Of a DNA stretch of 64,000 bases, positions 1 to 64,000 are shown one piece after another. Every line of letters begins with the position of its first letter. The stretch's first letter is position 1. A model generated the notes under the pieces. That model did no database searches. It was not told where the DNA came from and saw only the letters and a program-made list of their open reading frames with translations. The stretch comes from [Clostridium] celerecrescens 18A (lineage in GTDB: Bacteria > Bacillota > Clostridia > Lachnospirales > Lachnospiraceae), in the NCBI RefSeq assembly GCF_002797975.1, contig NZ_PGET01000001.1, positions 3,286,001 to 3,350,000 on the forward strand, written 5' to 3'. The position numbers and the translations under genes are program-made.

Positions 1-977
1 ACAATTTCATAAGGCCGTACCGTAAACATCCAGGAATAGGATATAGAACAGTCACTGGACAATGCGGAAGACGCCGCGGATTCCTTAAACATATTCGTAC
101 ATCGCTCGCTAAAACTTCCCGCCCATTTCGTTGTCGTAGGTTCCGTTATTCCAAGAGTCGGGTCATCTGTAATCACATCAACAACAACCGCCTTATTTGC
201 AGTCTCCCTCATATAAAATCCCCGGGCTGTTTTATACATATCTTTTGTAAGACTGCCATTGATTTGTAGATCATAGGCGCTGCCCAGCCAGAAGGTACGG
301 CCGTCGGACGGCATTGTGCCTCCTACATGAGCAAGATAATAATCTACCAGCATATATTTGCCATCCGAACTGGGAGTGGTCGTGACCTTCATCTCAATAC
401 GTGTTTCATTTGCGCCCGATCCGAATTTAAGCAATTCTGTATACCCGTTGTAATAACCATTAAAAGAACCGGTGATTGCATTACCTTCAGAATCATGCTG
501 ACCATGTTTTGCGGAATAATACTTTCCGCTGCCGAGAGTTATTTGTGTATCCGGTGTATAAAGACCCGTTACATTGGCTGGTACCGGTGTTATCTTAGAA
601 TTGCTGGTAGCTTCATCTGCCGCCATGAAAAGATAACTGGGAAAACCATACCAGCTATAAGTAAACTGCATATTGCCGGTACTGTAAGTATCACTCTGCC
701 CCGCTTTTTTTCCTGCAAGCTCAAAACGCCAGCTTGTGCCTCCGGAGCCAGTACTGGAATAATCATTACTCCACTTCCACGTCTGGTTGATATTATCACT
801 TGCAGAAAGTCCAAGATTCGTGCTTCCCAGTTCCGGAATATAGGCAAATGCAATTACCGTCTCCTGAAAAGTAAGTCCGGCTATCAGGCATACGGAAAGG
901 ACCATTGCCAAAATACGTTTCCAAACCATATAAACATTACGGATCCTTTCTTTTTTCCTTTCTTCCTTTCGTTCCAT
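1..977 (-). CDS. Large secreted surface protein (adhesin paralogue), N-terminal part, cut by the window edge
   Basis: An open frame runs from an ATG at 977 through the left edge of the window without a stop (325 codons visible). The start is supported by AGGAGG about 4 bases upstream. The N-terminus has a basic stretch and a hydrophobic signal peptide (WKRILAMVLSVCLIAG), close to the leader of the 2080-aa adhesin at 5722-11964 (WKRFFAMVLSVCIIGG). The following 280 residues align by eye with the start of that adhesin: GGTSWRFELAGKKAGQ versus GGNSYRFDLCGLQAGQ, SSDGKYMLVDYY versus SPDDKYVFVDYY, and LGITEPTTTKWAG versus LGVTPPTTRWIG. It is therefore a third member of the same family. A cell-wall-binding C-terminus is expected beyond the edge but not seen. 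Probably exported and cell-wall bound; the ligand is unknown. A terminator separates it from the upstream adhesin gene, so it may have its own promoter, although none is convincing. Confidence 0.85.
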   Translation of the reverse strand, partial: MERKEERKKERIRNVYMVWKRILAMVLSVCLIAGLTFQETVIAFAYIPELGSTNLGLSASDNINQTWKWSNDYSSTGSGGTSWRFELAGKKAGQSDTYSTGNMQFTYSWYGFPSYLFMAADEATSNSKITPVPANVTGLYTPDTQITLGSGKYYSAKHGQHDSEGNAITGSFNGYYNGYTELLKFGSGANETRIEMKVTTTPSSDGKYMLVDYYLAHVGGTMPSDGRTFWLGSAYDLQINGSLTKDMYKTARGFYMRETANKAVVVDVITDDPTLGITEPTTTKWAGSFSERCTNMFKESAASSALSSDCSISYSWMFTVRPYEI

Positions 978-1129
978 GTTTCCTCCTTTTAAAAGACCGA
1001 TTTATAACTTCACCTTAAATCAGTGCTCTTTGTTCTTACCTCAATCTCCCTTACCATTGACTCAGGCCCCAGATGCTTCGGAAACCTGTTTCTCCTTTAG
1101 GCGTCAGCCATCCGCTTATCCATGATCCT

Positions 1130-1171
1130 TTTAAAGAAAGGGAGAGTGCCAGATAATCCAGACACTTTCCC
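1130..1171 (-). terminator. Rho-independent terminator after the 1503-aa adhesin gene
   Basis: On the minus strand the hairpin GGGAAAGTG ... CACTCTCCC (one G-T pair) is followed by TTTCTTT. It lies about 30 bases past the TAG stop of the adhesin at 1200-5711. The rest of 978-1199 holds only the ribosome-binding site of the next gene and no clear promoter. Confidence 0.65.
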
Positions 1172-1199
1172 CTCCTATGAAGAATGATTTCAATTTAAA

Positions 1200-4100
1200 C
1201 TATGGGGTTTCCGGTGTCCATTTCCCGCTTTCATCCACATAATATCCATCCGGGGTCACTTCAGCCCGGTACAGGGAACCCAGCGGACGTTCTGACTGAC
1301 CGGCATAAGCCCATTTCCCGGTTGCTTTATCCAGATACCATGTCTGCTGACTGTTTTCCTGTGTCAGGTAATACCATGCGCCGTCTATTTTCTGCCAGCC
1401 GGTAAGCATAGCACCGTTAAACAGATTTAAGTAGTACCATCTTCCATCATTATCATCAAGATGCCAGCCGGTCTTAAGGCGTCCGAACCAACCATCGTGA
1501 ACGGTGGTTAAGAAATACCATTTCCCTTCTTCATCTAAAAACCATCCGCTGTCCATTACCCCTTCCTGGTCAAAATGGTATGTATAGATCAGGGTGGTCC
1601 CATTATAGGTATATCTGATATTTGCCCACTGGTCTTTTAATTTTGTTCCGCTGCTTAATAGGAAGGACCAGCCATTGGCTGCCGGATTAAAATTCTCCCA
1701 GTGACCGTCAACATCATTTGTATAAGTCTTATAACTTCCAAAACGGTAAGCACCCGGTCCCACGCTACTGCTGGAACTGCTCATTCCGGAACTGCTGCCT
1801 CCTCCAGAACCGCTTCCGCCTCCGGATCCATTTCCGCCTCCGGATCCATTTCCGCCTCCGGATCCATTTCCGCCTCCAGAGCCATTGTCTCCTCCGGAAC
1901 CATTGTTTCCACCAGAGCCATTGTCTCCTCCGGAGCCATTGCCATTTCTGATTCCGTCAACAATATCCTTTAATGTCTGATAAGCCTGATCCAGCTCATC
2001 AATCGTGGGACGGGGCAGAGTATCACGCACTACAATTGCATCATGGATTGCATCGGTCAATGTATTTCTGTCTTCTTCACTTACCGAACCATTGTTTTTC
2101 AAAGCATTAGCTGTATTGATTTCATCCTCCAGCCGGTTCTTTGCCTCCTGCCACAAGGAATCATCCTCCTGTTCATACACTGCGTACAGTTGGAGATTTT
2201 TGTTAATCGGAGCCGTTATATCATAAAAACCTGCGGTAGCCAAAGGCTGTTTTTTTAATCCTGTAAATTCATATACAATACCGGTAACCGGATCCGTGTA
2301 GTCTTCCAAGCATTCAAGATCCATATATCCGTCTGTATCTTCTAAAGTACTTCCGGCTCTTGCTTTAAGACTTGCCACCGAACCTCTTATCGTATCGGTA
2401 ACGGTAACCGTATATGATTTGGAATAAGTTAAGATAATCGTGTCCCCAACATTTGCATCAAATAAGAATGTACCGGTAAAACCGGCATCCGGATCATTCA
2501 GATCAGGTTCCAAAGGCATAATCTCCGTACATACCGGATCGCTATCCGCATTTTCAACCTTCCACAACTGGTAATCCATATTTCCCAGAAGGCTGGTATC
2601 CAGGGTACCATAAACCTGAATATCAGGTGTGTGGTTCCCATCGGAGGGCAGTGCTTTATTAATGCCATCCACCTTTCTCGACAATGAGATTCCTAAAACC
2701 CAGGGGATCTTTAATGCTTCACTATCCACTGCAGCAGCATCTCTCACTGCATTGGACTCCGTAGCAGTCGGTACATTTCTCCGGTCAAATTTAACCGTAT
2801 ATTCCACTTTATGCCCTGATGTCAGCAAACCTGGATCGGAAGAATTGTCAATCAGGTCGAGTTTTAACGCTTCCAACAGATCCGTTTGCATATTGAGAGC
2901 AAACGTTCCATTTTTAGGGGAATAATCTACCGTTGCATTGGATGAGGTCGCCGTGGCTGGTACGGACTCATACCGTGCCTGAAGAACTACGTCGCCGGCC
3001 GGCATAATAACCCATGGATTCTGCTGTTCTGCCTGAGATGCAGTAAGAGACATAGAGCCAATCAGGCAATCCCACCGCTTAAAACTGTACCCGGTTATAT
3101 CAGGGGCTTTAATCCTTATCTTATCCCCTTCCCGGACACTGACCTGGGTTGCTCCTTCTTCAATCTCCAAGGGTACGTTATTTCTGGTAACCTCCGCCAC
3201 ATAGCCTCCGTTTGTGATATACAGAGTATAAGTCTGATTTTGCACCAGAGAGGATTCTTCCAGGAAAATGGGATTTCCCAGCAATATCTTTTCAGACGGA
3301 GACTCTGTTTCTCCCAAATGCTTTGCAACTACCGTATATTCCCGGCCGGATTCCAGACCTGGGAATTCTGCAAAAGCCGGATTTCCTGCGGCTTCTAACC
3401 AGCCGTCTGCTGATCCTTCCTGTGAAACGGCATTTCCATTACCATCAAGCAGCGCATACAGCGTATCCGCCGCTGTTGGACTGATCCTGATTTTCTTTCT
3501 GCCTTCATTTCCATCATTTGCTATGGCATAGTTATTTGCAAGAGTGACAATGCCTACCCTTGCAGGCTGGCTTATCAGGGAGCCATCCACATGACCGGTC
3601 AGTGGTTCCCCTGTTACAGGTGCCGCAGTCAATGATAGTTCATACACATAATAATAGGTACAGGGATTGAGCCCTGTAAATTTCCCGCTCTGCAACTGGG
3701 AACCTGTCATGGTGGATATGACGATTCCGTCTGCATCCGCAACTGCATACTTTCTCTCTTCGTTAGCACCATTGATTCTGATCTGTCCGGTTCCATCTGC
3801 TGATACAGAACCATCTGCATCAGGAATGCTTAAAATCCCGTCATCACCTGCCATTAGCGTGAACCTGGCCGTATAGCTGTGATTGGAAAGAATCTGCAGA
3901 TCATTTTGTACCTGGTTTCCATTCTCATCATACCAGCCTGCAAACATATAATTGTCATCTGGCTGAAGCGAGGGAAGCGCCAGATCTGTCCATATCGTTC
4001 CTCTTGCTACATGGGCCGAAGTGGCTCCTGAAACAATACTTCCATGGCTTCCGGATACAAAGTTTAAATCAAACCACTCATTGGGGTCCTCTTCAAAATT

Positions 4101-5711
4101 GGCATATAGCTTTAGGTTCCCGGTTATCTCCACATCCCCGGTAAGCTTTGCACCGGTTTTTCCTGTTCCGTTTGCGTTTGCTTTATACCATCCGTCAAAT
4201 AAATAATGTGTCGCCGCCGACGGAGTGATGCTCTGAGTCAATTCATCAATTGTATAGGTATCCAGCCTGAAAAACCTGGGAGAGGGATCTCCCGACAGAT
4301 TTCCGTTCGCACCATTATAATAATCAATACGGGCCCAGTAGTTAGGATCCGTCAAATCCTCGTTATAGGTAATGGTAACAGAACCTCCGACAATGTCCGT
4401 ATTAAAGGTCAGCTTTTCGCTTGCCTCATCCAGAACGGAGTTGGAGAAATTACCGTTCCACGTGATATTCGGCGGATAAGAATATCCTGATTTTCTTTCT
4501 ATATCCAGATCTACAAGTTCAGTCGGGGATACGGACAAATTCTGCTGTTGTTCAAGAATGTTGTTATGATTGTCCACCGTGTTTACAATAATATGGGTCG
4601 TATAAGACGGATCAATCTGATACCTATAGGTGATTACCACCATTTGATTGGGCATCTTTCCTGTATAATTCTTATCTGCATCAAAGCTGCAGCCAGCCGA
4701 AGCCGCCGAATAGATTCCTCTGTTTACTAAATCATCTGTATCTCCAAATCCGGCCTTCAGTTCTGCACCGGTAAGTTCATATGCCGTTATAGCAGCAGGT
4801 GCAACAGAGAAGGCTGTTTCTGCAGAGTAAGCATATGCATCCGGTGTTTTTATAGCAGTACCGTCTCCATCAACGTACTCTACCCGCAATGTAAATTTTT
4901 TGCTGGTATCCGGTTCATAACGATAGGCAACCGTAAGATCATCGTTAGGCATGTATCCCCGGATCGCGTTGGTAGAAGTGTTGATAGCAGCGGCCGCTTC
5001 CAATGTTCCGGCCCCGCTCGCATCGTCAAATCTTCTGATCTTGTTATTTTTTATCAGCACTGATTTCAGCTTATACCCCGGTATGTTCCTTTTATAGGTG
5101 GCTGAAACCGGTGTATTGGCCGTCACTGGATTCGTCCAGGTTCCGTCATCATAAAACCGGATCATCTGGCTATCGTCGTCTGATGGCCATGCGGATTGGC
5201 TGGTACCGTCAGTTATGCTGTCTCTTGCCGAATTTAAATCACGGTAATGCATGACCGTGAAATCAAACTGGCTGCTGCTGTTGCCATTCCAAACCGCCTT
5301 ATAGGTTTCCGGTGACTCATAGGGGAAAGCATAAGGCAGGTTAAGAACCTTATTTCCATTTTCGTTATACCAGCCGTCAAAGGTATAGCCCGGCCACTCA
5401 ACCTGGAATTCCGGAAGCTTGGGCCTTGGTCCGGAGCCTTTGTCCTCTGTTTCAATGCCGCTAAAATCTCCAGATGAACTTAGGGCAAATCCTGCCTGTC
5501 CCGTGGCATAGGAAATGTTATTTTCATATCTTGGTACATTCGCATATGTAGAATGCGACAGATTCGGTCCCTTCTGCGGATCAAATTGAACGACAGAAGG
5601 ATCGCCGTATCCTAGCGTTGCTGCAGATGCGGGCGGTGCCGCCATGGTAATAACCATGGCGGCTGCCAGTATCAATGCAGTCTGCGCTTTCCATTTCTTC
5701 ATGTTTTTCAT
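1200..5711 (-). CDS. 1503-aa secreted multi-domain adhesin with InlB/MucBP-like repeats and cell-wall-binding C-terminus
   Basis: Start chosen at MKNMKKWK (5711) because AAGGAGGAAAC sits just upstream; the longer frame from 5762 overlaps the preceding gene and lacks a ribosome-binding site. Residues 1-31 are a signal peptide (LILAAAMVITMAAPPASA). The body carries repeated InlB-B/Listeria-Bacteroides-type units (FDGWYNENGNKV, FDGWYKANANG, FAGWYDENGNQV) and MucBP-like beta domains (VEYVDGDGTAIKTPDAYAYS). A helical FIVAR-like stretch follows (LWQEAKNRLEDEINTANALK), then a Gly-Ser-Asn linker, then choline-binding-type repeats (GWFLDEEGKWYFL, GWQKIDGAWYYL). There is no LPXTG motif, so anchoring is probably non-covalent through the W/Y/G repeats. 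It starts 10 bases after the stop of the 2080-aa adhesin and is surely co-transcribed. Likely an adhesin; ligand unknown. Confidence 0.88.
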   Translation of the reverse strand: MKNMKKWKAQTALILAAAMVITMAAPPASAATLGYGDPSVVQFDPQKGPNLSHSTYANVPRYENNISYATGQAGFALSSSGDFSGIETEDKGSGPRPKLPEFQVEWPGYTFDGWYNENGNKVLNLPYAFPYESPETYKAVWNGNSSSQFDFTVMHYRDLNSARDSITDGTSQSAWPSDDDSQMIRFYDDGTWTNPVTANTPVSATYKRNIPGYKLKSVLIKNNKIRRFDDASGAGTLEAAAAINTSTNAIRGYMPNDDLTVAYRYEPDTSKKFTLRVEYVDGDGTAIKTPDAYAYSAETAFSVAPAAITAYELTGAELKAGFGDTDDLVNRGIYSAASAGCSFDADKNYTGKMPNQMVVITYRYQIDPSYTTHIIVNTVDNHNNILEQQQNLSVSPTELVDLDIERKSGYSYPPNITWNGNFSNSVLDEASEKLTFNTDIVGGSVTITYNEDLTDPNYWARIDYYNGANGNLSGDPSPRFFRLDTYTIDELTQSITPSAATHYLFDGWYKANANGTGKTGAKLTGDVEITGNLKLYANFEEDPNEWFDLNFVSGSHGSIVSGATSAHVARGTIWTDLALPSLQPDDNYMFAGWYDENGNQVQNDLQILSNHSYTARFTLMAGDDGILSIPDADGSVSADGTGQIRINGANEERKYAVADADGIVISTMTGSQLQSGKFTGLNPCTYYYVYELSLTAAPVTGEPLTGHVDGSLISQPARVGIVTLANNYAIANDGNEGRKKIRISPTAADTLYALLDGNGNAVSQEGSADGWLEAAGNPAFAEFPGLESGREYTVVAKHLGETESPSEKILLGNPIFLEESSLVQNQTYTLYITNGGYVAEVTRNNVPLEIEEGATQVSVREGDKIRIKAPDITGYSFKRWDCLIGSMSLTASQAEQQNPWVIMPAGDVVLQARYESVPATATSSNATVDYSPKNGTFALNMQTDLLEALKLDLIDNSSDPGLLTSGHKVEYTVKFDRRNVPTATESNAVRDAAAVDSEALKIPWVLGISLSRKVDGINKALPSDGNHTPDIQVYGTLDTSLLGNMDYQLWKVENADSDPVCTEIMPLEPDLNDPDAGFTGTFLFDANVGDTIILTYSKSYTVTVTDTIRGSVASLKARAGSTLEDTDGYMDLECLEDYTDPVTGIVYEFTGLKKQPLATAGFYDITAPINKNLQLYAVYEQEDDSLWQEAKNRLEDEINTANALKNNGSVSEEDRNTLTDAIHDAIVVRDTLPRPTIDELDQAYQTLKDIVDGIRNGNGSGGDNGSGGNNGSGGDNGSGGGNGSGGGNGSGGGNGSGGGSGSGGGSSSGMSSSSSSVGPGAYRFGSYKTYTNDVDGHWENFNPAANGWSFLLSSGTKLKDQWANIRYTYNGTTLIYTYHFDQEGVMDSGWFLDEEGKWYFLTTVHDGWFGRLKTGWHLDDNDGRWYYLNLFNGAMLTGWQKIDGAWYYLTQENSQQTWYLDKATGKWAYAGQSERPLGSLYRAEVTPDGYYVDESGKWTPETP
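1795..1950 (-). repeat. In-frame tandem repeat encoding a Gly-Ser-Asn linker
   Basis: About eight 18-base units encode GNGSGG/DNGSGG in the 1503-aa adhesin. Three consecutive copies of the unit starting ggatccatttccgcctcc are identical. It joins the helical module to the cell-wall-binding repeats. Identical units can change number by slippage without breaking the frame. Confidence 0.85.
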
Positions 5712-5721
5712 TGTTTCCTCC

Positions 5722-8700
5722 TTACTGCAGCCAGGCTCCATCTCCCCCAACGGCATATCCATCAGGCGTCATCTCACTGGCATACATGGATCCCAGTGGC
5801 CGTTCTTTATTGCTCTTATAGATCCATTTCTCCGTTGCCGCATCATACCGATAGGTTTCCATACTGTTCTGCTCTGTAAAGTAATACCACTTTCCTCCGA
5901 TATTCCTCCAGCCCTTTGCCATCATTCCTGTCTCAGGGTCTAAATAATACCAGCGGTTGTCTTCCTTATCATGATGCCAGCCCGTCTTCATCTTTCCAAG
6001 CCAGCCGTCTGATTCTGTATTGCAGTAATACCAGTCATGCTTCTCATCACGGAACCAGCCGTAATCCATGATCCCGCTGGCATTGAAATGATACCAGCCG
6101 TTCTTGTTCACGTCTCCGTTTGCATAATCCAACTTCGCCCACATTCCTGTCAGACGGATTCCTCCGTTTAGCACAAAGGCCCACTGGCTTCCCTTTCCTG
6201 AAAGCTCTTCCCAGTTTCCATTGGTTCCCACGATGTAGCTCTTGCTCCTGCTGGGATTGTAAGGGTTGGCTTTGATTCCGCTTCCGGTTCCTCCTCCGCC
6301 TTTGCTTCCTCCCTTGCTTCCCGAGCTCTGGATCTTATCATAGTGGTCATAACGCTCATCCAGTACTTCATCTAACGGCTTTGTCACTTCTTTCAGCTTT
6401 TCCAGCGCTTCAAGCAGTTCATCAAGGGTCGCCTTCGGAGAAGTACGGTCCAGTATCTCCAGGGCCTCTTCGATTGCTTCCTTAAGCTTCTCTGTCTCCT
6501 TTAATGTCAGGAAATAGTCATCGCTCTTATCAATCGCGTTCTTTATGGCATCCTCCAGCTCTTTCCTGGCATCAGTTACTTCCTTCTGATTGTTCTCGTA
6601 GTAGGCATAGACATAGGTTTTCCGGCTGATCTCCCGGTCCGGATCGAACTCACTTAAGCGGTCCTCCCGATAACTCCAGCCTACATAGCTGTACTCTACG
6701 CCTTCTTCACTGATGAAAATATCTGCCGGTTCTTCCACCTGGCCATACTCATAGGAATAATACCAGTCACTGGGAGCCTCTCCCTTTCTTACCTTGAAGT
6801 AATACTGGTACCTCGGAAGGGCTGTCTGGTTTAAGAAGTAGAGCCGGTATGCCCTGGAATACACCATCACATACCTCATTCCTGCCTGGGCCGTAAAGGT
6901 AAACAGCCCTCCGGTCTCTTCCGGATCATCTGACATCTCCACAAGCTCCGCCTGGACCGAACCGTCAAACGGGTCCGTAAAAATCCGGTACAGCTGGTAG
7001 TCCATCATGTCCACATCATCCTTACCTAACTGGATATAGGTGACGAATTCTGCATCCGATGGCGTGGCCATGGCCGTCTTTCTTCCATTGACATATCGTT
7101 CAATGTCTACATTCAGTCCCCAGGCTGCTTTAAACGCCTGGCTGTGGTCGCTGTCATACTCCGGCGAGGCCTTTACTGCATTGGATTCCGTGGCCTTTGC
7201 TGCATTCTTCGTATATACCACCTTATAGGTTACATCTGCATGGTTCTGATCCATCAGGATCCGGTCTGCTTCGGTCGTCAGCTCCTCCTCCAGTTCCGGT
7301 ATCTCTCCCGGATCAAGGGCGATTTCATTCTCACTTCCTCCACGGATCTCATCAACCACCGTTGCATTGCTCGGACTGGCAACCGGACGGGTATAATAAG
7401 CCGTAAACACCAGATTGGTATCCGGCATATCAAAGGCAAGCTCTCTCTCATACAGCTTTCCGGTAAGGCCTGGCACTGATCCTATGGTGATCTTCCAGTA
7501 CAGGAACGTCTCTCCTGCTCCATTGGTCTCTTCTGCTGTAATTACCACACGGTCTCCCTTATGGGCTTCCTCATATCTGGCTGCGTCAATCGCTTCCTGA
7601 TCAACACTTACCACACGGCCTTCCAGGGTCTCCACGATGTAGTTGGGGATCTCCAATGCTCCCCCTGGGTCCGTAGTGATCACTGATCCGTCCGGCATCC
7701 GGCTTTCTGCCGTGATTTCGGTCTCTCCCTTTGGTCTGGCTACCACGATGTACTCCTCGTTGTAATTCAGCCCGGAAAAAGTCACACTTCCCGGATTTCC
7801 TGTCACGGCCTGCCAGCCGTCACTTCCGGTCTCCGTGGTAACGATGACCGTTCCCTCCTTACTTAAGACCGCATAATCCGACTTCTTATCGGCAGGCTTG
7901 ATCACAAGCACTGTTTTTCCTTCGTGGTTCTCATCAAATAAGATCTGGTAGTTGGTCTCCACCACAGGGGTCAGTACCTCCACCGGGTCACTGATGTTCC
8001 CTTCAGTATCTCCGATCTGGTTCCCCACGATTGCATGCACATTTCCTGCTGCCTCATACACAAGGTACCTGGCTCCCGGGTAGAGTCCGTCAAAATATAC
8101 CCGGCCTGCAATGGTTCCCGTCTGCACTCCCACGATGTTTCCTTCCAGGTCGGTTATGATGTACTGGTAGCCTGCCGTGGTGTGGTAAACGGTGATCTTT
8201 CCCTTTCCTTCCCCGTTAAGTCCGGTGGAAGCATCGGGAGCTGCCACATCCGTTCCGAATACTGCCGGATCCTGATAGAAACGTATGGTATAGGTATGTC
8301 CGTTCTTTAATACATCAGCTGCTTCCACATCCAAGTCCCCGTCATACCAGCCATCCACCAGATAGTTGATCTCCGGCACATAGCCCGGTATCTGGCCTGC
8401 GATGTCCCCCCAGGTCCTGTCATACTGGATATGCAGGGAGGTAATGCTTCCGTCTGCCAGAGAACCGTGTTCTCCTGCTGCAAACTGGATGTCGATCCAT
8501 TTCTCCGGGTCCTCTTCAAACAGGGCCGTAACAGTCGCATCTCCGGTAAAACGGTGATCTTCTGTCAGAAGCTGCTCTCCGCCATTCAATGTCCCGTTTC
8601 CATCCTGGTCAATAAACCAACCAGCAAACCGGTAATACTGGTCCGCCTGTGTCATGGGAACCAGGCGTTTTTCCTTTACCGTACTCCAGGTATAACTGTC

Positions 8701-11700
8701 GGTCTGACCTGCTGCAGAACCATCGTTTTTCAGAATGGACGTCTCATAGACCCCGGTTCCGCTCCCCTGTTCCTGTACATCAGAAGACACTCCGCTTCCA
8801 TGGGAAATGGCGCCATTGATTCCTGATTTGTAAGTAATCCGGGCCCACTGGGACATGACACGGTCATATCGGTAGCTAACGGTTAAGTCATCACTTGGCA
8901 TGGTTCCCGTATAATTACGGCTGCCATCAAAGCTTCCGCTGGAAGACGGTACCGCCGCAGCACTTGCATAGCTATAACCGTATAAATCCCTGTACTCCGC
9001 GCTGACCGCTGTATCCGCTGTTTTCTGCTGGATCTCTGGGTTTATGATATTTTTTAAACTGCTGTCACTGGTATCATTATCTAAAAAGTTTACGGCAAAT
9101 GTATACCCTTCCCCTGTTGCCTCATATACATATGTAATTTCTACCGGCTGGTTCGGCATGAAGCCCATAAAACCACCGCTGCTTCCAAAGCTTCCCTGGA
9201 CTGCACTGACCAGATTCCCATCCGAATCATCCGCAGTATCTCCGGCTGTTATGCTTCCTGATACAAACTGATATCCGTATATATCCAGCGGACTTGTGCT
9301 TATGGCATCCTCCGGGTAATACGGCGTTACACCAGGCGCATGGATCACGGTTCCGTTCCCCGTCACATAGCGCACCGTCAGATCCGATCTGGCCGCCGGA
9401 TTATTCCAGTCTACCTTGTATGCGTATTTCACAGCCGCATCCTGTCCCGGCATCCTTCCGGCAAATTCCCCGGTCGAGCCGTTAAAGGTTCCGATCGGTG
9501 CTGCTCCCAGTCCGTCATAGTTATATTCAGCGGGGCTGGTCAGGGAATCCGAAAGACTCCACAAATATCCATGGATGTTCTTTTTCTGGGACTGGATCAC
9601 CGACTCCACAGAATAGGTATTTGCCGTGGTCGTCGACTGGAACACGATGGAGCCGTTCTGATTGGTGTAATCCACCGTATAATCAAACTTCACATTAGAG
9701 TCCGGCTCCCATATGGCATAATAGGTAACTGGATCTTCTGGATATACAGCCGGCAGAGAGGAGATATATTCCGGACTCGTCTGACTATTCACTTTGCTCC
9801 AGCCCTTAAACACGTATCCGTACCTGCTTACACTGGGAAGCAGGGCATTTACGCTGTTTCCGGCCGTTCCGGTCAGGGTTTGCGGCTGAGGTGTACCTCC
9901 GTTGACTACAAAGGCAATGGAGGCATCGATACGGGTGTATTCATAGGTAACTACCACATCCTGCCCCGGCATAGTCCCGGTTATTTTTCCAAAATCTGTC
10001 CCTTCTGTTTCCACCGCAGTTAAGGTACCGCCGGTCCCCTGGTCAATGGAAGTTCCGGTAAACTCATACCCGGAAATAGCCGATGGCGGCGAAATCACCA
10101 CCCCATCTCCTGATGCGAAGGACAGGCTGGGGGTATCCGGTGCACCGGTCACGGTTCCTCCTGTGGCAGTATCCCGGTACGCAAAGCTTACGATATATCC
10201 GTTACGCTTTAAGACCGTATTCCGCGAATTGTTTAAAGCTGAGGAGCCAACTGCGGTATAAATCCCTGTTCCGTTTCCTGTATCCTTATCTGCAAAGAAG
10301 TTGTCTGCAAACGGACAAGAGGTAATACTTGCAGAATAATCGGCTGAAGGTACAGCGATGACAATTTCCTGTCCCATCTCTGTTGAATCTCCGACCGAAG
10401 CCTCAGGTATCTGCTGTGCAGTCACGCCGATCTGTGAGGCATCCAGATCTCCATTTACAGTAATCTGCTTTCCCTGTGCAAGATAAACATTGTTTTTTTC
10501 TCCGGAGGAATTCACATTATCCTCAATCGTCACCAGATTTTTTACAGAAAAGCTACCGTTACTATCAAAGTAAACAGTTCCCTTACCATTGGAAATGTTA
10601 TTTTTTACTGTTCCATAATTCATTGACAGATTTGCCGTTCCCGTTATCTCTACCGCACTTCCTGATCCGACTGAAGTTCCATTGCAATTTTTCACAACTG
10701 CTCCGCTATTGATCTCAACTGTTCCGGAGGCTGCAGATATGACCGGCGAGGAAGTCTCTACGCCATTTCCGTCAAGGATGATATCTGTCAATTTTAATGT
10801 CCCGCTTGAAACATTAAAAACGGAGCCTGTATAGGAATCTGCCCGTTTTAAGGTCTTAATATAATCAGAATTTTCATTTGTAGGATTTCCGGAATGATCA
10901 AAATCCGTACTTGCTATCGTAATATCCTTTGAAGAAGACCCGGATATTGCTATTGGGGCTGTTATATCCGGATAATCCATCACATAGATGTATCCCTTTT
11001 TATTTCCAATCTTATTTAAAGCATATTCAATGGTTTTATATGGACTGGTGTATGTCCCTTCTGCCGAACTGCTGTCACTTCCATATAAATCTGATACATA
11101 GTAGGATGTATCTCTGATTGCAAAGGCTACACGCTTATGTACCATCTCATATGGATGCAGCTGAAAATGCCAAGAATAAGCCATTCCTGAATCAATTCCG
11201 CTTACCGAATCTCCTCCACCTTCGTTGAATACGTTGCCTCCCCATGAACTATAATGGCCTATCCATCTGGTGGTCGGCGGTGTAACACCGAGATTACTGT
11301 CGTTTGTGATACAGTCAAATGTTGTCTTTGTATATTGGTTCACCATATGAAAGCCGCGGTTATTTTTGTATACCGTAGCATAATCGTCTGACGAGCCACC
11401 GCTTCCGCCTCCGATCATTACATCAGTACCTGTTCCCAATTTAACAGTCCTGCCATTGATTCCACCCTGTCCGTTTTTGTCATAAATGTAATAGTCTACA
11501 AATACATATTTGTCATCCGGACTTGGTGAAACCGCAATTTTAAATTCCACTCCCATACTGGCCAAATCTTCCACAGCACCGTTGGTGCCCCCATTTGCCT
11601 TATATGTGGTGCCGCCAGCAACCTGAAGGTAGGTTGCATACCCTTGCCAGCTAAAGGTTGTTTGAATTCCACTTGTGCTATATTCTGTCTGTCCTGCTTG

Positions 11701-11964
11701 TAAACCGCACAAGTCAAAGCGGTATGAGTTCCCCCCGGATTCGCCCGTTCCGCTTCTCGGCCCTATCCATTTATATGCAGTTGCCTCGCTTGCCCCGTTC
11801 CCAAGATCTTCATTTGTTAATTCTGAAGAAGCATACGCGATCACGCTCATTCCAGGCAATAACTGGCCTCCTATGATACAAACCGACAGAACCATCGCAA
11901 AAAAGCGTTTCCATAATTGATACCATCTTTTTGATATTCCTGCTTTTTTACTTTTTGTAGTCAT
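5722..11964 (-). CDS. 2080-aa secreted adhesin: beta-helix, InlB/MucBP-like repeats, FIVAR-like helices, cell-wall-binding repeats
   Basis: The ATG at 11964 (MTTKSKKAG) lies 9 bases after GGAG and is preferred to a TTG two codons earlier. A signal peptide covers about residues 1-48. Residues 50-290 match the N-terminal region of the partial paralogue at 1-977. Residues about 300-520 look like a right-handed beta-helix (YTSPYKTIEYALNKIG, then short repeated turns such as GTLKLTDIILDGNGV). About 590-1250 carry repeated MucBP/InlB-like modules (VFKGWSKVNSQT, FAGWFIDQDGNG). A lysine/glutamate-rich FIVAR-like helical segment (ARKELEDAIKNAIDK) precedes a GGSKGGGG linker and W/Y/G choline-binding-type repeats (GWFRDEKHDWYY, GWRNIGGKWYYF). 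Second gene of the cluster, 18 bases after the 550-aa protein. Probably binds the wall through its C-terminus; ligand unknown. Expression is likely controlled by the invertible segment upstream (inference). Confidence 0.88.
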   Translation of the reverse strand: MTTKSKKAGISKRWYQLWKRFFAMVLSVCIIGGQLLPGMSVIAYASSELTNEDLGNGASEATAYKWIGPRSGTGESGGNSYRFDLCGLQAGQTEYSTSGIQTTFSWQGYATYLQVAGGTTYKANGGTNGAVEDLASMGVEFKIAVSPSPDDKYVFVDYYIYDKNGQGGINGRTVKLGTGTDVMIGGGSGGSSDDYATVYKNNRGFHMVNQYTKTTFDCITNDSNLGVTPPTTRWIGHYSSWGGNVFNEGGGDSVSGIDSGMAYSWHFQLHPYEMVHKRVAFAIRDTSYYVSDLYGSDSSSAEGTYTSPYKTIEYALNKIGNKKGYIYVMDYPDITAPIAISGSSSKDITIASTDFDHSGNPTNENSDYIKTLKRADSYTGSVFNVSSGTLKLTDIILDGNGVETSSPVISAASGTVEINSGAVVKNCNGTSVGSGSAVEITGTANLSMNYGTVKNNISNGKGTVYFDSNGSFSVKNLVTIEDNVNSSGEKNNVYLAQGKQITVNGDLDASQIGVTAQQIPEASVGDSTEMGQEIVIAVPSADYSASITSCPFADNFFADKDTGNGTGIYTAVGSSALNNSRNTVLKRNGYIVSFAYRDTATGGTVTGAPDTPSLSFASGDGVVISPPSAISGYEFTGTSIDQGTGGTLTAVETEGTDFGKITGTMPGQDVVVTYEYTRIDASIAFVVNGGTPQPQTLTGTAGNSVNALLPSVSRYGYVFKGWSKVNSQTSPEYISSLPAVYPEDPVTYYAIWEPDSNVKFDYTVDYTNQNGSIVFQSTTTANTYSVESVIQSQKKNIHGYLWSLSDSLTSPAEYNYDGLGAAPIGTFNGSTGEFAGRMPGQDAAVKYAYKVDWNNPAARSDLTVRYVTGNGTVIHAPGVTPYYPEDAISTSPLDIYGYQFVSGSITAGDTADDSDGNLVSAVQGSFGSSGGFMGFMPNQPVEITYVYEATGEGYTFAVNFLDNDTSDSSLKNIINPEIQQKTADTAVSAEYRDLYGYSYASAAAVPSSSGSFDGSRNYTGTMPSDDLTVSYRYDRVMSQWARITYKSGINGAISHGSGVSSDVQEQGSGTGVYETSILKNDGSAAGQTDSYTWSTVKEKRLVPMTQADQYYRFAGWFIDQDGNGTLNGGEQLLTEDHRFTGDATVTALFEEDPEKWIDIQFAAGEHGSLADGSITSLHIQYDRTWGDIAGQIPGYVPEINYLVDGWYDGDLDVEAADVLKNGHTYTIRFYQDPAVFGTDVAAPDASTGLNGEGKGKITVYHTTAGYQYIITDLEGNIVGVQTGTIAGRVYFDGLYPGARYLVYEAAGNVHAIVGNQIGDTEGNISDPVEVLTPVVETNYQILFDENHEGKTVLVIKPADKKSDYAVLSKEGTVIVTTETGSDGWQAVTGNPGSVTFSGLNYNEEYIVVARPKGETEITAESRMPDGSVITTDPGGALEIPNYIVETLEGRVVSVDQEAIDAARYEEAHKGDRVVITAEETNGAGETFLYWKITIGSVPGLTGKLYERELAFDMPDTNLVFTAYYTRPVASPSNATVVDEIRGGSENEIALDPGEIPELEEELTTEADRILMDQNHADVTYKVVYTKNAAKATESNAVKASPEYDSDHSQAFKAAWGLNVDIERYVNGRKTAMATPSDAEFVTYIQLGKDDVDMMDYQLYRIFTDPFDGSVQAELVEMSDDPEETGGLFTFTAQAGMRYVMVYSRAYRLYFLNQTALPRYQYYFKVRKGEAPSDWYYSYEYGQVEEPADIFISEEGVEYSYVGWSYREDRLSEFDPDREISRKTYVYAYYENNQKEVTDARKELEDAIKNAIDKSDDYFLTLKETEKLKEAIEEALEILDRTSPKATLDELLEALEKLKEVTKPLDEVLDERYDHYDKIQSSGSKGGSKGGGGTGSGIKANPYNPSRSKSYIVGTNGNWEELSGKGSQWAFVLNGGIRLTGMWAKLDYANGDVNKNGWYHFNASGIMDYGWFRDEKHDWYYCNTESDGWLGKMKTGWHHDKEDNRWYYLDPETGMMAKGWRNIGGKWYYFTEQNSMETYRYDAATEKWIYKSNKERPLGSMYASEMTPDGYAVGGDGAWLQ

Positions 11965-11982
11965 ATTCAATTTCTCCTCTGA

Positions 11983-13635
11983 TTAGAAATTAAGCCTTTC
12001 TTCCGGAGGCAGTTCATCTGTGGAAGGCTCTGTATCATAACCTGCAATCAGACCTCCTTCATATGGATTCTCTTTGTTATCTTTATCATAATGATAGAAA
12101 CCGATTCCATCAGTTCCAGTTCGCCATCTGGGCTTTTCATCATCTCCCACCCATGCTGCAAATCTGTCGTTTATAATAAGGAGATATCCTCCCTCTTTAT
12201 CCTTTACTGCCTTTTTATCACCTTTTACAATCTTTCCGTTAATATCTACCACCTGGTAATACGTCTCATCGTTCTTCCGAACCTCTACTACACCATAGCC
12301 ATATTCTTCATCTGCCTCCAGCCTAATTCCATTGATGTAGTATCTGTTATCATTTTTCTGAAGCTGGTTCCGGTTCCCATAGGCCTTTCCGTTTCCGGAA
12401 AATCCAAATGTAAAGACACCATCTTCCAGTTCCACTTTGATCTCCTTTCCCATCTGCATGGAACCGTCATTTAATTCGTCCGGCGCAAACAAATACAGAT
12501 CGGATTTTTCAATTCCATATAATGAGCCATCTATAAAATCCTCTGAACTCCAGTCGTCCACATCGTACTGGGCTACAAACTCCGATTTTCCATCGAACAA
12601 TACAAAGCCCGTCTTCATCCTTCCGATTCCGTCAAAGGCATAATTTTTTCCGCTGATGTTACGGATCCTGTTCCGGTAGACTTCCCCTTTTTCATCCGTG
12701 TGCCACCAGCTGCATTCCTGATCAGAATAATCCGTTTCATCCAGATTTTCCGACGGGTACATCCAGAACCACATGTTTTTCAGAAGCTTGCCTCCATCAT
12801 ATGCGGAATAGAATCTCGCAGATGTGGAGCTGGTAGGATTGCTTTTATCCGCATTGCTAATGGTTGCTACCTTGCCCCACCATGGGTTCATAATTCCATT
12901 TTCATCAAATCCATAAGCATTTCCGCCAATATTCTTCTGCTTTAAATTCTCTCCTTTGCTGTAAACCTTTTTGGAGCTTTCATCAAAATAGATCCACATT
13001 TTTTCATAATCCGAATAATAGCGGTCGGTCATGTTGCTAAGCAGTTCAGAACCACCGGTCCCATAGCCGATTTCACCATAATCCAGCCATTTTTCTGTAA
13101 ACAGAACCCCATCTTCTCCAGAGTAATAAACCCCTTCTACAAACGGATCATCCGAATCATTAATGGAATTTCCATTTTCATCAATCCATCCGGTTAACAT
13201 AAGTCCATCTTCATTAAAAAGATAGGTATTTCCATTAATCTTCTTTTTGAAACTGTTGCCCTTTCTTTGATACGCCTTGCCATCAGTTCCAAAATAGTAC
13301 CAGCCTTCTTCAAAATCACCTTCCGGATCTTTGGTTTCATCAATCCAGATCCATGTGTTTTGAACCATCTTTCCATCTTCATCCACGAAATAACTGGTGT
13401 TTCCCAGATGGAACATACAATTCTTAAGAATCGTTCCTTCCGATGATAAGTAATACCAACTGTCCTTTGATTTTTTCCAGACATTTGTCACCGGCTGATC
13501 ATCCGAACCAAGGTATGACCATTCGTCATTCTCGAGCTTCCAGCCTTCGGCAGCATAGACATCTTCATGGAAAGATGACGTTAAAAAGCCCACCGAAAGT
13601 GCAAAGATCGTTAGCACACATAATCTCTTTTTCAT
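11983..13635 (-). CDS. Secreted cell-wall-binding repeat protein (550 aa)
   Basis: First gene of the adhesin cluster. It has a short signal peptide (MKKRLCVLTIFALSVGFLTSSF), then almost the whole protein is a string of choline-binding-type repeats with the W-Y-Y/F-G pattern: WSYLGSDDQPVTNVWKKS, DSWYYLSSEGTILKN, NTYLFNEDGLMLTGW, KNYAFDGIGRMKTGF. No enzyme domain is visible. The ATG at 13635 has AGGAAGG about 12 bases upstream, a rather long spacing. Its repeats resemble the C-terminal anchors of the two downstream adhesins and of the amidase at 33849-34676, so all may dock on the same wall polymer (inference). It may act as a surface coat or accessory of the adhesins; the true role is unknown. 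Confidence 0.85.
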   Translation of the reverse strand: MKKRLCVLTIFALSVGFLTSSFHEDVYAAEGWKLENDEWSYLGSDDQPVTNVWKKSKDSWYYLSSEGTILKNCMFHLGNTSYFVDEDGKMVQNTWIWIDETKDPEGDFEEGWYYFGTDGKAYQRKGNSFKKKINGNTYLFNEDGLMLTGWIDENGNSINDSDDPFVEGVYYSGEDGVLFTEKWLDYGEIGYGTGGSELLSNMTDRYYSDYEKMWIYFDESSKKVYSKGENLKQKNIGGNAYGFDENGIMNPWWGKVATISNADKSNPTSSTSARFYSAYDGGKLLKNMWFWMYPSENLDETDYSDQECSWWHTDEKGEVYRNRIRNISGKNYAFDGIGRMKTGFVLFDGKSEFVAQYDVDDWSSEDFIDGSLYGIEKSDLYLFAPDELNDGSMQMGKEIKVELEDGVFTFGFSGNGKAYGNRNQLQKNDNRYYINGIRLEADEEYGYGVVEVRKNDETYYQVVDINGKIVKGDKKAVKDKEGGYLLIINDRFAAWVGDDEKPRWRTGTDGIGFYHYDKDNKENPYEGGLIAGYDTEPSTDELPPEERLNF

Positions 13636-13734
13636 TCCTCATCACTACCTTCCTTTCTCTTAAGTTACATCTTCATGGAGTTATTTCCGCCATAGGGGAA
13701 ATTGGCACTCAACATGTATACCTTTTTGCAAAAT

Positions 13735-13758
13735 ACAACAGAATTCCTCTTTTGTTGT
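13735..13758 (+). repeat. Left inverted recombination site (IRL) of a putative invertible segment
   Basis: Structure 9+6+9: arm ACAACAGAA, spacer TTCCTC, arm TTTTGTTGT, whose reverse complement ACAACAAAA matches the first arm at 8 of 9. Bases 13738-13758 are the exact reverse complement of 13963-13983, and the full 24-base sites differ at one position. Inverted arms around a 6-base asymmetric spacer are the known form of tyrosine-recombinase crossover sites. Confidence 0.85.
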
Positions 13759-13760
13759 TT

Positions 13761-13805
13761 AAAAAAAAGAAAAACCGGGTTTGATATAACGCTCCGGTTT
13801 TTCTT
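13761..13805 (-). terminator. Terminator inside the invertible segment, facing the adhesin genes
   Basis: On the minus strand AAGAAAAACCGG pairs perfectly with CCGGTTTTTCTT (12 bp, 15-base loop) and is followed by six T. In the sequenced orientation it ends transcripts coming from the recombinase side before they reach the adhesins. Confidence 0.7.
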
Positions 13806-13909
13806 ATCTAAATATAAACACTTTAAAAGGCCGGTTTTACAAAAATTATGCAAACCAGCTTCTTTGTTGTACCTGAATTTCAAAAAAAGGAGATTTTGAA
13901 GAAAAATAG

Positions 13910-13938
13910 TGGATTTTATTTCCTTTATGTAGTAGAAT
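13910..13938 (+). promoter_or_regulatory. Candidate sigma-A promoter inside the invertible segment
   Basis: TGGATT, 17 bases, TAGAAT (-10 matches 5 of 6, -35 only 3 of 6). A second TAGAAT lies at 13951-13956. As sequenced it points into the 3' end of the recombinase gene (antisense); after inversion it would drive the adhesin cluster. Confidence 0.4.
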
Positions 13939-13960
13939 ATTTTAAGATACTAGAATGCTT

Positions 13961-14851
13961 TTACAACAAAAGAGGAATTCTGTCGTCAATTTCAACCAGC
14001 AATTTCAGACTTTCCAGCTGCCTTATATGGTTATAGCCGCTTTCTATCGTGTAAATACGTGTCGTATTAACGCTGCTATGTCCTAATATATCTGCAAGCC
14101 TGGACAAATCCTTCTCTGAATCATAGTAAGATCTGGCAAATAAATGTCGTAAATTATGGGGATAAATTTTTTCCTGTGCGACGCCCGCTTCTACGCCCAA
14201 TGCTTTCATTTCTCTCCAGATATTACTTCTGTCCAATGCAGCTCCATTCCTTGTTATAAAAATCATACCTCCTTCTAAATGTCTTTTTTGTGCATACAAT
14301 ATTAACATCTGAGATAACTGTCTTGTAAGGAACACAGTTCTCACCTTCCCCTTACAATCCACTTCCGCCCGTCCTCTGACTGCGGCTTCTACCGTAATAA
14401 AAGGTAACTCCGATACCCTGATTCCAGTTGAACAGATCGTCTGCAGCAATAAAGCCAATCTTATATTACCTTTTTCAAAAGCAGTTTTTACCAATCTCCT
14501 ATACTCATCCTTTGACAACTCCTTGTTTTCTGAACAAAAAGTATTGCGGCTGATTTTAAGAAATTTCACTTTACAATCCTCCCAACTGCAATAATTAAAA
14601 AAACCATTAAGCGCAGCCAGAGCCCCATTAACTGTCACAGGAGCCATCTTTTCGCGCATAACACCCTTCCACATTATCACAATTTCTTTATTAGCAGATC
14701 TTCCATTGAGATAGTGCATGAATAAGCTGAGATTATATCGGTAACTCCGAATTGTTTCTTTGCTTTTTTCACAACCGTGCAACCACGCACAATATTCATC
14801 GATCAGCGTATCTGTAACGATTCTCGCTTTACACTTACAGACTTTATCCAT
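13961..14851 (-). CDS. Tyrosine site-specific recombinase (probable DNA invertase of the adhesin switch)
   Basis: 296 aa, about the length of XerC/D and fim-type recombinases. An N-terminal SAM-like core-binding domain (about residues 12-95) precedes the catalytic domain. All catalytic residues are visible: R145 (TGIRVSEL), K169, H232-x-x-R235 (HNLRHLFA), H258 (LGHSSVNTT) and nucleophile Y267. Start supported by GGAGGACAAT before the ATG. No phage genes, tRNA or other integrase partners are nearby, which argues against a prophage. Its gene ends inside one of two inverted repeats that bound a 204-bp segment upstream of the adhesins, so its substrate is probably that segment. After inversion the frame would read past the present stop and add FKKKKNRV. 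A Xer-like housekeeping role is less likely because of this context. Confidence 0.9.
   Translation of the reverse strand: MDKVCKCKARIVTDTLIDEYCAWLHGCEKSKETIRSYRYNLSLFMHYLNGRSANKEIVIMWKGVMREKMAPVTVNGALAALNGFFNYCSWEDCKVKFLKISRNTFCSENKELSKDEYRRLVKTAFEKGNIRLALLLQTICSTGIRVSELPFITVEAAVRGRAEVDCKGKVRTVFLTRQLSQMLILYAQKRHLEGGMIFITRNGAALDRSNIWREMKALGVEAGVAQEKIYPHNLRHLFARSYYDSEKDLSRLADILGHSSVNTTRIYTIESGYNHIRQLESLKLLVEIDDRIPLLL
13963..13986 (+). repeat. Right inverted recombination site (IRR), inside the recombinase 3' end
   Basis: Arm ACAACAAAA, spacer GAGGAA, arm TTCTGTCGT; reverse complement of the left site with one mismatch. It overlaps the last codons and the first base of the stop codon of the recombinase gene, so a crossover here rewrites the end of that frame. 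Confidence 0.85.
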
Positions 14852-14916
14852 ATTGTCCTCCTATTATGCAGTACCATATATTCAAATACGAATCGTTCCC
14901 AATTCAGGGATAAAAT

Positions 14917-14945
14917 ATTCTACATTCAGGGAAAGTTAAAATAAA
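14917..14945 (-). promoter_or_regulatory. Candidate promoter of the recombinase gene with flanking direct repeats
   Basis: Minus strand TTTATT, 17 bases, TAGAAT. The -10 is flanked by two CCCTGAAT direct repeats (14902-14909 and 14924-14931) 22 bp apart, about two helical turns, which could be an operator. The 13-mer GTAGAATATTTTA containing this -10 also occurs at 13932-13944 in the invertible segment. Confidence 0.35.
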
Positions 14946-14947
14946 AA

Positions 14948-14985
14948 ACAGAAATCCTCTTGAGAATAAATAAGAAGATTTCTGT
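14948..14985 (-). terminator. Hairpin terminator between hemW and the recombinase gene
   Basis: Minus strand ACAGAAATCTTCTT pairs with AAGAGGATTTCTGT (14 bp, one mismatch) and is followed by TTTTTATTTT. It probably ends the lepA-hemW transcript about 250 bases after the hemW stop. The AT-rich remainder of 14986-15233 shows no gene. Confidence 0.55.
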
Positions 14986-15233
14986 CTGGCATTGAAAAGA
15001 AAAACTATCAACTTTCCGTGCTGTCATTTTTTTAACGAAGCTTCTTCGAACTAAATGATTCTATTTATCGTATAATAATGTCGGACATAAAACCCAAAAT
15101 TTCTCTTCTTATCTTCGACTATTATTCTACTGAAACGTAAAACAAACTAGTTGTATAATGTAATTAATATTAGGTTAATTGTATTAAATAATGTTAAAAA
15201 TTACCATTTTTCATTATCGCTTACGGATTATGC

Positions 15234-16457
15234 TCATTTTAAAAACCGGCTCATAACATAATTACTGATGTCGATTCCTCTGGAAGTCAGACGATAACAG
15301 CCATCTTTAAACTCCATAAGCCCTTCCTCTTCCATTGCATCTAACACCATACCGTAAACGCTCCGGATGTTGTGGCCAAAGTTGCTGACAAACCCTTGGG
15401 CTGAGACACCTTTCATGAGACGCAGCCCCAGAAACATGTATTCTTCCATCTTTTCCTCTATCGTCAGCTGCTCAAACTCCTGCCTCAACACTCTCTGAAA
15501 TGCTTCTTCCTGATCCAGACTGGCTCTGCAATACTCATCGAGTGCAGGAGTATTATGAAAACGGCATCCATTCAAATAAGAGGCAGCCCCCAGACCTAAG
15601 CCCAAATACTCTACTCCAGTCCAATAGCCGATGTTATGCCTGCATTCGTATCCGTTTTTGGAATAATTGGATATTTCATACCTTTCATATCCTTGTTCGT
15701 TTAGAAATTCCTGGGTGAGGTAATACATTTCACGCTCTGTATCCTCATCCGGCAAATTCGGCAGGGACATAAGTCTATTACGTTCTTCCAGGGTCAGGGA
15801 GTGGTTTTCCATGTTTTCCATGTTTCCTTGCTCCCCATACCGATCAAAATAAGGTGTCCCCTTTTCCACGATCAGGCTATAAGCAGATATATGCTCCGGT
15901 TTCAGCATTGTCACCTTTTTTAAGGTATTCTTCCATGATTCCAATGTCTGCCCTGGAATTGCTGAAATCAAATCCACATTTACGTTGTCAAATCCGGCCA
16001 TACGAACTCTTTGATAGCTTTTCAGGAATTCATCATAGGTATGAATTCTGCCTAAATAGCGCAGCTCTTTGTCATCTGCAGACTGAAGCCCCATACTGAT
16101 CCGGTTTACCCCTGCTTCTCTGTAACAGGAAAGCGCCTCGGCCGTCACCGTACCAGGATTTACCTCCATCGTGATCTCTGCACCAGGAAGAATCTCAAAC
16201 GCTTCCCTGAGAGAATGAAGAACTGCAGCCATGTCCCCTATACCCAATATAGAAGGAGTGCCTCCCCCTATGAATACACTGATCACCTGGTATTCTTTGA
16301 CTTTGGCACTCTGGAATTTGATCTCTTCTATTAACTTTTCTGTATATTCCCGCTGCATCTGCTGGTTACCGGGAAAAGATAGGAAATCACAGTATGCGCA
16401 TTTACGCACGCAGAACGGGATATGCACATAAATCTCAAGATTCTTTTTATTCATCAT
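15234..16457 (-). CDS. hemW: HemW, radical SAM haem chaperone (formerly called HemN-like coproporphyrinogen III oxidase)
   Basis: The 407-aa protein has the radical SAM motif C16-x3-C20-x2-C23 ([12 protein letters not shown]) binding a 4Fe-4S cluster and SAM. The position after the third Cys is DF, lacking the fourth Cys (CxC) typical of true HemN. GGGTPS follows at about residue 65, and the C-terminal HemN_C domain ends with a winged-helix-like segment. HemW family proteins bind haem and pass it to acceptor proteins rather than oxidise coproporphyrinogen. The gene overlaps the 3' end of lepA (ATGATGAATAA), so translation is coupled; lepA-hemW linkage is common in Firmicutes. Confidence 0.92.
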
Positions 16458-18261
16458 CTAATTTCAGTACGCTCATAAATGCCTTTTGCGGTATCTCTAC
16501 GTTACCAACCTGGCGCATACGTTTTTTACCTTCCTTCTGCTTTTCAAGAAGTTTCTTCTTACGGGAAATATCACCGCCATAACATTTGGCTAAAACGTCC
16601 TTTCTCATGGCCTTCACTGTCTCACGGGCAATGATCTTGCCGCCGATAGCAGCCTGGATGGGGATCTCAAAAAGCTGTCTGGGGATCTCATCCTTAAGCT
16701 TCTCGCACATTCTCCGTCCCCTGTCATAGGCCGATAACGCATGGACGATAAAGGAAAGGGCATCCACTTCTTCCTTGTTTACCAGAATGTCCAGCTTCAC
16801 AAGCTCTGACCTCTGGTAGCCCTTTAATTCATAATCAAAAGACGCATAACCCTTGGAACGGGATTTTAAGGCATCAAAGAAATCATAAATGATCTCGTTT
16901 AAAGGAAGCTCATATCTTAAGAGTGCCCTGGTGGCTTCCATGTATTCCATGCCCAGATACACGCCCCGTCGTTCCTGGCACAGGGTCATGATGGCGCCTA
17001 CAAATTCCGTGGTCACCATGATCTCAGCGCTGACAATTGGTTCTTCCATATATTCAATTTCCGTTGGATCAGGCAGGTTGGAAGGGTTTGTCAGCTCCAA
17101 CTTCTCACCGTTCTTTTTATAAACACGATAAACAACGCCGGGTGCCGTTGTTACCAGATCCAGATTATATTCCCGTTCCAGACGTTCTTGGATTACCTCC
17201 AGATGAAGGAGACCTAAAAATCCGCATCGGAAGCCAAAGCCAAGGGCAAGAGAAGTCTCCGGCTCAAAGAACAGGGAAGCATCGTTAAGCTGAAGCTTTT
17301 CCAAAGCATCACGCAGATCATTGTAACGAGCTCCATCCGCAGGATACAGGCCGCAGTAAACCATGGAAGTAACTTTCTTATAGCCTGAAAGAGGTTCCTT
17401 ACAAGGCCGATCCGCATTGGTAATGGTATCACCCACTGCGGTTTCTTTTACATTCTTTATGCTGGCTGACAGATACCCTACCATACCGGCGCTTAGTGAC
17501 TCGCACGGTAGGAATTGGCCAGCGCCGAAATATCCGACCTCCACCACCTCTTCTATTGCTCCGGTAGCCATCATGCGCACCCTGTCGCCTTTTTTTACAG
17601 TTCCCTCCTTAACACGGAAGAAAACGATGACGCCTTTATAGGAATCATAAAGAGAGTCGAAAATCAGGGCCTGGAGGGGAGCTTCAGGGTCACCCTTTGG
17701 AGCCGGGATCTTTTCAACAATCGCTTCTAAAACTGCTTCCACATTTAGCCCTGTCTTTGCAGAAATCCTGGGAGCATCATGGGCTTCGATCCCGATAACG
17801 TCTTCGATCTCCTCCACCACACGCTCCGGTTCCGCGCTTGGGAGATCGATTTTATTTAATACCGGAAATACGTCAAGATTATGATCCAGAGCCATATAAA
17901 CATTAGCCAGTGTCTGCGCCTCGATTCCCTGGGAAGCATCCACAACCAGGATGGCTCCGTCACAGGCTGCAAGGCTCCGGGAAACCTCATAGTTAAAGTC
18001 CACGTGACCAGGAGTGTCAATCATGTTAAAAATGTATTCTTCGCCATTCTCGGCCTTGTAAACGGTCCGGACTGCCTGGGCCTTAATGGTAATTCCACGC
18101 TCCCGTTCCAAATCCATATTATCAAGCACCTGGGATTGCATTTCCCTGCTGGTGAGCAAACCTGTCTTCTCTATGATCCTGTCTGCAAGGGTTGACTTTC
18201 CGTGATCAATATGAGCGATAATACAAAAGTTACGTATCTTATTCTGCTGGGCAGCTGCCAT
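16447..18261 (-). CDS. lepA: Elongation factor 4 (LepA) GTPase
   Basis: 604 aa from [11 protein letters not shown], the usual family length; GAGGAA lies 8 bases upstream of this ATG. Longer in-frame starts (to 18324) lack a ribosome-binding site. The G1 motif AHIDHGKST (residues 16-24), RGITIKAQ switch region, DTPGHVDF and NKIDLP motifs are intact. Domain II, the EF-G-like domains and the LepA-specific C-terminal domain ([22 protein letters not shown]) follow. It acts on stalled or mistranslocated ribosomes. First gene of lepA-hemW. Confidence 0.96.
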
Positions 18262-18354
18262 AAAGTTAATTCCTCTTTTCTGATGTTTCTGGTGTTTTCC
18301 GGCCAGGCCCATCCCTAAGGGCACAATCCGCCAGATTACTATGATATCTTTAAA

Positions 18355-18383
18355 AATATACCATTAAAATTACCGATTGTCCA
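18355..18383 (-). promoter_or_regulatory. Sigma-A promoter of lepA-hemW
   Basis: Minus strand TGGACA, 17 bases, TATATT; each box matches consensus at 5 of 6. Predicted transcription start near 18348, about 85 bases before the lepA start. Confidence 0.7.
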
Positions 18384-18736
18384 CTGTGAAAGCGTTGAAT
18401 TTCCTTGTAATTCCGTTGAAATAGCAAGGATGATTGATTGGTTTGCTGTTATTGGTAAAAATAGCAGTATTATGGTGTTACTAAAATGGTACCACTTTCA
18501 CTTGCAAATACAGTAACTATGTATATGTATTAGAATAATATTAAAGAAACAACCGCCCTAATATAAGGGGTTGGCCAAATACTTAGAATAGAAACTCCAT
18601 CCTTTTCACTCGCCAAAGTTTACAAGGGTGGTTTTTCTATGCCCATTTCTGGTTCCATGCAGAGAAAAGCTGCTGAAGCAGGGAATACCTAAGATCTAAG
18701 CGGATTCCCTGCTTTATCATTTTAAATATACCATTT
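18384..18736. other. Intergenic region between spoIIP and lepA, no gene recognised
   Basis: AT-rich, about 350 bases. An imperfect 21-22 base direct repeat (AAATATACCATT...ATTACC) occurs at 18354-18374 and 18724-18745, at either side of this stretch. A 17-codon plus-strand ORF from 18640 has a weak GGTGG ribosome-binding site but no recognisable product. The region may contain a decayed insertion; nothing more can be supported. Confidence 0.4.
18678..18712. terminator. Hairpin downstream of spoIIP
   Basis: Perfect 9-bp stem GCAGGGAAT / ATTCCCTGC. The T-tract is better on the plus strand (TTTATCATTTT) than on the minus strand, but the place, 25 bases past the spoIIP stop, fits a terminator for that gene. 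Confidence 0.45.
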
Positions 18737-20149
18737 TTAATTACCTTGCAACACCATATCCAAAATTTCAGACAGAGGTTCCATGGCATTTAACGCTTCC
18801 TGGTATGTATTGGTCTGGGCCCCTACTTCAATCAGGGCCGACCTGGCTCGCAAGTGCTGGTTATACCGTAGTCCTTTTATGTATATTTTCCGCGTCAGAT
18901 TTGGAAAATAGGCTGCAGCATCAAGCTGCATCTGTAAGCTGAAAGCGAGATTCTGCGTTCGATAAGGATTGGGTAGATACTCAATAGGCCCTTTTGGTGT
19001 TTGGCTGACCCCATTAAAAAACATAATGGGAGCAGTGGGTTTCCCGTTGACCTGGTTTACCATATGCAGATTTTCATTTACCCCATCCCGGTGAACATCC
19101 AGTATCACCTCGATCGAGGGGTTTTTCTGGAGGATCTCTGTAATGCCATCCAGGGCATACGTATATGCTTTGTTTCTATCCAGCTTCCCGTTTTGCAAAT
19201 CATAAACCGAGGTATCATGTATCACATGATAACCTTTTTTGGTCAAAAGCTCTGTAAGATAGTTTCCAATTCCCACCACGGTCGCATTGGGATTATTCGG
19301 CCCGTGGTCCGAAAATTCCTCCTGGGAATGGGTATGGTAAATGAGGATCTGTGGTTTATCGTTTCCGCCCTCCAGGGTAAAATCTTTTGAAAGGAACTCA
19401 TCCGCCTTCATTAAATCCCTGCCTGCCGTTGTGGAGGTATGGATACTGTAAAAATGCTGGATGAGGAAGTCATAGTCAGCCAGCTGTTCCCTGCGGTATA
19501 CGGCCCCTGCTATCGGCCATAAAGTGCTGGACGCACAGGTCATGGCAGGGTCCTTATCCGCAGTCAGCGTATTTCCTTTATCAGCTTTTGCCGCCTGGTC
19601 AGCCTCTGCTGTCTGATTTTGTTCCGGTATCTGATTGGCTGCCGTGTCCCCTCCTGCCGGCAGCTGCTCTGCCGGCTGTGCCTTATGGGTTCCGGCATTG
19701 ATGCTTCCGTCTTCTCCACTTTCTTCTCCACCGTCATATAAAAGGAAACTATGTTCCTCATAAAATCTTCCGCTTTCTAAATATCCTTCATAGGCCGGGT
19801 CTGCTTCTCCATGGTTCGTTTCCGTTTTGCCGCTGCCGCCGAACCGGTAAAGCGGTGACTGACTGAAAAGGATATCACAAAGAACGTTTATCATGGATTT
19901 TTCATGGGTTCCGGACAGAATGCTGCTCTGATCACTCTCATCCCATGTTGCGGCCGGATACTGGAGCCTCCAGATATAGGAAATCCCAAAGCCGGCCCCT
20001 TCTTTCGCCCAATTTTCCACTTTATGCGGATCTGCCTTTTTTCTCACTTCTGAAACTTCTTTAATGCTGAGAAGAACGGCCAGAGCCAGGCTTATGATGA
20101 TCATCATTTTTTTTATATACCAGTTAATATCCTTGTTTCTTCGCCTCAT
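18737..20149 (-). CDS. spoIIP: SpoIIP, stage II sporulation amidase/endopeptidase
   Basis: 470 aa from MRRRNKDINWY, chosen because AGGAAGG lies just upstream; an in-frame ATG at 20176 would add nine residues. One N-terminal transmembrane helix (MMIIISLALAVLLSI) is followed by a variable, low-complexity region rich in A/E/Q (about residues 120-210). The catalytic domain carries the family motifs IYHTHSQEEF, DVHRDG and EVGAQTNTYQEA, which supply zinc ligands and the catalytic glutamate. SpoIIP cleaves peptidoglycan with SpoIID and SpoIIM during engulfment. It sits directly after gpr, the conserved clostridial order, and is probably expressed late or in the mother cell. Confidence 0.94.
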   Translation of the reverse strand: MRRRNKDINWYIKKMMIIISLALAVLLSIKEVSEVRKKADPHKVENWAKEGAGFGISYIWRLQYPAATWDESDQSSILSGTHEKSMINVLCDILFSQSPLYRFGGSGKTETNHGEADPAYEGYLESGRFYEEHSFLLYDGGEESGEDGSINAGTHKAQPAEQLPAGGDTAANQIPEQNQTAEADQAAKADKGNTLTADKDPAMTCASSTLWPIAGAVYRREQLADYDFLIQHFYSIHTSTTAGRDLMKADEFLSKDFTLEGGNDKPQILIYHTHSQEEFSDHGPNNPNATVVGIGNYLTELLTKKGYHVIHDTSVYDLQNGKLDRNKAYTYALDGITEILQKNPSIEVILDVHRDGVNENLHMVNQVNGKPTAPIMFFNGVSQTPKGPIEYLPNPYRTQNLAFSLQMQLDAAAYFPNLTRKIYIKGLRYNQHLRARSALIEVGAQTNTYQEALNAMEPLSEILDMVLQGN

Positions 20150-20205
20150 AACCGCCTTCCTGCATAGATTATTCATAATATCCTATGCGGAATGCCTGCC
20201 ATTTA

Positions 20206-21183
20206 CTACGAATCTTCCTGTCCCAAAAATGCCAGGTGGATTCCTTCCGAGATGGTAAAGCTAAGTTCCTTTACCGTTTCATCAATATCCGGGGGTGTCA
20301 CATACATTGGTCCGAATTCCGGTTCCAGCAATTCACGGATAAGATCATACTGCTCATCCGAGTTCAGTTTGCCGATGAAATCTCCCATTCCTTTTGTTTC
20401 CATGCTTTTTGAAAGAGCTCCGATCATGGCGGAAACCGTATCATGGACAATGGCTGCCGCCCCTACAACGGTAGGCACTCCGATGGCCATGACCGGTACG
20501 CCAAGGCTTTCCAAAGTAAGGCTGTGTCTGTGATTGCCCACTCCAGAACCTGGGTGGATTCCTGTATTCGTAAGCTGAATGGTAGTCCCAAGCCGCTTTA
20601 CGCTTCTGGCTGCCAGCGCATCAATGGCAATGATGAGATCCGGCTCAGTTTCTTTAATAATTCCTTTTAAAATTTCGGCACTTTCCATTCCTGTCTGAGC
20701 CATGACTCCCGGAACGATACCGCTGATAATTGGCATGGTTCTTCCCTTCCAGAAATCATCTCCGTACTGGATTTTCAGATGCCTAGTTACCTGGAGATTT
20801 TTTAAAACTCTGGGGCCAAGGGAGTCCGGTGTTACGGATGAATTGCCAAGCCCTACCACCAAAACATGAAAATTCGGTTTCCGGTAATCTTTTCCTGAAA
20901 GGAGGCGTTCGATCTGGTTTGCCAGCTCCTCCGATACTTCTCTGTGATAATCTTCGTCTTTCATGGAAAGCTCGTCGGCTTCCAGGGTAATATAGGTCCC
21001 AATAGGTTTTCCCATGGCCTTTGAGCCTTTTTCATCAAGGATTTTTACCTCAGTCATTTTTATGTGGCTGTCTGATCGATGCCACTCACGCAGAGACACA
21101 CCTGATATCTCACCGCCATCACCCGGGAAACTCTCTCTCTCTTCTACTGCAAGGTCTGTACGCACTGTAAATGTGTTTTCCAT
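20206..21183 (-). CDS. gpr: GPR spore germination protease
   Basis: 325 aa from MENTFTVRTDLAVE; AGGTGG precedes this ATG, and a GTG three codons upstream is an alternative. The RTDLAVE motif near the N-terminus marks the usual propeptide region. The aspartic-type active-site segments TPDSLGPRV and IAIDALAARSVKRLG are intact, as is the GIHPGSGVGNHR block. GPR degrades small acid-soluble proteins at germination. Followed by spoIIP. Its ribosome-binding region abuts a tandem 50-bp palindromic repeat. Confidence 0.95.
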   Translation of the reverse strand: MENTFTVRTDLAVEERESFPGDGGEISGVSLREWHRSDSHIKMTEVKILDEKGSKAMGKPIGTYITLEADELSMKDEDYHREVSEELANQIERLLSGKDYRKPNFHVLVVGLGNSSVTPDSLGPRVLKNLQVTRHLKIQYGDDFWKGRTMPIISGIVPGVMAQTGMESAEILKGIIKETEPDLIIAIDALAARSVKRLGTTIQLTNTGIHPGSGVGNHRHSLTLESLGVPVMAIGVPTVVGAAAIVHDTVSAMIGALSKSMETKGMGDFIGKLNSDEQYDLIRELLEPEFGPMYVTPPDIDETVKELSFTISEGIHLAFLGQEDS

Positions 21184-21192
21184 TTTTTCCAC

Positions 21193-21343
21193 CTTTCCTA
21201 TTTACTGCCCATGCTTTTTGGGCATAAAGGTATTCCTTAAGGCTTTCCTCTTTATTGCCAATGTTTTTTGACATAAAGGTTTGCCTGTATGGCTTTCCTC
21301 TTTATTACTCATGCTTTTTGGGCATAAAGGCATGCCTGTATGG
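21193..21343 (-). repeat. Three tandem 50-bp palindrome-containing units upstream of gpr
   Basis: Units at 21193-21242, 21243-21292 and 21293-21343, each running ctttcct..., a hairpin core such as TGCCCATGCTTTTTGGGCA, then aaagg and a block ending cctgtatgg. A fourth copy lies at 50887-50938 just upstream of pgk. In both places the end of the unit supplies the GGAAAG part of the downstream ribosome-binding site. Confidence 0.75.
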
Positions 21344-21392
21344 CTTTCCAGCATTTCTTAGGTATTTTCTGCAAAAATACGGGAATTATGTA

Positions 21393-21421
21393 TTGACATC
21401 TGCTTCGAAATTCGTTAGAAT
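21393..21421 (+). promoter_or_regulatory. Strong sigma-A promoter of rpsT
   Basis: TTGACA, exactly 17 bases, TAGAAT, about 90 bases before the rpsT start codon. Confidence 0.85.
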
Positions 21422-21511
21422 ACAAAGGTATGTTTACATTGAACTGTCCGTGTCCAGGCTTTGATGCAAAACAAAGAATAATCATATATCATATTATTGG
21501 AGGTGTACCGA

Positions 21512-21775
21512 TTGGCTAACATTAAATCTGCAAAAAAGAGAATTTTAGTAAACGAAACAAAGGCTGCAAGAAATAAAGCGATCAGATCCAAAGTGAAAAC
21601 ATCTATCAAGAAGGTAGAGGCTGCTATCGTTGCCGGTGACAAGGCTGCTGCACAGGCAATTTTAGTAAACGCTATCTCAGAGATCGATAAGGCTACTACT
21701 AAGGGCGTATATCATAAGAATACCGCTTCCAGAAAAGTATCCAGAATCTCAAAAGCTGTAAACACAATGGCTTAA
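21512..21775 (+). CDS. rpsT: Ribosomal protein bS20
   Basis: 87 aa, normal bS20 size. The sequence (M)ANIKSAKKRILVNETKAARNK is typical of the family, as is the conserved middle IRSKVKTSIKKVEAA. The start is a TTG at 21512, eight bases after GGAGG; the frame is open to a TTG at 21497, but that one sits inside the ribosome-binding site. A TTG/UUG start is also known for E. coli rpsT, where it takes part in autoregulation. It binds 16S rRNA in the 30S body. Monocistronic, with its own promoter and terminator, divergent from gpr. Confidence 0.95.
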   Translation: MANIKSAKKRILVNETKAARNKAIRSKVKTSIKKVEAAIVAGDKAAAQAILVNAISEIDKATTKGVYHKNTASRKVSRISKAVNTMA

Positions 21776-21793
21776 TTCATAGAACAGACTTTT

Positions 21794-21829
21794 ATCCCAT
21801 TCGGAATAACCCACTGAATGGGATTTTTT
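21794..21829 (+). terminator. rpsT terminator
   Basis: ATCCCATTC / GAATGGGAT stem of 9 bp, 13-base loop, then six T. Confidence 0.9.
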
Positions 21830-21839
21830 GTGCAGTTTT

Positions 21840-21890
21840 AAGGCTTTTGCAAAATAGTCTCATGCAGAACTATTTTGCAAAAGCCTTTTT
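21840..21890. terminator. Perfect 19-bp hairpin, terminator at the end of the alpha-glucoside operon
   Basis: AAGGCTTTTGCAAAATAGT and its exact complement are separated by 10 bases. T5 follows on the plus strand. On the minus strand the T-rich stem ends 54 bases after the stop of the GH13 gene, so it probably terminates the operon and insulates it from rpsT. Confidence 0.75.
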
Positions 21891-21943
21891 ATTTATAGTC
21901 AATGGGATATTCACGATCTGCCCACTCACTTAATGAGGTTAAA

Positions 21944-23602
21944 CTATTGATAAATCACAAACGCTTCATAAGGTTTCAGTTCTCCGCTTATTCTCTCCTT
22001 TGTATCATAATTGCTGATCAAAACGTTTCCTGATTCAAATTCCTCTGGTACGCTGTAATTTAATGTCCGTCCGCAGAAGCTGCATACGACCAGTAGCTTC
22101 CTGTCTCCCAAGGTCCTCACGTAGGCATAAATATCCGGATCATCGGGAAGCAGCAGCTCGTAACTGCCATAAACGATGATCTCATATTCATGGCGCAGAG
22201 CAATCAATTGTTTATAATAATGGAATACAGATGTCTTTCGTTCCACCTGTTCTTTGGCATTGATGCTTTCATAATTGGGATTTACCATGATCCACGGGCT
22301 GGCTTCTGAAAATCCGGCATTTACGCTTGTATCCCACTGCATGGGGGTCCTCGCATTGTCCCGGCTCTTATACCTTAAATACTTCATCATTTCCTCTTGG
22401 GTGAAAATTCCTTTTTCTGTCAGCTCATAGTAGGCATTTATGCTGTCCAGATCCCGAAAATCCTGGATGGATTCAAAGGGGACATTGGTCATTCCCAGTT
22501 CCTCTCCCTGATACACATAAGGAGTTCCCTGCATCATATGGAGGCAGGTGGCAAGCATCTTGGCTGAACGTTCCCGGTATTCCTCACTGTCGCTTCCAAA
22601 TCGGGAAACAACTCTGGGCTGGTCATGATTATCCCAGAACAGGCTGTTCCATGCAACTCCCTCAAGCCCCTTCTGCCATTTTGTCATGATGGCTTTAAGA
22701 TCCGGAAGATGCAGCTTCTTATCCGTCCATTTGTTGTCAGTATCCCCATCCACATCCATATGCTCAAACTGGAATACCATGTTAAGTTCACTTCCATCAG
22801 AGGATGCGTATCTGGCCGCTTCCTCAAGAGTCACACCGGAGCACTCTCCTACTGTCATGATATCGTAGCCGGATAAAACCTCCCGGTTCATTTCCTTTAA
22901 ATATTCGTGAACTTTTGGTCCATTAGCGGAAACATTAAAGCTGGCATACCCATTGATCATGGCCGGACCGTTGGGAAGTCCTTCCCGCTTGGAAATCAGG
23001 CTGATCACATCCATGCGGAATCCGTCGATGCCCTTATCCAGCCACCATTTCATCATATCGTATACTTCTGTCCGGACTTTCCCGTTATCCCAGTTTAAGT
23101 CAGGCTGTTTTTCGGAAAAAAGATGAAGAAAATACTGGTCAGTTTCCTTATCATATTTCCATGCAGGTCCGGAAAAGCAGGATCCCCAGTTATTAGGTTC
23201 TTTTCCGTCTTTTCCATCTCTCCATATGTAATAATCCCGGTAAGGATTATTCTTTGATTTTCTGCTTTCTAAAAACCATGAATGCTCATCTGAGGTGTGG
23301 TTTACCACAAGGTCCATAACCAGTTTGATTCCCCGTTTATGTAGCTCATCCAAAAGTCTGTCAAAGTCCTCCATGGTTCCAAATTCCTTCATGATGTCAC
23401 GGTAATTACGGATATCGTAGCCATTGTCATCATTTGGAGAATCGTATACGGGAGACAACCAGACCACATCAATCCCCAGTTCCTTTAAATAGTCCAGCTT
23501 GCTTATGATCCCCCCTATATCACCGATCCCATCCCCATTGCTGTCACAGAAGCTTCTGGGGTAGATTTGATATACTACAGATTCTTTCCACCAAATTTTC
23601 AT
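21944..23602 (-). CDS. malL: GH13 alpha-glucosidase, oligo-1,6-glucosidase-like
   Basis: 552 aa from MKIWWKESVVYQIYPRSF, with AAGGAG upstream; a longer frame to 23677 would overlap the preceding gene. GH13 regions are all present: DLVVNHTSDEHSWF (residues 97-110), nucleophile D198 in GFRMDVIS, acid/base E253 in TVGECSG, and D327 in FWDNHDQPR. Val199 directly after the nucleophile is the residue linked to alpha-1,6 specificity in isomaltases (Ala/Thr in maltases), so isomaltose or isomalto-oligosaccharides are the likely substrates; trehalose-6-phosphate hydrolase is an alternative in the same subfamily. No signal peptide, so cytoplasmic. Last gene of the LacI operon, 13 bases after the GH63-like gene. 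Confidence 0.88.
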   Translation of the reverse strand: MKIWWKESVVYQIYPRSFCDSNGDGIGDIGGIISKLDYLKELGIDVVWLSPVYDSPNDDNGYDIRNYRDIMKEFGTMEDFDRLLDELHKRGIKLVMDLVVNHTSDEHSWFLESRKSKNNPYRDYYIWRDGKDGKEPNNWGSCFSGPAWKYDKETDQYFLHLFSEKQPDLNWDNGKVRTEVYDMMKWWLDKGIDGFRMDVISLISKREGLPNGPAMINGYASFNVSANGPKVHEYLKEMNREVLSGYDIMTVGECSGVTLEEAARYASSDGSELNMVFQFEHMDVDGDTDNKWTDKKLHLPDLKAIMTKWQKGLEGVAWNSLFWDNHDQPRVVSRFGSDSEEYRERSAKMLATCLHMMQGTPYVYQGEELGMTNVPFESIQDFRDLDSINAYYELTEKGIFTQEEMMKYLRYKSRDNARTPMQWDTSVNAGFSEASPWIMVNPNYESINAKEQVERKTSVFHYYKQLIALRHEYEIIVYGSYELLLPDDPDIYAYVRTLGDRKLLVVCSFCGRTLNYSVPEEFESGNVLISNYDTKERISGELKPYEAFVIYQ

Positions 23603-23615
23603 AGTCTTCTCCTTT

Positions 23616-25334
23616 TTAATCCAATACATAATCACGCAGCAAAATAAGAAACACACTGGCAGTCCAGGTAAAACCATGATCCCTCAGGCCCCGCCCGTCC
23701 AGTGCACTGTAATTTTCATAAAATCCTTTTTCAGCACAAAGTCTACAGAAACGTTCCGCATAAAAGCGTGCCTCTTTCTGTCTGCCGCACTGTCTTAAAG
23801 CATCTACCAGAATCATGGTAGCGGCAGGCCATACCGCTCCCCGCCAGTATCCGTCTTCTTCAAACAGCTTGCTGTCCAAAGGCTCTGATGCAAACCCCCA
23901 GGAACCGGCCAGATGGCCTCTCTCTAAAAGCCCTGAAATCAGATTTTCCCGAAGTTTCTCTGGAAGACGTTCCCCAAGAATCAGGGGAAGATATAAAATA
24001 AGGGAATCAGAAGTGACCACTTCCATCTCAGGGATCTTCACCGCTTCAAACCGGCCATCTCTCACAAAATAGGCCAGCAGCTTAGTGAACAGATTTTCCC
24101 CCTTTTCCTTCCACGCTTCAGCCTCTGACAGCCAACCAAGCTGCCTTGCCGTATGCTCCAGAAACTCCATCTGCAACACAAGCCATGCCGATAAATCCGG
24201 CGACTGGACCGGTAAGCCCAGACGGAAAACAGTGGCATTGTCCCAGCCGGAATCATTGCCATGCTGATAGGTTGGGATGCCGTTTTCCTCCACCCTGTAA
24301 GTCAGCCACCAATCGGTAAAGGAGGCAGCAGAACGGTACAGCCTCTCCTTTACTTCCCTGCCCGGATCATGGATCTGAAACATTTTCTTTAGAATAAATC
24401 CCTGAACCGGAGGCTTTACAAAGGAACGGATGATCGTCCTCGCCTGATATGCATCGGGGTATGCGCCATACTCATCCTGTTGATCCGCCATGGCTAAAAA
24501 CTGTCCGTATGCCAGCTCCGGACGGGACGAGACCAGGGCAAGGCCGTTAAAAGCATAATCCCAGCTCCATACAAGATTCATCCAATTTTTTGTCATGACC
24601 ATTACCGGTCTTTTGATATAACCGGAAGGCTGGAGCACGGAATGCCACAAAACATAAGCTGCTTCCCTTCCGGCTTTTTTAAAAGCAGGATCTTTCCCCT
24701 TTAAATCTTTCATGATCCCTTTCTCAAACTCCAGATATTCCTCTTTTACCGCCTGACGGCACAAGGCATAGCTCCCGTACTCTTTTTTCTGGGGGCTTAA
24801 ACCGGTAAGGGTGATCACAGCCAACAGCTCTCCCTTCTCCGGGCTTAGAAGAAGCTCCGTCCTGCTGCTTCCAAAGCCATTGTCCGGATATGCCGATTGA
24901 TCCTTTGCCTTTCCTTTTCGCAGGGTCACATGGAGGGCCATATCATCTCCCGCTATTTCAAAGCTTCCATCCATGTGTCCCATCACTCTGTCATAGGTAC
25001 CCGCTTTTGTCTTTGTGATAAGAACAGGGCTGTTTGATTTCAGGAGAAACCCTTCCTCATCCCCAAAGCATATGGAGTATTCTCCTGTTTCAGAAGTCAC
25101 ATTCAGTTCCCAGGGCGACATGGAAACTGAAATCGTCACTTCCGGTTTCCCATCATCCTTTACCGGTATGATGGGATAAGTCTCCTGTTGGGAAAACGCA
25201 CCGTAGAGTACCCGTACCGCAATGTGGCCGTCAAATTCCTTCGCTCCATCCTGAGGATAGGAAAATGCCAAATAAGAGCCGTATCGGCTAAAAGGCACGG
25301 AATGGATATCCAGTAGCCTCCTGTGCTCCTCCAT
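23616..25334 (-). CDS. GH63-like (alpha/alpha)6-barrel glucosidase
   Basis: 572 aa, start supported by AAGGAGG. The N-terminal 200 residues are beta-rich. The C-terminal (alpha/alpha)6 barrel carries the GH63 hallmark HGNDSGWDN (about residue 350), plus DGYWRGAVWPAATMILVDAL and GRGLRDHGFTWTASVFL near the end, as in E. coli YgjK and mannosylglycerate hydrolase relatives. The Asp of SGWDN and a Glu in the C-terminal part are the usual catalytic pair. No signal peptide, so cytoplasmic. The substrate is probably an alpha-glucoside or a glycosyl-glycerate-type compound imported by the operon's transporter. The family call is firm; the substrate is not. Lies between the GH65 fusion gene and the GH13 gene. 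Confidence 0.75.
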   Translation of the reverse strand: MEEHRRLLDIHSVPFSRYGSYLAFSYPQDGAKEFDGHIAVRVLYGAFSQQETYPIIPVKDDGKPEVTISVSMSPWELNVTSETGEYSICFGDEEGFLLKSNSPVLITKTKAGTYDRVMGHMDGSFEIAGDDMALHVTLRKGKAKDQSAYPDNGFGSSRTELLLSPEKGELLAVITLTGLSPQKKEYGSYALCRQAVKEEYLEFEKGIMKDLKGKDPAFKKAGREAAYVLWHSVLQPSGYIKRPVMVMTKNWMNLVWSWDYAFNGLALVSSRPELAYGQFLAMADQQDEYGAYPDAYQARTIIRSFVKPPVQGFILKKMFQIHDPGREVKERLYRSAASFTDWWLTYRVEENGIPTYQHGNDSGWDNATVFRLGLPVQSPDLSAWLVLQMEFLEHTARQLGWLSEAEAWKEKGENLFTKLLAYFVRDGRFEAVKIPEMEVVTSDSLILYLPLILGERLPEKLRENLISGLLERGHLAGSWGFASEPLDSKLFEEDGYWRGAVWPAATMILVDALRQCGRQKEARFYAERFCRLCAEKGFYENYSALDGRGLRDHGFTWTASVFLILLRDYVLD

Positions 25335-25346
25335 CTGTATCCCTCC

Positions 25347-28319
25347 TTATCCGATGATCTCCAGCAGCTGGCTGAAAGCTGACAGCTTATAATCTGCTAA
25401 TAAAGATTTTACCGCATCTCCCACTGCCCCGCAATCCATTCCGCCAGATTTTGCTGCTATAAGTCCTGCCTCGGCGTCTTCTACTACAAGGCAGTTTTCC
25501 GCCTTACAGTTCAGCATTGCTGCTGCCTTTTGAAATACTTCCGGATGAGGCTTTGAATGAGTGATTGCATTTCCGTCAGAGACGGCATCAAAGAAATGTT
25601 CCAATCCCAACTGCTTTAAGATCAGTCCTGCGTTCTTGCTGGAGGAGCCGATCGCTAGTTTCAACCCCCGTTTTCTAAGCTCCATCAACGTATCCTTAGT
25701 TTCCTCCGACAAATCGGAAGGGGTCATACCTTCCAAGAGCTTTTTATAACCCTCATTTTTCTTTGTTAGATATCTTTCCTTATCTTCTTCCCTCATGACC
25801 TTATCATACCGTTCCAGTATGATATCAAAGCTCTCCTTCCGGCTGACACCCCGCAGCCGATTATTGATGATCTCATCAAAATAAATCCCCAACTCATCTG
25901 CCACCTCTTTCCATGCAAGATAGTGGTAATGATCGGTATGACAGATCACTCCGTCCAAATCAAAAATAACCGCTTCATAGGTTTTCTTTTCCACGTAAAC
26001 AGATGCTTCCGGTTCCACCCTGCTGCTTCTTCCAAAAACCATAAGTGACACCGGGCAGCTTCCGTTGTTTGCGATTGTAACGCCTTTCTTATCCACTGTA
26101 ACCGTCAGCTTCTGGCCCTTCCATACCAGAGGAAACCGAAGCTCATCCCAGGCCTTAGGCAGCTTGGGATTAAGCTCCAGGCCGCCACGGCGGATCCTCA
26201 GCCCTCCAAAGCCCATGACACAGCTTAACCAGATCCCTCCGATGGAGGCACTATGAATTCCTTCTTCCGATGATTTCATATTAGGTCCCATATCGATGGA
26301 GCATGCCGCCTGATGCATCTGATAGGCCATGTCCTCCATTCCGTAATCATTGGCTAAAACTGCATGAACGCAGCGGCTTAAGGATGAATCATGAAGGGTT
26401 TTATCTTCATAAAATATAAAGTTTTTTCTTTTTGTTTCCAAGGAAAATAAATCAGGCATCACAAAATCCAGCATGACCGTATCGGCCTGTTTGGAAACCA
26501 TCAGTTTCCCCATCTGCTCCATATTATAATCCTGGTGGATTCCCAGGACCTTTCCGGAGGCCTTATAAGGTGCCAGATCAATGGGTTCCAAGCTCATATA
26601 CTGATCGGTCTGAGGGACAATGCCATTTTCCCCAGGTACCGGTAAGTATAGCATTGCCCTCTTTTCTTTTAGACTCTGTTTTAACCGGCCAAAATGGAAC
26701 TTCTGGTCCAGCCGTTCTGAAACCTCCTTATTTTCCTTAGGCAAAGCTTCCATAATAAGCTCAGCCAGCTCCATATTATAATCCGCCATATAATTGGTAT
26801 AGGCATTATTATCCACATGCTCCTTATACTCATCCGGCCCGATCACATCAAGGATTTCATAACAGCCCTTTTTCTCGTTCCATTCCAGCCGGCTGGACCA
26901 GAAAAGAGCCGTATCCAAAATGATTTCATATCCATACCGGTCCATATAGTCCTGATCTCCGGAGGCCTGGTAATACTGCCATACCGCATAAGCCACATCT
27001 GCGCTGATATGATGCTCAATTAATCCTGTCAGGCACTTTTGCACCTTGCCCGTTACCACGTCGGTACCAAGATATAAGGGAGTCACCTCACCGTCATCGA
27101 TCCAGGCACACTCCCATGGATACATGGCCCCCTCCCATCCGTTTTCTGCTGCCTTTTTGCGGGCGCCATAGAGATTTCTGTAGCGATATTCCAGAAGGGT
27201 CCTGGCGGTTTGAGGGTCCGTAAGGGTAAAATAAGGCAGGATGAACATTTCCGTATCCCAAAAGGAATGACCCTTATAGCCTTCTCCTGTCAAAGCCTTT
27301 GCAGCGATCCCCACACGGTTGTCGTTCTTTTTCACCATGATATTCAGATGATACTGGGCAAAATGGAGGGCAAGCTGATCAAAATCATCTTTTCCCCGTA
27401 TGGTCACCTCATGATCTTTCCAAAATTCTTTCCACACCGCCTCTGACTCTACCAGAAGTCTGTCATATCCTTTATCAAATTCGATCCGTAAGCATTCCAT
27501 GCCGTCTGCTTTCAGACGTTCCAGAGTACCGGAGTGTTCTTCCTTTTCATAGGCCAGATCCCTGGAGGAATGAAAACAGGATATCTTTTCCAAGCGGATG
27601 GTTTCACCGGCCTCTGCTATCACGGACCAGCGCAGATCCATATTTCTTCTTCCCATAACCGGGAGAGGCTTTTCCTCCCGGCTTATCCTGCAGGCACTGT
27701 GGACTGCCGCCAGCACCCGGGATTCGGTCGTTTCCGCCAGATACTGCATGGTTACGCCGTCATAGATCCTGCGCCTTAAATTCTCAAAATGCATGGCCCC
27801 ATGGTTTGTCACATCCCCATGAATTCCAGTTTCAATCTCCAGCTGCGCGCTTCCGTCACAGGACAGCTCCAGATATTCCCCTGTAATATGATCATTCTTC
27901 AAGGATACAAACCGTTTAAAAACAGCCGTTACCAGAGTTTTTGATGGACATTCCCACACAACCTTTCTGGTGGTTTCTCCGTTCTTTAAGTTCATGATCC
28001 TGGAATACTCCATGACCTTGCCTGACTGCAGGTTCAGACGGTATCCGTCAACAAAGATATCCATAGCAGTTACATCCGGAAGATTGGGAAGTTCTGTCAC
28101 CTCTTCGTCTCCCGCTTTATTAAAGGTTCCGGTGATGAACGTGTTCCTCACCTCTTCCACATACCGCTCTTCCAGAGCATTTCGCATCCCTATGTAACCA
28201 TTTCCCTGGGCAAAAACCGCTTCGTATTTTCCCAGGTTCCGGGCATCAAATTCCGTTTCCTCAATCAGCCAGTTTTTCAAATCTCCCTGACCCTTCAAAA
28301 AATTCATAGTGTTAATCAT
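25347..28319 (-). CDS. GH65 glycoside phosphorylase fused to beta-phosphoglucomutase
   Basis: 990 aa, about 220 longer than a normal GH65 enzyme. Residues 1-770 are GH65: N-terminal beta-sandwich, (alpha/alpha)6 barrel with HSFWDTEMFILPYF (351-364), catalytic acid E497 in VIGPDEYKEHVDNNAYTN, and the phosphate-site K610-Q611 pair (MVSKQADT) that marks phosphorylases. From about residue 781 a HAD domain of the beta-phosphoglucomutase type begins: FDLDGVICHTD (D787 nucleophile, D789 acid/base), GSSSKNAG, SKPHPEVF and VVEDAEAG. The phosphorylase would split an alpha-glucobiose with phosphate to beta-glucose-1-phosphate and glucose; the fused mutase would turn that into glucose-6-phosphate. The disaccharide (maltose, kojibiose, nigerose or trehalose) cannot be read from the sequence. 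Start has AGGAG; 17 bases after the permease gene. Confidence 0.93.
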   Translation of the reverse strand: MINTMNFLKGQGDLKNWLIEETEFDARNLGKYEAVFAQGNGYIGMRNALEERYVEEVRNTFITGTFNKAGDEEVTELPNLPDVTAMDIFVDGYRLNLQSGKVMEYSRIMNLKNGETTRKVVWECPSKTLVTAVFKRFVSLKNDHITGEYLELSCDGSAQLEIETGIHGDVTNHGAMHFENLRRRIYDGVTMQYLAETTESRVLAAVHSACRISREEKPLPVMGRRNMDLRWSVIAEAGETIRLEKISCFHSSRDLAYEKEEHSGTLERLKADGMECLRIEFDKGYDRLLVESEAVWKEFWKDHEVTIRGKDDFDQLALHFAQYHLNIMVKKNDNRVGIAAKALTGEGYKGHSFWDTEMFILPYFTLTDPQTARTLLEYRYRNLYGARKKAAENGWEGAMYPWECAWIDDGEVTPLYLGTDVVTGKVQKCLTGLIEHHISADVAYAVWQYYQASGDQDYMDRYGYEIILDTALFWSSRLEWNEKKGCYEILDVIGPDEYKEHVDNNAYTNYMADYNMELAELIMEALPKENKEVSERLDQKFHFGRLKQSLKEKRAMLYLPVPGENGIVPQTDQYMSLEPIDLAPYKASGKVLGIHQDYNMEQMGKLMVSKQADTVMLDFVMPDLFSLETKRKNFIFYEDKTLHDSSLSRCVHAVLANDYGMEDMAYQMHQAACSIDMGPNMKSSEEGIHSASIGGIWLSCVMGFGGLRIRRGGLELNPKLPKAWDELRFPLVWKGQKLTVTVDKKGVTIANNGSCPVSLMVFGRSSRVEPEASVYVEKKTYEAVIFDLDGVICHTDHYHYLAWKEVADELGIYFDEIINNRLRGVSRKESFDIILERYDKVMREEDKERYLTKKNEGYKKLLEGMTPSDLSEETKDTLMELRKRGLKLAIGSSSKNAGLILKQLGLEHFFDAVSDGNAITHSKPHPEVFQKAAAMLNCKAENCLVVEDAEAGLIAAKSGGMDCGAVGDAVKSLLADYKLSAFSQLLEIIG

Positions 28320-28336
28320 TATGCTCTCCTATATTG

Positions 28337-29161
28337 TCAGCCTTTTACTCCTGATGCCGCAACGCTGGCCTGCACCTGCTCCTGGGCCAGCGCATATAAA
28401 ATAATGCCCGGAAGCACGACAAGGGTCAAAGCAGCAAACAGCTTTGTGTAGTCATATGAAAATGATTCGGTAAAAAATTGCAGCGCCACCGGCAGTGTCC
28501 TGTTCTTATTGGAAGAGGTCAGCAGGGAAGCGTAAAAAAATTCATTCCAGTTATTCAAAAACATAAGGATCCCGGCCGTAGCAAGCCCTCCTTTTGCCAG
28601 AGGAAGATTGATCTGGAAAAATACCCGGAGAAATCCTGCCCCTTCCAGCCTGGCCGCCTCATCTAAGGATGATGGAATGGACATAAAGGTGGATTTTAAG
28701 ATAAACACGGACATTGCAAGCCCCATGGATAAGTAAACCACCGCCAGACCCCAGATGTTGTCATACAGATTTATCTTCATGATCAGGGAGAAGATGGGCT
28801 GTGCCTTGGAATGGGAAGGGACCAGAAGGGTAATGGTAAACAAGGCAAAAATCAAGGATTTTCCCGGAAAACGGTACTTTCCGATCACATAAGCGCCCAT
28901 GGCAAAGAACAGCAGAGACAGGAGCGTTGAGGTAATGCAGACCAGAAAGGAATTGACCGCGTACCGTAGAAAATCATATTTCTCAAATAAGTATATATAT
29001 GGTTCAAAACTTATGGAAGTCGGCAATGTAAATGGATTTCCAAGAATCTGGGCATTTGTTTTAAAGGATGACATGATCACCCAGAGGATCGGAAAGACCG
29101 ATATGATCACGGTAAATATCATAAGAAAATACATAAAAAACACAGTAATTTTTTTCTTCAT
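28337..29161 (-). CDS. CUT1 sugar ABC transporter permease (MalG type)
   Basis: 274 aa with six predicted membrane segments. The cytoplasmic EAA loop reads EAARLEGAGFLRVFFQINLPL, which docks the ATPase. The C-terminus AASGVKG is typical of MalG-like permeases. AGGAGGAGG lies before the ATG. It pairs with the MalF-type permease just upstream (12-base gap). The operon has no ATPase gene; such systems in Firmicutes normally share a MsmX/MsmK-type ATPase encoded elsewhere. Confidence 0.93.
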   Translation of the reverse strand: MKKKITVFFMYFLMIFTVIISVFPILWVIMSSFKTNAQILGNPFTLPTSISFEPYIYLFEKYDFLRYAVNSFLVCITSTLLSLLFFAMGAYVIGKYRFPGKSLIFALFTITLLVPSHSKAQPIFSLIMKINLYDNIWGLAVVYLSMGLAMSVFILKSTFMSIPSSLDEAARLEGAGFLRVFFQINLPLAKGGLATAGILMFLNNWNEFFYASLLTSSNKNRTLPVALQFFTESFSYDYTKLFAALTLVVLPGIILYALAQEQVQASVAASGVKG

Positions 29162-29173
29162 TTTTCCCTCCTC

Positions 29174-30070
29174 CTAATAGATGCTGTCATTCATACGGAA
29201 TGTAATATTGACGGCTGCCAGAATAATTAGGCCCAAAGCAAACATGACCATACCGTTGGCATTGGCGTATCCGTATTTCATATCAGATATGGAATTGACC
29301 AGAATTAACGGTATATTCATGGTATCGTCCCCAGGGCCGCCTGCGGTCGTCAGCCTGATCTGCTCATACATGGCGATCCTGGAAGTAATGGAACAGATCA
29401 CTCCAGTTCCAATGGCATTTCTGCAAAGCGGAAGCATGATATGACGGGTCAGCTGCCACGGGGATGCCCCGTCGACCCTGGCGGCTTCCACCACTTCCTC
29501 CGGAACCGCCATCAAATCATTTAATACCACCAGGGTCACAATCACCGCATAAAAAATCCAGGTGCACGTAACTGCCCAGAATGCATATGGTGACTGAAAG
29601 AACCATTGGACATGAAAATCCGGAGAAAATCTTCGGATCAGGTTATTTAAAATACCCATATCGTCATTGAAGATAAATTTATATATCATGGCCCAGGCAG
29701 CCGCTGAGATCACGTTAGGCACCATAAAAATCACCCTGGTGAATTTCCAGCCTTTGGGCTTTGCATACAGAACAAATGCCATCAGCACGCCGAATCCCAC
29801 ATGAAGAGTGGCTGCAATCACGGACCAGGCAAGAAGGTTTTTCAAAGATATGAGGAAGGTTTTGGAATGAAAAAGATCGATGTAATTTTTGAGCCCAATG
29901 AATACCGGTTTGTTAAAGCCATCCCACTTGGTAAAGGATGTGGCGATTACTGTAAGAATTGGTGATAAGTAAAACAGTAAAAATATCAGGAGGGAGGGCA
30001 GCAAAAATAAGTAGCACCACTTATAATTCCTTCTCTCCAAAACAGTGGAATTTGATTTTCCTGCTTTCAT
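29174..30070 (-). CDS. CUT1 sugar ABC transporter permease (MalF type)
   Basis: 298 aa, N-terminal membrane segment (YLFLLPSLLIFLLFYLSP) and five further segments. The EAA loop is EAARVDGASPWQLTRHIMLPL, followed by the conserved TTAGGPGDDT stretch. Ribosome-binding site GAGGGG. It forms the membrane channel with the neighbouring MalG-type protein. Confidence 0.93.
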   Translation of the reverse strand: MKAGKSNSTVLERRNYKWCYLFLLPSLLIFLLFYLSPILTVIATSFTKWDGFNKPVFIGLKNYIDLFHSKTFLISLKNLLAWSVIAATLHVGFGVLMAFVLYAKPKGWKFTRVIFMVPNVISAAAWAMIYKFIFNDDMGILNNLIRRFSPDFHVQWFFQSPYAFWAVTCTWIFYAVIVTLVVLNDLMAVPEEVVEAARVDGASPWQLTRHIMLPLCRNAIGTGVICSITSRIAMYEQIRLTTAGGPGDDTMNIPLILVNSISDMKYGYANANGMVMFALGLIILAAVNITFRMNDSIY

Positions 30071-30157
30071 TTTCTTCCCCTCTTTCTAAAAAACACTGCT
30101 GCAATACACCTGTTTTCACAGGCTTTTGCAACAGTATTTAATTCCCATGTACGATGT

Positions 30158-31516
30158 TTAGTTTTTCGCTTCTTCCGCCTTCTGAGTCAACTGGCTGCAA
30201 AATTCCTCCGGTGTAAGGGTTCCATCTGCCAGCTTAGGAAGCAGCTTTCCAAATTCCGTATCAGCAACAGAAGCTGGCATCACATCGAAAATAGATGCGG
30301 TATATCTGGTATTTTCATCCATGCTCCCGGCAAGCTGGGATAAGATGCGGTTTTCTGCCTGTTTCTTTAAAAATTCGTCGCTGTAATCAAGCTTCGGAGC
30401 CACTCCGCCTTCGGTCAGTACCAGCTGCTCGATTTCTTCCTTGGAATCACGGAAAGCAAAGAAAGCTTTTGCCAGTTCTTTTTCCTCATCAGAAGCGGTA
30501 TTTGCGATCCAGAATTCACCGAATACTCTTGGATTTGCAATAGCAAAGTTTCCTGGATAAATATCTGAAGTTACTTCCTCACCCGTAAATCCATTTGACC
30601 ACTTGTCTGCTGATTCTTCATCAAAATCAGAGGCCATCCAGGAACCGTTGCATATAAGGGCAGCACTCTTGCTCATAAATGCATTGGCTGCATCTGCGTA
30701 AGCTGCGCCAATAGTATTGGCTGATGCATTGCTCTGAAGGAGTTTCTGCAGAATGGATATAGCGGAAACGATCTTTGCATCGTTGTAATCATACAGTTTA
30801 TCATCCACGTACTGAGCCAGATACGTCTCTCCCCCCTCCTGATTGGCAATAAGGGCCGTAAGGAGAAGTCCTGATGTCCAGGCGTTTTCCGCAGTCTGGA
30901 ATGCAAACTTATTATCTCCGATGCTTTCCATGAACTCGTCAAGTTTCATATCCTTAACGGCTTTTTCCGGCTTATACATGGTATTGTTATAATACAGCCC
31001 TACAGGCTTTAACACGGAAAGAGGCTTGCAGATGAGTTTTCCGTCTGCGGTGCAGTAATCCATGGAGTCATCAATCCAGTTATTCTTTACCTCCGGGTTA
31101 GCATTTGCAAATTCGCTTAAGTCATATGCCATGCCATTGGCTAGAACAACGCTCTTAAACCACTGAAGATCGATACCACCTGAGCCAGGTGCGTGGACAA
31201 TAGCTGGAAGCTTATTCTGCTGGGCCAATTGCTTAATCTTTTCCGCATACTGGGCCTGAGGAACCTCCTCGATCACAATCTTATACTTGCCTGCGTACTT
31301 CTGATTAAACCGCTCTATTTCAGGAAGGAAAAACACAGCACCTACATTTTCACCTGCCAGATAGGTTGGAAAAGTCATCTGTATTTCCTTACCCGATGCA
31401 TTTTCAGAATTGCCTGCCCCTGGTGCCGTTGTCTTACTGTTCCCACCGGAACAGCCGCTGATCACCGTTGCTGCAGCCATAACAGCTGCCATAATCCCCG
31501 CCAATTTTCTTTTCAT
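30158..31516 (-). CDS. Sugar-binding lipoprotein of the CUT1 transporter
   Basis: 452 aa. Lipobox ATVISGC with lipidated C22, then a serine/asparagine-rich linker and a family 1 solute-binding fold (QMTFPTYLAGENVGAVFFLPEIERFNQKY). AGGAGG lies before the start. It begins 22 bases after the lacI stop, so both share one transcript. An 87-base gap separates it from the MalF-type permease, a common place for differential expression. Ligand likely an alpha-gluco-oligosaccharide, judged from the enzymes in the operon. Confidence 0.92.
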   Translation of the reverse strand: MKRKLAGIMAAVMAAATVISGCSGGNSKTTAPGAGNSENASGKEIQMTFPTYLAGENVGAVFFLPEIERFNQKYAGKYKIVIEEVPQAQYAEKIKQLAQQNKLPAIVHAPGSGGIDLQWFKSVVLANGMAYDLSEFANANPEVKNNWIDDSMDYCTADGKLICKPLSVLKPVGLYYNNTMYKPEKAVKDMKLDEFMESIGDNKFAFQTAENAWTSGLLLTALIANQEGGETYLAQYVDDKLYDYNDAKIVSAISILQKLLQSNASANTIGAAYADAANAFMSKSAALICNGSWMASDFDEESADKWSNGFTGEEVTSDIYPGNFAIANPRVFGEFWIANTASDEEKELAKAFFAFRDSKEEIEQLVLTEGGVAPKLDYSDEFLKKQAENRILSQLAGSMDENTRYTASIFDVMPASVADTEFGKLLPKLADGTLTPEEFCSQLTQKAEEAKN

Positions 31517-31538
31517 AAATTTCCTCCTTAATATTTTT

Positions 31539-32558
31539 TTACAATTGCTTCACACTCTTGCCTTCTTCAAGAAAATATTTCGTCATATGAACTCTGGAAT
31601 ACTTTTCGTCATTTACCATTTTCATGAGAAGCTTTGCCGCATCGTAGCCTTTTTGCCACATGTTCTGGTTGATGCGGGTGATAAAAGGATCAATGTATTT
31701 CATAAAGTAGTTGCCGTCATAACCGGTAATGGAAAAATCTTCTGGGCTCTGATATCCCAGCTCCTGAACTGCTCTTAAAACTCCTATGGCCGTTAAATCG
31801 CTCATGCAGACAAACGCAGTCCCAGCCTCCTCTTTATATTCCTTCAGCAGTTTCTTTGTTCCTTCATACGCTTTTTGTTCCATAAAGTCCGTATAGATCA
31901 CTTTGCAGCTTTTGGGATCAATGCCGTTCTTTTCAAGGGCATCTAAGTAACCCTGTTGACGTCTGATGGAAACATCGGACTTTTTCCGCCCATAAACAAG
32001 AATCAGTTTCCGGTGTCCACGATCGATCACGTACTGGGTGACCTGCTCAAACGCCTTTCTGTCATCTGTCATAACTGCTGATGTGCATGCTCCGTCCAGC
32101 TGGATATCAATGGACACACAGGGCAGGGCAGAGTGAGGCAGGCTTTTTACCATAGGATCCGTTATCCTGAGTCCCATAATTACGGCTCCTGATAATGAAT
32201 ATTCTCTGCAAAATGTGTCAAAATCCTTTTTTTCCTGTTCTTCCTTTCCAATGGAATACATGGCCAGATTGATCTCATGCTTCATCATGTAGGTATAAGC
32301 TCCCTGGATAACATTCATCATGAACTCGTTAGACTGGGCCTCTTCCAAAAGTCCGCAGATAAGTAAAGCCACATTCTTTTTGTTCTTTGAAGACAGATTT
32401 TTGGCACTGGTATTGGGGACATATCCAAGTCTTTCCGCTGCCTCCACCACGCGCGCCCTGGTTTTGGCCGATACATCACTGTATCCGTTTAATGCTCTTG
32501 ATACAGTACTTACTGATAATCCCGTTTCCTGTGCCACGTCATAAATTGATTTTGCCAT
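31539..32558 (-). CDS. LacI-family transcriptional regulator of the alpha-glucoside operon
   Basis: 339 aa from MAKSIYDVAQ, with GAGGTG four bases upstream. The helix-turn-helix is IYDVAQETGLSVSTVSRALN (residues 5-24), with hinge-helix residues VVEAAERLGYVPN and a periplasmic-binding-like effector domain. It is the first gene of its own operon. Two palindromes of the LacI/GalR type lie between its promoter and start codon, so it probably represses itself and the transporter/enzyme genes until the sugar binds. Effector unknown, probably an alpha-glucoside. Confidence 0.93.
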   Translation of the reverse strand: MAKSIYDVAQETGLSVSTVSRALNGYSDVSAKTRARVVEAAERLGYVPNTSAKNLSSKNKKNVALLICGLLEEAQSNEFMMNVIQGAYTYMMKHEINLAMYSIGKEEQEKKDFDTFCREYSLSGAVIMGLRITDPMVKSLPHSALPCVSIDIQLDGACTSAVMTDDRKAFEQVTQYVIDRGHRKLILVYGRKKSDVSIRRQQGYLDALEKNGIDPKSCKVIYTDFMEQKAYEGTKKLLKEYKEEAGTAFVCMSDLTAIGVLRAVQELGYQSPEDFSITGYDGNYFMKYIDPFITRINQNMWQKGYDAAKLLMKMVNDEKYSRVHMTKYFLEEGKSVKQL

Positions 32559-32575
32559 TCTACACCTCGTTTTTT

Positions 32576-32591
32576 CCAAAAACGTTTTTGG
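32576..32591. promoter_or_regulatory. LacI-type operator O2
   Basis: Perfect 16-bp palindrome CCAAAAACGTTTTTGG centred on CG, 17 bases upstream of the lacI start. LacI/GalR-family sites are centred on such a CG step. Confidence 0.75.
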
Positions 32592-32646
32592 TCTTTGGTT
32601 TTTTTTAACACTTCATTTTAGAAGTGTTGCATGAAATACCTATCTA

Positions 32647-32660
32647 CGAAAACGTTTTTG
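32647..32660. promoter_or_regulatory. LacI-type operator O1
   Basis: CGAAAACGTTTTTG, centre ACGT shared with O2 and 70 bp away from it. It begins at the predicted transcription start, where repressor binding would block RNA polymerase. Confidence 0.7.
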
Positions 32661-32668
32661 ATGATTAC

Positions 32669-32697
32669 AAAATAACATTTTCTTAGGCCTGTGTCAA
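32669..32697 (-). promoter_or_regulatory. Sigma-A promoter of the lacI-transporter-glucosidase operon
   Basis: Minus strand TTGACA, 17 bases, TATTTT. Predicted start near 32662, at the edge of operator O1. Confidence 0.75.
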
Positions 32698-32810
32698 TAT
32701 ATTTTATTTTGTTTGTTATAAATGTCTAATAATTATCGCTAATTTTATGCACATTGTCCTCCAGGTTTTATTTGAGAAGGATGTTCTCATTTCTTCCACA
32801 TGAATGGGAT

Positions 32811-33644
32811 CTATTCTTTTCTGTTACGAGAGATATAAAAGAAAAGTACTATGAGAAATGATAGGGTTTGTGCAATGGTAATGCGGACAGTCAGTAGTTC
32901 ATCCACGCCGGAAGTTGTGACTACGTGCAGCAGATTGGACGTGGTGTTATTCACAAAATGAGCTGCCATTCCTGCCCACAGGGAACCTGTAAGCTTATAA
33001 AGCATACAGTACTGAATTCCAAGCAAAGTACTGGTGACGACCAGAATCAGGCCGGCTATAAATGCACCTGCCACGGACTGGTTGCCGTCTATTACATTTC
33101 TTAAGGGCTGCTTGATATGCCAGACTCCAAAGAGAACGGAAGACAGAATACATGCGGCAGGAAAGGAATGCTTTTCTTCTGCCAGCCGGACAAACAGTCC
33201 CCGGAAAACTCCCTCTTCCATTATCACATTGATCATATTTCCTGCGATACAGATCATGATAAACAGAATGCTGCTTTGCATCCCCCGGTTTCCTAAAACG
33301 GAATAGCTGGTTACGTAAAACTTAAGTCCCGAAAAATTGTCTGTTGATGATTGAATCAGTATTTCAATTCCATAGCCTAAAGTAAAAACAACGGCGCCAA
33401 GCAATGCTCCTAATAAAATATTTCGCAGCGCCTTTACAGGAGAAAAACCTACTTCTGTCCATGAATACCGGAATAGTGGAATGGATACCCCCAGCAGTAG
33501 AATGCCGGCCAGTTTATGTATAAATGCTTCGCCGATCATTGTCTGGTCGGTACGGAGTATGAAATATTCTATTGTCCGGAATGCAAAGCAAATGGCATAG
33601 AGCATAAGAATGATTGGAATAGGGTTTCGTTTATAATCCAGCAT
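32811..33644 (-). CDS. CPBP-family intramembrane metalloprotease (CAAX/Abi)
   Basis: 277 aa with seven to eight predicted membrane segments. The three CPBP motifs are present: E143-E144-x3-R148 (MEEGVFRG), F172-x3-H176 (FGVWHIK) and H229-x3-N233 (HFVNN), the metal ligands and active-site residues. Start ATG has GAGAGG eight bases upstream. In bacteria this family includes bacteriocin-immunity proteins and possible prenyl-protein proteases; nothing near it suggests a bacteriocin, so the substrate is unknown. The 204 bases upstream of the start (33645-33848) show no gene. Confidence 0.88.
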   Translation of the reverse strand: MLDYKRNPIPIILMLYAICFAFRTIEYFILRTDQTMIGEAFIHKLAGILLLGVSIPLFRYSWTEVGFSPVKALRNILLGALLGAVVFTLGYGIEILIQSSTDNFSGLKFYVTSYSVLGNRGMQSSILFIMICIAGNMINVIMEEGVFRGLFVRLAEEKHSFPAACILSSVLFGVWHIKQPLRNVIDGNQSVAGAFIAGLILVVTSTLLGIQYCMLYKLTGSLWAGMAAHFVNNTTSNLLHVVTTSGVDELLTVRITIAQTLSFLIVLFFYISRNRKE

Positions 33645-33848
33645 AGGGTTACCTCTCTGACTGTTGTTTATGAAGTTGAAAATTTCCGCTGCCGCTGATT
33701 CATTGGATCATCTTCTGATGAATTCCATGGAAGACACAATTATCTGCTATACAGGCAATTTTATCATAGTATATGAATATTTTCCAGCATCTTTCGATGG
33801 CTTCCATAATTTTAGACGGGGCCGGATTGCCTGGCTCCCGTCTTCTTT

Positions 33849-34676
33849 TCAGACAATATGCAGGGCACCTTTTTCATCAGTGCTCAGATTCATTTCTCCT
33901 TCAAACATGCTTCCGTCTTCCGTAACCCGGTATAGCTCTTCTTTCCAAATGATCCACTGGTTTTCTGCCATAGAACCGTTGTTATTTAGATAATACCATT
34001 TGCCATCTGACCCGGTTTTCCATGTATCTTTTACCATAAATCCGGCACCATCGAACCAGTACCAGTTTTCTCCGTCCTTATACCAATCGTTTGTAACATA
34101 ATTTCCGGTATTCCCTAAGTAGAATCTCCAGCCATCCTCTTCTTCAATCCATCCGGATTTATGCTGCTCTTCTGCCAGTGCTTCTTTAAAACTATCCCAG
34201 GTATGTTTGGTATGATTGTATACATAAGGATTGGGACAGATTTTTCCCGTTACATCATAATGGCGGATAACATGATCCGCCGGAACGTTGTACTGTTTCA
34301 TCAGTTCTTTTGTCAGCTGAGCAGCGGCTTCTACTGTTGCATCTTCAAAATACCAGTCTCTGCTTGTATCTGACTGACTTCCATTGTTCCTGACACAGAG
34401 CTCTATTCCCAGGCTGTTGCTGTTGCGGCATTCCGGATGGGTATATGTTTTTGCTCCGCAATGCCATGCAATATCTATGTCTTCAACGGATTGCCATATT
34501 TCTCCGCTGAATCCGACAAAATAATGGGCGCTGGCTCCAATGTATTGGGAGGCGTAATATTTACAGTTTGCTTCTGCTCCTCCGAGAGCTCCTACATAGT
34601 GAATTACAATATATTTTATCCGGTCAATCTGACCGTTGCTATAATTGTATGGTGTCAATAGTTTTTGAACTTCCAT
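33849..34676 (-). CDS. N-acetylmuramoyl-L-alanine amidase with cell-wall-binding repeats
   Basis: 275 aa. Residues 1-165 are an Amidase_2 domain with zinc ligands H26 (IVIHYVG), H139 (VIRHYDVTGK) and C147 (ICPNP). The C-terminal third is three to four choline-binding-type repeats (DGWRFYLGNTGNYVTNDW, GENWYWFDGAGFMVKDTW, GKWYYLNNNGSMAENQW). No signal peptide is visible, which is typical of phage or phage-derived endolysins and of autolysins released by lysis. AAGGAA before the start. It cuts the amide bond between MurNAc and L-Ala. Its repeats resemble the adhesin anchors at 1200-13635. A 51-codon ORF lies immediately upstream. Confidence 0.9.
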   Translation of the reverse strand: MEVQKLLTPYNYSNGQIDRIKYIVIHYVGALGGAEANCKYYASQYIGASAHYFVGFSGEIWQSVEDIDIAWHCGAKTYTHPECRNSNSLGIELCVRNNGSQSDTSRDWYFEDATVEAAAQLTKELMKQYNVPADHVIRHYDVTGKICPNPYVYNHTKHTWDSFKEALAEEQHKSGWIEEEDGWRFYLGNTGNYVTNDWYKDGENWYWFDGAGFMVKDTWKTGSDGKWYYLNNNGSMAENQWIIWKEELYRVTEDGSMFEGEMNLSTDEKGALHIV

Positions 34677-34677
34677 A

Positions 34678-34833
34678 TTAAATTCCTTCCCTTAGGCCTA
34701 CAAATCCCATCTTATCTGCATCAAAGGATTCCCGGAAACGTTCAATCTCCGTGTAATCGGAATTCTTTAGATTTTCCTGTATTCCCAAAAGCTCTATGTT
34801 TGGCATAGTTTCTGTTGCTTCGCTTTTAACCAT
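34678..34833 (-). CDS. Small hypothetical protein (51 aa) upstream of the amidase
   Basis: A 51-codon frame starts at an ATG at 34833 with AAGGTG six bases upstream and stops one base before the amidase ATG. Its 3' end also carries the amidase ribosome-binding site, so translation is likely coupled. The product begins MVKSEATETMPNIELLG and ends FDADKMGFVGLREGI. It is acidic, has no signal or membrane segment, and I recognise no family. The tight spacing, ribosome-binding site and normal codon use make it likely real. Confidence 0.6.
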   Translation of the reverse strand: MVKSEATETMPNIELLGIQENLKNSDYTEIERFRESFDADKMGFVGLREGI

Positions 34834-34911
34834 TAAATCACCTTGTCCTTTTTGTATTATTATATGATGGTTGGGGTGGGAATGTACCAGGGGGGATAGG
34901 CTATTAAATGT

Positions 34912-35076
34912 TGGAGCCGGTAGCAGCCCTTGAACGGACTGGCATCCAGGTGACAGAAGAAATGAAATAGCTCGATGATGCCATTTTTGATGAATAAGAG
35001 ATAACTCATTGAGGTGATTTATTTGAACTATGAATTTTTATTAGAAGAAGAGGATTCCCATGGAATCATTATATAG
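34912..35076 (+). pseudogene. Decayed remnant of a repressor-ImmA/IrrE-like gene pair
   Basis: One plus-strand frame reads EPVAALERTGIQVTEEMK, stop, LDDAIFDE, stop, like the tail of a small Xre-type protein. It is followed by GAGGTG and a TTG-started frame LNYEFLLEEEDSHGIII that stops after 17 codons and resembles the first residues of ImmA/IrrE-like proteins (MNYEELL...). Both are too short to work. Suggests loss of a small mobile element or toxin-like module. Family guess is weak. Confidence 0.3.
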
Positions 35077-35190
35077 GAACGATCACTGATAGATATTTTA
35101 GAACCTTTTAACATCTATAAGATAGTGTAAGATATTTTCTGTCTTGCCGCCGCCCCTCTGCCACATATACTATCCAGAGGTGATATCTTT

Positions 35191-35373
35191 ATGCAACCCT
35201 GCGAACTTGTAATTCTTATATCTACCATGGCCTGCCGTATCGCCGAGGGCCGGTCTGCTGATGAAATCGCTTTGATAAGTTCCATATTTTCACAGCTTGG
35301 TGACACACTGAGTACCATTTCTGCCTATCAGGATCTCTGTTGTGAAAACGATGAAGAAGAGGACACCAACTGA
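35191..35373 (+). CDS. Small conserved protein, DUF6774-like (60 aa)
   Basis: 60 aa starting MQPCELVILISTMACRIAEG, with AGAGGTG nine bases upstream. The pattern PCELV...STxAC...DEIxLxxxxFSQLGDTL is that of a small Lachnospiraceae/Clostridia family (DUF6774) of unknown function. It has one hydrophobic stretch, conserved cysteines at residues 4 and 15, and an acidic tail (CCENDEEEDTN). Single gene in plus orientation, ended by a strong hairpin 50 bases later. Confidence 0.75.
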   Translation: MQPCELVILISTMACRIAEGRSADEIALISSIFSQLGDTLSTISAYQDLCCENDEEEDTN

Positions 35374-35420
35374 TGAAAGTGGCTGCGATAAAAATGGGAT
35401 TCCGTAATTCCCGGTCCATA

Positions 35421-35478
35421 AAGAAAGGAGTGCTGCTTCCATAGACTACAATACCTATGGAAGGGGCACTCCTTTCTT
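35421..35478. terminator. Large bidirectional terminator hairpin
   Basis: AAGAAAGGAGTGC pairs with GCACTCCTTTCTT and an inner CTTCCATAG with CTATGGAAG. T-rich on both strands. Lies between the convergent DUF6774-like gene and the AI-2E family permease gene. Confidence 0.8.
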
Positions 35479-35491
35479 ATGCCTCAAACAG

Positions 35492-35515
35492 AAAAGCAGG
35501 TTCCTAAGAACCTGC
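35492..35515 (-). terminator. Terminator of the AI-2E family permease gene
   Basis: Minus strand GCAGGTTC, loop TTAG, GAACCTGC, then TTTTCTG; 15 bases after the stop. Confidence 0.8.
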
Positions 35516-35529
35516 CCTCTCAGGCAAAT

Positions 35530-36735
35530 CTATTTCTTATGACCGGAAGAGACATCATCAGGGGAAAGGGGTGTATTGACTGTGACCGGGTCTGTATGAG
35601 CTTCCCGGACCTTTCTCTCCCTGGCTGCAATGATATCCCCGGCAATAATCTTTAATATATGAACCACGGGTACTGCCAAAACCATTCCCCATATCCCGGC
35701 AATTGCACCACCCACAGTGATCCCTATAACAATCAAAGCCGGGCTTAAGGAAAACGAGGTTCCCATAAGCTTTGGCTGTATCACATTTCCATCAATCTGC
35801 TGAGTAATAAGCAAAACCAGGCCGGCAATCGCACCTGTATTGATTCCGCTTGTACACGCAATGATAATCACAACACCAATGGAGCCAAAAATTGAGCCGA
35901 AGTATGGGATAATATTACAGATCCCCAGCATAACCCCAAGCGCCAACGCATACCTGGAACCAAGTATGGTAAATTCAATGGTGGTAATCGTACATAAAAT
36001 CAGGGAATCTAAAAGCTGGCATACAATAAACTTTTTAAAACTGTCATTGATAATAGTTCCGTACCTTAAAGCTCCATTTCTGACATTTTCGCGAAGAAAC
36101 AAATCCATGAGCCGCTTCATCTGAAATTTGACATTATGAGTTTCCAGAAGGAAATATACGGAAGATACAATTGTAATAAACCCGCTAAAAATATGGGAGG
36201 TAACTCCCAGGACAGCATTTAGCGAGCCCATTATTTCCTTCAGGCCAATTCTCTCCAACACATTTTTCCAGGCAGTCTGGGGCGGCAAAATCTCTCCCAG
36301 CTTATCGGATAAGCCAAATTTTTCCAACGGCAGTTGTTCAACAGCCATTATAGCGTTATTATAATAAGTATTGAAATTTGTTATAAAATCCAATATGCTT
36401 CTCTGAAGCAGGGGAATTCCCTTGTTTATAACCAGAACTACAACAGAGATAAATAAAGCATAAATGATAAAAACACTGATCCCTCTGGACCTCTTTTGAA
36501 ATGGACTGGATTTAAGCCTGTTTAAGCGTCGTTCTAGTGCAGAACATGGGATATTCAGCAGATATGCTATGACAAATCCATAAAAGAAGGGAATAAGTAC
36601 CTTTGTAGATGATTTAAGCCAAATCATCACATCTGAAACATTCATAACAATTTTATAAAATATTATAACCAGCATAGCAAGCAGCAGACTTGATAAAAAT
36701 ACCCTTATCTGCTTCCTCTTCAACAATTCTTCCAT
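35530..36735 (-). CDS. AI-2E family transporter (UPF0118 membrane protein)
   Basis: 401 aa from MEELLKRKQIR, chosen for the GGAGG five bases upstream; a start at 36765 lacks a site. About eight membrane segments in the pattern of the AI-2E/TqsA/YdiK/PerM family, including the conserved C-terminal block GAIAGLVLLITQQIDGNVIQP and VGGAIAGIWGMVLAVP. Members export small molecules or act in Na+/H+ exchange; the substrate here is unknown. Single gene with its own terminator. Confidence 0.88.
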   Translation of the reverse strand: MEELLKRKQIRVFLSSLLLAMLVIIFYKIVMNVSDVMIWLKSSTKVLIPFFYGFVIAYLLNIPCSALERRLNRLKSSPFQKRSRGISVFIIYALFISVVVLVINKGIPLLQRSILDFITNFNTYYNNAIMAVEQLPLEKFGLSDKLGEILPPQTAWKNVLERIGLKEIMGSLNAVLGVTSHIFSGFITIVSSVYFLLETHNVKFQMKRLMDLFLRENVRNGALRYGTIINDSFKKFIVCQLLDSLILCTITTIEFTILGSRYALALGVMLGICNIIPYFGSIFGSIGVVIIIACTSGINTGAIAGLVLLITQQIDGNVIQPKLMGTSFSLSPALIVIGITVGGAIAGIWGMVLAVPVVHILKIIAGDIIAARERKVREAHTDPVTVNTPLSPDDVSSGHKK

Positions 36736-36790
36736 CCCGACCTCCTTTCCAAATAAACTAACCAAGTTTTACCGGTTTAATCGTTAACCC

Positions 36791-37762
36791 CTAATATTTT
36801 TGCGTCAGCAGCAATTCCACCGCCATTCGGTCATTTAACCTCCCGGTCTTAACTGCTTCTTCCGTTTCTACGCATAAGTTTACATAAGACAAAATCTGAT
36901 CTTTGGAAAAAGTCCTTGCCTGTGGCATGATCTTTCCTGCTGCAAAAGGAGGTATCTTAAGCTTTGAAGCAATTCCGCCCTTATCCATTCCTTTTCCCAT
37001 CAGCTCCTTTGCCTGCAAAATCTGGTTAAACTGTCTGGCAATCAGAAACAGGATCCTCATGGGAGGTTCCTTTAAGGTGAGTAAGTCCTCATAAAGATCC
37101 ATTGCCTTTTTTGTTTCCCTGTTCACGATCGCCGCAACCATTTCAAAAATTTTATTGGTTGTCCGTACTGTACAGATGATTTCCACATCCTCATCCGTAA
37201 TAACCTCTTTTCCCAGAGTATAGCTTATGAGCTTCTCCAGCTCCATGCGGATATTTTCCATATCATCTCCGGCCATGTGAAGAAACAGTTCCATGGTACG
37301 TCCCGTGATCTTCTTTCCTTCCCTGGAAAGCAGAGTCCCCGCCCATCTGGCAAGCTGGGCCGTATCCTGACGTTCCATTTCTGCCCCATACCCCAGTTCC
37401 TTCACCTTTTTAAACAGCTTGCTCCGCTTATCTACCTCTGATTCCACAAAGATCAGGCAGGTGGTATCCGGCATATGGGAAAGATAAGATACTATTTCAT
37501 CGGAAGCCGATTTAAAAAAGCCACTGTTCTCCACCAGGATCAGACGTTTTTCTGCGAAAAAAGGCATGGTATCTGCTAGGCTGATGACTTCCCTCACATC
37601 GATCCCTTTTCCCTCAAACTGATTAAAGTTCATGGTATCGCCTGCCGTAATGGCTGCCTTCATTTGATTTTTATAGCTGTTCCTCAAAAAGGCTTCTTCT
37701 CCATATAGAAGATAGACCGGCTTGAAGCTGTGGTTTTTTATATCCTGAGTCAGCGTCTGCAT
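36791..37762 (-). CDS. holA: DNA polymerase III subunit delta
   Basis: 323 aa from MQTLTQDIKNHSFKPVYLLYGEE; GAGGGAGG precedes this ATG, whereas longer starts extend into comEC. The N-terminal AAA+-like domain has the degenerate YLLYGEEAFLR loop, and the C-terminal collar domain is helical (ILFLIARQFNQILQAKELM). It opens the sliding clamp within the clamp loader. The comEC-holA order is the usual one in Firmicutes, and here rpsT follows elsewhere rather than directly. Confidence 0.94.
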   Translation of the reverse strand: MQTLTQDIKNHSFKPVYLLYGEEAFLRNSYKNQMKAAITAGDTMNFNQFEGKGIDVREVISLADTMPFFAEKRLILVENSGFFKSASDEIVSYLSHMPDTTCLIFVESEVDKRSKLFKKVKELGYGAEMERQDTAQLARWAGTLLSREGKKITGRTMELFLHMAGDDMENIRMELEKLISYTLGKEVITDEDVEIICTVRTTNKIFEMVAAIVNRETKKAMDLYEDLLTLKEPPMRILFLIARQFNQILQAKELMGKGMDKGGIASKLKIPPFAAGKIMPQARTFSKDQILSYVNLCVETEEAVKTGRLNDRMAVELLLTQKY

Positions 37763-37799
37763 GGTTTCCTCCCTCTTTGGCATGACTTTTTTATCCTCT

Positions 37800-40250
37800 C
37801 TAATTATAACGGGAGAACTTCTCTCCGTCAACGAAACTTTCAAACCGGATCTTCTCCCCATCGGTCCACATCATTATGGCCCCTCCTTCTCCTGTTTTAA
37901 AAACCTCAGTTCCTCTCTCTTTTAAGCGGTCCAAAACCTCTTTATGAGGGTGTCCATAAGAATTGCCCGCCCCATAAGACACCACAGCCCACCGGGGCTT
38001 TATGGCGTCGAGGAACGCCTCCCCGGAAGAATATTTCGAACCATGATGAGCCACCTTCAGCACATTCACATCTGCCAGCATCTGCTTTTCCCCAGGCCTT
38101 TTAAGAAGTTCTTCTTCTCCTCTTTCTTCCATATCTCCTGTAAACAGCATACGGCAGTTTCCGTAGTCCATTATTAATACTTCTGACTCCTCATTGGTGG
38201 TTTCCGGCCGGTCTTCTTTTCCTGGATACAGACAGGTAATGCGAAGATCCTCTACCTGAACCCCACCCCCTCCTGCCACGTACAACACTTTCGTCCCCCG
38301 CTGCTTTGCAAGTTCTTCCAGCTTCTTTATTGCCTCACCCTCTCTACCATGATAGGGAAGCATGAGATTTTCAATTCTTATATCTTCACTGTTTTCCAAA
38401 AGATAGGCGACACCGCTTAAATGATCCTGATCCCCATGACTGATAAATGCATATTGGATCACAGGTACTCCCATACTTTTTAAACAAGGCTCCAGAGAAT
38501 ATTTGCCCAGAGACTTTTTAGAAGAGCTTCCACCATCCACTAAAACTGTAGACCTTCCTGCCCGCAGCAGGATGCCATCCCCTTGTCCCACATCAAGAAA
38601 CACTGCTTCCAGACCTCTCACAGGACCAGGCTTAAAAAACAGAATGCAAAAGCAATACATCCCTGCCAGTATAAGAACTTTTAATCCAAAGCACCCTTTC
38701 TTTTTCTCTTCCTTATTCTCACCGGTTCTTTTAGCCTCATACTCCCCCCAGACTTTCAAACAGTAAAGCCCTGCGAACAGAATAAGTCCGTATGCCGCCA
38801 GCCGTCCAGCTTCCGGTCTGCCAAAGGTCAGGCTGTACCCTGGAAGTCCCCCCATGATCTTGCAGATCCATTCATAAAAGGTAAGAATGTAATGTCCTGT
38901 TCCCGCCGCTCCGATCCCAAGAAGGGGACTGAAGCTTCCAAGTAAAATAATTCCGATTCCGGAACAAACCACCCAATCCATTAATGGAATAAGCAAAAGA
39001 TTTAAAAATAGTCCATAGAAAGGAATCTGATAAAAATGATATAGGGTAATTGGCATGGTGACTATTTGTACCGCCACTCCTGTGGAAACAGCACTTGACA
39101 GGAACCTCTTCCTTCCAAGCCATTTTTCAAGGATGGGGCCTGCCCCACCGATGGCATAAACAGCACCAAAGGACAGCTGAACACCTCCATTCGTAAGGAG
39201 GAGAGGTGACTTTAGTCCCAGAAGCAGCAGCGCCAGGGAAGCGGAGGATAAAAGGTCATAGGTCCTTCCAAGATAGGAGGCCATAAATGCGACAGACATC
39301 ATAATCACTGCCCTCACCACCGAAGGACCGCTGCCTGTTAAAATCCCGTATAATACAACCAGGACAGCTCCTGCCAAACCTGCGCTTCCAAGACCCAGTC
39401 CTGTTTTCCTTAAAATCCGGTAAAAAGAAAGACCAAGGAAGGACATATGCATACCGCTGATTGCAAGAAGATGGGAGATTCCGTTCTTCTGATATAAAGA
39501 TTTAATATCTTCCGGAAGCCCGCCCGTATCCCCCAATACAGCAGCTGTTAATACACCGGCATCTTCTTTGGAGGTATACTTATAAAGGAGGGAACGACCC
39601 CATTCCCTGACCTGGCGTATCCCATCTAAGAGAGGATCTACTCTTGGATCCAGAATCTCCAGCTCCTTCCCAAGAAACCTTCCGTCAATCCCCAGCCCCT
39701 CATAATATCCCTTGCTGTCAAATTCCCCCGGATTCCTGGCTGATTGAAAAGGCTGTATCTCTCCCTTTACTTTGATAAGCTGTCCCAGGCGCAGACCTAT
39801 ATCTTTATTATCACCAGTTCTTTGAGGATATAACGGCATGTCTGTACCCGGCTCTCCTAAAAGCTTCACAGACACCATCAGACCTGGAACTAAATAGCAG
39901 CTCTCCTGCTTCCATACCTTGATTTTCTTTAAAACAATCTGAAGCGATCCATTCTTTTCTTCAAAGGAAGAAACCCTTCCCTCTGCTTCCGCATAACCAC
40001 CGGAAAGCTCCTCAATGGTTCTTACTCTCTCCTCCCACCTTTTGCAATCGTATCCGGCCCATGCCGCACCCAGGTATAAAAAAAGAAGAGGCAAAAGAAC
40101 CCAAAGCCGGTTTCTGCCTCTCCAATAACCATAAAGAACAATTCCGGCAGCTAAAAAAGCCGGAATAAAAAGCCAGGATGTCAAAACCAGCAAAGCGGCA
40201 GTCTCTCCAAGTACAAATCCCCCTGCAATCAGACATAATGGGCGTTTTAT
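37800..40250 (-). CDS. comEC: ComEC/Rec2 DNA-uptake channel protein (apparent ATA start)
   Basis: 816 aa if translation starts at ATA 40250, giving (M)KRPLCLIAGGFVLGE, the expected ComEC N-terminus, nine bases after AGGAGG. The next usable start, TTG at 40193, would remove 19 conserved residues. N-terminal membrane/OB part, then a Competence domain with several membrane segments (GISHLLAISGMHMSFLG). The C-terminal metallo-beta-lactamase domain has DVGQGDGILL, SHGDQDHLSG and VLKVAHHGSKYS. It transports single-stranded DNA across the membrane and may cut the second strand. The start overlaps the TAA of the upstream gene as ATAA, where an ATGA overlap would be normal; one G-to-A change would explain it. 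Confidence 0.88.
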   Translation of the reverse strand: MKRPLCLIAGGFVLGETAALLVLTSWLFIPAFLAAGIVLYGYWRGRNRLWVLLPLLFLYLGAAWAGYDCKRWEERVRTIEELSGGYAEAEGRVSSFEEKNGSLQIVLKKIKVWKQESCYLVPGLMVSVKLLGEPGTDMPLYPQRTGDNKDIGLRLGQLIKVKGEIQPFQSARNPGEFDSKGYYEGLGIDGRFLGKELEILDPRVDPLLDGIRQVREWGRSLLYKYTSKEDAGVLTAAVLGDTGGLPEDIKSLYQKNGISHLLAISGMHMSFLGLSFYRILRKTGLGLGSAGLAGAVLVVLYGILTGSGPSVVRAVIMMSVAFMASYLGRTYDLLSSASLALLLLGLKSPLLLTNGGVQLSFGAVYAIGGAGPILEKWLGRKRFLSSAVSTGVAVQIVTMPITLYHFYQIPFYGLFLNLLLIPLMDWVVCSGIGIILLGSFSPLLGIGAAGTGHYILTFYEWICKIMGGLPGYSLTFGRPEAGRLAAYGLILFAGLYCLKVWGEYEAKRTGENKEEKKKGCFGLKVLILAGMYCFCILFFKPGPVRGLEAVFLDVGQGDGILLRAGRSTVLVDGGSSSKKSLGKYSLEPCLKSMGVPVIQYAFISHGDQDHLSGVAYLLENSEDIRIENLMLPYHGREGEAIKKLEELAKQRGTKVLYVAGGGGVQVEDLRITCLYPGKEDRPETTNEESEVLIMDYGNCRMLFTGDMEERGEEELLKRPGEKQMLADVNVLKVAHHGSKYSSGEAFLDAIKPRWAVVSYGAGNSYGHPHKEVLDRLKERGTEVFKTGEGGAIMMWTDGEKIRFESFVDGEKFSRYN

Positions 40251-41236
40251 TGTTCTGTTCCTCCTATATCACTAGATACTTCTTCATTTTCCGCATTGTA
40301 ATCCAGATTGCGTTCAAAAAGCTGGTTTAAGGAGATGGAATCCCGAAACATGACTTCCTGAGAACCGTTTACCGTAATCTGCACCTTATTGATGGAAGAG
40401 GCAGCAGCCAGAGAATTCACGATAGAATAAATCGGGATATATTCCTTTACCTCCAGGTTGTTATTCAGAAATGCGGAATCAAAATTAATATAACAGATGT
40501 TTTCATTGACCGACACATTAAGAAGCTTTGTATCCTTCGGCAGAGTCGGATTCATCCCCGGCCTTCCCGGACCGGCGATCAGCTGTTCAATGACCAGCTT
40601 TTCTAAGGAAGTGTTTACGTTATGCACCACTTCTCTTGTCTCTTTCACCAGTTTTTCACCGGTATCATCAGAGAAATACAAGGGCAGTTCTGTCTTCTCA
40701 TAGGAGTTGACGTTGCTGATGTTATCAATAAAATCAGAATTAGCCATAGGCCCTACCGGACTTCCGGAACTGTCCATTAAGGGCTGTTCCGCAGTATACA
40801 CGGCAACATAATCCACTCCTTTTACCTGAGTCAGTGTTCTTACCAGGGAAGCCCTGCATAGAATCTCCCTGGTTCCATTCATCATGGCATAATTGTTATC
40901 AAAATACAGATATAAGACCGTGTCCTCCAGCTTGTAACGCTCAAAGCCCACCTTATCCGGAACTGCTGCCTGCCGGTCTAAGTCCTTAGGTACCGTCCGA
41001 AGCTGTTCCATCAGATTCCTGATCCTCCAGTCTGTCACATCTTCCAAGTCACCTTCCGGTTTCTGTGTCATGTGATAATCCTGAGGCTCCAACTTTGTCA
41101 TGGCTGAGTTTAAATAATAAATTTTATACACATCTCCAATGGTTTCCGCTCCCTTTCCTTCTCTTTTTCCACAGCCGGTCAGACATAGAAAGCACACCAG
41201 GAAAAGGAGCCCCCCCCTTAGCAGTTTCAATTTCAT
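40247..41236 (-). CDS. GerMN-domain lipoprotein
   Basis: 329 aa. Lipobox LCLTGC with lipidated C22. Two GerMN (Germane) domains: one around residues 70-160 (RYKLEDTVLYLYFDNNYAMM) and one around 215-310 (LIAGPGRPGMNPTLPKDTKLL). These domains are found in spore GerM and in LpqB-type lipoproteins that work with sensor kinases. It directly follows the histidine kinase gene (17 bases), like lpqB after mtrB, so it may tune the kinase at the membrane surface (inference). AGGAGG before the start. Confidence 0.86.
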   Translation of the reverse strand: MKLKLLRGGLLFLVCFLCLTGCGKREGKGAETIGDVYKIYYLNSAMTKLEPQDYHMTQKPEGDLEDVTDWRIRNLMEQLRTVPKDLDRQAAVPDKVGFERYKLEDTVLYLYFDNNYAMMNGTREILCRASLVRTLTQVKGVDYVAVYTAEQPLMDSSGSPVGPMANSDFIDNISNVNSYEKTELPLYFSDDTGEKLVKETREVVHNVNTSLEKLVIEQLIAGPGRPGMNPTLPKDTKLLNVSVNENICYINFDSAFLNNNLEVKEYIPIYSIVNSLAAASSINKVQITVNGSQEVMFRDSISLNQLFERNLDYNAENEEVSSDIGGTEQ

Positions 41237-41253
41237 CTAATAGCCTCCTGTTT

Positions 41254-42696
41254 CTAAGAAATATACGTGAGTGGAATCCGTACGGTAAATGTGGCTCCCT
41301 CGCCCTCTTTGCTCTGAAGCTTCAATGCCCCCTGATGCATCAGCACAATCTTTTTTGTAATGGAAAGGCCAAGGCCTGTGCCTCCTGTTTCTCTGGATCT
41401 TGCCTTATCCACCCGGTAGAACCGTTCAAACACATGCTCCTGGAACTCTTCCGAGATCCCGATTCCGGAATCGGCCACCTTTACGTAAAAAAACTTATGG
41501 TCCGCGTCAAGGGTCACCCGTACCCAGCCGCCTTCCACATTGTATTTGATGGCATTCTCCACCAGATTGCTTAAAGCCAGGGACAGCTTCATCTCATCCA
41601 CATCGGCAGTGACCTCCCGGATGCTTTCAAAAGTAAGTTCCACATTGCGTTTCCCGGCAATGGGACGCAGCCTTTTTAAGATCAGCTCCATCAGTCCGTT
41701 GATATTCACCTGGGCAATGTTTAAATTTCCCCCGGCAGTCTTGTCCATGCGGACCAAAGAAAGCAGGTCATCAATGATCTTGTTCTCCCGTTCGATTTCA
41801 TCGGATATATCACTCAAAAATTCCCGGTATAGATCTGCCGGAACATCTTCCATTCCTATCAGGGAATCGGCCAGCACCCGGATGGACGTGATCGGGGTCT
41901 TCAGCTCATGGGAAACATTCGACACGAATTCTTCCCTGGACTGGTCCACTGCCTTTAGCTTCTTTAACGTCAGATTAATGGTTTCCGTAATCAGTATGGT
42001 TTCCTTATAAGCATAGGGGCTGATGTTCTCGTCCATATCCCCTTCTGCAGCTCTGTTTAACGTCCGCTGCAGCTCCCGGAAGGGCTTCATCAAAAGCTTT
42101 GCAAGAAAAACCACAACAATGGCCAGAACGGAAAAGATCATAAGCTGAAGAAATGATCCCTTATCCGAAACCATGGAGATCCGGTTCAGCAAATCCTCCG
42201 TGGATGCCGTCACAATCATAACTCCGGCAATTTCTTTTTCCTGGCTGTTGGAATAAATGGGAATCGTTAACGCCGAATAATGTTTATCAGTATTATATTT
42301 GCTGCTGTTTTCTCCGTCAAAGCAGCGGAGGACCTCCTCAGATATATTGAGCTTTCCAACAGAAAGGGAAAAGGTATCGCTGATGATCCTGAAATTTCGG
42401 TTTACCACCACGATCCTCCCATTGAACATATCTGCCTTCACGGACATTTCATTATCCAAGAGAGGGTCCCTGGGCTCCATGGTCAGGTACCCGATCCTTG
42501 TCATCTTGTTGCTTAAAATCCAACACTGGTTTTGGATGTCCTGCATTCTGGACTCAATGAGGTTCTGCCGGTATGTACCCAGCATGACAGAATTCTGAAT
42601 AAATACCGGTAAGATTCCAACCACCAGAAGGGCAATGATTAAGGTGACCCGCAGGCTTATGGCATGTTTCTGATTAAAAAGCTTTACCTGGAACAT
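41254..42696 (-). CDS. Membrane sensor histidine kinase (no adjacent response regulator)
   Basis: 480 aa. First membrane helix at about residues 14-36, an extracytoplasmic sensor domain to about 180, and a second helix (FLQLMIFSVLAIVVVFLAK). A HAMP domain leads into HisKA with phospho-acceptor H263 (SNVSHELKTP), then HATPase with NLVENAIKYN, DSGIGI and GTGLGLSI. Similar in layout to WalK/VicK/ResE kinases. GGAGG nine bases upstream. Neither neighbour (degV or the GerMN lipoprotein) is a response regulator, so its partner must be elsewhere. Confidence 0.9.
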   Translation of the reverse strand: MFQVKLFNQKHAISLRVTLIIALLVVGILPVFIQNSVMLGTYRQNLIESRMQDIQNQCWILSNKMTRIGYLTMEPRDPLLDNEMSVKADMFNGRIVVVNRNFRIISDTFSLSVGKLNISEEVLRCFDGENSSKYNTDKHYSALTIPIYSNSQEKEIAGVMIVTASTEDLLNRISMVSDKGSFLQLMIFSVLAIVVVFLAKLLMKPFRELQRTLNRAAEGDMDENISPYAYKETILITETINLTLKKLKAVDQSREEFVSNVSHELKTPITSIRVLADSLIGMEDVPADLYREFLSDISDEIERENKIIDDLLSLVRMDKTAGGNLNIAQVNINGLMELILKRLRPIAGKRNVELTFESIREVTADVDEMKLSLALSNLVENAIKYNVEGGWVRVTLDADHKFFYVKVADSGIGISEEFQEHVFERFYRVDKARSRETGGTGLGLSITKKIVLMHQGALKLQSKEGEGATFTVRIPLTYIS

Positions 42697-42723
42697 GTCC
42701 CTGCACCTCCAACCTTATTTCTG

Positions 42724-43590
42724 TCATATATCCAGCCTTTTTGTACATGCAATGGCCAATGCTCCCGGCCCAATGTGGCAGGATACGCTTAAAGAAAGAT
42801 TGTCCACGCAGATTTCCCCGGTCTTTGGAAAAATCTCCTCCAGCTCCTTCTTAAATTCCATGGCAGCCGCTTCATTATTGGTATGGGCAACGGCAATACC
42901 GGTACGGATTCCTTCCGGATCTCCAAACCGCTCCTCCATATCCTTTTTCGCAGCCGTAATCATCATGGTTTTGGCCTGCTTCATGGTTCTTGCCTTGGCA
43001 AAGGCGTCCAGCTTCTCTCCCTGAATGGTAAGAACCGGTTTAATTCTTAAAAATGTCCCCAAAAGAGCCGCTGCCGGAGTGATTCTTCCACCCTTTTTTA
43101 AATATTCCAGCGTATCCAGGGTAATATAAATGGTAGATTCCATTTTCGTCTCTTCCAGCTTTTCCTTAATGGCAGCTGCAGTCATTCCATCATCTGCCAT
43201 TCTCTTAGCTTCCATAACCGACTGTCTTTGAGTGACAGAGATCCTCTGGTTATTGACGACAAACACCTTTCCCTCGTAATCATCCGCCAGCATAAGGGCA
43301 GTCTGACAGGCACTGCTCAATCCGCTGGACATGGGAATGTGTACAACTTCCTCATATTCTTCTAACAGTCTGTTCCACAGATCAAGAAGATCGGCCGGAG
43401 ATGGCTGAGAGGTGGAAATGTCCACCCCTTCCTCCAGCTTTTCATAGAAATCCTTCTGTGTCAGGCTGATATCCTCATAAAACGTTTCCCCTGCCATCAT
43501 AAATGGCATAGGAACTACGTAAATCCCAGCTTCCTCTCCCTGTCTTTGGGTAATTCCGCTGTTACTGTCTGTTACTACCGCTACTTTCAT
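42724..43590 (-). CDS. DegV family fatty-acid-binding protein
   Basis: 288 aa, standard DegV length. VVTDSNSGI at the N-terminus, the STSQPSPADLL segment and the IPMSSGLSSACQTA segment that bind the fatty-acid carboxylate, and a C-terminal GPGALAIAC. FakB-like proteins present fatty acids to the kinase FakA; many clostridial DegV paralogues have unknown partners. GAAGGAG before the ATG. Directly upstream of the histidine kinase gene (27 bases). Confidence 0.9.
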   Translation of the reverse strand: MKVAVVTDSNSGITQRQGEEAGIYVVPMPFMMAGETFYEDISLTQKDFYEKLEEGVDISTSQPSPADLLDLWNRLLEEYEEVVHIPMSSGLSSACQTALMLADDYEGKVFVVNNQRISVTQRQSVMEAKRMADDGMTAAAIKEKLEETKMESTIYITLDTLEYLKKGGRITPAAALLGTFLRIKPVLTIQGEKLDAFAKARTMKQAKTMMITAAKKDMEERFGDPEGIRTGIAVAHTNNEAAAMEFKKELEEIFPKTGEICVDNLSLSVSCHIGPGALAIACTKRLDI

Positions 43591-43606
43591 TTCTGTTCTC
43601 CTTCAT

Positions 43607-43747
43607 TTCCGTAAGCAATGAGCCAGGCGCCGGAATGCTTGCATTGATGCATCTGGCGAATGCTGCGAGGGTCAAAAAGTTCTCAGCTTGCTGGGACTTT
43701 TTGACTTCCGTAAGCAATGAGCCGGGCGCCGGAATGCTGCGAGGATC
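43607..43747. repeat. Duplicated 33-bp intergenic repeat around a long hairpin
   Basis: TTCCGTAAGCAATGAGCC and the following 15 bases occur at 43607-43639 and 43706-43738 with one difference. Between them, GTCAAAAAGT...ACTTTTTGAC forms a long hairpin (43671-43705) that may end the ABC exporter transcript. A degenerate third piece (gaatgctgcgagg) lies at 43658-43670. Confidence 0.7.
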
Positions 43748-43779
43748 AATTCCCCCATAGCCTGCTGCACGGTATTTGA

Positions 43780-45558
43780 CTACCTTGTCAGGGCAGCCTG
43801 TTCTTCTTCACCTGCAGACGTATAAAGCTGATAATACATTCCCCGCTTTAAAAGCAGCTCCTCATGATTTCCCTCTTCCACAATATTACTGTCAGAAAGC
43901 ACCAGTATCCTGTCCGCATTCTGAATCGTAGTAAGTCGGTGGGCAATGGTCAGAGTGGTTCGGCCTACTGCCAGACGTTCCAGGGACTGGGAAACCACAT
44001 GCTCGCTTTCGTTATCAAGAGCAGAGGTGGCTTCATCAAGAATCAGCACCTGAGGATTTTTAAGAAATACTCTGGCAATGCTGATGCGCTGCTTTTGTCC
44101 CCCTGAAAGCTTTACCCCCCGTTCTCCCACATAAGTACTGTAGCCATCCTTAAGTCCTGTTATGAATTCGTGAGCTCCGGCCAGCTTTGCAGCCTGGATC
44201 ACTTCCTCCTTGGAAGCTCCGGGGTGGCCGTATTCAATATTTTCAAAAACCGTTCCCGAAAACAGATACACATCCTGCTGCACCACACCTACGGTGCTTC
44301 TTAAGCTTTCTAAGGTCACATTCCTGATATCCTGGCCGTCAATGAGGATCTCACCCTCTGTCGGATCATAGAAGCGGGGGATCAGGTTGCACATCGTGGT
44401 CTTTCCGCCTCCGGAAGGTCCCACAAGAGCCACCTTTTCTCCCTTTTTGATATCAAGGTTTATGCTGCTCAGCACCGGATTATGGTCATCCGGGTATTCA
44501 AAGGAAACCTGATGAAAGGTAATATTTCCTTTTACATCGTGAAGAGGCTTTGCTCCTTCTTCATCAAAGATATCGATACTGGCATCCATTAACTCCATAA
44601 AACGTTCGACTCCGGTTATTCCTCTCTGGAACTGTTCCGCAAATTCTATGATTCTGCGGATAGTTGCCAGCAGTGTGGTCACATACAGGGTGTAAGCCAC
44701 CAGATCCCCGGGCTCGATCAGTCCCTGAATCATGAATATGCCGCCTGCAACGATGACCACCACATACATCAGACCGTCAAACAACCGGATGGTATTCTGG
44801 AAAGCAGCCATGTACTTATAGGTTTTCCGTTTAATCTCCAGGAATTCCAGATTATCCCGGTTAAATTTTTCAATCTCAATCTTTTCGTTGGCAAATGCCC
44901 GGACTACCCGGTTTCCAAGAAGGCTGTCCTCGATCCTGGCGTTCAGCTCCCCGATATGGTTCCTTTGATGTTTAAACGCCTTTCTCACCTGTAAGTTAAA
45001 GTAGGTACATGATACCGCCATAACCGGAATCAGGAGGAAAATAATAAGCGTCAGGGGGAGATTGATTCCCGCTAGTACAATAAAAGATACCACCGTCTTT
45101 AAGAAGGCGATGAAAAATTCCTCCGGACAGTGGTGGGCAAACTCCGTCACGTCAAATAAGTCGCTGGTGATCCGGGACATGATCTGCCCAACCTTTGTAT
45201 TGTTAAAATAATTATCCGACAGCTTCTGCAGATGTGCAAATGCATCCTGCCTCATATCAGTCTCAATTGCTGCTCCCATAACATGGCCAGTGTAAGCCAT
45301 ATAGAAGCTGGCCAATCCGTCTATGATCCTGAGACCAAAATAAAGGGCACCGATCCCGATGATCGTACGAATTGTAAGGGACGTTATGTCTCTTAATCCC
45401 TGATTGGTAATATAACGTAAGATCAAAGGCAATACCATCTCACAGATGGTGGTAAGCGATGCACAGAATAAATCCATGGCCATAACTTTGGTATATTTTT
45501 TATAGTAGGGCACAAAGCGTTTTAACAATGTGCCCGTTTTCATCTCATTTTGTTTCAT
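43780..45558 (-). CDS. ABC exporter, membrane domain fused to ATPase (multidrug/lipid type)
   Basis: 592 aa. Six membrane helices in residues 1-315, then the nucleotide-binding domain: Walker A GPSGGGKTT (380-388), Q-loop VVQQDVYLF, signature LSGGQ (484-488), Walker B VLILDEATSALD (505-515) and the H-loop histidine in TIAHRL. This is the MsbA/BmrA-like half-transporter plan and probably works as a homodimer, since no second half-transporter is adjacent. AGAGGA precedes the ATG. It starts 9 bases after the unrecognised 415-aa gene, so the two are co-expressed. Confidence 0.92.
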   Translation of the reverse strand: MKQNEMKTGTLLKRFVPYYKKYTKVMAMDLFCASLTTICEMVLPLILRYITNQGLRDITSLTIRTIIGIGALYFGLRIIDGLASFYMAYTGHVMGAAIETDMRQDAFAHLQKLSDNYFNNTKVGQIMSRITSDLFDVTEFAHHCPEEFFIAFLKTVVSFIVLAGINLPLTLIIFLLIPVMAVSCTYFNLQVRKAFKHQRNHIGELNARIEDSLLGNRVVRAFANEKIEIEKFNRDNLEFLEIKRKTYKYMAAFQNTIRLFDGLMYVVVIVAGGIFMIQGLIEPGDLVAYTLYVTTLLATIRRIIEFAEQFQRGITGVERFMELMDASIDIFDEEGAKPLHDVKGNITFHQVSFEYPDDHNPVLSSINLDIKKGEKVALVGPSGGGKTTMCNLIPRFYDPTEGEILIDGQDIRNVTLESLRSTVGVVQQDVYLFSGTVFENIEYGHPGASKEEVIQAAKLAGAHEFITGLKDGYSTYVGERGVKLSGGQKQRISIARVFLKNPQVLILDEATSALDNESEHVVSQSLERLAVGRTTLTIAHRLTTIQNADRILVLSDSNIVEEGNHEELLLKRGMYYQLYTSAGEEEQAALTR

Positions 45559-45566
45559 ATAATCCT

Positions 45567-46814
45567 CTACTCTGTAATCTTAATATTTTTAATAAGCCCC
45601 AAAGCCCAATCCCTTTCCCCCGGCTTTCTGCTTATAATATTAATGTTCATACGCTGCTCCTTGTAAAGCACCTGTGCGGACATCCCATAAAGGACTTCCC
45701 CTTCCTTCTCCTCCGGTTCATAAAAAGCAACCCGTGCTTTGGCCTTTTCTACGTCAAAATCCACGATTTCCGGCCCTTTCCCCTGCTCAAACCACTGCTT
45801 CTTAAACTCAGCTTTACGCCCTTCAAAAACTGCTGCATAGATGTAATAATCATGGCCTCCATACCCTTTTCCGTCATAGTAATGGTCCATGCTGCCGCTA
45901 TTTGACTCATCATAAAGAAAATTTCCCGGAATCCCAAAGCTCATATTGCCGATCTTCCGGTAAACCAGATGCCTTCTGCATCCAATGGAAACCTCCTCCG
46001 GCAAAGCTGCCACGCCTTCTAAATCCACAGGAATATGACCGTCAAGGCTGCATACCTCCAAATACTCCTTCTTGGGGAAGGGAAGCCTGCGGTCCATGGA
46101 AAGCGACGTTTCAAGGAACTCGATAATTTGCTGGTTTACCTGCTCATCCTGCCTGCTGCGGGCCGAAGGCATGAAATAACAGAACTGGTGAAGAAGGACC
46201 ATGGCGCTGTTTCTGTAATAATAAGCATCCATTTCCAATTCATTCCATACAAAAAAATCCCTGGCAAATGCAACGCCTATACCAGAATGCATCATCCCTT
46301 TTATCTCTTTAAAAGAAAATGACCGAATATGGGTGACCAGTTTCCCCTCCTGACGATCCGGTATATAATAGACCGCAGGCCAGCAAAACATGTATTCCCC
46401 ATCCCCGCTCCATCCGGATACCAGCTTCATAAGATCAGAAAACCACTGGTAAAAGTACTTCTGTCTCATGGCAAGAAAGTCCCTTTTTATATAATATCCG
46501 GTCCTGTCCTCGAGCCTGAGCCTAAGCTTTTCTTTTTTTGCCAGCCGCTCCAGAAAATCGATGGCTGCCGCATGGAATCCAGGGCCGGCAATGTTCGTCT
46601 GGCTCTCTCCTTGAAGTTTGCTTTTGCTCCACTTAAACCAGACATAGCCTTCCTGGCATAGCTGTACAATCAAAAATCCTTCGATCCGTAAACAGCGGTA
46701 CCCCATTTCCTTTGCCAGCTCCTTTGCCATACCTTCCGCTGACTGGCCATTCCAGACCATTCCTGAAAATATTTTTTTCTTTGGCTCCAAAGAAAATCTG
46801 ATTCGAATACTCAT
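45567..46814 (-). CDS. Hypothetical protein (415 aa), unrecognised family
   Basis: I do not recognise this protein. 415 aa, start supported by AGGAAGG eight bases upstream. No signal peptide or membrane helix. It is rich in aromatic residues (YYIKRDFLAMRQKYFYQWFSD, split by charged residues) and mixes alpha and beta segments. A Gly/Tyr/Asp stretch DHYYDGKGYGGHDYYIYAA lies near residue 320, and the last 120 residues look beta-rich. First gene of a two-gene unit with the ABC exporter; a candidate -10 (TAGAAT, 46844-46849) lies upstream. Could be an exporter partner or a substrate-related protein; no function can be assigned. Confidence 0.75.
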   Translation of the reverse strand: MSIRIRFSLEPKKKIFSGMVWNGQSAEGMAKELAKEMGYRCLRIEGFLIVQLCQEGYVWFKWSKSKLQGESQTNIAGPGFHAAAIDFLERLAKKEKLRLRLEDRTGYYIKRDFLAMRQKYFYQWFSDLMKLVSGWSGDGEYMFCWPAVYYIPDRQEGKLVTHIRSFSFKEIKGMMHSGIGVAFARDFFVWNELEMDAYYYRNSAMVLLHQFCYFMPSARSRQDEQVNQQIIEFLETSLSMDRRLPFPKKEYLEVCSLDGHIPVDLEGVAALPEEVSIGCRRHLVYRKIGNMSFGIPGNFLYDESNSGSMDHYYDGKGYGGHDYYIYAAVFEGRKAEFKKQWFEQGKGPEIVDFDVEKAKARVAFYEPEEKEGEVLYGMSAQVLYKEQRMNINIISRKPGERDWALGLIKNIKITE

Positions 46815-46958
46815 CTGAAACCCTTCCTAAGATATCTTTCTCTATTCTATCTTATTTTCATTAGAAATGGAAGCATAAAAAAAATATGGACGAATTTAAT
46901 TTGTAGTTTACATAAAGAAAGCCTGCTGCCGCCGGATAGGAACGGTTAATTCGTATAT

Positions 46959-47004
46959 AAAAATGAGGGCTGCCCAGTATAATCACTGGAAAGCCCTTAT
47001 TTTT
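46959..47004. terminator. Bidirectional terminator after gpmI
   Basis: AAAAAT-AGGGCT-CCAGT pairs across a short loop with ACTGG-AGCCCT-ATTTTT, with a few internal mismatches. T-rich on both strands; 13 bases after the gpmI stop. Confidence 0.85.
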
Positions 47005-47017
47005 GGCATAATTAAAC

Positions 47018-48556
47018 TCATTTCACGAGTAATGATTTTCCTGTCATCTCTTTTGGCTGTTTTAATCCCATGAGTTCAATCAGAGTAGGAGCGATATCTG
47101 CCAGGCAGCCGCCTTCTCTTAACTTATAAGCTGGGTCAGCATTTACCAGAACAAACGGAACCGGATTGGTGGTATGGGCGGTAAATGGTTCTCCTGTCTC
47201 ATAATCCAAAAGCTGTTCTGCATTTCCATGATCAGCGCAGATGAACAGAATTCCATCCGTTTCCTTGATCGCCTCAACAGTTCTTCCTACACAAGTGTCC
47301 ACGGTTTCAATCGCCTTAATGGCTGCGTCTTCGATCCCTGTATGGCCAACCATATCAGGGTTTGCAAAGTTTATGATTACACAATCATATTTTCCGGATT
47401 TGATTGCCTCTACCAGCTTATCGCATACAATGGGAGCGCTCATCTCAGGCTGCAGGTCATAGGTGGCAACCTTTGGAGAAGGAATCAGGATCCTGTCCTC
47501 TCCCTTATTCGGCTCTTCCACTCCGCCGTTAAAGAAAAAGGTTACATGTGCATACTTTTCAGTTTCAGCAATTCTGGCCTGTGTCATGTTATTCTGAGCC
47601 AAAAATTCGCCAAAGGTATTTGTAATGGATTCTTTCTTGAATGCAACCAGCTTGTTTTTAATGGTTTCATCGTAATCCGTAAAGCATACATAAGTCAGGT
47701 TCAGGCGCTTTTCTCTTGGAAATCCCTTAAACTCATCATCACAGAATGCCCTGGTTATTTCTCTTGCCCGGTCAGGACGGAAGTTAAAGAAGATCACGGA
47801 ATCGCCGTCTTTCACCGTAGCTAATGCTTTTCCATCTTCTGTCACAACAAATGGCTCCACAAATTCATCGTTAACCCCTTTGTCATAGGAAGCCTGGATT
47901 CCGGCAGCTGCCGATTCCGCAAGGTTTCCTTCTCCCTTTGTCAGGGCATTGTATGCCCGTTCCACACGGTCCCAGCGGTTATCTCTGTCCATTGCATAGT
48001 AGCGGCCCATGACCGATGCAACTTTACCCACACCGATCTCCTTCATCTTTGCTTCTAATGCTTCCACAAAGCTCTTTCCGGAAGCCGGAGGTGTGTCACG
48101 TCCATCTAAGAAGCAATGAACATAGACCTTATCAAGGCCGTTTCTCTTTGCCAGTTCTAATAGGCCGTAAATATGGGTGTTGTGGCTGTGAACTCCACCG
48201 TCGGATACCAGGCCCCACATATGAAGGGCTGTTCCGGTTTTCTTACAGTTTTCCACTGCCTGTAAAAATTCTGCCACCTCAAAAAAGTCACCGTCTTCTA
48301 TAGACTTTGTAATCCTGGTAAGCTCCTGATATACTATACGGCCTGCGCCCATATTTAAATGCCCTACTTCTGAGTTTCCCATCTGTCCGTCAGGAAGGCC
48401 TACTGCCAGTCCGCTGGCATTCCCTTTCACAAATGGGTACTGGCTCATAAGCTGATCCATGATCGGGGTCTTGCCTTCACAAACAGCGTTATGGTCGCAG
48501 TTATCATTTAATCCATAACCATCAAGTATCATTAATACAATCGGTTTTCTGCTCAT
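47018..48556 (-). CDS. gpmI: 2,3-bisphosphoglycerate-independent phosphoglycerate mutase
   Basis: 512 aa, the family length. Metal/catalytic motifs: LMILDGYG with D12, phospho-acceptor S62 in [37 protein letters not shown] and [11 protein letters not shown]. It interconverts 3- and 2-phosphoglycerate with two Mn2+. AGGAGAA precedes the ATG. Last gene of the gap-pgk-tpiA-gpmI cluster but behind its own promoter and the tpiA terminator. Confidence 0.97.
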
Positions 48557-48671
48557 AACTAGTTCTCCTTTTTCTCTTCTTTGTTCTATTGTAATAGAAG
48601 CATCTTACATCTATATCGCTATGCCTCATTAGTGTGGGAAATCTTAAAGAAATCATTGTCTCACAGTATTT

Positions 48672-48700
48672 ATTTTACATGATTTGCCCATTTCTTGCAA
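48672..48700 (-). promoter_or_regulatory. Promoter of gpmI
   Basis: Minus strand TTGCAA, 17 bases, TAAAAT with TG directly before the -10. Confidence 0.6.
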
Positions 48701-48754
48701 CCGGTGAATGATGAAATAATAACCCGACTCCGGTACCCGCCTTTACTATGAGGA

Positions 48755-48798
48755 AAAAGCTGCCTTCCCCACCATTTAAGGAAGGGGCAGCAGCTTTT
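48755..48798 (-). terminator. Terminator after tpiA
   Basis: AAAAGCTGC / GCAGCTTTT outer stem with inner CTTCC / GGAAG, then TTTTTCC on the minus strand, 6 bases past the tpiA stop. Confidence 0.8.
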
Positions 48799-48804
48799 AC
48801 CCAC

Positions 48805-49557
48805 TTATTTATTGTAATTTACGATCTTTCCAAACTCTGGTTTTAAGGAAGCACCGCCAACCAGGCCGCCGTCAATATCAGGCTGTGCAAATAACTCCGG
48901 TGCACTTGCTGCAGATACGGAACCGCCGTACTGGATGCGGATGGCTTCAGCGGTTGCTTCGTCGTAGATTTCAGCGATGCATTTACGGATTGCGCCGCAA
49001 ACCTCCTGCGCCTGCTCGGTTGTTGCAACTTTTCCTGTACCGATGGCCCAGATCGGCTCATAAGCGATAACCGCATTAGCCGCATTCTCTGCCGGTATAT
49101 TTAAGAAAGCGATCTTAATCTGCTGGCGGATCCAGTCAAGAGTGATTCCCTGTTCTCTCTGGGTCAGTGTTTCTCCGCAGCAAACAATGGGTGTGATGCC
49201 GTATTCAAAGGCTTTTAAAACCTTTTTGTTTACAGTTTCATCTGATTCCGCAAAGTATTCCCTTCTTTCGGAATGGCCGATTACCACGTATTTCACACCT
49301 GCATCTTTTAACATGGCAGGAGAAATCTCTCCGGTATAGGCTCCTTTATCCTCATAGTACATATTTTCAGCACCGATGTGGATATTGGTTCCCTTAGCAG
49401 CTTCCATTGCCGGTATAATGTCAATAGCCGGAACACAGAAAATAACGTCTACCTCATCATTTGCCACCAGAGGCTTTAATGTATTCACCAGTTCAACCGC
49501 TTCGGTTGGGGTCATATTCATCTTCCAGTTACCTGCAATAATTTTCTTTCTGGACAT
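48805..49557 (-). CDS. tpiA: Triosephosphate isomerase
   Basis: 250 aa. GNWKMN with catalytic K12, [11 protein letters not shown] with the electrophilic histidine near residue 96, catalytic glutamate in [11 protein letters not shown] near 168, and the phosphate-binding YGGSV and GGLVGGASL loops. Interconverts dihydroxyacetone phosphate and glyceraldehyde-3-phosphate. GGAAGG before the start. Follows pgk after 105 bases that contain a CCCGGACA/TGTCCGGG hairpin without a T-run, so read-through from pgk is likely. Confidence 0.97.
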
Positions 49558-49662
49558 AGTATCAACCTTCCTTTATGTTTGTCATTCGGGAGACCGGGAT
49601 CTCCTGCTTGCAAGACCCGGACAGTCATTCTTTGTCCGGGCCGGTATCGTAAGTCGAATTTC

Positions 49663-50874
49663 TTATTTATTATCTGCTGCAGCGACTCCTGGCAGTTCCT
49701 TGCCTTCCAGGAATTCCAGAGAAGCCCCTCCGCCTGTAGAGATATGGGTCATCTTGTCAGCAAAACCAAGTCTCTTAACCGCATTTACGGAGTCACCGCC
49801 TCCGATTACCGTAGTAGCATCAGAAAGCTCTGCAACTGCACGGCATACCTCTAAAGTACCTTCCGCAAAATTAGAGAATTCAAATACGCCCATCGGTCCG
49901 TTCCATACAACAGTCTTGGCGCCTTTTAAAGCATCCTTGAAAAGTTCAATGGATTTTGGTCCGATATCAAATCCTGACCAGCCTGGATCAATCTCGCTTA
50001 CTACCTTTCTTTCTGTATCATTAGAAAACTCCCTGCCTTCTAAGTTATCTACAGGAAGCAGCAGCTTTACGCCCTTATCCTCTGCCTTTTTAATCATCTC
50101 TAAGGCATAGTCAAGCTTATCTTCCTCACATAAGGAATTTCCGATTTCCTTGCCCTGAGCCTTTGCAAAGGTATAAGCCATGCCGCCGCCGATGATCAGA
50201 GTATCAACCTTATCAAGCAGGTTATTGATTACGTTGATCTTATCGGAAACCTTTGCTCCACCCAGGATTGCCACGAAAGGACGTACTGGATTCTCAACTG
50301 CCTGGCCCAGGAATTTGATTTCCTTTTCCATCAGATAACCAACTACATTGGTTGTTGTGTATTTGGTTACACCTACATTGGAGCAGTGAGCCCTGTGAGC
50401 GGTACCGAATGCGTCGTTTACGAAAATGCCGTCGCAAAGGGAAGCCAGCTCTTTTGCATACTCATCTGCGCTCTCATCCTTGCCGTACTTAGTCTCTTCC
50501 ACTCTGTAACGGGTGTTCTGAAGCAGCAGAACTTCTCCATCCTTTAATTCATCAGCGATCTTTTTTGTCTCAGGACCTGTTACCTTCGGATCGTTTACAA
50601 ATTTAACTTCTACCCCAAGTCTTTCGCTTAAAGCGGGAGCAACCGGTTCCAAAGACATCTCAGGAAGAGGCTCGCCCTTCGGCTTTCCTAAATGGGAACA
50701 AAGAATCACTCTTGCGCCCTGGTCCAATAATTTCTTAATTGTAGGAACAGCTCCGTCAATACGGTTGAAGTTCTGAATCACTCCATCCTTTAACGGCACG
50801 TTAAAATCACATCTCACTAAAACTTTCTTACCCTGTAATCCGGTTAAATCATCAACTGTTTTCTTATTAAGCAT
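49663..50874 (-). CDS. pgk: Phosphoglycerate kinase
   Basis: 403 aa. N-terminal [11 protein letters not shown] substrate motif, [10 protein letters not shown], the [11 protein letters not shown] nucleotide-binding region, and the C-terminal [30 protein letters not shown] phosphate-binding loops. Makes ATP and 3-phosphoglycerate from 1,3-bisphosphoglycerate. AAGGAG nine bases upstream; just upstream of this lies a copy of the palindromic repeat also found before gpr. A terminator between gap and pgk suggests attenuation of the operon. Confidence 0.97.
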
Positions 50875-50886
50875 ATTTCAATGCTC

Positions 50887-50938
50887 CTTTCCTATTTTTT
50901 TGCCCATACTTTCCGGGCATAAAGGGATACCTGTAAGG
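50887..50938 (-). repeat. Fourth copy of the gpr-type palindromic repeat, upstream of pgk
   Basis: Same order as the units at 21193-21343: ctttccta, hairpin core TGCCCATACTTTCCGGGCA, aaagg, cctgtaagg. Again placed directly before the start codon of the downstream gene, followed by a partial further unit (tttcctttattctt). Confidence 0.7.
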
Positions 50939-50970
50939 TGTTTCCTTTATTCTTCAATATTTATAAAAAT

Positions 50971-50999
50971 AAAAGGCCCGGTCCATAACGACCGGACCC
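50971..50999 (-). terminator. Terminator/attenuator between gap and pgk
   Basis: Minus strand GGTCCGGTC ... GGACCGGGCC, then TTTTATTTTTA. It would reduce pgk and tpiA expression relative to gap. Confidence 0.8.
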
Positions 51000-51010
51000 T
51001 TTGTGGATCA

Positions 51011-52042
51011 TTAGCCTAATTCAGCAAAGTACTTAATTGTACGAACCATCTGGCTTGTATAGGAGTTCTCGTTGTCATACCATGAAACAACCTGAACCTG
51101 ATATAAATCATCGCCAATCTTGGAAACCATGGTCTGAGTAGAATCGAATAAAGAACCAAATCTCATACCAACAACATCAGAGGAAACGATTTCATCTGTA
51201 TTGTATCCGAAGGAATCGCTTGCTGCTGCCTTCATAGCTGCGTTAATGCCTTCCTTGGTTACATCTGCACCCTTAACAACTGCTGTTAAGATGGTAGTGG
51301 AGCCTGTTGGAACCGGAACACGCTGTGCGGAACCGATTAACTTGCCGTTTAATTCCGGAATAACCAGACCGATTGCCTTTGCAGCACCGGTGGAGTTTGG
51401 AACGATGTTGGCAGCGCCTGCTCTTGCTCTTCTTAAATCACCTTTTCTGTGAGGTCCGTCAAGGATCATCTGATCGCCTGTGTAAGCATGAATTGTGCTC
51501 ATGATACCGGACTGGATCGGTGCATAATCGTTAAGAGTCTTAGCCATAGGAGCCAGGCAGTTTGTTGTACAGGAAGCAGCTGAGATGATCTTGTCATCTG
51601 CTGTTAATACATTCTCATTAACGCTGTAAACAACGGTTGGAAGATCGTTTCCTGCCGGAGCGGAGATAACAACCTTCTTAGCGCCTGCATCAATGTGAGC
51701 CTGAGCTTTGTCCTTGGAGCAGTAGAATCCTGTACACTCAAGAACTACATCAACGCCGATCTCTCCCCATGGAAGTTCAGCAGCTTTTGCCTGAGCATAA
51801 ATTTTAATAGTCTTACCATCTACAGTAATGGAGTCCTCGGAAGCTTCTACCGTGTGAATACCCTCACCATAGTATCCAGCGTATCCGCCCTGAGCAGTGT
51901 CATATTTTAATAAATGTGCTAACATCTTTGGATCTGTTAAATCGTTAATAGCTACTACTTCATAGCCCTCTGCGCCAAACATCTGTCTGAATGCAAGACG
52001 GCCAATACGGCCGAAACCATTAATCGCCACTTTTACTGCCAT
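51011..52042 (-). CDS. gap: Glyceraldehyde-3-phosphate dehydrogenase, NAD-dependent
   Basis: 343 aa. Rossmann motif NGFGRIGR, Asp in AINDLTDP (about residue 34) pointing to NAD rather than NADP, catalytic C158 in [12 protein letters not shown], and [11 protein letters not shown] near the C-terminus. AGGAGG before the ATG. First gene of the gap-pgk-tpiA-gpmI cluster. No central glycolytic repressor gene (cggR) precedes it. Confidence 0.97.
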
Positions 52043-52104
52043 AATTCAATTCCTCCTAAGAATAAAATTAAATTTGATTGTTAAATATTAATCAACTACC
52101 CTTT

Positions 52105-52133
52105 ATTTTACCTAATATTCCACTAAATAGCAA
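52105..52133 (-). promoter_or_regulatory. Promoter of gap
   Basis: Minus strand TTGCTA, 17 bases, TAAAAT. Confidence 0.65.
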
Positions 52134-52162
52134 GTCCTTTTTTAATTTTAATCCTGACCTGC

Positions 52163-53833
52163 CTAAATCTCATTCTTCACATAGCTGGCCAGATTGTAGG
52201 AATGGTCAGAAATACGTTCCAGATTGCTGATAAGCTCCAGGAACACAACACCTGCCGATGGTTTGCACCCGCCTGAAGAAAGACGTTCAATATGCTTTTC
52301 CCTCAGCTCCTCTTCAAGAAGGTCTACTTCATCCTCCCATTTGCTTACCTTACGGACATCTTCCATGTCTCCTTTTCTTCTGGCTTCTATGGAATGGAAA
52401 AAGGAATTGTAAGCCGCCTGACAGATAATCTCAAGATCAGAAGCACCGGTGTCAGAGAAAGTGATTTCATGCTGAATCATATATTCTGCCTGCTCCACCA
52501 GGTTTTCTGCGTGATCTCCTACCCGTTCTATATCATTGATGCTGTAAAATAAGTTGTTGATTACCAATTTTTGTTCCTCTGTTAAGGACAGATTGTCGAT
52601 TTTGACCAGATATTCCATCAACATCTTTTCCATATTATTGATCGTCTTTTCTGTTTTATACACTTCTTTTACTTTATCCGCATTTTTCGTGAGGACTGCC
52701 TCCATGGCAAGCTTCACATTTTCCAAAGTAATCTGTCCCATATGTACCACCTCCATGGAGGCTGTTTCTACTGCAAAAGCGGGAGACTCAAAGATTCTCT
52801 CATCCAGGTGCTTCATGGTTACAGCTTCTTCTCCCGCCGTCTCTACATCATCGGTTCCTCTTTCCGGAACAACAAATCCGGATAGGTTCACCAGCTGTTT
52901 CGCAAACGGGAACAGGGTGAGTGTATTGGTCAGGTTAAAGAACGTATGGAATATGGAAATCTGTACTGCAGTGATGTTATGGGCCGCCAAAGCCGGGGTG
53001 ACCATAAAAAGGACAAAAGAACCGATGCCAAAAATAAGAGCTCCCAGCACATTAAAGGACAAATGTATCACTGCTGCCCGCTTTGCAGTCCTGGATCCGC
53101 CAATACTGGAAATGAGAGCAGTTACGCAGGAACCGATGTTCTGGCCGAGAGTGATAAATATAGCTGCATTGGTAGTAACTACACCGTTCATGGCAAGGGT
53201 CTGAAGGATTCCTACCGATGCGGAAGAGCTTTGAAGAAGAGCCGTTACTAAGGCGCCGATCAGCATGCCCAGCAAAGGATTTCTTCCTAAAAGCCGGAAT
53301 GCCTCTGAAAAAATAGGGGCATCGGTATAGGGAGAAATTGCTCCTGACATAAAATCCAGACCAACAAACAGCATGCCAAGGCCCACCAGGATCTCTCCTA
53401 TGGTTTTCATCCTTTGTTTATTGCCAAACAGCAGAAGAACCGCACCGATTCCAATAAAGAGAGGGGCCCAAAAGGAGGGCTGCAATATGGAAAAGGCATC
53501 TCCCAGCTGATTCATGGATACGATCCAGGCCGTAATGGTGGTACCAATGTTAGCTCCCATGATAACGCCGACCGCCTGGGTCAAGTTAAGCACCCCGGCG
53601 CTTACAAAACCGACCACCATGACTGTGGTCGCTCCGCTGCTCTGGATAATTGCTGTGATAAGTGCGCCCAGAAGCACCGCTAAGAAACGGTTGTTTGTAA
53701 GCATTCCCAAAAAACGGCTCATTCTGCTTCCTGCGCTCTTCTGCATGCCGTCTGCCATGGTATTCATGCCATAGAGGAACATTCCCAGTCCCCCCATAAA
53801 TCCAAACAGACTCGATATGTCATTTACAGACAT
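52163..53833 (-). CDS. Na+/phosphate cotransporter with C-terminal PhoU-like domain
   Basis: 556 aa from MSVNDISSLFGFMGGLGMFLYGM; AAGGAGG precedes this ATG. Two inverted Na_Pi_cotrans repeats carry the paired QSSGATTVMVVGF and QSSSASVGILQTLA motifs that bind phosphate and sodium. The last 200 residues are PhoU-like helices (NNLFYSINDIERVGDHAENL; NLERISDHSYNLASY). Imports inorganic phosphate; the PhoU-like part may sense or gate. A well-formed Pho box sits upstream of its promoter, so it is probably induced in phosphate starvation. Confidence 0.94.
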   Translation of the reverse strand: MSVNDISSLFGFMGGLGMFLYGMNTMADGMQKSAGSRMSRFLGMLTNNRFLAVLLGALITAIIQSSGATTVMVVGFVSAGVLNLTQAVGVIMGANIGTTITAWIVSMNQLGDAFSILQPSFWAPLFIGIGAVLLLFGNKQRMKTIGEILVGLGMLFVGLDFMSGAISPYTDAPIFSEAFRLLGRNPLLGMLIGALVTALLQSSSASVGILQTLAMNGVVTTNAAIFITLGQNIGSCVTALISSIGGSRTAKRAAVIHLSFNVLGALIFGIGSFVLFMVTPALAAHNITAVQISIFHTFFNLTNTLTLFPFAKQLVNLSGFVVPERGTDDVETAGEEAVTMKHLDERIFESPAFAVETASMEVVHMGQITLENVKLAMEAVLTKNADKVKEVYKTEKTINNMEKMLMEYLVKIDNLSLTEEQKLVINNLFYSINDIERVGDHAENLVEQAEYMIQHEITFSDTGASDLEIICQAAYNSFFHSIEARRKGDMEDVRKVSKWEDEVDLLEEELREKHIERLSSGGCKPSAGVVFLELISNLERISDHSYNLASYVKNEI

Positions 53834-53909
53834 GTAGTACCTCCTTATAAACACTGATTATGTTTTTATTCCAGTGCGCCTCCCTCTTTCCAGATGACAC
53901 ACAGTTTAA

Positions 53910-53939
53910 AATATAACATAGGCGGAATTGCTTTTTCAA
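53910..53939 (-). promoter_or_regulatory. Promoter of the Na/Pi cotransporter gene
   Basis: Minus strand TTGAAA, 18 bases, TATATT, directly downstream of the Pho box. Confidence 0.65.
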
Positions 53940-53945
53940 TGTTTT

Positions 53946-53984
53946 TTAAAAATTATGTAAAATTTTGGTGAAATTTAGGTAAAA
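53946..53984 (-). promoter_or_regulatory. Pho box (PhoP/PhoB binding site)
   Basis: Minus strand hexamers TTTTAC, TTTCAC, TTTTAC and TTTTAA begin exactly 11 bp apart (5-base spacers). This fits the Gram-positive PhoP box of TT(A/T/C)ACA-like repeats with 11-bp period. It ends 6 bases upstream of the -35 box. Confidence 0.7.
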
Positions 53985-54005
53985 CTATTACCCTCATGCA
54001 AATAA

Positions 54006-54046
54006 AAAACCGCCCTGCTGTTGGAAAATCAGCGGGCAGTTCTTAC
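54006..54046 (-). terminator. Terminator of the GNAT gene
   Basis: Minus strand CTGCCCGCTG ... CAGCAGGGCGG with minor mismatches, then six T; about 15 bases past the stop. Confidence 0.8.
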
Positions 54047-54057
54047 CATGGTGAAAT

Positions 54058-54585
54058 TTACAGTAGTTTTTCATATAGTTTAAAACAATGCAATCCATAA
54101 TTACCAAGTCCCAAATCTACAGTATCCACATACTTAAATCCACATTTTTCATACAGCCTAACAGCAGGTAAGTTCTTTTCATAAACATCAAGGCGGATCG
54201 CTTTTGCGTGTTCTTTCATCCCATGTTGAACTGCAAAATCCATCAATGCCATGCCAACTCCATTTTTGAGATACTCAGGATGAACAGCAAATGTATAAAT
54301 CACAAATATATCGGAATAGTCAGCATCTATTCCCCAGTGCACCTTATGATATGCAGACTCCGGCTCATGACTTAATATCAATGAACCAACGATCTTTCCT
54401 GCATCCTTTGCAACATAAAGATTGTCATTAGCAACACCGGTCACTGCATCTTCACGGGCTGGATATATGCCTTTCCTCCAGCCGGGATAGTTTATGCCAG
54501 CCTCCAGATAATCATTCAGATCGTCATAGAGCTGCTCAAGTTGGTCAATGTCGTATCTTGTTCCCTTCTCAATAATAATGTTCAT
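54058..54585 (-). CDS. GNAT-family N-acetyltransferase
   Basis: 175 aa. GNAT fold with the acetyl-CoA-binding motif A region FAVHPEYLKNGVGMALMDFA (residues about 98-117; the usual Q/R-x-x-G-x-G/A appears as LKNGVGMA) and motif B VYEKNLPAVRLYEKCGFKYV. AGGTGACAGG upstream of the ATG. Acceptor substrate unknown. Single gene with its own terminator. Confidence 0.88.
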   Translation of the reverse strand: MNIIIEKGTRYDIDQLEQLYDDLNDYLEAGINYPGWRKGIYPAREDAVTGVANDNLYVAKDAGKIVGSLILSHEPESAYHKVHWGIDADYSDIFVIYTFAVHPEYLKNGVGMALMDFAVQHGMKEHAKAIRLDVYEKNLPAVRLYEKCGFKYVDTVDLGLGNYGLHCFKLYEKLL

Positions 54586-54703
54586 ATGTACCTGTCACCT
54601 TTCAGAATATTACAACTGGCAGGAATGCAGGAGCAAACTGTATTCATAGCTTTATAGTATCAGCTCCAATAAACCTCTTCCTCTTTTATCAAGCATAATT
54701 TTA

Positions 54704-55525
54704 TCATCCTTTCACCGCACCTGCAACCAGGCTATCCTGAATCTGATTGCTCAACATAAAATAGATAACAATGGTGGGCAGAGTTGCAATGACCATGCCC
54801 GCTCCGATCAGGCCCCAGTCAGTGGAATATTGACCTGCAAAGGACATAATTCCCACGGGCAAGGTCCGGTACCGGTCGCTGTCCACAAAGGTATTGGCTA
54901 ACATCAGCTCATTCCAGGTTCCTAAAAATGTAAAGATTGATGCGGTGGCAATCGCCGGCTTGATGATGGGAAGTATGATGGTTGCAAAGCACCGGAAAAT
55001 CCCGCAGCCATCCATACAGGCTGCCTCTTCTATTTCTATGGGGATGCCTTTGTAAAATCCGATTAAGATCATGATGCTCATGGGAAGAGCTCCCGCAATA
55101 TAAGGAATAAGAAGTCCTAAGTATCCGCCCTTTAATCCGGTTTTATCAAGGACCTGAAAGAGGGGCAGCAGAGCGGCCTGGGCCGGAATCATAATTCCCA
55201 ATGCGAAAATTCCAAATACCAGGGATTTAAGCTTCCATTTCATTCTGGCTATGGCGTAAGCAGCCATGGCAGATAACATTCCAGCAACGGCCACGGTTGC
55301 CATGGAATAGAATACGGAGTTTAAAAAGTACCGGATTAAGTTTGTCTGGGTAAATGCATTTCCGTAATTTTCCCATCTCCAGATCTGGGGAAGCCCGATG
55401 GGGTTAACTCCAAAAATCTCACCATTGCTTTTTAAGGAAAAGGTAAAAAGCCAATACAAGGGAAAAAGCTGAGTCAGTGCAATGAGGCACAGCAGCAAAA
55501 ACTTTATCTTTTTTTTCATATTCAT
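54704..55525 (-). CDS. CUT1 sugar ABC transporter permease (MalG type), second system
   Basis: 273 aa from MNMKKKIKFLLL, chosen because GGAGG lies seven bases upstream. Six membrane segments. The EAA loop is EEAACMDGCGIFRCFATIILPI, and the end LVAGAVKG is MalG-like. Follows the MalF-type gene after 16 bases. No ATPase in the cluster. Confidence 0.93.
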   Translation of the reverse strand: MNMKKKIKFLLLCLIALTQLFPLYWLFTFSLKSNGEIFGVNPIGLPQIWRWENYGNAFTQTNLIRYFLNSVFYSMATVAVAGMLSAMAAYAIARMKWKLKSLVFGIFALGIMIPAQAALLPLFQVLDKTGLKGGYLGLLIPYIAGALPMSIMILIGFYKGIPIEIEEAACMDGCGIFRCFATIILPIIKPAIATASIFTFLGTWNELMLANTFVDSDRYRTLPVGIMSFAGQYSTDWGLIGAGMVIATLPTIVIYFMLSNQIQDSLVAGAVKG

Positions 55526-55541
55526 AGGACCGCCTCCGCAT

Positions 55542-56435
55542 TTATATGGCTGATGCATTTTCTTCCGCTTTTTTAAACAGCCTGCTCACAATAAAGGTAA
55601 ACAGCAGGCATTCCACTACAATGAAAAATGCCTGTGCGCTTCCATACCCATACAGGCCTCTGCGGAATAAATTATTGTACATCAGAGTTGCAGGTACCTC
55701 ACTGGCATGGTTTGGGCCGCCTCCGGTCATGACATAAATTAAGTCAAAAGCCCTTAGAGAGCCGGTAATGGAAAATATGACACAGGTCTTAATCACCGGG
55801 GCTAATAGGGGCAGGGTTATCTTTGTATTCACCTGCCACTTACTGGCACCGTCGATTTGAGCTGCCTCATAATAATCCTGGGAAATGGATTTGATCCCTG
55901 CATAAAAAATCAGCATATGATAGCCGATGTACTGCCACACCGCAGGAATCAGAGTGGAGAGAAATGCAGTTTTGGGATTGGAAAGCCAGGAATAGCTGAA
56001 ATCAGTGGCTCCCAGGGCACGGATCAAAAGGTTTAAAAGTCCGTATTCGCTGTTGAACATCTTCATCCAAAGCTGACCGATCACCATACTGGAAATGACC
56101 ACCGGCAAAAAGTAAACGGTACGAAAGAATTTTTCGCCTTTTACTCCCCTTGCCAGGACCATAGCCAGAAAAAGGGAGATGGGCAGCTGAATGAGTAAGG
56201 ATGCGCCCACTAAAAGAAAGGAATTTAAAACGGCCTTCACAAAGTGGCGGTCCTCTACGAATAACCTTATGTAATTCCCAAGACCAATAAACTTCATTTT
56301 TCCCATGCCATCGTACTGGAATAGGCTGTAGGCTCCGGAAATAAAAAGGGGTATCACACTAAAGCTGATAAACAGAATGAGCGCAGGCAGTACAAAACAG
56401 GCCACAAAGCTCTTTTTTCCCAACATATTATTCAT
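55542..56435 (-). CDS. CUT1 sugar ABC transporter permease (MalF type), second system
   Basis: 297 aa from MNNMLGKKSF, with GGGAG seven bases upstream; a TTG two codons earlier is less well placed. Six membrane segments, EAA loop YEAAQIDGASKWQVNTKITLPL, and the conserved YVMTGGGPNHASEV stretch. Confidence 0.93.
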   Translation of the reverse strand: MNNMLGKKSFVACFVLPALILFISFSVIPLFISGAYSLFQYDGMGKMKFIGLGNYIRLFVEDRHFVKAVLNSFLLVGASLLIQLPISLFLAMVLARGVKGEKFFRTVYFLPVVISSMVIGQLWMKMFNSEYGLLNLLIRALGATDFSYSWLSNPKTAFLSTLIPAVWQYIGYHMLIFYAGIKSISQDYYEAAQIDGASKWQVNTKITLPLLAPVIKTCVIFSITGSLRAFDLIYVMTGGGPNHASEVPATLMYNNLFRRGLYGYGSAQAFFIVVECLLFTFIVSRLFKKAEENASAI

Positions 56436-56503
56436 GGACAATCTCCCTTGGGCAAAAAATGGGTATCGCCTGTTTCTGTAAGCGATACCCCCTTTGCTCT
56501 TAC

Positions 56504-57829
56504 TTACTTATTAATAGCTGCTTCATGTTCCTTTATAAACTCACCCGTATCGGCACCTGGAGCGAACAGGGTCTGCACCTGTTCATTATGAATGGTGGCA
56601 GGTTCCGCATCAAGAGATGTATCCCATGCAAGGACTGAGGTCTTTCCTTGGGATAGGAGATCTTTGATCTGTACGAAAAGAGGATTTAAGCCCTTTTCAT
56701 CCACCTCTGTTTTCCATCCGCTGAAACCTGAGCCTGACTCATAAGCAGCTTCTCCCATCTTTTCGTTTATGTAAATGGTGAATTTAGCAGCTTCATCCGG
56801 ATTCTTCGTGCTCTTATTTACCCAGAAGGATTCTACGAATCCGCCGCAATAATCGGTTTCATTGCCTTTGCCGGTAATCATGGGGATTTTCATTGCCACC
56901 ACATCCTCCGGATTGATGGTAACAGCTTTATCTGTATAAATGCCATTTGCAAACCAGCTTCCCATAAGCCTCATGGCTGCTCTTCCGGTTCCAAAGGCTG
57001 CATTGGCATCATCATTGCCCTGCTCCAGAGGATTGGCTCCAAATGCGCCCATCTTGTATAATTCCTGGACCATATCAGCCGCTTCCGCATAGCCCTCTCC
57101 TTCAAAGGGAGCCTGGCCGGTGAGCATCTTGTTGATTCCCTCTGCCCCTACGGTCCGCAGTGCCAATGCCTGATAGATGAATGCCGCATTCCAGCCATCC
57201 TTTGCGCCAGAAGCCAGAGGGGTCACCCCATCAAGAGCTTTCAGCTTTTCAACTGCGGATACCAGTTTGTCGTAAGTATCCGGAAGCTCTGCTCCTGCCT
57301 GATCAAATAAGGCCTTATTGCAGTATAAGGTCATATACCAGGAAAAGGAGGGAAGAGAATAGGTTTTTCCATTGTATTCAAAAGCTGCCGTAGAGCCCTC
57401 CAGGAGTTTTCCCTTAACCTCATCTGTTATATAGGAATCCAGAGGAAGAAGTTTATCCGCATTGATCATCTTTCTTGCGGTTCCTGCCCCCCAGTAATAG
57501 AACACATCAATTCCCTTTGCATCTCCTGCAAACTCTGCGGAAATCTTCGTCTTATAAGCCTCCGTATCCAGAGTCTGGGTGTTGATTTCCACATTGGGGT
57601 TTTCTGCTAAATAAGCGGCAACCGACTCATCATATTTTTTCTTTAGTTCATTGGTATCATTGGACCACTGGTGCCAGACATTTAAAACGGTCTTTTCCGT
57701 CTTTCCCTCCCCTGAACTGCCGGCGTTTGTTGGGGCCGCACTGTCTTTGCTTCCACAGCCTGTCATACCTGCTGCCAGGGCTGCTGTAAGCACCACGGCC
57801 GAAACTCTCTTTAATAAACTTTTTTTCAT
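56504..57829 (-). CDS. Sugar-binding lipoprotein, second CUT1 system
   Basis: 441 aa. Lipobox AAGMTGC with lipidated C25, then a family 1 solute-binding fold (VLNVWHQWSNDTNELKKKYDES). Aromatic residues such as Y/W in VFYYWGAGTARK and FSWYMTLY suit sugar stacking. AGGAGGAG before the ATG. First gene of the transporter operon, just downstream of a two-component system that is the likely regulator. Ligand unknown. Confidence 0.92.
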   Translation of the reverse strand: MKKSLLKRVSAVVLTAALAAGMTGCGSKDSAAPTNAGSSGEGKTEKTVLNVWHQWSNDTNELKKKYDESVAAYLAENPNVEINTQTLDTEAYKTKISAEFAGDAKGIDVFYYWGAGTARKMINADKLLPLDSYITDEVKGKLLEGSTAAFEYNGKTYSLPSFSWYMTLYCNKALFDQAGAELPDTYDKLVSAVEKLKALDGVTPLASGAKDGWNAAFIYQALALRTVGAEGINKMLTGQAPFEGEGYAEAADMVQELYKMGAFGANPLEQGNDDANAAFGTGRAAMRLMGSWFANGIYTDKAVTINPEDVVAMKIPMITGKGNETDYCGGFVESFWVNKSTKNPDEAAKFTIYINEKMGEAAYESGSGFSGWKTEVDEKGLNPLFVQIKDLLSQGKTSVLAWDTSLDAEPATIHNEQVQTLFAPGADTGEFIKEHEAAINK

Positions 57830-57869
57830 CTCAATCTCCTCCTGGGTTTCTTTGTTTCCTTCTGATATC

Positions 57870-57898
57870 AGTATAGCGAAACTCTTTTTTTAACTCAA
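57870..57898 (-). promoter_or_regulatory. Promoter of the second sugar transporter operon
   Basis: Minus strand TTGAGT, 17 bases, TATACT, 40 bases upstream of the binding-protein start. It lies just downstream of the two-component genes, so the operon can be transcribed separately. Confidence 0.75.
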
Positions 57899-57932
57899 TT
57901 AAATATTTTGACCCAAAAGGTTAGAAATTTTA

Positions 57933-58031
57933 CTACCTTTGCTTAAACTCCTTAACGGTTACTCCCACATGCTTTTTAAAGCAGATGCCAAAGTAATGGG
58001 AATCCCGGAATCCTACCTTTTCTGCTATTTC
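57933..58031 (-). pseudogene. Detached C-terminal end of the response regulator (after an in-frame stop)
   Basis: In the same frame, directly after the TAA at 58032-58034, 32 sense codons follow and end at TAG 57933. They read EIAEKVGFRDSHYFG then ICFKKHVGVTVKEFKQR. This is the expected end of an AraC-type domain, including the recognition helix of the second helix-turn-helix. Confidence 0.85.
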
Positions 58032-59501
58032 TTATACTTTGTAATCCGTTGTATTAAGAAGGCGGATGCTCTCTTCAATCCTTTTTTTCAGGACATATTC
58101 TATCAGGCTCTGTCCGGCCTCTTTTTTAAAAACTCTGCTTAAGTAGCTTTCATTGGAAAAAACAGCCGATGCTACGGATTTAAGAGTAAGAGCGGGATCG
58201 CAAAAGTTTTTATCGATATATTCCAGGGCCTCGTTTGCCACCTTATTTCCCTGCTTTGATTTCTTACTGTTATGATAATTCAAAATGATATGGATGGATT
58301 CATCCAGAAACTGACGGCACTCTTCCACCGTCTGTATGGATTGTATGGATTCATACAGACGGTCTTCTCCTATGAGCTGTTCCAAGCTGACCCCATACTT
58401 ATTAAGGGTGCTTCCGGCTTTAGACATCAGGTCCATAACCGTGAGTCTTAAATATTCTACTTCCGTTACCCTTGAGTTCCTGACTCCTTCCACATAATCC
58501 CCGATTGCAGCAGATACCCTGTCAGAAATTCCATTGGTCAGGGAAAAAAGGAAGTCCTCCCAGTCAAAGGTCAGCTTATCCGGATTTTTTTCCATAATAT
58601 GCATATATTCTTCGTACGTGATGATCCGGTTATCCCCTAAAAGAACCGATGCACTGAGGGCATGTTCCGATTCATCAAAAGCTTCAGCAATTCCCTCATA
58701 GCTCTCATGGCTGTTGCTGATGCCAATGGTGGAATCAATGCGGTTTTCCCTCAGCCTTTGATGGATCTGCCGTGCAATTTCCCCGCTGTCCTTTACGCGT
58801 CTGGCCGTACAAAACAGGATCATATTTTTCATATAATGAAGAAAGGATATGGTTCCGTCTATGGGATCACTGCCAAGGAGTACCATAGCCCTTTTATGGA
58901 GGCTGCCGTCTGCTTCTCCTGACTGTTCCTCTTTCAAATGAATGTTTAAGCAGCAGCACCCTTCTAACAGCGCTTCGCAGCCATAGGCAAGAAGCTTTTT
59001 CACCGCTTCCTCCTCTCTGGTCCGCTTTTCCACCAGCCGCTGAAAGAAGCTTTCCATTAAAATGTCCTTGTCGGCAGACACACTCTGCTTTAACATCTCC
59101 ACCTCCTTACGGTGGTCCTTTTCCTTTATGATTTTTCCCCTGATCTTAAGAGCGATTTCCTTCAGCTCATTCATATCAATGGGCTTTAACAGAAAATCCT
59201 CTACCCCCAGCTTTACCGCCCGCCTTGCGTATTCAAATTCCCGGTAACCTGTGATCATGATCACATGAATGCTTTCATCCAAAACTGAAATATGTTCCGC
59301 AAGCTCCAGACCATCCATATGGGGCATATTGATATCCGTCAAAACCAACTCCGGCTTTCTGTATTTTATAAATTCCAATGCTTCCGCACCGGAGGAAGCC
59401 TCCCCAATGACTGAAAATCCATGATCTTCCCAGGGAAATCCCCGTTTGATCAGCACCCGTTCCAATTTTTCATCATCCACAATCAGTACCTTGATCTCCA
59501 T
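58032..59501 (-). CDS. YesN-type AraC response regulator, truncated by an in-frame stop
   Basis: 489 aa as encoded; 522 aa would be expected without the TAA. Receiver domain 1-120 with D9/D10, phospho-acceptor D56 (LTDINMPHMDG) and K in LLKPID. The middle region (about 160-370) is a helical linker common in YesN proteins. The AraC-type domain starts at about 395 (EALEYIDKNFCDPALTLKSVA), has the first helix-turn-helix (NESYLSRVFKKEAG), and stops at TTDYKV. The usual continuation YEIAEKVGF is present in frame after a single stop codon (KV-stop-EIAEKVGF), as if a TAC/TAT became TAA. DNA binding is probably damaged unless the stop is a sequencing error or is read through. Overlaps the kinase gene by 29 bases. 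Confidence 0.88.
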   Translation of the reverse strand: MEIKVLIVDDEKLERVLIKRGFPWEDHGFSVIGEASSGAEALEFIKYRKPELVLTDINMPHMDGLELAEHISVLDESIHVIMITGYREFEYARRAVKLGVEDFLLKPIDMNELKEIALKIRGKIIKEKDHRKEVEMLKQSVSADKDILMESFFQRLVEKRTREEEAVKKLLAYGCEALLEGCCCLNIHLKEEQSGEADGSLHKRAMVLLGSDPIDGTISFLHYMKNMILFCTARRVKDSGEIARQIHQRLRENRIDSTIGISNSHESYEGIAEAFDESEHALSASVLLGDNRIITYEEYMHIMEKNPDKLTFDWEDFLFSLTNGISDRVSAAIGDYVEGVRNSRVTEVEYLRLTVMDLMSKAGSTLNKYGVSLEQLIGEDRLYESIQSIQTVEECRQFLDESIHIILNYHNSKKSKQGNKVANEALEYIDKNFCDPALTLKSVASAVFSNESYLSRVFKKEAGQSLIEYVLKKRIEESIRLLNTTDYKV

Positions 59502-61212
59502 GCTCCACTCCCTTTGCTTCCATTCGTTTTACTCGTACTGCTATTTCCGTCCCATTTCCGATTTCACTATGGATAAGGACCGGCTGCCTGATCCCATGGT
59601 AGAGGGTGATCCGCTGCATCAGGTTATAAAGGCCGAATCCTGACTTACCGGTCACTGTCCTGCCTTCCATGATTTCTTCGATCTTTTCCTCGCTCATGCC
59701 GACCCCATCATCAGACACCAGAAAAATAATTTCATCCTCATCGGAAAAGGCCTTGATGGAAATGGTTCCTTTTCCTTCCCTTGGCTTAATACCATGGTGA
59801 ACGGCATTCTCCACCAACGGCTGCAAAAGCAGCTTTAATATCCTGCAATCCTTCACCTCATCTTCTACATCCATCTCTACCTTTATTTCATTGTCATATC
59901 GGATATTTAAGATAGTCAAGTAGCTTTGTATGCAGCTTATTTCATCCTTTACCGTAATAAAATCCAATCCGCTGTTTAAGCTGTTCCTGTAAAAGCTTCC
60001 CAGAGCCTGAGTCATTTTAAAGCAATTATCATAATCCCGCATGAGAGCAAGAGCGGATACCGCATCAAGGGTATTGTACAGGAAATGGGGGTTAATCTGG
60101 GCCTGAAGCAGATCCAGTTCCACCTTTGCAATGATCTGCTCTTCTTCCTTCACCTTTTGGATCAGGTTTTTAATGGATCTTGCCATATGATTAAATACCC
60201 GCTTTAAATTATTGATCTCATCTTTCTGCCGGTCCACCTCCATTTCATCAAACTGACCTTTTTCCACAAGCATCATATGCTTTTCCACCTTTAACAGGGG
60301 ATGGAAGATAAAACGGGTGAGCATGACCGAGCAGATGAAGACAAAAGCAACGTTCATACACATGATCAGCAGGATTACGGTGGAATAATAGGGCGCCATG
60401 GCTGTCATATTATCCAGTTGAAAGGATCCGGCCAGTTTCCAGTTTTCTATGCCGATGTCCTGAGTGATCACCAGCCGGTTTTCGCCGTTCCGCTGTCCGG
60501 GATTCCCAGGGGCCACAATGTATTCATCCTCATCACCCAGGATATAAAAATCACTGTCACTGGAATTGCTGACCCCATTAAAGTAATTGCGTATTGTCTC
60601 CTCATTGACCGTAACCAGCAGGATGGCCAAAGGCTTATATGTATTTTCATCCCGGATCTCCCGGATATAGGTAATATAAGGGGTATCTCCATAAAATTCA
60701 ATGACCCCCTCGCTGCCTTTCATAAAAAAACCGTTTCCCCTGTGCTCACTTAAGTGCCGGTACCACTCAGACTCCAGAATCTTTTCTCCGTCAATACCCT
60801 TGGGTGTCTTTTTATAGGAGCTGTACACATTATGATAGGAATCCATAATTAAAACGCTGGAAATATATTCTCCTGACAGGATCATATTCACCAGACTTTG
60901 CTTGATGGTTCTCTGGATCGACGGATCAATGGCCCTGTTATCCACATTTCTTAAAGCCTCCTGAACATTTTTGTCAAAATAGATCAGGTTTGAAAACTGG
61001 GTCACATTATCAAAGATCAGGGACAAATTTCCCTTAAGGGCGCTGACCGTCTGAGTTCCTGCTCCCATAATTTCTTTTTTCGTGTAGGAGCTGTTAATAA
61101 CAGATATGACCGAAAAGGTGATTACAAAGGATAATAATACGACCGTTAAATACATAATCAGGATCTTTGTCTTAATCCTCATATTCTTCCATACATCCAT
61201 CAGACCAGCCAT
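59473..61212 (-). CDS. YesM-type sensor histidine kinase
   Basis: 579 aa from MAGLMDVWKN, with GGGAGG five bases upstream; frames to 61275 extend over the promoter. Membrane helix at about 18-40, a dCache-like extracellular sensor (about 40-275), a second helix (VILLIMCMNVAFVFICSVML), HAMP, then His_kinase with phospho-acceptor H376 in QINPHFLYNTLDAV. HATPase motifs LVENAVHHG and SDDGVGM follow. This class (HPK7/YesM) typically controls an adjacent sugar transporter through a YesN regulator. Its gene overlaps the regulator gene, so they are coupled. Confidence 0.92.
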   Translation of the reverse strand: MAGLMDVWKNMRIKTKILIMYLTVVLLSFVITFSVISVINSSYTKKEIMGAGTQTVSALKGNLSLIFDNVTQFSNLIYFDKNVQEALRNVDNRAIDPSIQRTIKQSLVNMILSGEYISSVLIMDSYHNVYSSYKKTPKGIDGEKILESEWYRHLSEHRGNGFFMKGSEGVIEFYGDTPYITYIREIRDENTYKPLAILLVTVNEETIRNYFNGVSNSSDSDFYILGDEDEYIVAPGNPGQRNGENRLVITQDIGIENWKLAGSFQLDNMTAMAPYYSTVILLIMCMNVAFVFICSVMLTRFIFHPLLKVEKHMMLVEKGQFDEMEVDRQKDEINNLKRVFNHMARSIKNLIQKVKEEEQIIAKVELDLLQAQINPHFLYNTLDAVSALALMRDYDNCFKMTQALGSFYRNSLNSGLDFITVKDEISCIQSYLTILNIRYDNEIKVEMDVEDEVKDCRILKLLLQPLVENAVHHGIKPREGKGTISIKAFSDEDEIIFLVSDDGVGMSEEKIEEIMEGRTVTGKSGFGLYNLMQRITLYHGIRQPVLIHSEIGNGTEIAVRVKRMEAKGVEHGDQGTDCG

Positions 61213-61246
61213 AGCAGCCTCCCCATTCATATGATTTTTCACCCTT

Positions 61247-61275
61247 ATTCTAGCGAGTTTGGCAGGGGTTGTCAA
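61247..61275 (-). promoter_or_regulatory. Sigma-A promoter of the YesM/YesN operon
   Basis: Minus strand TTGACA, 17 bases, TAGAAT, 35 bases upstream of the chosen kinase start. Confidence 0.8.
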
Positions 61276-61418
61276 AAGAAAGTTCGGATCATTTCATTCC
61301 GGTGGTTTTCTTAAAGTATATCCCAGGCAGACGAATTACTGAATTTAATTATTTTGCTGAAAAGGTTATTTTTTTTACTTTGTCAGATTCCTTTTGATAA
61401 AAACTCCGCTTCCCTGCG

Positions 61419-61447
61419 TTGCTTTTCTTCTTTAGATTGATTATAAT
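61419..61447 (+). promoter_or_regulatory. Sigma-A promoter of the PHP phosphatase gene
   Basis: TTGCTT, 17 bases, TATAAT; 27 bases before the start codon. Confidence 0.75.
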
Positions 61448-61474
61448 GAATTTAATTTGTGAAAGGAGAACCCC

Positions 61475-62272
61475 ATGCTGCCAGATTATCATTTTCATAC
61501 AAACTTTTCAGGAGACTCCGAAACCCCAATGCGGGCCCAATTGGACCGGGCCATAAGCCTTGGAATGACTTCCCTCTGTGTAACGGACCACCACGATTAT
61601 GACGTGGACTCAATCATCGATTTTACCCTTCAGACAGACCAGTATTTTGAAGCAATGTCTGCCTTAAGGGAAGAATACAAAGACCGGATCGACCTTCGCA
61701 TAGGGATCGAACTGGGACTTCAGACCCATTTAATAGAATATTACAGGGAGTTGTTAGCAAGCTATCCCTTTGATTTTGTCATCGGCTCCACCCACTTTAT
61801 TAACAGAAAAGATCCTGCTTATCCGGAGTTTTTTAAAGGAAGAGAGGAGCAGAAAGCATATCTTCAGTATTTCCAGGCCACACTGGATAATGTGAAAAAT
61901 ATTGATAACTATGACGTAGCAGGCCATATCGACTACATCGTCCGTTATGGCCCGAATAAAGCCCGTTACTACAGCTATGAAGCATACCGTGAAATTTTAG
62001 ATGACATTTTAAGAGCGATTATTGAGCGGGGCAAAGGAATTGAATGCAACACAGCCGGTTTCCGGAAAGGGATCGGTCAGCCAAACCCATGTAATGATAT
62101 TTTAAAGCGCTATAAGGAATTAGGCGGGGAGATCATAACCATCGGTTCTGACGCCCATATACCGGAAGATCTAGGGGCAGACTTTCAGACAGCGGGTGAA
62201 CTTCTAAGGCAATGCGGATTTTCCTATTATACGGAGTTCCGCGGGCGAAAGCCGGAATTTAAACCCCTGTAA
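61475..62272 (+). CDS. PHP-domain histidinol-phosphatase (HisJ/HisK type)
   Basis: 265 aa. PHP metal-binding motifs in order: DYHFHTNFSGD (H6, H8), VTDHHDYD, GIELGLQ, GSTHF, VAGHIDYI and GSDAH. Length and motif spacing fit HisJ-type L-histidinol phosphate phosphatase, the eighth step of histidine synthesis. Other his genes are not adjacent, so a related phosphoesterase role is possible. AAGGAG seven bases before the ATG. Starts a plus-strand group with sdaAB-sdaAA, divergent from the two-component system. Confidence 0.87.
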   Translation: MLPDYHFHTNFSGDSETPMRAQLDRAISLGMTSLCVTDHHDYDVDSIIDFTLQTDQYFEAMSALREEYKDRIDLRIGIELGLQTHLIEYYRELLASYPFDFVIGSTHFINRKDPAYPEFFKGREEQKAYLQYFQATLDNVKNIDNYDVAGHIDYIVRYGPNKARYYSYEAYREILDDILRAIIERGKGIECNTAGFRKGIGQPNPCNDILKRYKELGGEIITIGSDAHIPEDLGADFQTAGELLRQCGFSYYTEFRGRKPEFKPL

Positions 62273-62310
62273 ACAAATGAGAGAAACCATACTTGGAATG
62301 GAGAATTGCC

Positions 62311-62970
62311 ATGAATGTATTTAATATTATCGGTCCTGTTATGATCGGACCTTCCAGCTCCCATACGGCCGGCGCTGCCCGCATCGGTAAAACGGCCGCC
62401 CTGCTTCTAGGTGCTCCTGTTGCAAAAGCAGATATCCTGTTTCACGGCTCCTTTGCAAAAACCTACAAAGGGCACGGCACGGACAAAGCCATTGTGGGGG
62501 GGATCTTAAAACTGGACCCCTGGGACCCGGGAATCCGAACAAGCCTTGATACCGCCAAGGAACAGGGGATATCCGTCACGATCCATACCGGAATCATTGA
62601 AAATGCCCATCCAAACACGGCGTTGGTCACCCTTACCTCAGATCAGGGCAGTACCATCTCCGTCCAGGGAGCATCTGTAGGAGGCGGCAACATCGTCATA
62701 AACAAGGTAAATGACATGGAAGTTTATTTTACCGGGCAGAATACCACCCTGATCGTCATGCACCAGGATGTTCCCGGAATCATTGCTCATGTGACGAACC
62801 TGGTGGCCGTGGGCAATGCCAACATCTGCAATTTCCGCTTAAACAGGCAGGAAAAACGCGGACTTGCCATCATGACCATTGAAATGGACTCTGACTTTGA
62901 CCAGTCTCTGGTCTCCCAGATCCAAACCATCCCTTATGTATACAACACGATTTTGTTAAAATTAAACTGA
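62311..62970 (+). CDS. sdaAB: L-serine dehydratase, beta subunit (iron-sulfur type)
   Basis: 219 aa from MNVFNIIGPVMIGPSSSHTAG, with GGAG seven bases upstream. The N-terminal SDH_beta domain has the conserved GPSSSHTAGAARIG; a C-terminal ACT domain (TLIVMHQDVPGIIAHVTNLVA) may bind serine or act in assembly. Works with the alpha subunit encoded 13 bases downstream to deaminate L-serine to pyruvate and ammonia. Confidence 0.95.
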   Translation: MNVFNIIGPVMIGPSSSHTAGAARIGKTAALLLGAPVAKADILFHGSFAKTYKGHGTDKAIVGGILKLDPWDPGIRTSLDTAKEQGISVTIHTGIIENAHPNTALVTLTSDQGSTISVQGASVGGGNIVINKVNDMEVYFTGQNTTLIVMHQDVPGIIAHVTNLVAVGNANICNFRLNRQEKRGLAIMTIEMDSDFDQSLVSQIQTIPYVYNTILLKLN

Positions 62971-62983
62971 CCAGGAGGAACCT

Positions 62984-63862
62984 ATGCAATTAAAATATAA
63001 TTCCGTGGAAGAGCTTGTGGCCGCCGCTTCATCTTCCAATAAAAAAATATCGGAAATTGTGATAGAGCAGCAGGCCGAGGATATGGAGACCAGAACGGAA
63101 GATGTCTACTCCACCATGGAAAGCAGTTTTGAGGTTATGAGGCAGTCTGTGTTAAACGGCATGGATGAAGCTCTCCGTTCTTCCAGCGGACTTTCAGGAG
63201 GAGCCGCCGCCAAATTAAAAAAGGCGGTAGAGGAGGGAAAAAACCATTACGGCCATCTCCTTGGAAATGCCATCAGCATGGCTCTTGCCGTGACGGAATA
63301 CAATTCCTGCATGGGTCAGATCGTGGCGGCTCCTACGGCCGGCTCATGCGGTGTCATTCCGGCAGCTCTCATTTCCGTTATGGAAGAATTTGACTTACCA
63401 AAACATGATATCATCATGTCCCTGTTCACTGCATCGGCCATTGGCATGGTCATTGCCAAATGCGCCAGCATCGCCGGAGCGGAGGGAGGGTGCCAGGCCG
63501 AGGTGGGATCCGCGTCCGCCATGGCTGCTGCAGCTCTTACGGAAATCTTTGGCGGAACGCCTCAGATGGTTTCCGACAGCTGCGCCATCGCCCTGAAAAA
63601 TACCATGGGTCTTGTGTGCGACCCGGTGGCAGGTCTGGTAGAGGTTCCCTGTATTAAACGCAATGCCATGGGAGTAGCCAATGCATTTACTGCTTCGGAG
63701 CTTGCCTGTGCCGGTATCACAAGCGCCATTCCCGCAGATGAGGTGATCTTTGCCATGAAGCAGGTGGGAAACCTCATGTCCTCTTCCTTAAAGGAAACTT
63801 CAGAGGGCGGCCTTGCCGCGACCCCTACCGGCTGCCGCTTACGTAAGCAGATCTTCGGATAA
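62984..63862 (+). CDS. sdaAA: L-serine dehydratase, alpha subunit (iron-sulfur type)
   Basis: 292 aa. The oxygen-sensitive 4Fe-4S enzyme's catalytic subunit, with conserved APTAGSCGVIPA (C122), GAEGGCQAE (C170), GLVCDPVAG (C212) and VEVPCIKRN (C223), from which cluster ligands are drawn. AGGAGG before the ATG. Same operon as sdaAB. Split alpha/beta subunits are the usual clostridial form. Confidence 0.96.
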   Translation: MQLKYNSVEELVAAASSSNKKISEIVIEQQAEDMETRTEDVYSTMESSFEVMRQSVLNGMDEALRSSSGLSGGAAAKLKKAVEEGKNHYGHLLGNAISMALAVTEYNSCMGQIVAAPTAGSCGVIPAALISVMEEFDLPKHDIIMSLFTASAIGMVIAKCASIAGAEGGCQAEVGSASAMAAAALTEIFGGTPQMVSDSCAIALKNTMGLVCDPVAGLVEVPCIKRNAMGVANAFTASELACAGITSAIPADEVIFAMKQVGNLMSSSLKETSEGGLAATPTGCRLRKQIFG

Positions 63863-63876
63863 GCAATGAATACCAT

Positions 63877-63925
63877 AAAAAACCGGAAAACAGCGGCAGA
63901 CTCTTCCGCTGTTTTCCGGTTTTTT
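63877..63925. terminator. Bidirectional terminator after sdaAA
   Basis: Perfect 20-bp stem AAAAAACCGGAAAACAGCGG with its complement, 9-base loop, T6 on both strands. It serves sdaAA and the convergent gene at the right edge. Confidence 0.9.
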
Positions 63926-64000
63926 CTAATAATTATATTTATCAAGCTTCTTTTTATAAATTTCAATAACTCTTTTCATTGCCTCCTGGCCAGGAGCTCC
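63926..64000 (-). CDS. C-terminal end of a convergent gene, cut by the window edge
   Basis: The minus strand is open from the right edge to a TAG at 63926-63928, reading GAPGQEAMKRVIEIYKKKL then DKYNY (24 codons). The stop lies immediately before the shared terminator, as expected for a real gene end. The basic, helical tail is not enough to name the product. Confidence 0.55.
   Translation of the reverse strand, partial: GAPGQEAMKRVIEIYKKKLDKYNY

Follow-up and report, generated by a model that had tools for sequence, protein, structure and literature searches.

Inverton group 139, as far as PMC11892184 is available in excerpt, comprises 33 invertons, 32 of them from Clostridia, and its link to a tyrosine-type recombinase group (invertase group 35) is the most significant link given there. 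Orientation shifts were observed in reads for this group, and in Intestinimonas mucin carriers and supernatant differed in orientation (PMC11892184). In Escherichia coli, the invertible element fimS is associated with two tyrosine recombinases, FimB and FimE, one of which prefers the ON-to-OFF direction; fimE is located directly 5' of fimS, and the orientation of the element affects fimE mRNA via a Rho-dependent terminator (excerpt of PMC5386303). A 195-bp invertible element controls the large cell-wall protein encoded by C. difficile cwpV, with RecV as the tyrosine recombinase. Since cwpV is expressed by approximately 5% of cells, OFF prevails (excerpts of PMC2784873 and PMC5386303). In L. 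plantarum, inversion occurs upstream of the msa-marR adhesin operon, and the flipped form was found where aggregation was selected (excerpt of PMC8493755).

The locus described here lies in a 64,000-nucleotide stretch of the [Clostridium] celerecrescens 18A genome (the window), in which inverted repeats enclose a short segment between a tyrosine recombinase gene and three surface-protein genes (Table 1). Like group 139, it combines inverted repeats with a tyrosine-type recombinase within 5 kb in a Clostridia host, and the group 139 example from Clostridium sp. D5, whose name gives coordinates that correspond to 26-base repeats separated by 205 bp, is much like it; the likeness concerns layout and host. 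A site that overlaps the recombinase gene, an excess of predicted OFF orientations, and an antisense layout were found here and are not part of the description of group 139 in the excerpt of PMC11892184. As with fimS, the element adjoins a tyrosine recombinase gene, whereas the fim arrangement of two recombinases, one biased from ON to OFF, was not found in the window, which has one adjacent recombinase. Also unlike fim, as excerpted in PMC5386303, the coding end of this recombinase is part of a site and the hairpin is of intrinsic type. The locus resembles cwpV in a short, here putative, invertible element, a large surface protein, a tyrosine recombinase, and a prevalence of OFF, here predicted; in contrast, the excerpts of PMC2784873 and PMC5386303 place the cwpV promoter outside the element, give a terminator model, and state that RecV also flips other switches, for example a flagellar one. 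The position of the segment upstream of an adhesin-type operon resembles msa-marR, for which the excerpt of PMC8493755 names no dedicated adjacent recombinase and ascribes the effect to a stem-loop. Our main reading, to which we assign a probability of roughly 0.85, is that the locus is a self-contained phase-variation cassette, in which the recombinase would invert a 204-bp promoter segment upstream of the surface-protein genes.

Table 1. Features of the putative invertible cassette (positions are those of the window).
Feature	Position	Strand	Remarks
Left (cargo-side) crossover site	13735-13758	+	Sequence ACAACAGAATTCCTCTTTTGTTGT
Right (recombinase-side) crossover site	13963-13986	-	Overlaps 3' end of recombinase gene
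Segment predicted to invert	13759-13962		204 bp; based on the sites and on an orthologous reversal in relatives
Promoter-like element TGGATT-17-TAGAAT	13910-13938	+	Now faces the recombinase (predicted OFF)
Terminator-like hairpin with T-run	13767-13805	both	Repeat scan and survey of terminator-like hairpins
Second, central hairpin	13830-13859		Sequence and fold; not called a terminator
Tyrosine recombinase gene	13961-14851	-	296 aa; intact; domain matches in text
First cargo gene	11983-13635	-	550-aa protein with choline-binding repeats (profile matches)
Second cargo gene	5722-11970	-	~2080-aa protein with choline-binding and InlB-type repeats
Third cargo gene	1200-5762	-	1520-aa protein with choline-binding and InlB-type repeats

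Two inverted 24-base sites with one mismatch, a 21-base core, and 204 bp between them had been reported in a first-pass annotation of the window, and their positions and identity were confirmed. The right site equals the reverse complement of the left site at 23 of 24 positions, with a perfect core at 13738-13758 and 13963-13983. This pair was the top-scoring inverted repeat (within 1 kb) of the window, with a score of 21, as compared to best scores of 12 to 15 in ten dinucleotide-preserving shuffles. When up to three mismatches were allowed, the site occurred in the 5.27 Mb genome at only these two places, and a backwards control pattern gave zero matches in the whole genome under the same tolerance. 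The description of this DNA as non-coding did not hold for the right site, which covers the last codons of the recombinase gene and the first base of its TAA stop. The proposed 9/6/9 form of the sites can be read by hand, with imperfect half-site symmetry (8/9 in the left and 7/9 in the right site). The left site does lie, as annotated, 100 bp upstream of three surface-protein genes, the first of which has its start codon at 13635. A search of positions 13500-15300 against Rfam yielded no known RNA, its three matches (E up to 0.5) all being under the gathering score. The second-best inverted repeat of the window (35421-35478; 22/24, short loop) resembles an ordinary hairpin, perhaps a terminator.

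The adjoining recombinase gene, annotated as complete, is indeed full length. Its product matched Phage_integrase (2.7e-25) and an N-terminal SAM-like domain (7.5e-5), the best-matching solved structures were XerC-like, XerA, and XerD enzymes, and it fell under every cut-off among the 11 NCBIfam families listed. The Arg, His, Arg, His, and Tyr columns, which together with a Lys column we take to be catalytic, were retained in 146, 146, 145, 146, and 145 of 146 aligned sequences, respectively; the Lys column held Lys in 132 and Arg in 14. The window protein has all of these residues. Five more, distant relatives of the recombinase were detected in the same genome (E up to 0.001), the nearest approximately 278 kb away or more and with at most 31% identity. 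By linkage, the adjoining enzyme is the one expected to act on the two sites, and we infer its catalytic activity from the retained residues. Elsewhere in this genome (C1:3576076-3579442), a second choline-binding-type gene, whose product is 36% identical to the first cargo protein, is divergent from two tandem tyrosine recombinase genes. Its surroundings contain no long inverted repeat (best 13 bp), and similar neighbors occur in other genomes of the genus.

Relatives of the recombinase were surveyed in the window, 79 contig loci (the best 80 of 105 confirmed stretches), and loci or stretches of other genomes. Among the matches listed, 194 recombinase hits reduced to 146 distinct relatives upon removal of exact duplicates over 400 bp only; near-identical pairs (L044/L046, L079/L080) were thus retained and the counts are not phylogenetically independent. 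An inverted pair was found within 600 bp of the recombinase stop in 118 of these 146. Fifteen of the 28 relatives without a pair had less than 300 bp of downstream sequence, so that 13 of the 131 with at least 300 bp lacked one. Two of these 13 keep one recognizable site (L049, L068), a third has an inverted pair approximately 1 kb further on (L038), and a fourth is a distant relative of the recombinase (33%; L102). Segment length was 161-375 bp in 116 of the 118 loci. Three pairs (L115, L178, L193) are possibly due to chance, and one locus with a 78-bp gap (L081) was dropped before the counts on 117 segments given below. In two loci (L075, L182) the recombinase is followed by three core sites rather than two, which might allow nested inversions. 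Clostridium sp. Marseille-P2415 has two recombinase copies approximately 7.4 kb apart with identical invertible segments (L016/L018, also L097/L112), and the stretch that separates the copies contains a partial recombinase match.

Spacers were compared in the 65 loci with exactly two sites of the core pattern ACATAA-N6-TTATGT; eighteen further loci with one or three core sites were left out of this count. In 64 of the 65, both sites carried an identical six-base spacer in inverted orientation. The exception was a pair 37 bp apart in a locus with 71 bp of available sequence (L132). Fifty-four different spacers were observed, and sites of different loci agreed in 0.6% of comparisons. Spacers that are the same within and different between loci are what strand exchange by a dedicated recombinase would leave.

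Consistent with a promoter inside the segment, the word TGTAGTA occurs near one segment end in most of the 24 close loci (at least 57% identity). It points toward the recombinase in 21, points toward the cargo in one (L023), and is absent from two (L009, L012). In the window it overlaps the promoter-like element. The block around it is the same in genomes G020 and G019, nearly the same in G007, and partly retained, without the exact word, in G011. A sigma-A-type score exceeding the 99% shuffle level was reached at the recombinase end of 42 of the 117 segments and at the cargo end of eight; no segment had such a score at both ends, and 67 had it at neither. Five of the eight cargo-end cases are clear (L189, L188, L055, L190, L042) and three are doubtful, with recombinase-end scores of 9.1 to 9.4 (L015, L056, L161); one of the latter, L015, also carries TGTAGTA pointing at the recombinase. 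The element in the window, at 6.4 against a 99% shuffle level of 10.4, belongs to the 67. A simple consensus scan of the region found seven promoter-like sites as compared to 5.9 expected, which is no excess; it did not list this element, and did list a minus-strand site at 13966-13939 that points toward the cargo with the hairpins in between. The segment thus appears to contain a conserved promoter-like element that is weak by consensus in the window.

Terminator-like hairpins were found on the two strands in 70 and 59 of the 117 segments, respectively, as compared to approximately 2.7 in shuffles. The window segment has one on each strand, as do 46 of the 117. A stricter consensus scan listed no terminator in the window segment. 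Such a hairpin, together with recombinase transcripts that could run toward the cargo, would also fit a terminator-type switch as in C. difficile cwpV, in which a promoter outside the segment is combined with a leader terminator that inversion forms or disrupts. We regard this alternative as improbable: a conserved promoter-like element appears to be located within the segment and at one end only, the consensus scan listed no minus-strand promoter-like site between the left site and the cargo, and a hairpin present on both strands would not be removed by flipping.

The first-pass annotation had proposed a search of related genomes for both orientations, and the opposite orientation was found in an orthologous pair of loci, from [Clostridium] clostridioforme AGR2157 (L023) and Clostridium sp. 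1001271st1 H5 (L024). Their recombinase genes are 86% identical, the 600 bp past the far site are 74% identical, and the flanks are collinear. The segments were 37% identical as is and 67% identical with one of them flipped, the maximum in 20 shuffles being 39%. L023 is also the one reversed locus among the 22 close loci that carry the promoter word, and the five clear cases of a cargo-facing promoter score add to the evidence for both orientations among relatives. Segments of another pair, L031 and L042, were 31% identical as is and 52% flipped; as their downstream stretches are unrelated (36%), this is a weaker reversal pair. Overall, segment-to-segment matching gave 87 pairs on the same strand and 13 on opposite strands. 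Eight of the latter (nine by list) also match on the same strand, of which seven are short and palindrome-like (56-67 bp) and the eighth is L023/L024. Pairs that match on the opposite strand only were L020/L023 (two copies in one genome, 42 bp), L023/L100 (71 bp), L031/L042 (155 bp), and L043/L130 (55 bp).

As to the four most closely related genomes that carry this cargo, the window segment is collinear with those of G020 (98% identity as is, 34% flipped) and G007 (75% as is, 38% flipped), and G019 has the same orientation; hence no flipped example was found in the clade of the window where orientation could be judged. With the promoter-like element facing the recombinase, the window is predicted to be in the OFF position, a point that, like the terminator-like hairpin and the overlap with the recombinase gene, goes beyond the first-pass annotation. 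The shared orientation of these four genomes could also reflect a once-active switch that is now locked OFF. A precedent may exist in Lacrimispora xylanisolvens ASCUSBR21 (L019/L098), possibly a locked switch, where the repeats are kept and the recombinase frame is broken by two internal stops. For the window clade we consider locking improbable, too: its recombinase is full length with the catalytic residues present, the 21-base core is perfect in four species despite a 25% segment difference between the window and G007, and a consensus assembly displays the major orientation only. Inversion of the segment in strain 18A itself is what we infer from these comparisons.

It is very unlikely that the inverted repeat never recombines and serves solely as a structure in mRNA or for protein binding. 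The strong fold-back of the strand (z -8.0) would fit such a role; this fold is expected from the inverted repeats alone and was therefore not counted as evidence, and a purely structural role leaves unexplained both the spacer pattern and the reversed segment at L023/L024. A mobile element, with the recombinase as its integrase and the repeats as its attachment sites, is hardly credible even though integrases are common among tyrosine recombinases and one site overlaps the gene end, since the sites are inverted, not direct, in all testable loci except L132, segment length is narrowly distributed, and the genome contains no further site.

The three-gene cluster downstream of the far site was found in the window and in G020, G019, G007, and G011. 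These are the five of 25 genus genomes that encode orthologues (at least 70% identity) of the 550-aa protein; 13 more encode only homologues with 32-37% identity, and seven encode none (E 1e-50). Loss of the repeat or the recombinase in genomes that keep the adhesins, named in the first-pass annotation as an argument against its interpretation, was not seen: all five genomes keep both. A scan of 20 cargo proteins from 16 other loci revealed a choline-binding-repeat protein (L017), a Tad/Flp pilus set (L010), Cna_B domains (L020 and L198, the latter also with VWA), InlB-type repeats (L189), camelysin-like proteins (L055), Big_2 domains (L073, L200), a glycine-rich-domain protein (L069), and a polysaccharide-synthesis protein (L163), as well as a histidine kinase (L042), a Band-7 protein (L031), and a helicase-associated-domain protein (L188). 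Five of the 20 had no match (two in L024 and one each in L055, L045, and L194). In a set of 96 loci, from which L115 and loci with less than 1.5 kb of downstream sequence were left out, the first downstream ORF runs in the driven direction in 89. A hydrophobic N-terminus, scored by a crude hydrophobicity rule for signal peptides, was found among the first three downstream ORFs in 83 of the 96, as compared to 26 of 49 upstream controls. A two-way switch that also drives the gene beyond the recombinase was not favored, because the upstream neighbor shares the strand of the recombinase in 44 of 65 loci and lies on the other strand in 21.

The invertible-promoter reading of the first-pass annotation is thus supported by the linked recombinase with its catalytic residues, the locus-specific spacers, the conserved promoter-like element, the L023/L024 reversal, and cargo that lies in the direction of a flipped promoter. 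By this comparative evidence, the locus appears to be a genuine invertible-promoter cassette with good support, and thus a switch of a known kind. The repeats, the recombinase, the conserved promoter-like and terminator-like elements, and one orthologous reversal in relatives can be read from sequence. In the proposed mechanism, the recombinase would act on both inverted sites, with strand exchange within the identical asymmetric spacers, and would thereby invert the 204-bp segment, as its anatomy and its relatives suggest. Close to one of its ends the segment would carry a single promoter that points outward, and its body would contain a terminator. In the ON orientation, this putative promoter would read across the cargo-side site into the three surface-protein genes, whose control by the switch is presumed. 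In the OFF orientation, which the window presumably displays, it would read across the recombinase-side site and enter the recombinase gene at its 3' end in antisense direction, and recombinase transcripts would be stopped by the terminator before the cargo.

This layout raises the speculative idea, rather doubtful in our judgment, that the switch feeds back on its recombinase through antisense transcription in OFF and through two C-terminal forms of the enzyme. An antisense transcript through the recombinase gene would keep the enzyme low in OFF, which would make OFF stable; in ON, the antisense effect would be lifted, the recombinase would rise, and the cell would be driven to return to OFF; this would account for the excess of OFF orientations across species. 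A site overlaps the recombinase frame in 43 loci, where flipping would leave the protein unchanged in 30 and change it in 13. In the window, G020, and G019, flipping would convert LLL-stop to LLLFKKKKNRV-stop, and in G007 to LLLYKRKKSRV-stop. The predicted tail in these four species thus adds eight residues, five of them basic, and the two forms that ON and OFF cells would make may differ in flipping bias. Conservation of the tail codons is no proof of selection at the protein level, since the terminator stem is formed by the same codons. An argument against antisense control is that 39 of 117 loci have a terminator-like hairpin within the last 300 bp of the gene, where an antisense transcript would pass; this count was made without shuffle control. 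Among the matches listed for a few wordings in the open-licence PMC literature, none dealt with this locus, with a crossover site that forms the last codons of a recombinase, or with control of an invertase by antisense transcription out of its own segment. A right site that serves as the last codons of the recombinase, the predicted antisense transcription in OFF, and the predicted addition of eight residues by flipping in four species are possibly new features.

These results point to a widespread family of switches in Clostridia, with dedicated recombinases and cargo of various kinds, in large part surface structures. They also provide a simple test by which candidate phase-variable genes can be recognized from sequence, and the site within the recombinase gene, together with the antisense layout, offers a testable idea for why OFF may predominate in sequenced relatives.
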